Source: Candidatus Poribacteria bacterium
GTDB taxonomy: Bacteria; Poribacteria; WGA-4E; WGA-3G
NCBI GenBank assembly: GCA_021295715.1
Contig: JAGWBV010000037.1
Coordinates: 1-35,704 of the forward strand
DNA length: 35,704 nt
Direction of reading: 5' to 3'
Under the pieces are notes generated by a model. That model saw nothing but the letters and a program-made list of their open reading frames with translations, had not been told where the DNA came from and made no database searches. Shown piece by piece: positions 1 through 35,704 of the stretch; positions within the stretch are counted from its first letter, which is position 1; each line of letters begins with the position of its first letter. The position numbers were made by a program, and so were the translations under genes.

Positions 1-285
1 TTTCGTTATTTAGCATATTCAATGATTAACTTTCGTGTAACTTTCAACGATTCTTAACTTCTACTCGCTATGAGTTCTTTTTGTAACGGTCAGGTCGCGA
101 GTCTGGAATGCGATTCAGACCTCAGCCACAGGAAATGTAGCGAGTTTCAGAGTATTCAGAGTAAAGTCTGAAAAATGATAGGTTTCACAAACGCTTGTAA
201 ACATAGGCAATGACTGGGGTTTGATAGGTAGTTTCTGGAGTGCTTACTCTGAAAATTCAGAGCGGGTGACGGGTGTTAGGATTAC

Positions 286-328
286 GCTGTCTGAATCAGG
301 ATTTTCAGGATTTTAGGATTGACAGGAT
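286..328 (+). repeat. GGATT-rich interspersed repeat, copy 1
   Basis: It begins TCTGAATCAGGATTTTCAGG and continues as degenerate AGGATT units. The same sequence family occurs in inverted orientation at 7796-7855, so this is an interspersed repeat and not local low complexity. Confidence 0.6.
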
Positions 329-477
329 AATAGCATCCGAAGGCAATGAGACGTTCTTAGGCAAAAGATGTCCTGTTTTTAACAAGTTAGAAATTAATTG
401 AAATCCAACCGTTTAAAATGTTACGATAGTGTGACATTTTTTATATAAAAGGCATCAACGATTAGCCACTATTGTCG

Positions 478-500
478 GGAAGCGGAATTCCTTCCTACAG
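478..500 (+). repeat. Short GGAA-TTCC-CCTAC hairpin repeat, copy 1
   Basis: GGAAGCGGAATTCC followed by TTCCTAC. Related copies lie at 7887-7910 and 32457-32477. Consensus: GGAA, six or seven bases, TTCC, then CCTAC. Function unknown; the GGAA/TTCC arms can pair. Confidence 0.5.
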
Positions 501-503
501 AGG

Positions 504-633
504 ACTATGGTCAATTTTAGAATTAATTAGACACTCTAAAGTGGCGAGGTTAGAAACCTCGCCAGCGGGGTGGAGGTTTTCGTTTCTATTGAGATTGCCT
601 CGCAGTGAAAGTTATTTGTAGGTTTTACCATAA
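504..633 (+). mobile_element. MITE-like element, copy 1 of 4
   Basis: A non-coding ~130 bp element with imperfect terminal inverted repeats (ends near CTATGGTCAA and TTTACCATAA). A central perfect hairpin has arms GGCGAGGTT (543-551) and AACCTCGCC (555-563) with loop AGA, followed by CAGCGGGGTGG. Three more copies in the same orientation lie at 2731-2850, 20118-20236 and 33663-33783. There is no transposase, so any movement would need one supplied in trans. Confidence 0.7.
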
Positions 634-660
634 ATACTCCTGAGACTCACAACGAAAAAA

Positions 661-690
661 TTGACACTTCGGTTATAGACATGCTAAAAT
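661..690 (+). promoter_or_regulatory. Sigma70-type promoter for the PHP gene
   Basis: TTGACA at 661-666 and TAAAAT at 685-690 are separated by 18 bp, with an extended -10 TGC at 682-684. It lies ~90 bp upstream of the ATG at 780 and just after MITE copy 1. It probably drives the PHP-GT9 pair. Confidence 0.65.
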
Positions 691-779
691 AGAGGTAGCT
701 GTCCGAAGTCTATATCTAATAGATTAAGGCATCATCTCCTAAAAACTTGGACACATCATTACCGAATAAGGAGTCCCCA

Positions 780-1655
780 ATGTTCAACGCGAATCCTTTC
801 CACCAGCCAGGACAATGGTACCGAGGAAACACACATAGCCACAGCACAGAATCTGATGGGCAGCTGCCCATGTCGGAGCGGTTCGGTGCCTATCGTGAAG
901 CGGGTTACGATTTTCTGGTATTGACAGACCACCGTAAAGTCAACGATGTAAGTGCTTATAGCACGTCAGATTTTTTGGCAATCTCAGGTAGCGAAGTGCA
1001 TCCGTCGAATCCATATGGTGGCTCGACGTATCACTTTGTCGCTATTAATATTCATGAGACGCTGAATTGTGCAAAGATGCATCCGAACGCAGTGCTTGAT
1101 GAAATTAAAGCGCAGGGTGGTGAAGCCGTTTTATGTCATCCGTATTGGTCTGGACACACGATTACGGATTATTTGCCATTGCAGGGTTATTTCGCGATTG
1201 AAGTCTACAACGACACCTGCATGGGTATCGGCAAAGGCTTTTCCGAGCAGGCATGGGATGATTTACTCGATAGAGGCGGACCTGTTCTTGGAATCGCCTC
1301 GGACGATGCACACGGCACCGAACACGACTGCTTCCACGGATGGATTATGGTAAAGGCGCAGGAACTAACGATTGAGAGTATCATGGAAGCACTCCGGTCA
1401 GGCGCGTTCTATTCCACACTCGGACCCGAAATTGTGGATATGACGTTAGAGGGTGGCGAATTAACGGTTAAATGTTCAGAGGCGCAATCAATTGTCTTCA
1501 AAGCCGAGTGCAGTCGGGGTCGACGCATTCTGCCTCCAGAGGGTGAGCTGCTGACCGAAGCGACATATAGCATTCCGAATGGCGCGAAATACGCCCGTGT
1601 TGAAGTAACAGACGCAACAGGTAAGAAGGCCTGGTCGAACCCGTTTTTCTTTTAA
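780..1655 (+). CDS. PHP-domain metallohydrolase (CehA/McbA-like)
   Basis: A predicted metal-dependent phosphoesterase of the PHP superfamily, 291 aa. The N-terminal motif NTHSHSTESDG (H19, H21), LTDH at 48-51, GSEVHP (E72, H74), LCHPYW and the C-terminal SDDAHG together supply the histidine/aspartate/glutamate metal ligands of PHP enzymes. No signal peptide is seen, so it is probably cytoplasmic. I chose the ATG at 780 because TAAGGAG at 767-773 precedes it by 6 bases; an in-frame TTG at 747 would add 11 residues but has no ribosome site. The C-terminal ~90 residues look like a small beta domain often found after PHP in this family. A GT9 gene follows 34 bp downstream on the same strand. The substrate cannot be told from sequence. 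Confidence 0.85.
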   Translation: MFNANPFHQPGQWYRGNTHSHSTESDGQLPMSERFGAYREAGYDFLVLTDHRKVNDVSAYSTSDFLAISGSEVHPSNPYGGSTYHFVAINIHETLNCAKMHPNAVLDEIKAQGGEAVLCHPYWSGHTITDYLPLQGYFAIEVYNDTCMGIGKGFSEQAWDDLLDRGGPVLGIASDDAHGTEHDCFHGWIMVKAQELTIESIMEALRSGAFYSTLGPEIVDMTLEGGELTVKCSEAQSIVFKAECSRGRRILPPEGELLTEATYSIPNGAKYARVEVTDATGKKAWSNPFFF

Positions 1656-1689
1656 GACAGGATGTCTTGATGTTTTCGCGGGTGCTGTA

Positions 1690-2718
1690 ATGCAAAACAT
1701 TCTGGTGTGCCAGACAGGTGGCTGGATCGGTGATATGGTGATGCTGACTCCAGCGTTGCGCGCGCTGAAGCAGGCGTTCCCTGAATCCCGTCTGGAACTT
1801 CTATTGCGTCCCCGCGTCGCAGATTTAATGGAATCGCACCCTTATGTTGATGCCTGTATCGTTGATGAAAAAACAGAAGGACGCTTCCGATCGTTCACGA
1901 GGTTAGTGCGTCAGGTCCGAAATACATCTTTCGATCTTGCTGTCGTGTTGCATCCTACCTCATTCCGAAACGCTTTGGTACCGTTCCTTGCGCGGATTCC
2001 AATTCGCGTTGGGACGAATGTCAGTGGGCGTGGTATGCTGCTAACGAAGTCTTGCCGGGATGATACAAGCGTCCATGAGGTACATCGGTATCTACGGGTG
2101 CTGCAGCTACTGGATATTGATACTGCCTCGGATGATTTGGAATTCTGGCATACAGATGCTGACCGGCATTTCATTGAAAACCTCTTGCGCGCTGAAGGTG
2201 TTTCACGTGACGAGCGGCTTATCGCTATTAACTTGGGCACCACATGGGCGACGAAACGCTGGGACCTCGTAAACTTCACCGAGGTTATCCGACAAATCAC
2301 ACATCTTGCCCAAGAGTCTAAAGTCGTCCTAACAGGTTCACACGCTGAGCAGACACTGACAGAAGCACTACCTGCCGCGTTACCGGTAATCAATCTCGTC
2401 GGAAAGACATCGATTCTGCAACTCGGTGCGCTGTTAGAAAGATGCGAGGTGTGTTTAACCTGTGATAGCGGTCCTATGCACATTGCCGCAGCGGTCGGCA
2501 CACCGACGGTGGCACTTTTCGGTCCGACGGATCCAGTGCTACATCGTCCTTATGGTATTGGACATACCGTGATTGAAAAGCCAGTCTCATGTCGCCCGTG
2601 CTACAAGCGGACGTGTCATCGACAAGACGCACCACACCTCTGTATGCGAGAAATTGGAACAGGTGAAGTCGTAAAAGCGGTTGAAAAGAGATTGTATCAG
2701 AAAGATTGTGCTACCTAA
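1690..2718 (+). CDS. Glycosyltransferase family 9 (ADP-heptose:LPS heptosyltransferase-like)
   Basis: A 342 aa GT-B fold enzyme of the GT9 (WaaC/WaaF/WaaQ) family, which transfers heptose or a related sugar onto the lipopolysaccharide inner core at the cytoplasmic face. The N-terminal motif GGWIGDMVMLTPALRALKQA is the usual GT9 opening. The nucleotide-sugar site CDSGPMHIAAAVGTPTVALF lies at residues 258-277 and is followed by GPTDP. The C-terminus has a cysteine-rich stretch (CRPCYKRTCHRQ) common in GT9 proteins. The ATG at 1690 lies 34 bp after the PHP gene, so they are probably cotranscribed. It supports a Gram-negative envelope. The exact acceptor sugar is not predictable. Confidence 0.88.
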   Translation: MQNILVCQTGGWIGDMVMLTPALRALKQAFPESRLELLLRPRVADLMESHPYVDACIVDEKTEGRFRSFTRLVRQVRNTSFDLAVVLHPTSFRNALVPFLARIPIRVGTNVSGRGMLLTKSCRDDTSVHEVHRYLRVLQLLDIDTASDDLEFWHTDADRHFIENLLRAEGVSRDERLIAINLGTTWATKRWDLVNFTEVIRQITHLAQESKVVLTGSHAEQTLTEALPAALPVINLVGKTSILQLGALLERCEVCLTCDSGPMHIAAAVGTPTVALFGPTDPVLHRPYGIGHTVIEKPVSCRPCYKRTCHRQDAPHLCMREIGTGEVVKAVEKRLYQKDCAT

Positions 2719-2730
2719 GCATGAAAATTA

Positions 2731-2850
2731 TATCTGGTAGATTTTAGAATTAGTTAGACACTCTAAAGAGGCGAGGTTAGAAACCTCGCCAGCGGAGTAG
2801 AGGTTTTCACTTCTATTGAGAGGTCTGCTTATTTGTAGGTTTTGCCATAA
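2731..2850 (+). mobile_element. MITE-like element, copy 2 of 4
   Basis: Same family as 504-633. The hairpin GGCGAGGTT (2770-2778), loop AGA, AACCTCGCC (2782-2790) is identical to copy 1. The right end TTTGCCATAA abuts AAGGAAG, the ribosome site of the HAD gene at 2863, so the element sits directly in that gene's leader. The left end is the most degenerate of the four. Confidence 0.7.
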
Positions 2851-2862
2851 AAGGAAGAGTGA

Positions 2863-3612
2863 ATGAAGGACATTCGTGCGTTGGTATTCGATTTCGGTGG
2901 AACTTTAGATGGAAATGGCATTCATTGGTTGGAACGGGCATACCAGTTTATCCACGAACGGTGTCCTGAAATTACGCGTGAAGCGTTTGACGAAGCGGAT
3001 AGAGCGACAATAACAGAATTCGCACTCGGTGATTCTTCTGTTGAATGGTCTTACCAAGATGGTTCAATGTTACCTGTCGGTGCGGTGGCGTCTGAATATG
3101 CGGCGCGCTGTTCTTTGCGGGAGACGACCGAGGCGATTGCGGTCGGAATTTATAAGCGGCTCGGGTTGAGCGAGAAAATGAAGGATGAATACGTCGAATG
3201 GTTTTGCGAGGGTGCGACGAAAAGTCTCACAGAGAATCGGAGGTGGCTCGAAACACTTCACGGCACCTATCGACTCGCTGTGATTAGTAATAACTTCGGA
3301 AACACCCGCGGATGGTGCGATGAATATGGACTATCACCGCTGCTGGATGTGATTATAGATTCGACGGTTTTGGGTATAGCGAAGCCGGACGCTCGCATAT
3401 TTGAAGCGGCTTTGTCGGGATTGAGCGTTGCGCCGAATCAAGCAATCTACGTAGGAGATAGTTATTCCGCAGATATGGTTGGCGGTAAGAATGCTGGCTT
3501 ATGGACTGCGTGGCTTATGGGAGATCAGATGAAACCGTGTCCAGATCCTTCTATGGTAGATGTTCGGCTCTCTCATCTACACGAATTGACCGGTTTTCTG
3601 GAGGAAAAATAA
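2863..3612 (+). CDS. HAD superfamily hydrolase
   Basis: A 249 aa haloacid-dehalogenase-type hydrolase. The four HAD motifs are visible: DFGGTLD (nucleophile D10), VISNN (S142), KPDARIF (K174) and VGDSYSADM (D199, D204). A helical cap lies between residues ~20 and 100. In motif I the usual second aspartate (DxD) is glycine (G12). Classical phosphatases use that residue as general acid/base; L-2-haloacid dehalogenases also lack it, so the reaction is open. AAGGAAG lies upstream of the ATG, directly after MITE copy 2. No signal peptide. The gene is convergent with lexA, and a strong hairpin lies between them. Confidence 0.85.
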   Translation: MKDIRALVFDFGGTLDGNGIHWLERAYQFIHERCPEITREAFDEADRATITEFALGDSSVEWSYQDGSMLPVGAVASEYAARCSLRETTEAIAVGIYKRLGLSEKMKDEYVEWFCEGATKSLTENRRWLETLHGTYRLAVISNNFGNTRGWCDEYGLSPLLDVIIDSTVLGIAKPDARIFEAALSGLSVAPNQAIYVGDSYSADMVGGKNAGLWTAWLMGDQMKPCPDPSMVDVRLSHLHELTGFLEEK

Positions 3613-3642
3613 AACAGGTATGCTACAAAATTTTTAGAGGGA

Positions 3643-3670
3643 AATGGGCAGATCTTTCGTTCTGCCCATT
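3643..3670. terminator. Bidirectional-type hairpin between the HAD gene and lexA
   Basis: AATGGGCAGA (3643-3652) and TCTGCCCATT (3661-3670) are perfect 10 bp arms with an 8-base loop. It lies between two convergent genes. The T-rich flank is weak on both strands: on the minus strand ATTTCCCTCT follows, on the plus strand there is no T run. It is best read as a shared terminator or 3'-end stabiliser. Confidence 0.6.
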
Positions 3671-3699
3671 AGGTTGCGGTGTTAGGATACCCGAGGTTG

Positions 3700-4365
3700 C
3701 TACATTTCTCGATGAAGACCGATGACTTTACCGAGTATCATCACGTCCGTGACATCGAAGGTGCTCGGTTCAATCGCAGGATTCTCCGGTTGTAACCGGA
3801 CTCGATCGCCGTCAATAAAGAACCGTTTCACGGTTGCTTCGTCCTCAACGAGCACGACGACAATATCACCGGGGTCGGCGTTTGATTGTCTTCTAACAAT
3901 GACAAAATCACCGTCCAGAATTCCGACACCAACCATGCTCGATCCGGTGATGCGGAGCGCGAAGCACTCGTAATCGTTAAGCATGCGCGTTGGCATTGGA
4001 AGCGTTCCTTCAATATTCTGCGATGCGAGGAGTGGATCGCCTGCTGCCACACGTCCAAAGATCGGGATCTCTATAACATCTCGTGATACTTCTGCCAAAG
4101 CCAGATTTGCGTTCTGTCCTTCCAGCCATTTGCTGGTTGCGAGTTTCGGATCTGCCTCTTTCAAAATGGAAATTGCGCGTGGTTTACCATCTTCCCGGCT
4201 AATGTACTTTTTCTTCTCAAGTGCGTTGAGATGGTCATGTGCCGCCTTTTCAGAAAAGCCAAATTGGCGACCTATCTCGCGAATTGTGGGTGGGTAGCCT
4301 TCCTTGATACGCGTCTGAATATAGGTAAAGATCTCGCGTTGTCTACCTGTCAAGCTCTTTGCCAT
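3700..4365 (-). CDS. lexA: LexA repressor (SOS regulator, self-cleaving)
   Basis: A 221 aa SOS repressor. The N-terminal winged helix (residues 1-65) contains TIREIGRQFGFSEKAAHDHL. The C-terminal S24 peptidase domain has the Ala-Gly autocleavage site A108-G109 in VAAGDPLL, catalytic S143 in GSSMVGVGILDGD and K180 in DEATVKRF. RecA-stimulated self-cleavage would relieve repression of repair genes. The linker (residues ~70-98) is somewhat longer than in E. coli LexA (202 aa). I chose the ATG at 4365 because GGGAGA precedes it; in-frame ATGs at 4380 and 4389 have no such site. A promoter lies at 4406-4434. uvrB, a classic SOS gene, lies 4 kb away. Confidence 0.95.
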   Translation of the reverse strand: MAKSLTGRQREIFTYIQTRIKEGYPPTIREIGRQFGFSEKAAHDHLNALEKKKYISREDGKPRAISILKEADPKLATSKWLEGQNANLALAEVSRDVIEIPIFGRVAAGDPLLASQNIEGTLPMPTRMLNDYECFALRITGSSMVGVGILDGDFVIVRRQSNADPGDIVVVLVEDEATVKRFFIDGDRVRLQPENPAIEPSTFDVTDVMILGKVIGLHREM

Positions 4366-4405
4366 GAGTCTGTCTCCCATAGTAAGCATTAGTTTATATT
4401 TATAT

Positions 4406-4434
4406 ATTATCCTATATTCAGTTTAAATATGCAA
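4406..4434 (-). promoter_or_regulatory. Predicted lexA promoter
   Basis: On the minus strand TTGCAT (4429-4434) and GATAAT (4406-4411) are 17 bp apart, ~40 bp upstream of the lexA start, in a very AT-rich stretch. I see no clear inverted repeat that could be called an autoregulatory LexA box. Confidence 0.5.
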
Positions 4435-4545
4435 GAAAAAAATAATATTTTATTTTTCGTATTGATACTGGCGGGTAATTAGAGAATTGAAACCGAATAG
4501 AGTTGTTAACGTCTTAATTGAAGAATTAAAGGAAGAATTTGAAAA

Positions 4546-5199
4546 ATGCAAAGTCTAAATTGTTTTGCAAGTTTTTTTCTTAAGCATAGCCTGGTTGTTA
4601 TGATAATTGTTTCGGTTATCAGTGCTATAAGTGTAGGATTTGCGAAAGAGGAAGCAGAGAAGGTTAAACTCGACACCGCCGTTAAGAACTTTACACTCAA
4701 GGATGCTGGTGGCACCCCTCATGCGCTGTATAAACTCAGTGAAGAGAAACCTGCCACAGTTGTTCTGTTCCTCGCTACGCAATGCCCAATCGCAACGGAT
4801 TATGCGGAGCGAATCGTTGCCTTAGTCGAGACTTATGATGAAAAGGGCGTGCAATTTGTGGGAATAAATTCAAATAAACAGGAGAAGGTTGAAGAGATTA
4901 CGGAATACAGTGAGAAGCACGGCTTTGAATTTCCTGTGCTAAAAGACCCGGAAAACAAAATTGCTGATTATTTCGGAGCGAGAAGAACACCAGAAGTCTT
5001 TCTTCTCGACGCGGAGCGTATTCTGCGTTACGCAGGAGCGTTTGACAACAGTCCAAAGGCACCTACGAAACACTACCTCCGAGACGCTCTGGATTTAGTC
5101 ATCACCGGGAAGGATATTCCAAAATCAGCCAAGAAGACAAGAGCCGTCGGATGTACGATTAAGCGGGTTCGGAAAACGGATGTAGACAGGACTCCGTGA
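4546..5199 (+). CDS. Secreted peroxiredoxin/thioredoxin-like redoxin protein
   Basis: A 217 aa AhpC/TSA-redoxin type protein, probably exported. Residues ~14-33 form a hydrophobic signal or anchor segment. The thioredoxin fold follows with FLATQCPIATDYAERI, where C80 is the likely peroxidatic or redox cysteine; there is no CxxC pair. RRTPEVFLLD carries the cis-proline region. A second cysteine sits in the C-terminal motif RAVGCTIKR (C203), a signature shared by this redoxin subfamily, and may act as the resolving cysteine. The ATG at 4546 is preceded by AAGGAAG. The gene lies ~60 bp upstream of PBP1A on the same strand and may be cotranscribed. Substrate unknown. Confidence 0.8.
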   Translation: MQSLNCFASFFLKHSLVVMIIVSVISAISVGFAKEEAEKVKLDTAVKNFTLKDAGGTPHALYKLSEEKPATVVLFLATQCPIATDYAERIVALVETYDEKGVQFVGINSNKQEKVEEITEYSEKHGFEFPVLKDPENKIADYFGARRTPEVFLLDAERILRYAGAFDNSPKAPTKHYLRDALDLVITGKDIPKSAKKTRAVGCTIKRVRKTDVDRTP

Positions 5200-5257
5200 A
5201 ATCCATCACACCCCTTGAATATCTTCGTTGCGCCTCACATAGGAGGTAAACAGACAA

Positions 5258-7714
5258 ATGCTTCGATTTTTATATCACATTTTTCAGGCAGTGCTAACGC
5301 TGTTTTGGATCGCAGGGATATGCGTGTTTCTGGCGATGTTTGGTGCCATCGGGTTTGCGAGTGGCATGTTGCTAGCGTGTTGGGAAGATGTCCGCGATAT
5401 TGATCTATATCGCCTTGAGTACGATGCTGATATCCAGACATGGCGGCAGCATCTGGAGGTTTACTCTTCGGTCTGTGAAGTACAGGAGACAGATAAGGTC
5501 GAGTTTTTGACCGATAAATTGGAACGTTTGGCGTACAAGAAGGTTGCGAAACTTATTCCGAGATTGAGTGCGCCAGGAGAGTATGCAGTGGAAATGGACG
5601 GAACCGTTCGCATCCATTTGCGGGATTTTGAATATCCGAATCTTGATGTGAAGGCAGGACACGTTCGGATTTCTGTGAAGGACGAAAAAATTGCTGCCAT
5701 CCGGAATTCGGATAATTCTGTGCGCCGGAATTTCTATCTGGAACCGGAAAAAATCGGAGAGTTTTCAGATGACGAAGGTTCCACACGTCGTCTGATTCCG
5801 CTACTGCAAATGCCTGACAAGCTCACAGGCGCGTTCACTGCTATTGAGGATAGACGATTTTCTGAACATTGGGGAATTGATTTGATACGCCTCGCCGGAG
5901 CATTCAAAAACAACCTGTTGCACGGCAGTCGCTTGGCAGGAACGAGCACGTTGACCCAACAGTTGGCACGAAACATCTATCTGTTCGATCAGCGGTCCGA
6001 CAGAAGCGTCATTCGGAAGGCGAGAGAGATACTTCTCGCTGTGAAAATTGAGAAGGCTTTCTCGAAAGACGAGATTTTTGAACGCTATCTGAACCACGTC
6101 GATTTAGGTAGGTCGAGGTATGGTGGAAAAACATATCACGGAGTTCAGCAAGCGGCACTCGGATATTTCGGGAAGGAGGTCTCGGAACTCGATTATCACG
6201 AGTGTGCCTTGCTCGCCGCACTTCCCAAAGGTCCCTACGCATTTTCACCCTTTTCCAACCCAGAAAGATCCCTACATCGTCGGAACATCGTCCTCGATCA
6301 GATGTTTGAGCAGGGGTATATCCCGACGGTATCTGAATGGCGTGCAAGCCGAGATGCGCCACTCCTCCCGCGAAATCTGCACAGAAAAGGGACAAGAACG
6401 GCACAGAAAGAGGCTGGACATTTTCTTGACTATGTCCACAAAACACTCGGTCAACTGCCTGAACTCAAACATAATTTGTATAGTGGTGGATTGAAAGTTT
6501 ACACCACGATAGATATGTCCATGCAAGCCGTTGGGGAGAGAGAGGTTGCAAAGCACCTACGCGTGATGGATAAAACATACGGTGGTCGGCGGCTCCCCGA
6601 TTACGATACGAATAAGCGGAGTCCACGCATTGATCCGATTAGAGATTACTTGCAGGCGGCACTGATCGCTTATGAACCGAAGACGGGACATATTAAAGCG
6701 ATGGTCGGCGGTCGGGATTACAACATCACAGCGGGTGAGATAAATTTCTACAACCGCGCTGTGGGTACCGCAAGACGACAGCCCGGTTCCGCATTTAAAC
6801 CGATTGTTTTTGCGGCATTGTTGGAAGAACCGGCAGTTGTGAGCCCCTCAACGATTATTGTTGATGAGGCATGGGGAATACTTCCATTCCCGGGACAACC
6901 GATGTGGTATCCGCGTAATTATAGTAAGTGGTTCAAGGGCAAAGTTACGGTGCGCGATGTGCTCAGGAGCTCAATTAATGTGCCAACAGCGAAAGCGATG
7001 TTGGAGACACCGATAGCCGAAAACGGTAAATGGGAAGGGCTGAATCGTGTTGTGGATTTGAGTAGGAGAATGGGCATTAAAAGTCCTTTGGATCCAGTTC
7101 CGGCACTCTCTTTAGGTTCATCTGGTGTAACAGTCCTTGAACTCACCTCGGCGTATGGTATCTTCGCGAACGGTGGTGTCCAGACGAAACCGGTGCATAT
7201 TCAGTACGTGCTGGATACGGCGGGGAAAATTATTTATACCTCTGATGATCAGCAATATGACCGCGTCTTAGATGAAAAGGTCGCATACCAGATCACCTCG
7301 TTTTTGGAGAGTGTGATTGAGAATGGAACAGGTAGACGCGCCGGACGAATGGGGCTGACTCGACCCACAGCGGGTAAAACAGGAACTACCAATGAGAATG
7401 TAGATGCTTGGTTCGTTGGCTATACCGCGGATCTTGTTGTTGGCGTTTGGGTCGGGTTCGATAAGAATCGGTTGAGTCGCCGGAACTACAATCAGGAAGG
7501 TGCCAAGGCAGCACTCCCGATCTGGGCACAATTTATGGTTGATGCCGCTCGCGGTCCAGAAAAACCGTTCCCTGTTCCGAAAGGTATTGTTTTTGCGGAG
7601 ATAGATAAAAAGAGTGGGCTCCTCAAAAAGATTGGTAAATGTCCGGAGGAGAACATTAGCAGAGAACCCTTCATCGAAGGACAGGAACCTTCCCGACTTT
7701 GCACGCTCCATTAG
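5258..7714 (+). CDS. mrcA: Penicillin-binding protein 1A (bifunctional peptidoglycan synthase)
   Basis: An 818 aa class A PBP. One N-terminal membrane segment (residues ~7-36) anchors it in the inner membrane. The GT51 transglycosylase has EDRRFSEHWGID with catalytic E197, and GTSTLTQQLARNIYLF. The transpeptidase has QPGSAFKP (nucleophile S511, K514), SIN (572-574) and KTGTT from K707. It polymerises glycan strands from lipid II and cross-links the stem peptides in the periplasm. A ~130 aa region between the membrane segment and GT51 probably serves a regulatory or UB2H-like role. AGGAGG at 5241-5246 precedes the ATG at 5258. All catalytic motifs are intact. The gene symbol is by family only. 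Confidence 0.93.
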   Translation: MLRFLYHIFQAVLTLFWIAGICVFLAMFGAIGFASGMLLACWEDVRDIDLYRLEYDADIQTWRQHLEVYSSVCEVQETDKVEFLTDKLERLAYKKVAKLIPRLSAPGEYAVEMDGTVRIHLRDFEYPNLDVKAGHVRISVKDEKIAAIRNSDNSVRRNFYLEPEKIGEFSDDEGSTRRLIPLLQMPDKLTGAFTAIEDRRFSEHWGIDLIRLAGAFKNNLLHGSRLAGTSTLTQQLARNIYLFDQRSDRSVIRKAREILLAVKIEKAFSKDEIFERYLNHVDLGRSRYGGKTYHGVQQAALGYFGKEVSELDYHECALLAALPKGPYAFSPFSNPERSLHRRNIVLDQMFEQGYIPTVSEWRASRDAPLLPRNLHRKGTRTAQKEAGHFLDYVHKTLGQLPELKHNLYSGGLKVYTTIDMSMQAVGEREVAKHLRVMDKTYGGRRLPDYDTNKRSPRIDPIRDYLQAALIAYEPKTGHIKAMVGGRDYNITAGEINFYNRAVGTARRQPGSAFKPIVFAALLEEPAVVSPSTIIVDEAWGILPFPGQPMWYPRNYSKWFKGKVTVRDVLRSSINVPTAKAMLETPIAENGKWEGLNRVVDLSRRMGIKSPLDPVPALSLGSSGVTVLELTSAYGIFANGGVQTKPVHIQYVLDTAGKIIYTSDDQQYDRVLDEKVAYQITSFLESVIENGTGRRAGRMGLTRPTAGKTGTTNENVDAWFVGYTADLVVGVWVGFDKNRLSRRNYNQEGAKAALPIWAQFMVDAARGPEKPFPVPKGIVFAEIDKKSGLLKKIGKCPEENISREPFIEGQEPSRLCTLH

Positions 7715-7795
7715 TTTGCATCAAAGGTATTCACATCTTCTGTAGGAAGGGAGGAATCTGCTGGAAACACCCCACCAACCCCTCGCCTTTCCTAC

Positions 7796-7855
7796 ATCCT
7801 GCAAATCCTATAATCCTGTAAATCCTATAATCCTGTAAATCCTGATTCAGACGCA
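7796..7855 (-). repeat. GGATT-rich interspersed repeat, copy 2 (inverted)
   Basis: On the minus strand it reads CGTCTGAATCAGGATTTACA and then ~2.5 tandem copies of a 17 bp unit (AGGATTATAGGATTTAC). It matches 286-328 in reverse orientation. Confidence 0.65.
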
Positions 7856-7886
7856 TACCTGAATGCCTCTCCGCGTGGCTATTTAA

Positions 7887-7910
7887 GGAATCGGAGTTCC
7901 CTCCTACCGG
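7887..7910 (+). repeat. Short GGAA-TTCC-CCTAC hairpin repeat, copy 2
   Basis: GGAATCGGAGTTCC followed by CTCCTACCGG. Relatives lie at 478-500 and 32457-32477. Confidence 0.5.
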
Positions 7911-7955
7911 AGAATTGAATAGTTCTGGCACAAATCTCTCTACACATTTTGGATG

Positions 7956-7970
7956 TAGTATGGTATACTA
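7956..7970 (+). promoter_or_regulatory. Palindrome overlapping the putative uvrB -10 box
   Basis: TAGTAT-GGT-ATACTA is a perfect 6+3+6 inverted repeat. Inside it, TGGTATACT reads as an extended -10 element (TATACT at 7964-7969). No good -35 is visible (best TACACA, 7941-7946). A repressor bound here would block the promoter, so it is a candidate operator for uvrB, possibly LexA-controlled. That is inference. Confidence 0.4.
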
Positions 7971-8079
7971 TATAAGTCCCAAAACCCAATACAAACCATA
8001 AATTTTTCTTGTAGTCTTGATGTAGTCCACCACTGACAATCCCGTATTGGAAAGCGATCAAAAGGAGCCAGAAGCCAAG

Positions 8080-10140
8080 ATGAGAGAGAATTGGGAATTG
8101 CTGACTAAGATTGATGATCCAGAGGATGACATACCCGAACTGGATAATCCGCAATTTGAGCTCACCTCAGACTTTTCACCGCAAGGCGATCAACCGCAAG
8201 CCATTGATGAACTCACGGAAGGACTCCACCGTGGAGACAAAGCACAGACGCTTCTCGGTGTGACGGGTTCGGGAAAAACCTACTCGATGGCGAATGTGAT
8301 TCAGAACGTCCAATTGCCGACGCTCGTCATCTCACCGAATAAGACACTCGCCGCGCAGCTTTACAACGAATTTCGGACGTTTTTCCCAAACAACGCCGTC
8401 CACTATTTCGTCAGCGATTATGAGTACTATCAACCTGAAGCATACATCCCATCCACGGATACCTTTATTGAAAAGGATGTCCGCATTAACGAAGAGATTA
8501 CACGGATGCGACTTGCGTCAACAGCGTCCTTGATATCGCGTCGCGATGTTATCGTGGTCGCGAGTGTTTCCTGCCTTTACGGTCTCGGTTCGCCAGATGA
8601 ATTTGAAAATCAGAGGGTTCAAGTAAGCGTCGGCGATGTCGTTCGGCGCGACGCACTCCTCCGCGCTTTAGTCGATATCCAATATGTCCGCAACGATGTT
8701 GAGTTCTGGCAAGGTGTGTTCCGAGCTCGCGGTGATGTCGTTGAAGTCTTCCCTGCTTATAGTGAGCACGCGTATCGTATTGAGCTTTTTGGCGACGAGA
8801 TTGATCGAATTAACGAAATAGATACAACGACGGGAGAGGTATTGGCACAACGGGATTTCCTTGAAATTTATCCCGCTAAGCACTTCATGACCGATGGTGA
8901 AATCTTCGATCAGGCGTTAATTAATATTGAACTGGAACTTCAAGACCGGATTCTGACTTTCGAGAAAGAGAACAAATTGCTGGAAGCGCAACGCATTGAG
9001 CAGCGAACCCGATTCGACTTGGAAATGTTGCGGGAGGTGGGATACTGCTCCGGTATCGAAAATTACTCGCGGCATCTCTCAGGATTGCAACCGGGTGATC
9101 CCCCGTATTGCCTGATGCACTACTTTCCCGATGATTTTCTGCTTTTTATTGATGAATCCCACGTAACGATTCCGCAGTTGCGAGGTATGTATCGTGGTGA
9201 CCGCTCCCGAAAGCAGACCCTTGTCGAGTATGGTTTCCGCCTGCCCTCCGCCTTAGATAATCGTCCACTCCAGTTCGAGGAGGTGGAAGCACGGGTCAAT
9301 CAAGTTATCTTTGTCTCCGCGACACCTGGTCCTTATGAAATGGAAAACAGTGCGCAAATTGTCGAGCAGATTATCCGTCCTACTGGACTCATTGATCCTG
9401 AAATTACGATACACCCCGTGAGAGGACAAATAGACCATCTCATCGGCAAGATCCGAGAGCGCGTCAGGAGCAAACAACGCGTTCTCGTCACGACGCTTAC
9501 CAAACGGATGGCGGAAGACTTAACCGAGTATTTGACGGAGGCGGGTGTCCGTGCTGACTATATGCATTCTGAGATTGATGTGTTCGACCGTGCCCGCATT
9601 CTACGTGAACTTCGCGAAGGCGTTTTTGATGTACTTGTCGGTATCAACCTACTTCGCGAGGGACTTGATCTTCCCGAAGTTTCTCTCGTGGCAATCCTTG
9701 ACGCTGACCGTCCGGGTTTCCTCCGTTCCGTCAGGTCTCTCGTCCAAACCGCTGGACGTGCTGCCCGAAATGTCGATGGTGAAGTCCTCTTATATGGGGA
9801 TAACATCACCAAAGCGATGGGAGAAGCGATCAAGGAAACACGCCGCCGCCGCGAGATTCAACTTCAATATAACACCGATAACGACATCACACCAGCAACC
9901 ATTGAGAAGGCGATTCAGGAACTTATCGCTGAATCGACGGATGCGTATAAGACCAAAAAACCTGACAAGCCTGCTATCGTTCCAGAAGCCGTCGAACCGC
10001 AGGACCTTGAAGCGATAATTACAGACTTAACGCGACGGATGCGCAAAGCGGCGTTGGACCTTGACTATGAGGAAGCCGCCGCCTTACGTGACCAGATTGC
10101 TGAACTGAAAGAGGGATCGGCGGAGCAGTCAGCTGAATAG
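8080..10140 (+). CDS. uvrB: UvrABC excinuclease subunit B
   Basis: 686 aa, the usual UvrB length. It is the damage-verifying helicase-like subunit of nucleotide excision repair and works with UvrA and UvrC in the cytoplasm. Walker A is GVTGSGKTYSM (K66). The beta-hairpin region is seen as YYQPEAYIPSTDTFIEKD and the Walker B box as LLFIDESHVT. Motif III is FVSATPGPYE, motif V ILLREGLDLP-like (INLLREGLDLPEVS) and motif VI QTAGRAARN. The C-terminal UVR domain (MRKAALDLDYEEAAALRDQI) binds UvrC. I chose the ATG at 8080 because AAAGGAG at 8061-8067 lies 12 bases upstream; the in-frame TTG at 8047 would place that site inside the gene. A candidate operator lies at 7956-7970. Confidence 0.97.
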   Translation: MRENWELLTKIDDPEDDIPELDNPQFELTSDFSPQGDQPQAIDELTEGLHRGDKAQTLLGVTGSGKTYSMANVIQNVQLPTLVISPNKTLAAQLYNEFRTFFPNNAVHYFVSDYEYYQPEAYIPSTDTFIEKDVRINEEITRMRLASTASLISRRDVIVVASVSCLYGLGSPDEFENQRVQVSVGDVVRRDALLRALVDIQYVRNDVEFWQGVFRARGDVVEVFPAYSEHAYRIELFGDEIDRINEIDTTTGEVLAQRDFLEIYPAKHFMTDGEIFDQALINIELELQDRILTFEKENKLLEAQRIEQRTRFDLEMLREVGYCSGIENYSRHLSGLQPGDPPYCLMHYFPDDFLLFIDESHVTIPQLRGMYRGDRSRKQTLVEYGFRLPSALDNRPLQFEEVEARVNQVIFVSATPGPYEMENSAQIVEQIIRPTGLIDPEITIHPVRGQIDHLIGKIRERVRSKQRVLVTTLTKRMAEDLTEYLTEAGVRADYMHSEIDVFDRARILRELREGVFDVLVGINLLREGLDLPEVSLVAILDADRPGFLRSVRSLVQTAGRAARNVDGEVLLYGDNITKAMGEAIKETRRRREIQLQYNTDNDITPATIEKAIQELIAESTDAYKTKKPDKPAIVPEAVEPQDLEAIITDLTRRMRKAALDLDYEEAAALRDQIAELKEGSAEQSAE

Positions 10141-10188
10141 CGTGTATAGCGTGTCTAATCCACCGGAGAAAACATCGGAATTTAAAAC

Positions 10189-10217
10189 TTGTATCTTGAC
10201 GTGTAATCTGCTAAAAT
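10189..10217 (+). promoter_or_regulatory. Predicted promoter for the rubredoxin-like gene
   Basis: TTGTAT (10189-10194) and TAAAAT (10212-10217) are 17 bp apart, with TGC extending the -10 box exactly as in the PHP promoter. The start codon is ~115 bp downstream. Confidence 0.5.
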
Positions 10218-10334
10218 GCAGTCGTTGATTGTAATTCCATAAAACCTATAATTTTAATCCCTTGAAGGTTAATGATCTCGGTATTTTGTGAATAAAATAC
10301 TAATCTTCTTGAGGAACAAAGAAAGGACTCTGCA

Positions 10335-10592
10335 ATGTTTGTTTGTGTAGCTTGTGGCTATTTGTGGAAGGAAGCAGATAGCCCGCCAGATGAGTGCCCT
10401 GCATGCACGGCACCCAAAGAAAAGTATATTCCTTACGATGACAGAGCAGAACGTTGGGTCAAACGCGCTGTCGCGGCACATGTTATGTACCCGGACGAAG
10501 AAGGCGCAGACCTTCGCGCAGAAAACTCAGCACTCTCGTCTCATATCAGATTTGCCCTGGTCGGGTTACTCGGTGATGTTGATAAAGGATAA
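10335..10592 (+). CDS. Small rubredoxin-like iron/zinc-binding protein
   Basis: 85 aa. Residues 1-34 match the rubredoxin fold or the rubrerythrin C-terminal domain: FVCVACGYLW (C4, C7) and DECPACTAPKEKY (C21, C24) supply four cysteine ligands for one iron, or zinc. The spacing between the two knuckles is shorter than in stand-alone rubredoxins and closer to rubrerythrin tails. Residues 35-85 are a charged, probably helical tail without a known motif; no four-helix di-iron domain is present. An electron-transfer or metal-site role is likely but not proven. The gene stands alone between uvrB and the M16 operon with its own promoter. Confidence 0.7.
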   Translation: MFVCVACGYLWKEADSPPDECPACTAPKEKYIPYDDRAERWVKRAVAAHVMYPDEEGADLRAENSALSSHIRFALVGLLGDVDKG

Positions 10593-10595
10593 ATG

Positions 10596-10732
10596 GCTGT
10601 CAGCAGTCAGTCATCGGTTATCAGTTAAAGAGGCACCTTGTAACAATTCACTTTGCCTTGGAGAAGTCTCAGCAACGTCCGTTGTGGCGGGAGTCTTCTT
10701 CACTGATGACTGACGACTGACAACTGATAACT
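10596..10732. repeat. GACTGAC-type inverted repeat pair
   Basis: CTGTCAGCAGTCAGTCATC at ~10597-10615 and CTGATGACTGACGACTGACA at ~10702-10721 are degenerate, partly inverted copies of a TCAGTCAGCCGTCAG-like sequence. Related single copies occur at 18558-18573 and 27178-27210. It occupies the spacer upstream of the M16 operon. Confidence 0.45.
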
Positions 10733-10745
10733 TATATAGAAAGGA

Positions 10746-10791
10746 AGCGGCATTACCCAATACTGGGTTCTCTACAGAATAGAAGTGCCGC
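10746..10791 (+). promoter_or_regulatory. Hairpin leader before the M16 operon
   Basis: GCGGCAT (10747-10753) can pair with GTGCCGC ~30 bases on. An inner hairpin ACCCA-ATAC-TGGGT spans 10755-10768. It ends ~10 bases before the ATG at 10802, which itself lacks a clear Shine-Dalgarno sequence. The fold could influence translation or be a 3' stabiliser. Confidence 0.4.
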
Positions 10792-10801
10792 AGCATAAAG
10801 A

Positions 10802-12319
10802 ATGAAACAGATACGTTATCTGCTGATTCTATTCCTTCTTGCTTTACAAGGAGTCGTATCAGCACAGGACCTCTCAGACCGCGTGGTGGAGCACATCTTT
10901 CCGAACGGTCTGAAGTTGTTGATGATTAAACGCGATACCTCCCCTACCGTCGCACCCTACATTCTCTTTAAAGCCGGTTCAGTCGATGAATCAGATGACA
11001 CACGCGGTATCGCACACATGCTCGAACACATGTTGTTCAAAGGCACGAAAACAATCGGCACAAAAGACTATGAAAAAGAGAAGGTTGTACTTGCCGAAAT
11101 TGACCGGATAGGTGATGCCCTCGACATGGAGCGCGCAAAAGGTTCCAGAGCGGATGCGGACAAAGTAGCCGAATTAGAAGAAGCATTAAAAGCACAACAA
11201 GAACTCGCCAAAGAGTGGATCCTTACCGGCGAATATACCGAAATTTATACACAACACGGGAGTACCGGATTCAACGCTGGCACCTCCGTTGACTACACCA
11301 TTTACACGGTGGAATTGCCGTCTAATAAATTAGAGTTGTGGGCAATACTTGAGTCTGATCGGATTAAGAACGCTGTCCTACGCGAATTTTATGTTGAACG
11401 CGAGGCTGTCAAAGAGGAGCGTCGGATGCGTGTTGACACCCGTCCCGGCGGTAAACTCTATGAACAGTTTATGGCTGCTGCTTTCACTGCGCATCCTTAC
11501 GGCATACCGATTATCGGATGGCCCTCGGATATTGCGATGCTCAATCGTCGGAAGGCAGAGGCGTTTTTCCGTGTCCACTACGCCCCGAATAACTCCGTCA
11601 TGGCTATTATCGGAAATATTGACATAGATGAGACCATCGCGCTCATTGAAAAGCATTTCGGTGATATCCCCTCACAGCCGCTCCCGCCTGAAGTCACAAC
11701 TGAGGAACTGCCACAGGAAGGTGAACGTCGGGTCGATGTCGAGTTTGATGCCGAACCGCAACTCATGATTGGTTTCCATAAACCGACACTCCCGCACTTT
11801 GATGACTATGTACTGGATTTTATCAGCGCCATCCTTTCCGATGGACGCACCTCTCGGTTTTACAAAAACATCGTTGAGGAAGGGATCGCCATCTCTGCCG
11901 ATTCATTGAACGGATACCCCGGGGCGCGCTACAACAACCTTTTTGTTATAGACGGCTCACCGCGGTCTCCACACACAACCGCCGACCTTGAAGAAGCGAT
12001 TTACGCCGAACTCGAAAGGCTCAAGACCGAACCCGTCACAGAAAAAGAATTTAAACGTATCCTCAAACAGGTGGATGCCAGTTTCATCCGAGGTCTCAGC
12101 TCGAACGCTGGAATGGCACGACAACTCACCTTCTATGAAGGGATCGCTGGCGATTGGCGTTATATCTTACAATGGCGTGAAAACATATATAAAGTTACGC
12201 CAGAGGACATCATGAGAGTCGCAAAAACCTATTTCATGAAAAGCAACCGCACCGTCGGCACCCTCGTTAAAAAAGAGGCAATAGCACCCGCCGGTGAAGG
12301 AACGGAGGGCAGCGAATAA
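10802..12319 (+). CDS. M16 zinc metallopeptidase, catalytic subunit
   Basis: 505 aa, exported: signal peptide 1-21 with likely cleavage VSA-QD. The inverted zinc motif HMLEH is at residues 72-76; the distal ligand is probably E206 in REAVKEERRMR. Between them is an insertion of ~55 residues (about 88-140), charged and probably coiled-coil, before the GSTGFNAGTS segment. The C-terminal half has the second M16 domain but lacks the usual R...Y substrate motif (KEVREKAGLAY in the next gene). It is therefore expected to work with the following subunit in the periplasm. The next ORF overlaps its stop by 1 base (TAATG), which indicates translational coupling. Confidence 0.88.
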   Translation: MKQIRYLLILFLLALQGVVSAQDLSDRVVEHIFPNGLKLLMIKRDTSPTVAPYILFKAGSVDESDDTRGIAHMLEHMLFKGTKTIGTKDYEKEKVVLAEIDRIGDALDMERAKGSRADADKVAELEEALKAQQELAKEWILTGEYTEIYTQHGSTGFNAGTSVDYTIYTVELPSNKLELWAILESDRIKNAVLREFYVEREAVKEERRMRVDTRPGGKLYEQFMAAAFTAHPYGIPIIGWPSDIAMLNRRKAEAFFRVHYAPNNSVMAIIGNIDIDETIALIEKHFGDIPSQPLPPEVTTEELPQEGERRVDVEFDAEPQLMIGFHKPTLPHFDDYVLDFISAILSDGRTSRFYKNIVEEGIAISADSLNGYPGARYNNLFVIDGSPRSPHTTADLEEAIYAELERLKTEPVTEKEFKRILKQVDASFIRGLSSNAGMARQLTFYEGIAGDWRYILQWRENIYKVTPEDIMRVAKTYFMKSNRTVGTLVKKEAIAPAGEGTEGSE

Positions 12320-14466
12320 TGCAGAAACCAATTTTCACTGGACTTGTCTTCGCGACACTGGTCGCCTGTCTCATTGTGTCGGGTATGCCATCTGCATTTG
12401 CCAGACCCCACGAAGAACTTACCTTTGAACCGATCGAGTTTAAACCGCCTGTCCCAGAGAAGCGAACGCTCTCAAACGGGATGGTGCTTTACCTCATTGA
12501 GGACCATGAGTTGCCGCTTTTCAACATCAACGGGTTGATTAAAACCGGTGACATCTACGATCCGGCGGATAAGGTGGGTTTATCGTCGATATTCGCCTCC
12601 GTTATGCGAACCGGCGGCACGGTGTCGCGTGAACCAGATGCGCTAAATGAGGCGTTAGAATCTATGGCGGCTTCCGTTGAAGTCGGTATGTCCCGTGAAT
12701 ACGGGACGGTTAACCTCTCAACGCTCGCAGAAGACATTGAGAACGGACTGGAAATCTTTGCCGATGTGCTCAGAAATCCAGCGTTTCGCGAAGATAAATT
12801 GGAACTCCGCAAGCAGCAGTCGGTTGAGCGTATCCGCCGACGCAACGATAACCCGATCCAACTGGCGTGGCGTAACTTCTCGGCACTGCTTTACGGAACA
12901 AACCATCCCTTCGGGTGGTATACCGAAATTGAGGGTATAGAGAGTATCACCGCTGATGATCTCAAAGCGTTTCATGCGAAGTATTATCATCCCAATAACA
13001 TGCTGCTCGCGATTACCGGTGATTTTGATACGGAGACCTTGATTGCGCAACTGGAGAAGGTGTTTGAAGGCTGGGAATCCGCAGATATTGCGTTCCCTGA
13101 TGTCCCAACCGTGGATCCCACGCCCGAAGCGTCCGTTAATTATATCTTCAAGGACCTCCCGCAGTCGGTGATGCTTATCGGACATTTCGGCATCAAACGC
13201 ACTCCCGATTTCGCCGACTATTTCGCGCTCCGCGTCATGAACGACATTCTCGGTGAAGGCGGTTTCACCTCTCGTCTCATGAAGGAAGTGCGTGAGAAGG
13301 CAGGTCTCGCCTATATGGTGGGTAGCATCATGCAAACGACGTATTACACGAATCCAGGGGAATGGTTCGCCTATTCGCAGACGCGGACGGATAAGACGTC
13401 AGAAGCGATCTCGCTCATTATTGATGTCGTCAAAGGTCTCCGAGACACGCCTGTCCCGGAAGCAGAATTGCAGCGCACCAAAGATTCACTCATCAATTCG
13501 TTTGTCTTTGGGTTTGAAAGCAGTTCGCAAATCGCCTTCCAACAGATGATGCTGGCGTATCGCGGTTTTTCGCCCGACTTCCTTGAAACTTTTACGGACA
13601 ACATCGCTCAGGTCACAGCGGCGGATGTGCAGGCGGTCGCACAAAAGTATCTTCATCCGGATGCACTTACGATTGTCACTGTCGGCAATAAAGCCAATTT
13701 TGACCGATCGCTTGATGAGTTCGGTGCGGTGAACGAGATTGAGATAGCTCAACCTGCACCACCACCTGCGGAACCGATGCCTGAAGCGAGTGAAGGAGAC
13801 ATGGCGAAAGCCAAAGAGGTCATCGCGGCGGCAGTCGATGCTTATGGTGGACTTGAGAAGTTGCAAGCCGTCAAAAACATTGTTGTGGAAGGACGCGCGA
13901 CCGCCAATTCACCGATGGGTCCGATGAACTTGGATGTAAAGGGGTATCAAGTCTATCCGGACAAACTGCGGCAGGACATTAAAATGCCTCAGGGTGAAAT
14001 GAGTTACGCCTTCGATGGGACTTCTGGGTTTGCAATGACCCCTATGGGACCACAACCTTTACCGCCTGAAATGACGGCTTCCATGAAGGATGGCATTTTC
14101 AGGGAACCGATTTGGTTGCTCGCGAGTCTTATGAAGGACGATAGCTCAATTCAGTACACTGGTACAGAAGAGGTCATGGGAAAACCCGCTGCGATTGTGC
14201 TGGTTCCACAGCCTTCAGGTGAAGTTCTCAAAATTTTCATCAGTGAAGAGACACACTACATCGTGAAAATGAGTTTCCGTGAGGCGGAGCAGGGCGTTGT
14301 CTTGAATAAAGAAACGCTCTTGGGGGATTATCGCGATGTGGATGGTGTTAAAGTGCCACATCATATTCAGCAAAATGTAGAGGGTGAACTTTTCAGCGAA
14401 ACTCAAATCAACAGCGTCATGTTGAATGCCGAACTCGACGAATCGCTGTTTGAGGAGCCACAGTGA
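12319..14466 (+). CDS. M16 peptidase-like subunit lacking the zinc site, with C-terminal LolA-like domain
   Basis: 715 aa, exported (signal peptide 1-29, SAFA-RP). Where an active M16 has HxxEH, this protein has SIFAS (residues 90-94, after VGLS), so it cannot bind the catalytic zinc. It does keep the arginine/tyrosine motif KEVREKAGLAY in the second half. It is thus the partner of the preceding HMLEH subunit, as in two-gene bacterial M16B peptidases. A proline-rich linker (about residues 452-465, PAPPPAEP) leads to a ~230 aa C-terminal domain starting AAVDAYGGLEKLQAVKNI, which resembles LolA/outer-membrane-lipoprotein-sorting folds. That domain may hold substrate or tether the complex. The stop overlaps the next gene's GTG by 4 bases. 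Confidence 0.85.
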   Translation: MQKPIFTGLVFATLVACLIVSGMPSAFARPHEELTFEPIEFKPPVPEKRTLSNGMVLYLIEDHELPLFNINGLIKTGDIYDPADKVGLSSIFASVMRTGGTVSREPDALNEALESMAASVEVGMSREYGTVNLSTLAEDIENGLEIFADVLRNPAFREDKLELRKQQSVERIRRRNDNPIQLAWRNFSALLYGTNHPFGWYTEIEGIESITADDLKAFHAKYYHPNNMLLAITGDFDTETLIAQLEKVFEGWESADIAFPDVPTVDPTPEASVNYIFKDLPQSVMLIGHFGIKRTPDFADYFALRVMNDILGEGGFTSRLMKEVREKAGLAYMVGSIMQTTYYTNPGEWFAYSQTRTDKTSEAISLIIDVVKGLRDTPVPEAELQRTKDSLINSFVFGFESSSQIAFQQMMLAYRGFSPDFLETFTDNIAQVTAADVQAVAQKYLHPDALTIVTVGNKANFDRSLDEFGAVNEIEIAQPAPPPAEPMPEASEGDMAKAKEVIAAAVDAYGGLEKLQAVKNIVVEGRATANSPMGPMNLDVKGYQVYPDKLRQDIKMPQGEMSYAFDGTSGFAMTPMGPQPLPPEMTASMKDGIFREPIWLLASLMKDDSSIQYTGTEEVMGKPAAIVLVPQPSGEVLKIFISEETHYIVKMSFREAEQGVVLNKETLLGDYRDVDGVKVPHHIQQNVEGELFSETQINSVMLNAELDESLFEEPQ

Positions 14467-15242
14467 AAACGCTAAATTTACAGGTCCGCTACTTTCAAGA
14501 TAGCACACCAGCAGATGTGCCGTGCCGTGAAACGGCTTTCATTCGGCGTGAGTTTGATATGCCGTTGCCTGTCGAAGAGACGGCTTTGGTCCTCGTCGAT
14601 TTGTGGAACGTGCATTTCATTGAAAGCTGGATAGAACGTGCGGCACAGGTCACGAAAGAGTGTGTCGTGCCTGTGATAGATGCTGCGCGTGGAGCGGGTT
14701 TGACAATCGTTCATGCCCCGTCTCCGTCGGTAGCAGAACAGTATCCGCAACTCAAGCGGCACAAACCGCCTGAACCGTCTACGCCTTCAGCGTGGCCCCC
14801 CTCCGATTTTCGAAGTCGCGAGGGGGACTACGCCGTTTATCGGGGTCCCCGTAGTCAGCCCCCCAGTATCGATATCCATTGGAACAAACTCGCATCGCAG
14901 CTTGCTGTCTCCCCAGCGATTGACGTGAAACCGGAGGAGTTTGTCATCGCGACCGGACAGCAGTTGCATGAACTGATGGAGGATCGGCGTATCTTACATC
15001 TGCTCTTTGCGGGGTTTGCAACGAACTGGTGCGTACTGGGCAGGGATTACGGTATCCGTTCTATGGCACGATATGGCTATAACATCGTGCTGCTCCGCGA
15101 TGCCACAACCGGTGTGGAGTTTCCCGATACCTACGATAATCTGTTCACGACTGAGATCGCCATTCGGGAGGTGGAACAGCAGTACGGATTCAGTGCATCG
15201 AACGCCGATTTCTTTGAGGCGGTTGATTCCCTCTTAGCATAG
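14463..15242 (+). CDS. Isochorismatase-family cysteine hydrolase
   Basis: 259 aa, cytoplasmic. ALVLVDLWNVHF gives the catalytic aspartate (D46) and GFATNWCVLGRDYG the nucleophilic cysteine (C190) typical of isochorismatase/nicotinamidase-like hydrolases. The canonical lysine of the triad, usually ~35-40 residues before the cysteine, is not evident: the aligned segment reads EFVIATGQQLHEL. A ~40 aa proline-rich segment (residues ~96-136) is inserted before it. The start is GTG at 14463, within a GTGA overlap with the M16 gene stop, so it is translationally coupled. Substrate unknown; a link to peptide breakdown is only suggested by the operon. Confidence 0.8.
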   Translation: MKTLNLQVRYFQDSTPADVPCRETAFIRREFDMPLPVEETALVLVDLWNVHFIESWIERAAQVTKECVVPVIDAARGAGLTIVHAPSPSVAEQYPQLKRHKPPEPSTPSAWPPSDFRSREGDYAVYRGPRSQPPSIDIHWNKLASQLAVSPAIDVKPEEFVIATGQQLHELMEDRRILHLLFAGFATNWCVLGRDYGIRSMARYGYNIVLLRDATTGVEFPDTYDNLFTTEIAIREVEQQYGFSASNADFFEAVDSLLA

Positions 15243-15298
15243 AGTGCGCTCTCTGTGTCATTTTTACTCCTGCAATTGAGGCGGTAGTTCAAATAGCG

Positions 15299-15661
15299 AT
15301 GGAAAATTACAAAGATGTATTGGCAAAGCTTGCCAATCAAATGAACCATAAGAGAGCTGCTGAAAAATCTACTCCAGAAGAGAATAAACTCAAAAAGGAG
15401 TTTGGAAGGATTTTTCAGACGCCCACTGTTCACTCCGGCTGGCAGAGAGACTTGGAGATTCCGAGAGATATTGTCCGTAAGAAACTCATTGAGTTAAAGC
15501 GTGCAGATGCTGTTCTATTTCATAAAGAAACAAGCACGTTTATTCCTATCAAACCAATAAAAGGGAAAGATTGGTTAGCGATCACTGCTTACGAAGTAAG
15601 TGGCTTAGAAGAAACTCAACGTAAGACTGAAAAGGTAGGAGTACAACTTTTGACATTTTGA
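15299..15661 (+). CDS. Hypothetical 120 aa protein
   Basis: I do not recognise this protein. It is lysine-rich, with no signal peptide or membrane segment. Residues 1-50 look helical and charged. The middle (WQRDLEIPRDIVRKKLIELK) could form part of a small helix-turn-helix, followed by a beta-type stretch ending VQLLTF. It starts with ATG at 15299, 56 bp after the cysteine hydrolase, with only weak ribosome-site similarity (GAGGCGG is too far upstream). It faces the two minus-strand small genes at 15869-16557 across a hairpin-rich spacer. Confidence 0.6.
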   Translation: MENYKDVLAKLANQMNHKRAAEKSTPEENKLKKEFGRIFQTPTVHSGWQRDLEIPRDIVRKKLIELKRADAVLFHKETSTFIPIKPIKGKDWLAITAYEVSGLEETQRKTEKVGVQLLTF

Positions 15662-15691
15662 TTTAAACGTGCACCGATTTACTGGTATAAT
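15662..15691 (+). promoter_or_regulatory. Orphan extended -10 promoter reading into non-coding DNA
   Basis: TGGTATAAT (perfect -10 at 15686-15691 with TG extension) lies 18 bp after TTTAAA (15662-15667). No plus-strand gene follows for 15 kb. The next 180 bases hold a 20-mer repeat and two hairpins. Either a small RNA starts here or the match is chance. Confidence 0.4.
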
Positions 15692-15703
15692 GCGAAAACT
15701 ACA

Positions 15704-15723
15704 CCATAGGTGTCAATTTAGGG
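15704..15723 (+). repeat. 20 bp repeat, copy 1
   Basis: CCATAGGTGTCAATTTAGGG, identical at 32070-32089. The similarity extends a few bases leftward (GAAACTAC/GAAAACTAC). Here it lies ~40 bases after a stop codon; the other copy contains one. Confidence 0.6.
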
Positions 15724-15751
15724 ATTTTTGACAGCATTTTAGGAACTCAGA

Positions 15752-15826
15752 TATAAACATGCCGCCCTTACAGGGCTTGATTTCTTTTCTAAAACGCTGC
15801 TATAAACATAACGTCCCTACAGGACT
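15752..15826 (+). repeat. Pair of covarying hairpin repeats
   Basis: Two related ~26 bp units, TATAAACATGCCGCCCTTAC... at 15752-15777 and TATAAACATAACGTCCCTAC... at 15801-15826. Each forms a small hairpin: GCCC-TTACA-GGGC and GTCC-CTACA-GGAC. The C/G to T/A change is matched on both arms, which keeps the stem. Confidence 0.5.
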
Positions 15827-15868
15827 AAAGAGCCGTTTTGCGCCCCACACGGAATACGGTTAGAAATT

Positions 15869-16261
15869 CTATAGAGATTCATTGAATTGTTTGAAGAGTC
15901 GATCTCCGTCTTTAGGTGAAATAATTGTAGATTCCTCATTTTTTGAGAAAACAGATTCAAACTCTTCCTCTGCTAATAAAGTGTCAATTGCTTTACAGAT
16001 AGTTTCTTCAGTAAGTTCTTGGACAATCATCATATCAGATGCCCAGAAGTACAAGCCGTTGGCACATTCTCCTGTCTTTTTGCAGCGTTTCATCAAAGTG
16101 TCAATATTTTGGAGGGTAAAAAAGACCGCAGAGAAACTCTCACCGTTCGGAAAGGTGACTTGAACGTCGACATTATCGTTGTTCGGATCCAGAGACGCAA
16201 TTCCGCGATAGATCGTCAATTGGTAGTCATCGCGCTGAACAGTTGTGTAGGGTTTATCCAT
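15869..16261 (-). CDS. Hypothetical protein, possible immunity/antitoxin partner
   Basis: A 130 aa soluble acidic protein I do not recognise. It starts with beta-type segments (YQLTIYRGIA, VDVQVTFPNG) and ends with acidic helices (EETICKAIDTLLAEEEFESV). Two cysteines sit in KRCKKTGECANG. Its ATG lies 3 bases after the stop of the toxin-like gene at 16264-16557, so the two are certainly one transcription unit. Size, acidity and pairing fit an immunity protein or antitoxin, but no motif proves it. Confidence 0.55.
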   Translation of the reverse strand: MDKPYTTVQRDDYQLTIYRGIASLDPNNDNVDVQVTFPNGESFSAVFFTLQNIDTLMKRCKKTGECANGLYFWASDMMIVQELTEETICKAIDTLLAEEEFESVFSKNEESTIISPKDGDRLFKQFNESL

Positions 16262-16263
16262 TT

Positions 16264-16557
16264 CTATTTACCTCCAAAATGTTGTAAAATCTCATTAATT
16301 ACCTTCTGCTGGTTGTCTTTACCAGAAATCCCTAAAATTTCTGGCTGATCGCCTCTGATTCTCCAGTAGACTCGCGCACCACCATAACTGCGTGATTCGG
16401 TAATTCCTCTACCAATCGGTTTATTTCCTATCCCGGGATTCATATTCCCCTTTTTCAACTGGTCTGTAATTTTTTTAATTTCTGCTTGGAAGGATATTAG
16501 TGTTTTCCAGCCTTCCCGTAGAAGTAAAGGATTTTCGGAAATTCGATTGGTTAACAT
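16264..16557 (-). CDS. Small basic protein resembling RelE/BECR-type toxin domains
   Basis: 97 aa, basic. The C-terminal half reads NPGIGNKPIGRGITESRSYG, then GARVYWRI, then EILGISGKDNQQKVINEIL. The pattern of a glycine-rich loop, E-x-R-S, GARVY-x-R and a closing helix after K-D/N-x-Q is like RelE-superfamily ribonucleases and polymorphic-toxin C-termini; I recognise the pattern, not a named family. Residues 1-35 form a helical lead. An in-frame TAA lies six codons upstream of the ATG, so it is a stand-alone gene and not the tail of a longer ORF at this locus. It precedes its partner by 3 bases. Confidence 0.55.
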   Translation of the reverse strand: MLTNRISENPLLLREGWKTLISFQAEIKKITDQLKKGNMNPGIGNKPIGRGITESRSYGGARVYWRIRGDQPEILGISGKDNQQKVINEILQHFGGK

Positions 16558-16641
16558 TCTAAAGAAGCGTGTTTAATCCTGTTCGTCGCCACTGTTATCC
16601 CCAAGTGTTAGATCTTCAGGAAATATTTATATTTTTATTTC

Positions 16642-18534
16642 TTAATCAGTGGCGAAACTTTCCAAGGGTGGGAGTTCTGGATAGTTTCCGCGGGCGTGTC
16701 GCCACGCGAGGATGCCCTCGACGACCATCCAAATCTGCAAGGCTTCAACGGCGATACCGAATCCGAAGAGCAAATATTTGCCAGTGAAAAGCCAACCTGT
16801 TTCAGGATTGAACATCTGGTGTAGCATCGCCCATGCTGGCATGATGAGCATGAGGATCATCGGAAGGAGTGCAAACCAGATCGGTTTGTTGCGACGTAGG
16901 AGATAGAAAACGATGACCATGAAGGCTAATCCGGCTAAGAGTTGGTTCGTCGCCCCGAAGAGGGGCCAGAGCGTCAAACCGCCACTACCGGGACCGCTCG
17001 GTCCTTGGAACAGCGCAACTGCCGCGGCGAGCACTAACGCAAACGCGGTCGCAATGTAACGGTTCATCAACGGTTTGAACTTAACCGTTTGTGCCAGCTC
17101 GTATATAACATACCGTTGGAGTCGCGTTGCTGTGTCTAACGTTGTCGCGGCGAAACTCGCAACGAGTACCGCCATAATCGCAATGCCCATTTTGAGCGGA
17201 ATACCGAGAGAGGCGAGGAAATTCCCACCGCCGTCAACAAACGCACTTACCTTCGCTTTGAGTCCGTGGCTTGCCCAACCGCTGACGACTGTGGTCGTCC
17301 CATCAGGATTTGTTTCCGTCTTGATAGCATAACGCGCTTTCCAAGCATCGTGATTCGTAACAGGGGTTGCACTATCTGCTTTGACAATCGGTTGGAATGT
17401 GTAGTTTGCACCGGTACCTGTCCGGTTGAAAATCCCCATACCGATGCCAGCACAGCAGGCAAGAATAACGATAACGGCAAGTCCACCCTCAAGTAGCATT
17501 GCGCCGTATCCCACGTATTGCGCGTCGCCTTCGGAGGCAACCTGTTTACTGGAGGTTCCAGAACTCACCATACAGTGGAAACCGCTGACTGCCCCGCACG
17601 CAATCGTAATGAATAGGAAGGGCCAAATCGGTGGCGCATCGGGTGGGATGTCTGAGGCAATCGCAGGCGCAGATGCCGCCAAATCCGCTCTACCTGTCAA
17701 GCCTGCGACGGCAAGTCCAAGCACTAATAGGAGGAGCGCCAATACCAATTCATGGCTGTTAATGAAATCACGCGGTTGCAGAAGCGTCCAGACGGGCAAC
17801 ACTGAAGCGATAAAACAGTAGACGAAAAGCACCAGTGTCCAAATTACTACGACGTTTAGGTAAGTTTGTCCGAGCAAGGGGATACCGAACCATTGCGAGA
17901 GATCAATCGGTAGAAGGTACGCACCGACTGCCATCCCAATGTACATGATACCGAGCGCGACAATGGAAGGGATGAGAATATTGCCGCCTCTACGATAGAT
18001 CCAGATACCGATAGCGACTGCGAGCGGAATTTCCACCCAAACGGACAGGACAGATTCAGGATAGTAGGAAAATATCAGGGCAATGACCAACCCGAAGATA
18101 GCAAGGACAATCGTCAGTCCCATAAAGAGAACGAAAAGGAAGAGAAATTTCGCGCGCGGACCGATCATCCGCCCCGCAACTTCGCCGACACTTTGTCCAC
18201 GATTGCGGAGGGATACCACAAGCGCGCCGAAGTCATGCACAGCACCAATGAAGACAGAGCCGAGGACAACCCAAAGCAACGCCGGTAGCCATCCCCAGAA
18301 AACGGCGATGGCAGGTCCCACGATCGGACCTGTACCCGCGATACTCGTGAAATGGTGCCCAAAGATGACCTCTTTTTTCGTTGGAATGTAATCGACATCA
18401 TCTCGCAGCTCCTGACTCGGCACCGTGGCTTCGGCGTCTAAGCCGAAAATCTTTCTCGCTAACCATTTACCATAGGTATGATAGGCGACGATGAAGCCGA
18501 TGAAGCTCAAAACCGCAATAATCAGCGTGTTCAT
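16642..18534 (-). CDS. cstA: Carbon starvation protein CstA (pyruvate/peptide transporter family)
   Basis: A 630 aa polytopic inner-membrane protein with at least 14 hydrophobic segments. The conserved CstA opening is present: IVAYHTYGKWLARKIFGLDA, then DYIPTKKEVIFGHHFTSIAG and GPIVGPAIAVFWGWLPALLW. E. coli CstA and BtsT/YjiY import pyruvate, and CstA also peptides, during starvation. The protein is slightly shorter than E. coli CstA (701 aa). A soluble loop (about residues 385-440, containing KTETNPDGTTTVVSGWASHG) is inserted between membrane segments. AAGG lies in an A-rich leader before the ATG. The toxin-like pair follows 84 bp downstream on the same strand. Confidence 0.93.
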   Translation of the reverse strand: MNTLIIAVLSFIGFIVAYHTYGKWLARKIFGLDAEATVPSQELRDDVDYIPTKKEVIFGHHFTSIAGTGPIVGPAIAVFWGWLPALLWVVLGSVFIGAVHDFGALVVSLRNRGQSVGEVAGRMIGPRAKFLFLFVLFMGLTIVLAIFGLVIALIFSYYPESVLSVWVEIPLAVAIGIWIYRRGGNILIPSIVALGIMYIGMAVGAYLLPIDLSQWFGIPLLGQTYLNVVVIWTLVLFVYCFIASVLPVWTLLQPRDFINSHELVLALLLLVLGLAVAGLTGRADLAASAPAIASDIPPDAPPIWPFLFITIACGAVSGFHCMVSSGTSSKQVASEGDAQYVGYGAMLLEGGLAVIVILACCAGIGMGIFNRTGTGANYTFQPIVKADSATPVTNHDAWKARYAIKTETNPDGTTTVVSGWASHGLKAKVSAFVDGGGNFLASLGIPLKMGIAIMAVLVASFAATTLDTATRLQRYVIYELAQTVKFKPLMNRYIATAFALVLAAAVALFQGPSGPGSGGLTLWPLFGATNQLLAGLAFMVIVFYLLRRNKPIWFALLPMILMLIMPAWAMLHQMFNPETGWLFTGKYLLFGFGIAVEALQIWMVVEGILAWRHARGNYPELPPLESFATD

Positions 18535-18755
18535 TTTTTAATTTTACCTTTTTATCGCAGTCAGCCGTCAGGTCGAATTTTCTGCGAAATCCTCTCAGCA
18601 GTCGGTAAAGAAGTTTCCGTCAGTTTCCGTCAGCAAGAAAAAAGGGCATTCTGTAACGCTTGCGTCTTTGCTAATTGCCGATAGCCGAAATCCATTTTCG
18701 AGGTGAGTTCGGAGTTTCACGCGCCTCCCCATAGACCCACAGGTAAAAGTTTGGC
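18535..18755. other. Spacer between cstA and xylA
   Basis: Contains a GTCAGCCGTCAG-like repeat at 18558-18573 and the direct repeat GTTTCCGTCA (twice near 18609-18631). No gene and no clear terminator after xylA. Confidence 0.4.
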
Positions 18756-19925
18756 TTATCTAACTCCCATTAAGACCTCAAATGTGAGTTGGTCCAATTT
18801 CTCGTATCCGAGTCCTTTTTGTGCGAGGGTATCGGGTTCAAAATCTATCTTTCTCAGTTTTCCGACACTCTCGACGTTGTAACTCGCCATAAGTGCTTCG
18901 AGTTCAGGATCGCGTGCTTGTATTTCAGCGAGAATCCCCTGAATTTCCGCATCTTCATTGAAACGGCGTGCTTTCTCTTTGAGAATCAGATAACTCCGCA
19001 TACATCCTGCGGCGAAGTCCCAGACCCCTTGTTCGTCTTCAGTCCGGTAGGCGTGTGCATCAAAGTGTCGATATCCATCCCAGTTCATATCTTCGAGGAA
19101 TTTGACGAGGAAGAATGCGCCTTTGATGTTTTCAGAACCGAAGCGCAAGTCTTGGTCGAAACGACTCATCTTCTGGTCGTTGAGGTCAATGTGGAAGAGT
19201 TTACCTGCTTCGTGTGCCTGTGCGACGCCGTGGAGGAAACTCAAACCTGCCATCGTTTCGTGAGCAAATTCGGGATTCACACCGACCATTTCTGGGTGGT
19301 CCAGTGTCTCAATAAAATGGAGCATGTGTCCCGTTGTCGGTAGGTAGATGTCGCCGCGGGGTTCATTCGGTTTTGCTTCAAGTGCGAACCGGAGGTCGTA
19401 ACCTTGGTCTTTGACGTAGTGCGTGAAGTAGTTCATCGCCTCACGATTCCACTTGACGGTATCGGGTCCATTTTTAGAGGCATCTACTTCTGCGCCTTCA
19501 CGGCCGCCCCAAAATACATAAATGGTCGCTCCGAGTTCAACACCGAGATCAATGGCATTCAAAGTTTTCTGGATTGCGAAGGCTCGCACCTTCGGATCGT
19601 TAGCGGTAAACGCGCCATCTTTAAAGACTGGATGGTAGAAGAGATTTGTTGTTGCCATCGGCACTTTCATACCATGATCGGTGAGTGCCTTCTTGAATTC
19701 GCTAACGATTTTATCGCGTTCGACGGCTGAAGCCTCAAAGGGTACCAAATCATTATCGTGTAAGTTAACGCCGTATGCGCCGAGTTCGCTTAATTTTTGG
19801 ACTGTGTATGTGGGTTTCAAAGGGGGCCTGACAACGTCACCAAATGGATCGCGCCCGGGATTACCGACCGTCCATAATCCAAAGGTAAACTTATGTTCAG
19901 GCTTAGGCTGATACTGTTCTGACAT
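18756..19925 (-). CDS. xylA: Xylose isomerase, short (Streptomyces-type) class
   Basis: 389 aa, the length of class I xylose isomerases. It interconverts D-xylose and D-xylulose (and glucose/fructose) in the cytoplasm with two divalent metals. Visible sites: LHDND (H56, D59), [11 protein letters not shown] (E183, K185), NPEFAHET (E219, H222) and HIDLNDQ (D247). FWGGREGAE is the family signature. The TIM barrel is complete. No xylulokinase or xylose transporter is nearby, so pathway context is missing. AGGAG precedes the ATG at 19925, and a strong promoter lies at 19979-20008. Confidence 0.96.
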
Positions 19926-19978
19926 GCATGTACTCCTATTACGTGTAATTTTCGCGAAGCTTATGAGCCAACGTTTAG

Positions 19979-20008
19979 ATTATACCATATTTGGCATATT
20001 TGTTGCAA
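19979..20008 (-). promoter_or_regulatory. Predicted xylA promoter
   Basis: On the minus strand TTGCAA (20003-20008) and TATAAT (19979-19984) are 18 bp apart, with an extended -10 TGG. CCAAATATGG in the spacer is close to palindromic and might be an operator. Confidence 0.6.
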
Positions 20009-20117
20009 ATTCTTACTATTGTGTGCTTCTATTAGCGCGTCCATGTTGGAGAAGCCCTACGAGATGCATCAGGTCTTGATAGAATAGAAACACCTTCTTA
20101 AGGAGGTATTTCTGCAG

Positions 20118-20236
20118 TTATAGTAAAGTTAAGAATTAATGAGACACTCCAAAGAGGCGAGGTTGCAAACCTCGCCAGCGGGGGTGGGGTGCTTGTTTAT
20201 TGAAAACTGTCTACATATTTTTAGGTTTTACTATAA
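20118..20236 (+). mobile_element. MITE-like element, copy 3 of 4
   Basis: Terminal inverted repeats TTATAGTAAA (20118-20127) and TTTACTATAA (20227-20236) are a perfect 10/10 match. Central hairpin GGCGAGGTT (20156-20164), loop GCA, AACCTCGCC (20168-20176). This is the best-preserved copy. Confidence 0.75.
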
Positions 20237-20271
20237 ATACTGAAATTGAGGGTTTTCGTGTAAGCGGTGTG

Positions 20272-21600
20272 TTATGCGTCAAGGTGTGTGGAAATCTGTT
20301 TCAGGACCTTTTCATAGTCTGCTTCCAATTCAAGTGGCGCGTTTAGATAGCGAGGTGGTGGTTCCCCAGGTATGATGTCGTGATACGCCACCTTGAAATC
20401 CGGGAATTTGAGTCCACTGGCTGTAGAGATAACGATAACCGTGTCATCTGGACGGATCTGTTTACGTTCGACCATTTTTATGAGTACCGCGAGTGCTACA
20501 CCGGTGTGCGGACAATTGAACAACCCGGTTCGATCTGCTCTCGCAGCAGCATCCGCCAATTCCGCTTCTGTGGCTTGATCGACAATACCATCGAACCGTT
20601 TAAGGACACGGATTGCGCGATGGATTGAGACGGGATTTCCGATTTGAATCGCTGTGGCTTGTGTGGGTTGCGCTGTAATGGCACTGAACTCCGTGAATCC
20701 TGTTCGGTAACTTCGATAAAGTGGGTTTGCGCGCTCTGCTTGGGCACAGGCGATACGCGGCAGTTTGTCAATCATACCGAGTTCCCACATCATTAAAAAG
20801 CCGAGTCCAAGTGCGGAAACATTGCCGAGGTTACCCCCTGGAATAATTATCCAATCCGGCACTTCCCAATTGAACTGCTGGACGATCTCGATGCTAATCG
20901 TTTTCTGCCCTTCGATTCGGAGGGAATTAATGGAATTGGCGAGATAGAAATCTTTCCGTGCAGAGAGTTTTTGGACGATTTCCATACACCCATCAAAGTC
21001 TGTTTCAAGCGAAAGCGTCAACGCACCGTTGGCGATAGGTTGAATGAGTTGTTCACGCGTAACCTTCGCTTTCGGTAACAGGATTACCGCGGGAATGCCT
21101 GCGGCAGAGGCATACGCTGCCAAAGCGGCGGAGGTATCGCCAGTTGATGCACACATGACAGCGCGAAGGTCCCCCGACTCAGCCATGATCTGTTTCACCA
21201 TTGAGACCAGAACGGTCATCCCGAGGTCTTTAAACGAACCCGTATGACTGTTACCACACTGTTTGATCCACAGGTCTTTCAAACCGAGTTGCTCGCCGAA
21301 CCGTTCTGCCCAGAATAGATTGGTACCCCCCTCATACATAGAGATGATGTTATTATCATCAATGTTCGGGCATACGAGTTCCTTTTTCCCCCAGACACCA
21401 CTGCCGTAGGGATATTGCGTGCGCCTGTAGCGCTGTTCAAAGAGGGATTTCCATTCAGCAGCACTCCGATTCCTCAACAAGTCGGTGTCGTGCCGGACCT
21501 CTAACAGCCCATCGCAGTTTTTGCACCGATAGATAACTTCTGTCAGCGGATAGGTCTCGTCGCATCCTGTGCTGCACTGGAACCATGCATCGTAGTTCAT
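20272..21600 (-). CDS. thrC: Threonine synthase
   Basis: A 442 aa fold-type II PLP enzyme that converts O-phosphohomoserine to threonine. The N-terminal zinc-ribbon-like segment has C9, C13, C26 and C29 (QCSTGC... YRCKNCDG), as in many bacterial threonine synthases. The PLP lysine is K124 in HTGSFKDLGM. ASTGDTSAALAAYASAAGIP and IIPGGNLGNVSA bind the cofactor phosphate. The ATG overlaps the scpB stop by 4 bases (ATGA), which indicates translational coupling to the end of the scp operon. No other threonine gene is in the window. Confidence 0.93.
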   Translation of the reverse strand: MNYDAWFQCSTGCDETYPLTEVIYRCKNCDGLLEVRHDTDLLRNRSAAEWKSLFEQRYRRTQYPYGSGVWGKKELVCPNIDDNNIISMYEGGTNLFWAERFGEQLGLKDLWIKQCGNSHTGSFKDLGMTVLVSMVKQIMAESGDLRAVMCASTGDTSAALAAYASAAGIPAVILLPKAKVTREQLIQPIANGALTLSLETDFDGCMEIVQKLSARKDFYLANSINSLRIEGQKTISIEIVQQFNWEVPDWIIIPGGNLGNVSALGLGFLMMWELGMIDKLPRIACAQAERANPLYRSYRTGFTEFSAITAQPTQATAIQIGNPVSIHRAIRVLKRFDGIVDQATEAELADAAARADRTGLFNCPHTGVALAVLIKMVERKQIRPDDTVIVISTASGLKFPDFKVAYHDIIPGEPPPRYLNAPLELEADYEKVLKQISTHLDA

Positions 21601-22238
21601 TGCTCGGCGTTCTCCTCCATAACGACTGGCAGGGCGTTTTGGGCAGGCTCGTTTCCGTTTGATGTGTTAAGGAGTTCGTCTATTTCTTCAAGTGAGGGCA
21701 ACTCAGAGGCATCTTTCAAGCCAAATTGTTGGAGGAACTCATCTGTGGTTGAAAAAAGCAAGGAGCGTCCATCTTTTCTACCAGCGATACAAACCAATCC
21801 TTTCTCTATGAGTGAGTTTAGTACACTGTCACTGTTGACACCGCGCAGTGTCGCGACATCTGTCCGCGTAACAGGTTGCTTGTAAGCAACAATTGCGAGT
21901 GTTTCAAGCGCTGACGGGGATAGTTTGACGCGAACCTGACGCGTATAAAACTTCTGAATCCACTCTGAGTATTCTGGCGACGTGCAGATTTGGTAGCCAT
22001 TCGCTATTTCAACGAGGCGAAAACTCCGTCTCATTTCTTGATAGTCTTGGCACAGTTCGTCGAGTTCCGTCCGGATGGCGCGTTTGTCTAACTCCGGCAG
22101 CACCGCTTGAAACTGTTCCACCGAAATTGGTTCGCTCGCGGCGAACAGGACCGCTTCCAAAATTAATTTGGGTTTTTGCGCGGGTATCGCGTCGAGTTCC
22201 TCTATCGAATCGGCAACGGTAAGATATTCAGAATCCAT
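21597..22238 (-). CDS. scpB: Segregation and condensation protein ScpB
   Basis: A 213 aa winged-helix protein that forms the SMC-ScpA-ScpB condensin for chromosome segregation. Typical segments are LEAVLFAASEPISVEQFQAV, LSPSALETLAIVAYKQPVTR, TDVATLRGVNSDSVLNSLIE and LFSTTDEFLQQFGLK. It starts 11 bp after scpA and ends inside the thrC start. The acidic/asparagine-rich tail after residue ~190 is poorly conserved in the family. smc itself is not in the window. Confidence 0.95.
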   Translation of the reverse strand: MDSEYLTVADSIEELDAIPAQKPKLILEAVLFAASEPISVEQFQAVLPELDKRAIRTELDELCQDYQEMRRSFRLVEIANGYQICTSPEYSEWIQKFYTRQVRVKLSPSALETLAIVAYKQPVTRTDVATLRGVNSDSVLNSLIEKGLVCIAGRKDGRSLLFSTTDEFLQQFGLKDASELPSLEEIDELLNTSNGNEPAQNALPVVMEENAEQ

Positions 22239-22249
22239 AAACCAAATTC

Positions 22250-23077
22250 CTAATTGTTTCGTTCTTCTGAACGAGTGTTTTCAACGTTTGAAGGCGGCAG
22301 AATCTCTTGATCAGCCCCCTCGTGCTCCTGTTTAACGATATAAATACTTTCAAAATGCCCAGTTTGCACAGTGACAATTTTTCCTATCCGAATGAGTTCT
22401 AAAATAGCGAGAAATGTCACAATGCGATCTGTCTTGGTCGAGGACAAAGGGAACAGGTCATCGAAGAGTAATTGGTCTTCACTTTCCAACTGTCTGTCAA
22501 TAAAAGCGATTTTATCTTCAACGGTTATTGTTTCCTCTTCAAACGTCTCATAAGTTTCTTCGGTCTCTATTTCTGCAGCGCGATCGTTCAACCCCTTAAA
22601 AGCGGTCAGGAGATCAAACAGTGTTGCCCTGATCTCAAATTCACGCGTCCCCTCTAAATCTTCGTGTATTTTAGGATTTCTGCTATAGATTAATGTCTGA
22701 CGTTCGGCATAAACATCTAAAACTCGGGCAGCCTCTTTGAACTGTTTGTACTCCAAGAGCTGCTTAACGAGTTGCTCTTGATCGCCGATCATATATTCAG
22801 TATCTGGTGTGAGTTGTGGGAGGATACTTTGCGATTTAATGTGCAGAAGTGTTGCCGCCATCACCAAAAATTCGGAGGCCACATCTAAATCTAACTGCTC
22901 CATTAGATTCACATATTCCAGGTACCGATCGGTGATGTGCGCAATCTGAATATCGTAAATATCCATCTCCTCTTTCTGGATCAGATGCAGGAGCAGATCG
23001 AGCGGTCCCTCGAAACCTTCTAACTTCAGGGAGTATATTGGGGCTGTAGAGGCGGGCGTTGGCGTTGTTTCAGTCAT
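22250..23077 (-). CDS. scpA: Segregation and condensation protein ScpA
   Basis: 275 aa kleisin subunit of bacterial condensin; its N-terminus contacts the SMC neck and its C-terminus the SMC head. The family opening is FEGPLDLLLHLIQKEEMDIY with LEYVNLMEQLDLDVASEFLV. The C-terminal winged helix holds IVTFLAILELIRIGKI. The acidic middle (~160-190, rich in glutamate) is usual. The first ~15 residues are threonine/proline-rich and non-conserved, but no better start is visible. It lies 16 bp after the M50 protease gene, and its leader carries an AAGGTAAAATTAAAA sequence identical to that before cstA. Confidence 0.95.
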   Translation of the reverse strand: MTETTPTPASTAPIYSLKLEGFEGPLDLLLHLIQKEEMDIYDIQIAHITDRYLEYVNLMEQLDLDVASEFLVMAATLLHIKSQSILPQLTPDTEYMIGDQEQLVKQLLEYKQFKEAARVLDVYAERQTLIYSRNPKIHEDLEGTREFEIRATLFDLLTAFKGLNDRAAEIETEETYETFEEETITVEDKIAFIDRQLESEDQLLFDDLFPLSSTKTDRIVTFLAILELIRIGKIVTVQTGHFESIYIVKQEHEGADQEILPPSNVENTRSEERNN

Positions 23078-23093
23078 TAATTTTAATTTTACC

Positions 23094-23777
23094 TTATCGT
23101 ATCCCTACGATCTTCGCAATCAGATTTAGGGTTTCAAAACTGACATTGCTCAAGAATCCGAACACATAGTTCGGTATACCGAAGATACCGGGTAGAAAAA
23201 TGAGGCACATCAGAATCGGCATTCCATACGGACTCAGTTTCTCGAATTGGTGCGCTGTCCGTGCGGGTAGCAAGCCTCTCACAACGCTGAAACCGTCTAA
23301 CGGAAAAAGCGGGAGCATGTTAAACGCCGCGAGAAAAACACTAATCAACGCTGTCCGAATTAATTGCCTGTTAATCTCAGCATGAAGTGGAGACCCAGCC
23401 GGATCGAAAGAGGTCAATTCAAGTAAGAGTCGAATCACTGCCAAAATCACAAAAGTGAGGACGATATTCATGAAAGGACCGGCAGCGGCGATAAGCATCA
23501 AGTCCCTTCTCGGATTTTTCAGGTTGAACGGGTTGACGGGTACCGGTTTTGCCCAACCGAAGAAACCGCCTCCAAAAAGCGTTCCGAGCAGTGGAAGTAT
23601 TAATGTCCCGATAATATCAATGTGTACGCCCGGATTCAACGACATCCGTCCAAGCTCGCGAGATGTTGGATCCCCCAACATGTCCGCTGATTTGGCGTGT
23701 CCCCATTCATGGAAAGTTAACAGAATGATGAACTGTGTAACTACAAGGATTGCTTCATAAGGGTCGAAATTAGGCAT
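23094..23777 (-). CDS. Site-2 protease family (M50) membrane metallopeptidase
   Basis: A 227 aa multi-pass inner-membrane protein. TFHEWGHAKSADMLGD in the first membrane segment gives the zinc motif HEWGH (H23, E24, H27). FPLDGF in NMLPLFPLDGF supplies the third ligand aspartate. There is no PDZ domain, so it belongs to the small Rip/SpoIVFB-like group. Members cut membrane-embedded substrates such as anti-sigma factors. The neighbour order M50 - ScpA - ScpB recurs in many bacteria, but the substrate is not known for this type. The GGGFFGWAKPVPVNPFNLKN loop is typical. Confidence 0.9.
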   Translation of the reverse strand: MPNFDPYEAILVVTQFIILLTFHEWGHAKSADMLGDPTSRELGRMSLNPGVHIDIIGTLILPLLGTLFGGGFFGWAKPVPVNPFNLKNPRRDLMLIAAAGPFMNIVLTFVILAVIRLLLELTSFDPAGSPLHAEINRQLIRTALISVFLAAFNMLPLFPLDGFSVVRGLLPARTAHQFEKLSPYGMPILMCLIFLPGIFGIPNYVFGFLSNVSFETLNLIAKIVGIR

Positions 23778-23809
23778 CGTTCATTTGTACCGCTTGCAGC
23801 CACATTTTG

Positions 23810-25249
23810 CTATACAAAGGTCCGCAATCGGGAATATGCCTCCTCTTTTTTGGTAATTTCTCCATCCAATTGTGCCGCGAACAACGTCCAAAGTCGGGTT
23901 TCAAAAGCCTTGCTCGGTTTTTCGCCAAGCATTATCAAGTCTTTTCCTGTGATAAACGGTTCTATCTTCCGCAGAACAAAAAGGTAGTCTTTTATTTTTT
24001 CGCGTTTCCACTTCGGCAAGGTCGTATCCACATAACCGAGTGCGAATGCCTCAATCGGATAAGATTTTAGCAATTGATATATCTCACTCGGTTTCACTGT
24101 CTCCTGCACCGTCGCAAGTGTTTGTTCCAACTGTTTGTAAGCGGTGAGCGGTGTTTCTACCCGATAAAGATTTCCATCACCACAGACGTAAGTTGCCGTG
24201 TTCTTTGGGTCAACAATCCTCCATTTCCCGCTTTGTTGGTCAACGGAGGCAGCATCCGACAATGAGATTCCGAGTTTCGCAAAAGTATCGTGTGTCACCT
24301 TTTCAAGCGAAACCTGTTGTTGCGATGCTTGCACCCGGCTGATGAGCCGTTGAAGTTGATGTTCCAATACCAACCTGAAACTGAGTGCTTCAATCTGATA
24401 TATCGGCGTGCCGATTCCGAAAAATGCCATCCAACGCACCAGTTCAGGCTGAAATTCTTCGTCTTTAAGATGCGTTGATATCCAGGCTGTCGCTTGCGCT
24501 GCTTTCTTAAAATCACATGCAAACGTCGTCGATATATTCCACCCTTGAGAGATAGTTTCCCATACATCGAGTCGCGTAAGGTGTGCTACAATCTCCGATG
24601 CGTTCTTTTCAATAAGTATTCTATCAATCTCATTGCGTATCCGTTCACCGCTGAGTTGTGCTAAGACTGGGAGTGCTTCCCGCATCAGAACCGTGTCGGT
24701 TTCAGGAATAGAAAACCCGTAGCGTCCGGCATACCGAAAAGCGCGAAAAATACGCGTCGGATCATCCGTGAAACTATGCTTATGCAGGACCCGAATTGTC
24801 TCGGTTTTAAGGTCTTCCAAACCACCGGTTTTATCGACGATCTCACCAAAAGCGCTTGTATCTAAGCACATTGCCAAGGCGTTAATCGAAAAGTCGCGTC
24901 TTCGCAGATCGTCCGTGATGGTTCCTCGTGATACTGTAGGTAACGTCCCGGCACCTTGATAAGTTTCACGACGGGCGGTAACAAAATCCACTTTAGGAAG
25001 GTTAGCATCGGCAGGCGTGACGGTTGCAGTGCCAAATTGTGGGTGTGTTTCCAGTGTTCCGTTCCAGCGTTGACACATCGCGTTCGCGACGCGGGTTGCA
25101 TCTTCTTCCACAACGATGTCAATATCGAGGCTCGGTCGTTTGAGAAGGAGGTCCCGGACGAAGCCACCGACAAGGTAAGTTCCTTTTCCACCTACCTCAC
25201 CAATTTCGTGTAACAGATCCAAGATCGGTTCAGGAATGCTGGGTATCAT
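23810..25249 (-). CDS. cca: CCA tRNA nucleotidyltransferase / poly(A) polymerase family protein
   Basis: A 479 aa class II nucleotidyltransferase that builds or repairs the tRNA 3' CCA end. The head domain has YLVGGFVRDLLL and the metal-binding LDIDIV (D42, D44). RRRDFSINALAMCL and DPTRIFRAFRYAGRYGFSI are the neck motifs. The body and tail (residues 230-479) are longer and less conserved than in E. coli Cca, and no HD phosphohydrolase motif is seen. Some bacteria split the activity between CC-adding and A-adding enzymes, and sequence alone does not tell which this is. It is 38 bp from the cyclase gene and 32 bp from the M50 gene, inside one minus-strand run. Confidence 0.9.
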   Translation of the reverse strand: MIPSIPEPILDLLHEIGEVGGKGTYLVGGFVRDLLLKRPSLDIDIVVEEDATRVANAMCQRWNGTLETHPQFGTATVTPADANLPKVDFVTARRETYQGAGTLPTVSRGTITDDLRRRDFSINALAMCLDTSAFGEIVDKTGGLEDLKTETIRVLHKHSFTDDPTRIFRAFRYAGRYGFSIPETDTVLMREALPVLAQLSGERIRNEIDRILIEKNASEIVAHLTRLDVWETISQGWNISTTFACDFKKAAQATAWISTHLKDEEFQPELVRWMAFFGIGTPIYQIEALSFRLVLEHQLQRLISRVQASQQQVSLEKVTHDTFAKLGISLSDAASVDQQSGKWRIVDPKNTATYVCGDGNLYRVETPLTAYKQLEQTLATVQETVKPSEIYQLLKSYPIEAFALGYVDTTLPKWKREKIKDYLFVLRKIEPFITGKDLIMLGEKPSKAFETRLWTLFAAQLDGEITKKEEAYSRLRTFV

Positions 25250-25287
25250 TTTTCTTCGAAAGGAGTAAACCTGTGTCTATAGGGTTC

Positions 25288-25968
25288 CTATACGAAGGCA
25301 AAGACGCGCGTCGGTGCCCCAGAACTGCGCGCCAACTTTAGCGGGGCAATTACCACATAGAAATGCGTCGGCAATTGGCTCAAATTGCACAAATCCTCAA
25401 CATGCGGGATACCCGCACCGAGAAAAACGAGATGTGCTGGTGGTAAACCGTCGTGCAAGGGTGGATGCCCTGCCACAGAATCAATACTGCACGCGTCTGT
25501 CCCGATGACCTTTATGCCTTTTTCGACGAGGAATTCGGCAGCGTCTTCACTAAAGCCGATCCACTCTCGGTTGAAGTTGTCCTGATAGACGAATCTGTCC
25601 ATACCTGTCCGCATAAAGACGATGCTGCCTTCTGGAATATCGCCATTTTCGGCTATCCATGCCTTAACATCCTCTGCGGTCACAGCGTCATTTGGTTTCT
25701 TAATCGCGGAGAAGTCCATCAACACGGCGTGTCCGGTCAATTTCTCTTTTGGGATTTCGGCGATCGTTGCGCCACCCGGGTACATTAAGCAGGGGGCATC
25801 CATGTGCGTAGAGTAGTGTCCGGACGTATCAATACGGCTTTCAAAATAGCCATCTTTTTCCAGTGTCGCTTGGTCATAAATTTTGGCAGGATCAATCGGC
25901 AGCTCACATGGACTCTTTTCATCGACCACATAAGACAGATCCAGCACGTTTTGAAAGTCAAGGTGCAT
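25288..25968 (-). CDS. Cyclase family protein (kynurenine-formamidase-like hydrolase)
   Basis: 226 aa, probably cytoplasmic, of the metal-dependent cyclase/KynB fold. The signature HxGTHxDxP appears as GHYSTHMDAP (H51, H55, D57). The histidine that usually follows two residues after the proline is leucine here (L61). IGTDACSIDSVAGHPPLHDG and VFLGAGIPHVEDLCNL are the conserved C-terminal motifs, with further H and E ligands. Substrates in this family are varied (N-formylkynurenine, cyclic amides), and no tryptophan genes are nearby. It is the first gene of the minus-strand run that ends at thrC, and it has a strong promoter. Confidence 0.85.
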   Translation of the reverse strand: MHLDFQNVLDLSYVVDEKSPCELPIDPAKIYDQATLEKDGYFESRIDTSGHYSTHMDAPCLMYPGGATIAEIPKEKLTGHAVLMDFSAIKKPNDAVTAEDVKAWIAENGDIPEGSIVFMRTGMDRFVYQDNFNREWIGFSEDAAEFLVEKGIKVIGTDACSIDSVAGHPPLHDGLPPAHLVFLGAGIPHVEDLCNLSQLPTHFYVVIAPLKLARSSGAPTRVFAFV

Positions 25969-26008
25969 TCTGTATTTCTCGCTCTCTTTCTTTATCTGTT
26001 ATGAATAT

Positions 26009-26038
26009 AGTATAGCACAGATCCACGAAACAATTCAA
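26009..26038 (-). promoter_or_regulatory. Predicted promoter of the cyclase-cca-M50-scpAB-thrC run
   Basis: On the minus strand TTGAAT (26033-26038) and TATACT (26009-26014) are 18 bp apart, with an extended -10 TGC. It lies ~40 bp before the cyclase ATG and downstream of the structured element, so that element is not part of this leader. Confidence 0.6.
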
Positions 26039-26043
26039 GCAAA

Positions 26044-26199
26044 TCAGTCAAGAACTACAGGGTCATCGAGTTTTAAGAAATTATCGGATTTTAGGCTTTC
26101 TTTCGGCGATCCGGTGTCCCTTCCCAGTAACGGGCGGGAACCCTGGTTCGGAATGCAGATCGCATGAATCAGAATCAACGGTATGAAGTGCTTATGCAC
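26044..26199 (-). CDS. Questionable 51-codon reading frame
   Basis: A GTG-started frame (VHKHFIPLILIHAIC... to ...DDPVVLD) overlaps the structured element and its flank. It has no ribosome site, no ATG and no recognisable domain, and a stop lies just upstream of the possible start. I list it only because the frame is open through the whole element and could be a gene remnant. A non-coding structured element is the preferred reading. Confidence 0.15.
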   Translation of the reverse strand: MHKHFIPLILIHAICIPNQGSRPLLGRDTGSPKESLKSDNFLKLDDPVVLD

Positions 26200-26247
26200 T
26201 TCCCCGGGTATGAAGGTTCTCCGTGTGGCCTACTGGGCTGCGGGATC
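26108..26247. ncRNA. Candidate structured RNA or palindromic element, ~140 nt
   Basis: Nested complementary arms: GATCC (26108-26112) with GGATC (26243-26247), CCCAGTA (26123-26129) with TACTGGG (26231-26237), and GGGAACC (26136-26142) with GGTTCTC (26215-26221). Inside are two hairpins, ATGC-AGATC-GCAT (~26153-26165) and GAAGTGC-TTAT-GCACTTC (~26185-26202). The fold is a long interrupted stem with a branched head. It does not match tRNA, SRP RNA, tmRNA or a riboswitch that I know; 6S RNA cannot be excluded. It can be read on either strand. Confidence 0.45.
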
Positions 26248-26271
26248 AAAAACGGAAACTGAATGGTTCTG

Positions 26272-27039
26272 TCAAGGACTATTGAAATAATCCAATACGG
26301 TGTTATGCAGAACTCCATTTGTTGCTATGAGAGACACGGTATCTTTCGTAATGGCTTGTCCTTGTATATCTGTTATTTTCCCACCCGCTTCCCTCACAAT
26401 AACAGTGATGGCGGCGATGTCCCAAATACTGATCGCCGCTTCAACGACAGCATCCGCTCTCGCAGATGCCACGAGATGATACATGTAGAAATCGCCGAAC
26501 CCTCTGGTGCGTGCGGCGTCGTTGATGAGATCGTAAATCCCGGGAAAAGTGCCTTTTTCTACAAACCACTTCAGTCCACCGTGGCATACCATTGCGTCTT
26601 TGGGTTGCGTTACACTGGAAACGGTTATCGGTTCGCCGTTCAAGAAAGCACCCTTCCCTGCTTCGGCGTAGAGCAGTTCATTCAAAAGTGGTGCGTTGGA
26701 AACGCCGAGGATGAGTTCTTCGCCTTTCATCAAGGCAATCTGTGTGCCGAAGATCGGAATTTTTCGGATGTAATTCTTTGTGGCATCAATCGGATCAATG
26801 ATCCAAACATAAGGGGAATCTCCTTCTTCAATGCCATATTCCTCGCCTAAGAACCCGTGGTCGGGGAACGCCTGTTTGATGGTCTCACGGATGACTTTTT
26901 CCGCCCCTCTATCGGCGAGCGTGACGGGCGTTTCGTCGGCTTTCATTTCCACCTTCATGGCATCGCCGGCATAGTAAGCGGTGATGATTTCTTCAGCGTT
27001 TTTCGCCGCTTCCAACGCGACGGTTAAAAATTGACTCAT
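26272..27039 (-). CDS. Inositol monophosphatase / histidinol-phosphatase family enzyme
   Basis: A 255 aa Mg-dependent sugar-phosphatase of the FIG superfamily. Motifs: FLGEEYG (E66, E67), WIIDPIDATKNY (D82, D85, with alanine in place of the usual glycine) and ISIWDIAAITVIVREAGG (D207). Many such enzymes close to HisN dephosphorylate histidinol phosphate; others act on inositol, glycerol or nucleotide phosphates. No histidine genes are in the window. The ATG is preceded by AAGGAA in a CCGCAAGGAA leader shared with the DegT gene. The stop is followed by the structured-element spacer. Confidence 0.88.
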   Translation of the reverse strand: MSQFLTVALEAAKNAEEIITAYYAGDAMKVEMKADETPVTLADRGAEKVIRETIKQAFPDHGFLGEEYGIEEGDSPYVWIIDPIDATKNYIRKIPIFGTQIALMKGEELILGVSNAPLLNELLYAEAGKGAFLNGEPITVSSVTQPKDAMVCHGGLKWFVEKGTFPGIYDLINDAARTRGFGDFYMYHLVASARADAVVEAAISIWDIAAITVIVREAGGKITDIQGQAITKDTVSLIATNGVLHNTVLDYFNSP

Positions 27040-27218
27040 TTAATTATTCCTTGCGGTTCGGTCAGGTAAATTTGATAACTAAAGTGCCTTTACGTAGATC
27101 TAAGGGAAACACCCAAGCAAAAACCCCTCCGCTCCGCTTACGGGCTACGCCTTTAGATTTAACGAACACCTCTTTGTCGACTGCTGATTACTGACGGCTG
27201 ACTGTCAGCTGCCACATT
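27040..27218. other. Spacer with two small repeats
   Basis: Contains CCGCTCCGCTTACGGGCTAC near 27127-27146 and a CTGACGGCTGACTGTCAG-type repeat at 27178-27210, which is partly palindromic (GCTGACTGTCAGC). No gene. Confidence 0.4.
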
Positions 27219-29036
27219 CTAACGGAGTGAAATTGCGGGACAATAAATTCGCTTCCATTCGCGGTGCCACCACACGCCTTCCGAGCGTTTCGTTGCGAGA
27301 TCCGTAAAGCGATACTCGTAGAGGGTTGCACGGACATACTGTGGCGGCGCGTTTGGGAACGGGTTTTCTGCCAACAATTGTAGCACTTCAGGCTTGCCTT
27401 GTAGCAGTGCTCCCATGAAATTGAGGAACCACGGTGTCCTTTGATAACTGCCTTGTAAGGCAGCAAACCACATCTGCCAATCGAGGCGTGGTTGATGCGG
27501 CGCAACCCATTTTGGCGCAACATCCAAGTTTCCGGGTTTCCACCGAAATTGGTAAGTTTCCCATGCGATCCGATCATTGCTACCTTCAACGATAATTTCC
27601 GGGCGCGATTCCGTCATATCCGCGAAGAGTCCGTAGGTGTTCACACTCCGAAACGGCGCGATCCAAGCAACATCTGGAAACCTTATCTCTCTGAAGAGTT
27701 GTCCACCGAACCGGATGCCGCTCAGCAGTAAGAGAAGCGTTGCCACGGTCGCTATGCCGATACGTCTATTATATCGGTGGAGAGGTCGTTCGATGAAGCG
27801 AATCGTAGGCATTAATCGTTTCGGGAGCAGACCTTTCCACGTCACATCGTCAATCAATAGGAGGCATAGCGCAATTGTCAATAGGTTGAAAAAACAGTAG
27901 TTCCCCGTTAAGATGATGAGGGCTTGCAGACCGACGAATCCAATACATCCGGCATTCCTTAAACGTCGCGGTGCAAATATCAGGAACGGGATGCCCAGTT
28001 CAGCCGCGAACATGCCGATGACCGAGACTTTCTGGAACCATTCCGGTAACTGATGCACATACCATCCTAACGATGTCGGCAACGGTTGTGTTTCATAATG
28101 GAAATTGAGAGCCGTCAGGTTCCGCCACACCTCGTCACTGGCGAGTTTAACGAACCCGGAGGCAAACATCAGGCGGAACAGAAGCCAACGGAAAAGCCAT
28201 AAAAACGCCGCTGAGGGCTGAGACGCTCGTGTGAACCTTTCCCGTAGTTGCAATGGCGCGAAGAAGATTGCCAGAAAGCCTGCCTCTAAGAGCAAGACAT
28301 CCCATTGGAAACTCAAAAAAACTTGTCCGACTGCTACAAGCGACAGATAAAACGTCCACAAACCGACTAAGGCGAATGTGGGGACAAACCCCGCGATTAA
28401 GACCAAGGACAGCATCACACCACCCGCGCACAAGAAATTGAGGCAGGCATCCGAGGCGTTCAACCAGAAAAGCGTCGGAACGAGGAAGTAGCCTTCTGTC
28501 CCAATTTGCTGACGGACAGCCTCCACATACTGATCTGCTGGCAAAATCCCATTGCTCCCAACGAGTCCGTGAATCTGGATCCACAAGGACACAAAAGCGA
28601 TGAGGTAGATACAACCGAGTCCACGCAGGAACAGCCACCTCGAAAAACAGAACGCTGTTCTCTCTGTGTGTGTTCCCCATAACCATCGCGTCATCGCGGA
28701 GAAAAACGGACGATGGTGTGCAATGAAACGGTAGACTCCTTCGGACACGCTCGCGAACCCCGGCAAACGGTAGTAACACCAGAGAAACAGACCGTTGTTC
28801 AAAGCGCGTAAGACAGCCTCTGCCCCGCTTAAAACCGTCCCATTCTGAAGTATTAACTGGACTGAGCTCTCAAACGCTGAAAGGGGTATCTCTGGGAATT
28901 GTGTTGCTACCTCTTGGTAAGGTGCATAGTCAACGCGGTCACCGGTGACGTGCTGCCACTGGGCAATCCAATATCGGCAAAAGTCGCAGGCGTTATCGTA
29001 AACAAGGAGGGGTTTGCTGCTTTGTGATTGCATCAA
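27219..29036 (-). CDS. DCC (DUF393) thiol-oxidoreductase domain fused to a lipase maturation factor-like membrane protein
   Basis: 605 aa. Residues 1-~115 are a DCC-type thioredoxin-like domain with YDNACDFCRYW (D14, C17, C20). The rest resembles the lipase maturation factor (LMF1) family: several membrane segments, the signature FQWDVLLLEAGFLAIFFAP, FHYETQPLPTSLGWYVHQLP, and a C-terminal soluble part with WKPGN and RLDWQMWFAAL ending in a WWHREWKR-type tail. Eukaryotic LMF1 helps dimeric lipases fold in the ER; the role of bacterial members is unknown. The fusion suggests redox-assisted folding or disulfide transfer. Topology of the DCC part relative to the membrane is not clear, as no signal peptide precedes it. 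The DegT gene lies 51 bp upstream. Confidence 0.8.
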   Translation of the reverse strand: MMQSQSSKPLLVYDNACDFCRYWIAQWQHVTGDRVDYAPYQEVATQFPEIPLSAFESSVQLILQNGTVLSGAEAVLRALNNGLFLWCYYRLPGFASVSEGVYRFIAHHRPFFSAMTRWLWGTHTERTAFCFSRWLFLRGLGCIYLIAFVSLWIQIHGLVGSNGILPADQYVEAVRQQIGTEGYFLVPTLFWLNASDACLNFLCAGGVMLSLVLIAGFVPTFALVGLWTFYLSLVAVGQVFLSFQWDVLLLEAGFLAIFFAPLQLRERFTRASQPSAAFLWLFRWLLFRLMFASGFVKLASDEVWRNLTALNFHYETQPLPTSLGWYVHQLPEWFQKVSVIGMFAAELGIPFLIFAPRRLRNAGCIGFVGLQALIILTGNYCFFNLLTIALCLLLIDDVTWKGLLPKRLMPTIRFIERPLHRYNRRIGIATVATLLLLLSGIRFGGQLFREIRFPDVAWIAPFRSVNTYGLFADMTESRPEIIVEGSNDRIAWETYQFRWKPGNLDVAPKWVAPHQPRLDWQMWFAALQGSYQRTPWFLNFMGALLQGKPEVLQLLAENPFPNAPPQYVRATLYEYRFTDLATKRSEGVWWHREWKRIYCPAISLR

Positions 29037-29087
29037 AATTCCCGACGAGTTTTGCTCAATCCATTGGACATTAACATTGGGAGAAGA

Positions 29088-30317
29088 TTAACACCATGCC
29101 TGATGAATTTTGGAGATAGCTTCCACAATCTGATCCATATCGGTTTCTGAACTGAGGAAGAGATTTTGGAAAAGCCACACGCTCTGCTCACAGACGGATG
29201 CTGCGTTTGGGCACGGCAACGATCGGATGAGGTGCGGGTATTTCTTCGCGACGTGTGCCATTCCGGGTTCTTCCGAAAGCGGGGAACGGTACCCGATAGA
29301 ACACGGAATGCCTTCGGCGGACAGTGCGTCCACAAATTCCTGTCGCGATTTACCGCCAAATCCTTGGGGGTCATACTTCAAGCAGTAGAGATGATACCCG
29401 TGTTTGGTAACCCACGGGGCAAGTTTCGGCGGTGTGATACCGTCAATCGCTCTCAAAGCGTTAGAGAGATAGGTTGCGTTTCGATTGCGGAGATCGGTTT
29501 GTGTCGCTAACAGTTCCAATCGGACGAGTAATATTGCAGCGAGATACTCTGAGGGACGGTAGTTCCATCCGAGTCGCGGATACTCCCATCGCGCTCCACC
29601 GGGCGCGCGTCCGACATTCATGAAGGCACAGACCCGATCGTGAATATCTTTGTCGTTTGTGGTAACCATACCCCCTTCACCGGAAGTCAGATTCTTTGAG
29701 GCTTGGAAACTAAACGCGCCGACATCGCTGAGTGCCCCGACCTTTTTCGTCTGATATTCCGCCCCGTGTGCCTGTGCACAGTCCTCAATAATTGCGAGGT
29801 TATGGCATCGGGCAATCTCTCGTAAAGCCCCCATATCTGCCGGGTGTCCACCGAGATGAACGGGCAGAATCGCCCGCGTTTCTGGACCGATAGCCGCCTC
29901 CACTGCTTTCGGATCGATCGTGAAGGTGTCCGGTGAGATGTCCACAAATACAACGGTGCATCGGCGTTCCAACACGGCGCTTGCGGTTGCGACGAAAGTA
30001 TAGTTCGGGACGATAACCTCGCCACCATCGCTAAATCCATCAAGATCCAGCGCGGCAGCTAAAGCGGCACTGATGGAATCGGTCCCGTGTGGCATAAAGA
30101 GGGCGTAATTGGTTCCAGAATACTGTGCATATTGCGCACCAAAACGTTCAATCATCGTGCCACCGGAGCCTTCATCCGCACTCAGGTACACTTCACGGAG
30201 CAGCGGCTCAACTTTTGACTCCCACTCTTCAGTCGTGGTCAGTGGCCATGAGGACCACGGCTGGCTTTCTATATTTCGGACAGGCGTGCCGCCTGAAATC
30301 GCTAATGGGTTAGACAT
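29088..30317 (-). CDS. DegT/DnrJ/EryC1/StrS aminotransferase family protein
   Basis: A 409 aa PLP enzyme of the sugar-aminotransferase family. The Schiff-base lysine is K208 in FSFQASKNLTSGEGG. The cofactor-stacking region reads HGTDSISAALAA, and IIEDCAQAHGAEY gives the PLP-nitrogen aspartate (D179). Such enzymes transaminate nucleotide-linked keto-sugars for surface glycans, or act in antibiotic-sugar and AHBA-type pathways. No neighbouring nucleotide-sugar genes define the product. I chose the ATG at 30317 because AAGGAAA lies ~9 bases upstream; an in-frame TTG at 30341 would add 8 residues but lacks a ribosome site. Confidence 0.9.
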   Translation of the reverse strand: MSNPLAISGGTPVRNIESQPWSSWPLTTTEEWESKVEPLLREVYLSADEGSGGTMIERFGAQYAQYSGTNYALFMPHGTDSISAALAAALDLDGFSDGGEVIVPNYTFVATASAVLERRCTVVFVDISPDTFTIDPKAVEAAIGPETRAILPVHLGGHPADMGALREIARCHNLAIIEDCAQAHGAEYQTKKVGALSDVGAFSFQASKNLTSGEGGMVTTNDKDIHDRVCAFMNVGRAPGGARWEYPRLGWNYRPSEYLAAILLVRLELLATQTDLRNRNATYLSNALRAIDGITPPKLAPWVTKHGYHLYCLKYDPQGFGGKSRQEFVDALSAEGIPCSIGYRSPLSEEPGMAHVAKKYPHLIRSLPCPNAASVCEQSVWLFQNLFLSSETDMDQIVEAISKIHQAWC

Positions 30318-30573
30318 GTTTTTAATTTTCCTTGCGGTCAAATAACGTGCGTTAGAACTCTTGCGTGCCTTTCTTAAGTCCGCCTGCGCCGTTGTTGCAG
30401 GCTACCGGCTCCGTATTTTATTTTTTGATTTGGCATCGGGATTGAGGATTTGCGCGGTTTTTCTCTTTCGACGCTTGCACCACTGATGAGGTGTCACGGA
30501 TTGTCGTAGGGAGACGCTTCAGAGTTTCCCACTAAATGGTAGAGATACCGCATGTGGATGTCCGCTATCTGTT
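30318..30573. other. Spacer with a GC hairpin
   Basis: GCCTGC-GCCGTTGTT-GCAGGC (~30388-30408) forms a 6 bp stem followed ~12 bases later on the plus strand by ATTTTATTTTTTG. It could end transcription, but minus-strand genes flank it on both sides. It also has the character of a dispersed hairpin repeat. Confidence 0.35.
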
Positions 30574-30984
30574 TTAGCGAATGGGCTTTCCATCTTCATC
30601 TACATATACAACTTCCCAGCCCTTTGGGACCACCCCAGTATTCAAAAGGTTTAATCTTTGTCTTTCGGAAAGTTCCGATCCTTCAACTGAGAAAATCTCT
30701 CCAGTCTCCGAACTCGCCACAGAACGTGTTGTGTGCCAGATATTCGCGGTTGATTCCGTTTTTTGGACGTAGATTCTTCCTGGCACTTGGGGCAGGGCGT
30801 TTTCACCTACCACAATCCACTTGTCTATTTCAGGCGTGACTCGGTCCACTTCCGTGAGTACCTCAACAGTCTGATGCATAGTGTATTGCTCCATTCTTGC
30901 CTTGGAATCTAACTTCAAGTAACATCCAACAAAGACAACTCCGAGGATGAGCAAAAGTAGAAAAATTCGCACAGTATATCTCAC
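30574..30984 (-). CDS. Small membrane-anchored or lipoprotein-like hypothetical protein
   Basis: 136 aa. Residues 4-20 are strongly hydrophobic and end in VFVGC, close to but not a perfect lipobox (phenylalanine at -3). The remaining ~110 residues are hydrophilic, ending VPKGWEVVYVDEDGKP. No known domain. The start is GTG at 30984, supported by AAGGAGAGG just upstream. It is divergent from the Cache-like lipoprotein gene at 31146. Confidence 0.65.
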   Translation of the reverse strand: MRYTVRIFLLLLILGVVFVGCYLKLDSKARMEQYTMHQTVEVLTEVDRVTPEIDKWIVVGENALPQVPGRIYVQKTESTANIWHTTRSVASSETGEIFSVEGSELSERQRLNLLNTGVVPKGWEVVYVDEDGKPIR

Positions 30985-31145
30985 GGTTTCCTCTCCTTCC
31001 GTATAGCGTTTGTCGATTTTCTACAGAATATACACAATTCTCGAAAAAATTACAAGAAAAAAATAGTATATTTGACAATCGGGTGATGGATGTATACAAT
31101 TAATGAAAATCAAACTTTTAATATTGACTGAAAAGGAGTCAAAAA

Positions 31146-32075
31146 TTGAGAAATTTTCTGCTAATACTACTGATTATAGGGTTCGCCGCAATCTGCCTTA
31201 CGGGTTGTGAGCGACCTATGACAAAACCGATGATGGATGCCGTCACACCGACTGATATGCCGACAATGGATGACCCAGAGACGTTTGCAATGACCTTGGT
31301 TCAAGGTGCAGTCGATCTTTACAAAACAGAGGGTCGCGAGGCAATAATAGCCTACCACAACAGTCCTGCGAGTATTAATGGACAGTGGTATGTGTTTATT
31401 ACAGATGAGAACAATATCTATCTCGCGCATCCGGTGAAACCTGAATTCGTCGGTAGAGATATAACCCAGATTCCTGGAATTGATGGCACACTTATCGGTG
31501 TTGAGATTGCCATGGCGACGAGCGATGGACGCTGGACCGAGTATCTGTGGCCCAATCCTGAAACTAACAAATTAGAACAGAAACGCACGTGGTCCATCCG
31601 ACACGATGGCTATCTCTTTGCCGCTGGATATTATGAACCGTGGGGTCCGGATCCCGCAACGCTTCCAGCGGTCTCGAAAGAGGATCCAGCGGCATTTACG
31701 TATGCTATCATATTGGCGGCAATTGCGCGCTATGAATTTGAAGGACTCGAAGCGACAGCAACTTATTACAACGATCCAGCCAATATTGATGGACAGTGGT
31801 ATGTGTTCATCACTGGTGAACATGATACGTTTGTCGCGCATGCGCCAAGACCAGACTTCGTAGGGACTGACCTTAAGGATGTTATAGGTCCTGATGGATC
31901 ACCGGTTGGTGTAAATATTGCAAAAGCGACTGGCATCGGTCTCTGGATTGAGCACCTGTGGCCCAACCCTGAAAGTGGCGAGGTAGAGTCGAAACGCACA
32001 TGGGCAATACGACACGACGGCTACATCTTCGGGTCTGGGTACTACGAACCCGCATCCGAAGAAACTACGCCATAG
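31146..32075 (+). CDS. Lipoprotein with two tandem single-Cache-like domains
   Basis: 309 aa. The lipobox CLTGC places the modified cysteine near residue 20. Two homologous ~125 aa units follow (about residues 42-165 and 176-305). Each has the pattern GQWYVFIT...HP/AP.P.FVG.D...DG..GV.IA.AT, then LWPNPE, then KRTW.IRHDGY.F..GYYEP, which resembles sCache_2-type extracellular sensor domains. No signalling domain or second membrane segment is present, so it may be a free periplasmic ligand-binding lipoprotein. The start is TTG at 31146, supported by AAAAGGAG at 31131-31138. The end carries the 20 bp repeat that includes the stop codon. Confidence 0.8.
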   Translation: MRNFLLILLIIGFAAICLTGCERPMTKPMMDAVTPTDMPTMDDPETFAMTLVQGAVDLYKTEGREAIIAYHNSPASINGQWYVFITDENNIYLAHPVKPEFVGRDITQIPGIDGTLIGVEIAMATSDGRWTEYLWPNPETNKLEQKRTWSIRHDGYLFAAGYYEPWGPDPATLPAVSKEDPAAFTYAIILAAIARYEFEGLEATATYYNDPANIDGQWYVFITGEHDTFVAHAPRPDFVGTDLKDVIGPDGSPVGVNIAKATGIGLWIEHLWPNPESGEVESKRTWAIRHDGYIFGSGYYEPASEETTP

Positions 32076-32089
32076 GTGTCAATTTAGGG
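32070..32089 (+). repeat. 20 bp repeat, copy 2 (contains the stop codon of the Cache-like gene)
   Basis: CCATAGGTGTCAATTTAGGG, identical to 15704-15723. The TAG inside it ends the preceding gene. Confidence 0.6.
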
Positions 32090-32101
32090 GTTTCGGGGTC
32101 C

Positions 32102-32348
32102 CGTAGGTTGGATAGAGCGGAACAGAAAACAGAGAGGTGAGTGTTGCAAATACCTCTGAAATCCGACCTGTCGGCATACCCACTCAAGAACGCAGCGAAA
32201 CCCAACTTCATACTGACAGTGGTGCGGATATCTCACAAGGAAAGTGTTGGGTTTCACTCGGTATTTTATCAATGCCAGGTCTCTGGAAATAACTTTGTTT
32301 TTCTTTGATATTCACGTTTTTGGTCGCATCCGTTCTACCCAACCTACG
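32102..32348. mobile_element. MITE-like element with nested inverted repeats
   Basis: Outer arms: CGTAGGTTGGATAGAGCGGA (32102-32121) and CCGTTCTACCCAACCTACG (~32330-32348). Inner arms: GCGAAACCCAACT (~32195-32207) and AGTGTTGGGTTTCACT (~32243-32258). It resembles the GTTGGGTTTC-type repeats found scattered in many genomes. It encodes nothing. Confidence 0.55.
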
Positions 32349-32456
32349 ATGATGTTTTCACTTCACCAGAGACGAATTAAATGAAACTTAGGAGTAATCT
32401 CCGAATCACGACGAGACGAAGCACATTGATAATGTTTTTGCATGGATGTTTCCGCA

Positions 32457-32477
32457 GGAATCGAAGTTTCCTCCTAC
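32457..32477 (+). repeat. Short GGAA-TTCC-CCTAC hairpin repeat, copy 3
   Basis: GGAATCGAAGTTTCC followed by TCCTAC. Relatives lie at 478-500 and 7887-7910. Confidence 0.45.
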
Positions 32478-32537
32478 AATTCGATAATGTATCAATAATG
32501 TAATGTTAACGGTAATCCGTTCATCTATTCTCTCAGA

Positions 32538-33602
32538 TTAGCGGTTCGTCACTAATTGACGGATTGCATCTACCGCTGTTTCTGTATCTCGGAGCAGTTT
32601 GTTCGATCCCTTGGAAGCGAGCGTATTGGCGATGTGGGTTTCTAAGCCGTCGAGTCTGCATCGGGTCACAATGGAATGTTCTTCCATATACCGATAGACC
32701 TGATATCGCTTCGGGAGTCTCGCTTTTTCTTCTGACAGCATGAGAACGACAACGCTGCGTCCGCTGCTTGCTGCCTCACACACCATTGAAAAACTATCCG
32801 CAGTGACAATAAGCAGGTCGCTTAAGGCGAGGATGGCTTGGTAAGGGTCTTCAAATTCTGAAAACGTATCAGGTGAAATAAAAAATGGGCACCAGTCGGC
32901 GTGTTTCAGGGTTGATACCAAATGTTCGGTTACATCGGGTGGTGTTCGGCGGGAGGTCGTCACCAATACCTGCGCGTTCATCTTTTCAGCGGTTACCTCG
33001 CAAATCTCGCTGAGCCATTCCGCATCGTCTATCGTGATGGTTTCATGGCGATCTGTCCCACCGAGCAGAATACCAATACGCGGACAGTCCGATAGGTTCA
33101 GTTCACCCTCCAATTGTTTCCGTTTGGCATCGAGTAGGTTTGGCGAAATAGGGTTTGGCACGCCGATGGTTCGGCAAATATTGTCTTTGTTCGATGCATC
33201 GTGCCAAGAGATCATTGGAAGGATTGCGAGGTCAAAATATTGGGTGCCGACGGGTGACGGTCTACGACACGTAACCGTCATAGCACGAAAGATTCTGCCG
33301 AGGAGTAGATTCACCGCCGCGACAGATGAGCCTGTTGAGAGGATAATATCAGCGGTTTGGTGTTCGAGCAGCGCGTTGTAAGACTCAGGGGTAAGACTCC
33401 ACCGCAGGAGTGTGTGGAGGACGGATATGGGAAGTGGCACCCCTCCGAACATACACATAAAAACGCGAAGGAGGTTATCACGCCATTTGCGACGAAATTG
33501 TATCTCAAGCCATGCCGTTTGGCATTCAGGCATTTTTTCGACGATGCCTAAGGATTGCTTGTAATGCCCCGGTTTCTTGTCGCTTAGGATAACAACTTTC
33601 AT
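32538..33602 (-). CDS. ELM1-like GT-B fold protein
   Basis: 354 aa. It matches the mitochondrial-fission ELM1 family (also common in proteobacteria), which has a GT-B-like fold. The opening VVILSDKKPGHYKQSLGI, the middle RIGILLGGTDRHETITIDD and the late signature LIVTADSFSMVCEAASSGRS are typical. The function is unknown in bacteria; lipid A or surface-sugar glycosyltransfer has been suggested by fold and neighbours. There is no signal peptide. The ATG follows an A-rich leader without a strong ribosome site. It lies downstream of the frameshifted lipoprotein gene, with MITE copy 4 between them. Confidence 0.82.
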   Translation of the reverse strand: MKVVILSDKKPGHYKQSLGIVEKMPECQTAWLEIQFRRKWRDNLLRVFMCMFGGVPLPISVLHTLLRWSLTPESYNALLEHQTADIILSTGSSVAAVNLLLGRIFRAMTVTCRRPSPVGTQYFDLAILPMISWHDASNKDNICRTIGVPNPISPNLLDAKRKQLEGELNLSDCPRIGILLGGTDRHETITIDDAEWLSEICEVTAEKMNAQVLVTTSRRTPPDVTEHLVSTLKHADWCPFFISPDTFSEFEDPYQAILALSDLLIVTADSFSMVCEAASSGRSVVVLMLSEEKARLPKRYQVYRYMEEHSIVTRCRLDGLETHIANTLASKGSNKLLRDTETAVDAIRQLVTNR

Positions 33603-33662
33603 TTTTTAATTTCGGTAAAAACCATCAAAGCACAAACTCCGTCATTTCTCCGCAAGGTATCA

Positions 33663-33783
33663 TTATAGTAAAGCCCGTAATTACTTATACACTTAAAGAT
33701 GGGCGAGGATACAATCCTCGCCAGCGGCGGTGGGGTGTTTGTTCCCTGACGAGCTGTAAACATATTTTTCGATTTTACTAAAA
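33663..33783 (+). mobile_element. MITE-like element, copy 4 of 4, with covarying hairpin
   Basis: Ends TTATAGTAAA (33663-33672) and TTTACTAAAA (33774-33783). The central hairpin is GGCGAGGAT (33702-33710), loop ACA, ATCCTCGCC (33714-33722). One base pair differs from the other copies, and both arms changed together. The right end overlaps the last codons of the frameshifted lipoprotein frame. Confidence 0.7.
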
Positions 33784-33885
33784 TAAGGAATATTCGATCA
33801 GTTCTGTTACGTCGTCTGCGTTTTCGACTTTAACAATACCTACATGCGGGGCAAACCATAGCGTCTGATCCGCTTGAATCGTCTC
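33778..33885 (-). other. Displaced C-terminal coding frame of the lipoprotein gene
   Basis: From 33885 the -1 shifted frame stays open for 35 codons: ETIQADQTLWFAP, HVGIVKVEN, then DDVTELIEYSLF and TAG at 33778-33780. WFAPHVGIVKVE is the ending I expect of this lipoprotein family (WFAPGVGIVK-type), unlike the arginine-rich end of the current frame. See the lipoprotein entry. Confidence 0.6.
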
Positions 33886-34505
33886 CTCTCGGTTTGGTAT
33901 TCTATCCGATACGTTTCCTCAAAGTTTCCAGCAGGCGTTTCCAGTGGACTTGCAGCAGCCACTTTCGCTTTGACACTTATATGTGCTTCAAAGGGTATTT
34001 GGAGCAGTAGGAGATTTTGCAAAACGATGTTTCCGCTGACCTTTACATTAAGTGCGTCCCACTGGAAATTGGGAACCAATGGTATCTGGAAAAACACAAG
34101 TTCGGGATGCGCGAACGGCTCTACTGCAACAGTCAGTTCCAACCCAGCGAATTCATCCTGCGCGGCTTTCGGAAGTTCGGCTTGAAGGTAGTCGGTTATT
34201 TTTTCACTGACTGTGAAAAGGACCTCGTTTGGTGTAACCCGATAATATGTAGAATACAGGAAATCGAGTTCGACTTCGGCAAGTGGGGGTGTATCCTTGA
34301 AGATCCGATAGTCTTTCCCCTCAATATTCGCCTCGTCACTAATTTCCCGTGTCCATTGGGATCCATCAGAATTTCTGTAAATCCATCGGCTTCCAATAGC
34401 ATCGGGAAAATAGGTTGGCATCTGTTCCATCGGGGCAGGTGTTTCATCTGAACCGCATCCGAACAGAATAAAAAAAGCACACAGAATCAGAAAAGTCGGT
34501 CGCAT
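33840..34505 (-). CDS. Lipoprotein, apparently frameshifted near its 3' end
   Basis: 221 aa as read. The signal peptide ends in the lipobox-like ILFGC, then GSDETPAP. The mature part, YFPDAIGSRWIYRNSDGSQW and so on, resembles secreted beta-rich lipoproteins of unknown role. The last ~17 residues (RRRFKRIRRYGLPRM) are abnormally basic. At 33882-33893 the minus strand reads ACCGAGAGGAGACG; removing two bases (one AG of a near-repeat) joins the gene to the frame described at 33778-33885. So the gene carries a frameshift or a sequencing error. The intact product would be ~240 aa. It starts 1 base after the TlpA gene stop, with AAGGAA inside that gene's end, so the two form an operon. Confidence 0.7.
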   Translation of the reverse strand: MRPTFLILCAFFILFGCGSDETPAPMEQMPTYFPDAIGSRWIYRNSDGSQWTREISDEANIEGKDYRIFKDTPPLAEVELDFLYSTYYRVTPNEVLFTVSEKITDYLQAELPKAAQDEFAGLELTVAVEPFAHPELVFFQIPLVPNFQWDALNVKVSGNIVLQNLLLLQIPFEAHISVKAKVAAASPLETPAGNFEETYRIEYQTERRRFKRIRRYGLPRM

Positions 34506-34506
34506 T

Positions 34507-35704
34507 TTATTCCTTCAACGCCTCAGCTACCAGTTTTCCTAATTTTCTGCCTCTCGCTTGCTTAGAGATCAATATGCCGTCTTTATCAATGAGCCACGGT
34601 GCCGGTATTCCGCGAATACCATACTGTTTTGAGATCGGGCTTTGCCATCCTTTCCCGCTGAAAACCTGTTGCCAAGCGATGTCGTTCTTTTCCAGATAAT
34701 CTCGTAATCTCTTTTCACTGGTGTCAAGGCTAATCCCGATAATGTCAAATCCTTCGTCCTTATACTTATTGTAAACCCGCTTGACGTTCGGCATCTCCGC
34801 AATACAGGGACCACACCACACTGCCCAGAAGTCGAGCAGAACGACCCTTCCACGATAGTCTTGCAGTGAAATCGGGTTCCCGTCGAGGTCTGTCGCGGTG
34901 AAGTCAGGCACAGGTTTCCCGACCATCGCTATCACGGGTTTCGCCTTTTGTTGGTGTTCCTTTGCCTTGTCGGTATCTCCTGATTTCTGAAAAATTTCAG
35001 CGAGTTTCTCGAGAATGCTGCGATCTTTGGGATTCTTCTCCTCACGTTCCTTAAAAAGTTGAAGGACATCTTCATCTCGATCCATCATTTCAAGCATGTC
35101 AACGAGGGCAAAAAAATCGCGATCGTAGTCGGGATCCATGACCGATTTGAATTGGGTAATAAGGGCATCGACATCTCCGTCTCTACCGATTTTGATATAG
35201 AGACGCGCAAGCGCAGGATAGACATAACACGATAAACTTGCATTGTCTGGTTGCTTCTGAAGTCCTGCTTCCAAAGCGGTAACGGCTTCCGCTTCGGTCT
35301 CATATAATTGTTCGGGTTGAAGTTCCCAGAAACTGTTGGATTTAGAGACCTTATAGGAGAAATTCAGGTTTAAGCAGTCGAAATCCTGATTTGGATGGTG
35401 CCGACACCGCACAAGCGGCACAACATCTCCATAGATGAGTCGTCTGTCAGTGATTCGGTCGCCGCGGTATTCAGGATGAAACTGGTAGCCGTAACTCACA
35501 GGCATATTCGGGTCGATGTTCCGAGACATAACAGCCTTGCCATTCATTTTATCTGAAGGACATATCAGGATGTCTGGATCTGGTAAGTATTTGGGATGGT
35601 GGAGATCCGAGAGCCACTTCGGATAATCACCTGTCTCTTTTTCATAGATTTGAATTGACTTCCCTATCGCAATTAAATTTTGCGTGCAAATTTCGATGTT
35701 TTTT
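34507..35704 (-). CDS. TlpA-family thioredoxin protein with helical-repeat and pilin-like upstream region (partial)
   Basis: The C-terminal ~140 residues are a TlpA/ResA-type thioredoxin domain: DFTATDLDGNPISL, then FWAVWCGPCIAEMPNV with the CxxC pair, and GIRGIPAPWLIDKDG with the cis-proline. Before it lie ~120 residues of helical TPR-like repeats (LARLYIKIGRDGDVDALI, LEKLAEIFQKSGDTDKAKEH). An ATG at 35547 is possible, but the frame stays open to the window edge for 52 more codons (NLIAIGKSIQIYEKETGDYP, then DPDILICPSDK). Those resemble the C-terminal part of type II secretion pilin-like proteins, so the true start lies outside and the gene is listed as partial. It is probably a periplasmic thiol-disulfide protein. 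Confidence 0.8.
   Translation of the reverse strand, partial: KNIEICTQNLIAIGKSIQIYEKETGDYPKWLSDLHHPKYLPDPDILICPSDKMNGKAVMSRNIDPNMPVSYGYQFHPEYRGDRITDRRLIYGDVVPLVRCRHHPNQDFDCLNLNFSYKVSKSNSFWELQPEQLYETEAEAVTALEAGLQKQPDNASLSCYVYPALARLYIKIGRDGDVDALITQFKSVMDPDYDRDFFALVDMLEMMDRDEDVLQLFKEREEKNPKDRSILEKLAEIFQKSGDTDKAKEHQQKAKPVIAMVGKPVPDFTATDLDGNPISLQDYRGRVVLLDFWAVWCGPCIAEMPNVKRVYNKYKDEGFDIIGISLDTSEKRLRDYLEKNDIAWQQVFSGKGWQSPISKQYGIRGIPAPWLIDKDGILISKQARGRKLGKLVAEALKE

What the first reader, a model, noticed from the sequence alone, without database searches (positions are those of the whole stretch)
15869..16557. Two-gene module resembling a toxin and its immunity/antitoxin partner
A 97 aa basic protein with a RelE/BECR-like C-terminal pattern (ESRSYG, GARVYWRI, KDNQQKVI) is followed 3 bases later by a 130 aa acidic protein. 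The order toxin first, partner second is the reverse of most type II antitoxin systems and is typical of toxin-immunity pairs or HigBA-like modules. Neither protein matches a family I can name.
Basis: partly seen in the sequence, partly recalled or inferred. Interest (0 to 1): 0.55.

Follow-up and report, generated by a model that had tools for sequence, protein, structure and literature searches.

The report
RelE-like toxin with immunity protein
Two neighbouring genes of a sponge-dwelling bacterium most likely make a small RNA-cutting toxin and the protein that neutralises it; the same pair arms large secreted toxins in other bacteria, and in many relatives the toxin has been lost while the protective gene was kept.

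Summary
Both genes lie on the minus strand: a 97-aa basic protein (16557-16264), then, after 2 bases, a 130-aa acidic protein (16261-15869). The genome is a Candidatus Poribacteria relative. The toxin reading is supported by sequence and predicted structure, and corrected: this is not HigBA. The 97-aa protein is predicted with high confidence to have the RelE/HigB (BECR) fold. Homologues form the C-terminal domain of Rhs/HINT, PT-TG/HINT and pyocin-type toxins in other phyla, and the 130-aa family sits directly behind them: 14 of 14 toxin-bearing genomes among 145 relatives, and 13 of 13 in a toxin-first search of 295 genomes of a Streptomyces group. The partner has no credible match in Pfam and no fold match, so it looks like an unnamed immunity family. 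In Poribacteria the toxin stands alone; the window's genome has no PT-HINT or Rhs-core match. The immunity gene outlives the toxin: in 13 Poribacterial genomes it is present without the toxin, often behind a toxin remnant, and still under purifying selection. Three Gilliamella loci show the same. Most likely: a toxin-immunity cassette cut off from delivery, held like a toxin-antitoxin module, whose immunity gene is also useful alone. Toxicity, neutralisation and target are untested.

The parts
16264..16557 (-). Toxin gene: 97 aa, pI 10.1, stand-alone RelE/HigB-fold (BECR) domain; residues conserved in the family include R56, R62, K80
15869..16261 (-). Immunity (partner) gene: 130 aa, pI 4.3, alpha+beta, no credible Pfam match and no fold match
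16262..16263 (-). 2-nt gap between the toxin stop and the partner ATG
   Evidence: read from the sequence
16271..16275 (-). GGAGG, a likely ribosome-binding site of the partner, inside the last codons of the toxin gene (suggests coupled translation)
   Evidence: read from the sequence; function inferred
16558..16641 (-). 84-nt spacer to the upstream gene; no promoter-like site found here on the minus strand, so co-transcription with cstA is possible
16642..18534 (-). Upstream neighbour: CstA family transporter (Pfam PF02554); the module sits behind cstA in several relatives
15813..15825 (-). Terminator-like hairpin downstream of the partner (2 such sites in the scan against 1.1 expected; weak)

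Best explanation
The two genes are a toxin-immunity cassette of the polymorphic-toxin kind, standing alone without any delivery part. The 97-aa protein is a RelE/HigB-fold (BECR) endoribonuclease domain, probably an mRNA- or ribosome-directed RNase. The 130-aa acidic protein, made from the same message by probably coupled translation, binds the basic toxin and blocks it. In other phyla the same toxin domain is the C-terminal warhead of Rhs/HINT, PT-TG/HINT and pyocin-type proteins with the same immunity family encoded next to it. In Poribacteria the toxin has no signal, HINT or repeat part, so it most likely stays inside and the pair behaves like a toxin-antitoxin module: losing the immunity gene first would be harmful, whereas losing the toxin is not. 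The immunity gene therefore survives toxin loss and is kept, presumably because it neutralises related toxins arriving from neighbours. SHOWN by computation: the ORFs, the pairing, the homology to toxin C-termini, the predicted fold, toxin remnants before intact partners, purifying selection on both genes. INFERRED: RNase activity, toxicity, binding, action in the producing cell, protection against incoming toxin.
For: Fold: AF2 pLDDT 94.2, pTM 0.88; Foldseek best hits YafQ, YoeB, RelK, HigB1 with probability 0.92-1.00, E 1.8e-3 to 1e-2; VIA-align HigB1 Z 8.3, 3.2 A over 95 aa, YoeB 8.3, YafQ 8.2, RelE 8.1. Sequence: hhalign against five HigB-like proteins of relatives, probability 96.1, E 3.5e-9, 68 columns, 29% identity. 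Warhead position: C-terminus of proteins with Rhs + PT-HINT (2359 aa), PT-TG + PT-HINT (671 aa), PT-HINT (716 aa in L031; partial L096 and L077), Pyocin_S (218 aa). Pairing, toxin first: 14 of 14 toxin-bearing genomes of 145 relatives have the partner adjacent (coordinates); 13 of 13 of 295 genomes of the L101 group. Asymmetry: partner in 30 of 145 (3 are fragments) against toxin 14 of 145; partner 73 of 295 against toxin 13 of 295. Remnants: 11 of 14 orphan upstream regions hold a toxin-like DNA segment next to the partner, above the best of 700 shuffles; three Gilliamella loci hold stop-ridden toxin relics before an intact partner. Selection: orphan-orphan partner pairs median dN/dS 0.17 (53 pairs) against 0.14 paired-paired (37); toxin 0.10 (39 pairs). 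No PT-HINT or Rhs core match in the window's genome.
Against: No toxicity, binding or RNase data. One locus breaks the rule: L075 has an intact toxin and a partner frameshifted by a short deletion; whether it is an assembly error is unknown. L112 has both broken. 3 of 14 orphan regions show no toxin remnant, and several remnants are 22-36 nt that include the partner's ribosome-binding region, so could be kept for another reason. The 23 Streptomyces-group loci (of 30 held) with a partner but no adjacent toxin show no remnant either, so loss is shown mainly in Poribacteria and Gilliamella. Fold Z values of 8 are moderate, and single-sequence searches of the toxin against PDB and Pfam find nothing. 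The window's copy has S58-Y59 where the other 11 Poribacterial copies aligned have T-R. Other delivery systems in the genome were not searched for.
Confidence: 0.78

Rival explanations
1. A classical chromosomal type II toxin-antitoxin module of the HigBA/RelBE kind: the partner is a DNA-binding, unstable antitoxin that represses the operon.
For: RelE/HigB fold and profile similarity to HigB-like toxins; toxin-first order; both genes under purifying selection; no delivery domain on the toxin.
Against: The partner family is found directly behind large polymorphic toxins, matches no antitoxin or HTH family in Pfam (34 members scanned) and no solved fold. HigB-like pairs in the same bacteria carry a different downstream protein. 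It often persists without a toxin. TIGR02683 cut-off not reached.
Confidence: 0.1
2. A silent or reserve cassette: a displaced warhead with its immunity gene, not expressed as a toxin in this cell, available for recombination with a delivery protein elsewhere.
For: A free toxin-immunity cassette near a HINT protein exists (L032); stand-alone toxin cassettes are described for polymorphic toxins (PMC3482391, start of abstract and passages). The cstA 3' flank is variable between relatives.
Against: No PT-HINT or Rhs core match in the window's genome to recombine with; toxin ORF intact with dN/dS 0.10 across 39 pairs, unlike a decaying cassette.
Confidence: 0.15
3. The small toxin is itself exported or injected into neighbours by an unrecognised route, and the pair is a working antibacterial weapon.
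For: Homologous domains are warheads in other phyla; orphan immunity under selection suggests that someone delivers the toxin.
Against: Stand-alone ORF without HINT or repeats; conservation starts at residue 1. Secretion systems were not searched for beyond PT-HINT and Rhs core.
Confidence: 0.07

Closest known systems
Polymorphic toxin C-terminal domain Tox-RelE (BECR fold) of Zhang et al. 2012, PMC3482391 (passages read)
   Same: RelE/BECR fold, C-terminal to HINT/RHS in homologues, immunity gene next door; Actinobacteria and gamma-proteobacteria among the carriers.
   Different: The paper lists Imm54 for Tox-RelE and reports only one instance of classical RelE as a polymorphic toxin domain. 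Whether the present clade is inside Tox-RelE, or the partner inside Imm54, could not be tested. In the window it stands alone.
Orphan Rhs toxin-immunity pairs of Salmonella acting as type II TA loci (PMC7043789, abstract and outline read)
   Same: A delivered-toxin domain and its immunity gene acting inside the producing cell.
   Different: There the orphan lies beside a full-length rhs gene. Here the window's genome has no Rhs-core or PT-HINT match, and the toxin is a RelE/HigB-fold domain.
HigB/RelE type II toxin-antitoxin modules (NCBIfam TIGR02683; HigB1, YoeB, YafQ, RelE structures)
   Same: Toxin fold, toxin-first order in HigBA, similar size.
   Different: Curated cut-off not reached; partner matches no antitoxin family and often exists alone.
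Orphan immunity genes, e.g. rAID arrays of Bacteroidales (PMC12247911, abstract and outline read)
   Same: Immunity genes kept without the cognate toxin.
   Different: Here a single gene left in place after toxin deletion, not in the recombinase-linked arrays that the abstract describes; protection is not shown.

Membership tests
Polymorphic toxin-immunity system | Toxin domain occurs at the C-terminus of large delivered proteins (Rhs, HINT, pyocin) | tested here: met
   Met for homologues: L101, L110, L031, L096, L082, L077
Polymorphic toxin-immunity system | The window's own toxin carries a delivery or processing part | tested here: not met
   97-aa ORF, conservation starts at residue 1; own genome without PT-HINT and Rhs core matches. 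So 'toxin-immunity cassette', not a full polymorphic toxin
Polymorphic toxin-immunity system | Dedicated immunity gene directly downstream | tested here: met
   14 of 14 and 13 of 13 (L151 is a truncated pair)
BECR / RelE fold toxin | Helical segment followed by a four-stranded sheet with the RelE topology | tested here: met
   Model elements H10-35, E44-49, E52-56, E62-68, E71-78, H80-94; RelE-superfamily structures at the top. A prediction, not a solved structure
BECR / RelE fold toxin | Ribonuclease activity | not testable with these tools
   Conserved R56, R62, K80 would fit a metal-independent RNase; residue-by-residue mapping on RelE was not done
NCBIfam TIGR02683 (RelE/ParE family toxin) | Score above the curated cut-off | tested here: not met
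   19.8 bits against 62.85; L117 23.8, L082 21.1
Type II TA (HigBA/RelBE) | Antitoxin with a DNA-binding domain (HTH, RHH, Phd, AbrB) | tested here: inconclusive
   No credible Pfam match for 34 partners, no fold match; absence of a listed match does not exclude the fold
Imm54 (the immunity family listed with Tox-RelE) | Profile match to Imm54 | not testable with these tools
   No family of that name appeared in the Pfam scans, but whether the library holds one was not checked; the paper gives only 'GF, Q' as motif
Orphan immunity | Immunity gene kept under selection without the cognate toxin in the genome | tested here: met
   13 Poribacterial genomes; toxin profile search of the same 145 genomes found no strong toxin in them, only a weak HigB-like hit in one, G031

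The most novel reading that the evidence does not exclude
Poribacteria carry a domesticated warhead: a delivered-toxin domain and its immunity protein turned into a stand-alone module that is repeatedly disarmed by deletion of the toxin, leaving the immunity gene as a lasting, selected shield. That would mean toxins of this RelE clade are being delivered into sponge symbionts now, by an unseen attacker, and that orphan immunity in this phylum is made by toxin loss in place rather than by acquiring immunity arrays.
Probability: 0.3. Interest if true: 0.6.

Novelty: new member of a known kind. Interest (0 to 1): 0.42.

Why it matters
It gives an unnamed toxin family and an unnamed immunity family, neither credibly matched in the Pfam copy used, a testable function. 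It shows one toxin domain both as a stand-alone module and as the warhead of large toxins, with the same immunity family in both settings. The repeated loss of the toxin with retention of the immunity gene, seen in Poribacteria and Gilliamella, is a natural experiment on how orphan immunity genes arise.

Tried and rejected
Single-sequence searches of the toxin against PDB, Pfam, PADLOC and PHROGs found nothing; profile searches of PDB sequences found only chance rows for toxin and partner and none for the HigB-like proteins. Scanning 18 toxin members one by one against Pfam gave only scattered rows with best E 0.0064.

The weak partner matches to pPIWI_RE_REase (E 0.043 in Pfam, 0.011 in PADLOC) and phrog_11080 (E 0.0011, unknown function) were set aside: below the Pfam cut-off (14.3 bits against 26.1), or of unknown function. 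The partner fold search gave nothing usable (Foldseek best E 0.3; VIA-align best Z 4.1); this does not show a new fold.

HigBA was considered first because of the TIGR02683 hit and rejected as a filing because of the partner. Viral contigs: the first toxin alignment found none; a broader one found one contig, the same that the partner search had found (L117).

The stop-tolerant search for toxin relics used shuffles of two-base blocks, not dinucleotide-preserving ones; the same holds for the 700 shuffles. The first neighbour listing was cut in the output, so parts were redone. Fisher tests of co-occurrence (p 1.3e-11 for 145 genomes, 5.5e-9 for 295) treat genomes as independent, which they are not.

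Counts: one search has 30 genomes with a partner match, 3 of them fragments (G004, G019, G023). dN/dS and tree used 25 partner sequences (13 orphan, 12 paired); left out were G013 (cut by a contig end), G075 (broken toxin) and the three fragments. One search examined the 30 loci given (7 with an adjacent toxin, 23 without); the other 6 of the 13 toxin-bearing genomes had no locus there and were seen through.

Literature: no paper held both 'Poribacteria' and 'polymorphic toxin'; 'Imm54' occurs only in PMC3482391 and 'Tox-RelE' in that and one proteomics paper. 'Poribacteria' with 'toxin-antitoxin' gave 23 papers, 20 seen as a listing only. PMC11062931 and PMC11980606 were read in passages and added nothing on this family. 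That the family is unnamed in print rests on these searches and on Pfam and NCBIfam.

Full report
WHAT IS THERE. Both genes lie on the minus strand. The toxin-like ORF runs 16557-16264 (97 aa, pI 10.1), the partner 16261-15869 (130 aa, pI 4.3), with 2 bases between stop and start. A GGAGG lies inside the last toxin codons, so translation of the partner is probably coupled. Upstream is a CstA family transporter gene (16642-18534, PF02554) 84 bases away. The nearest named records are Candidatus Poribacteria MAGs.

TOXIN FAMILY. No Pfam family matches any of 18 members credibly. NCBIfam TIGR02683 (RelE/ParE family toxin) is a sub-threshold hit for the window (E 7.6e-4) and for L117 and L082 (4.2e-5, 3.1e-4). 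The AlphaFold2 model built from 18 rows has pLDDT 94.2 and pTM 0.88. Foldseek ranks YafQ, YoeB, RelK and HigB1 among the first (E 1.8e-3 to 1e-2); VIA-align gives HigB1 Z 8.3 (3.2 A, 95 aa), YoeB 8.3, YafQ 8.2, RelE 8.1. Nearly all listed rows are RelE-superfamily proteins; Txp40 (Z 7.9) and Cami1 also appear. A profile search of 145 related genomes with the toxin alignment gave, besides the 14 strong loci, weak hits; five of these were read and are HigB-like proteins (open frames of 114-131 aa) followed closely by a second gene, whose product looks like an HTH antitoxin (recalled, not scanned). Profile-profile comparison of the two families gives probability 96.1, E 3.5e-9 over 68 columns. 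So the toxin belongs to the RelE/HigB fold by predicted structure and by remote sequence similarity, outside the curated families.

PARTNER FAMILY. No credible Pfam match in 34 members, no solved-structure match. The model is alpha+beta (pLDDT 86.5, pTM 0.73). The consensus has a TGECxxGxYFWxSDMIIV stretch and an earlier NDNVDV stretch.

WHERE ELSE IT OCCURS. A scan of genome contigs with the partner gave 67 loci, a scan of viral contigs 2. The toxin domain stands directly upstream outside Poribacteria/Latescibacterota in Streptomyces, Pokkaliibacter, Parabeggiatoa (broken by a stop), Fodinicola (broken) and one viral contig. There it is the C-terminus of larger proteins: Rhs repeats + PT-HINT (L101, 2359 aa), PT-TG + PT-HINT (L110, 671 aa), PT-HINT (L031, L096, L077), Pyocin_S (L082, 218 aa); L117 has Cu_amine_oxidN1 with a trace of PT-TG below its cut-off. 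On a Streptomyces plasmid the annotated 'polymorphic toxin-type HINT domain-containing protein' ends in it and the partner gene overlaps its 3' end; on another plasmid a free 87-aa toxin ORF with its partner lies downstream of a different HINT protein. In Gilliamella L081 and Edaphocola L089 the partner sits among small genes near sequences that I recognise, from recall, as Rhs pieces.

PAIRING, TESTED FROM THE TOXIN SIDE. Among 145 relatives the toxin is found in 14 genomes and the partner lies next to it in all 14. Among 295 genomes of the L101 group the toxin is found in 13 and the partner follows it on the same strand in all 13, one of them a truncated pair. From the partner side the picture is lopsided: 30 of 145 (3 fragments) and 73 of 295 genomes.

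THE TOXIN IS LOST, THE PARTNER STAYS. In 13 Poribacterial genomes with a full or nearly full partner no toxin is adjacent, and a profile search of the same genomes finds no strong toxin elsewhere in them. Of 14 orphan upstream regions (13 plus one fragment), 11 carry a toxin-like DNA segment next to the partner at 36.5-83 bits, against 31.9 for the best of 700 shuffles; the clearest are the last 58 nt of the toxin gene at 91% (L012, L023) and internal pieces (L018, L022); 3 carry none (L005, L019, L024). In G001 the sequence runs from the neighbouring coiled-coil gene straight into the partner, where its close relative G009 has the toxin (partner dS 0.06). On the partner tree the paired/orphan label needs 10 changes, at least 6 by well supported branches. 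In three of four Gilliamella loci the toxin is a long relic full of stops or frameshifts before an intact partner (i-E 4e-10 to 5e-9; best shuffle 0.21); L074 and L077 have a broken toxin and an intact partner. The reverse exists once: L075, intact toxin, frameshifted partner; L112 has both broken.

SELECTION. Partner: orphan-orphan pairs median dN/dS 0.17 (53), paired-paired 0.14 (37), mixed 0.16 (94). Part of the orphan branches predates loss, but groups that are orphan throughout (L010, L011, L013; L015, L021) give 0.10-0.19. Toxin: median 0.10 (39 pairs). So both are kept as proteins, and the partner also without the toxin.

HOW IT MOST LIKELY WORKS. A RelE/HigB-fold RNase domain held in check by an acidic immunity protein. 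Without a delivery part, and with no PT-HINT or Rhs-core match in the genome, the toxin most likely acts only in its own cell, so that the pair keeps itself like a TA module; a precedent is the orphan Rhs pair of Salmonella (PMC7043789, abstract). Once the toxin is deleted the immunity protein is still kept, as expected if it blocks related toxins coming from outside; protection by orphan immunity proteins is described for rAID (PMC12247911, abstract). Toxicity, binding and target are inferred.

WHAT IS NEW. RelE-like toxin domains in polymorphic toxins are known: PMC3482391 lists Tox-RelE with Imm54 and notes a single classical RelE instance. Stand-alone cassettes and orphan immunity are known too. 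New here, as far as the searches go, are this toxin clade with its unnamed immunity family, its stand-alone form in Poribacteria, and the repeated loss of the toxin in place. Hence a new member of a known kind, of moderate interest.

Noticed in passing
window 16558-16644 and downstream of cstA in L126-L138: The 3' flank of cstA is highly variable between close relatives: module, toxin-less module, a coiled-coil gene or unrelated genes. G007 and G009 share the sequence up to one point and then differ completely.
   Followed up: partly
window 15299-15661 (+): A 120-aa ORF with a weak NCBIfam match to Cbf5 (E 8e-4, residues 26-78, far below cut-off); a piece of it lies behind cstA in G010 without the module.
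   Followed up: no
window 15696-15728 and 32062-32093: Short stretches of 15662-15868, mostly a 25-32 base piece at 15696-15728, recur at 14 further places of the genome, one of them in this window.
   Followed up: no
L120-L124: HigB-like genes followed within a few bases by a gene that looks like an HTH antitoxin, in five Poribacterial relatives.
   Followed up: partly
L009, L010, L011, L013, L030, upstream of the orphan partner: A 216-221 aa ORF rich in GVISIG-like repeats directly precedes the toxin-less partner; a similar fragment lies upstream of the intact pair in L002.
   Followed up: no
L069, L072, L075: Contigs labelled Latescibacteria/Latescibacterota carry partner genes 68-72% identical to the window's, suggesting transfer between sponge symbionts or differing phylum labels.
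   Followed up: no
L117 6164-8297: A contig from a viral collection encodes a 577-aa protein with Cu_amine_oxidN1 and this toxin domain, followed by the partner; whether it is a phage or a prophage edge was not checked.
   Followed up: partly
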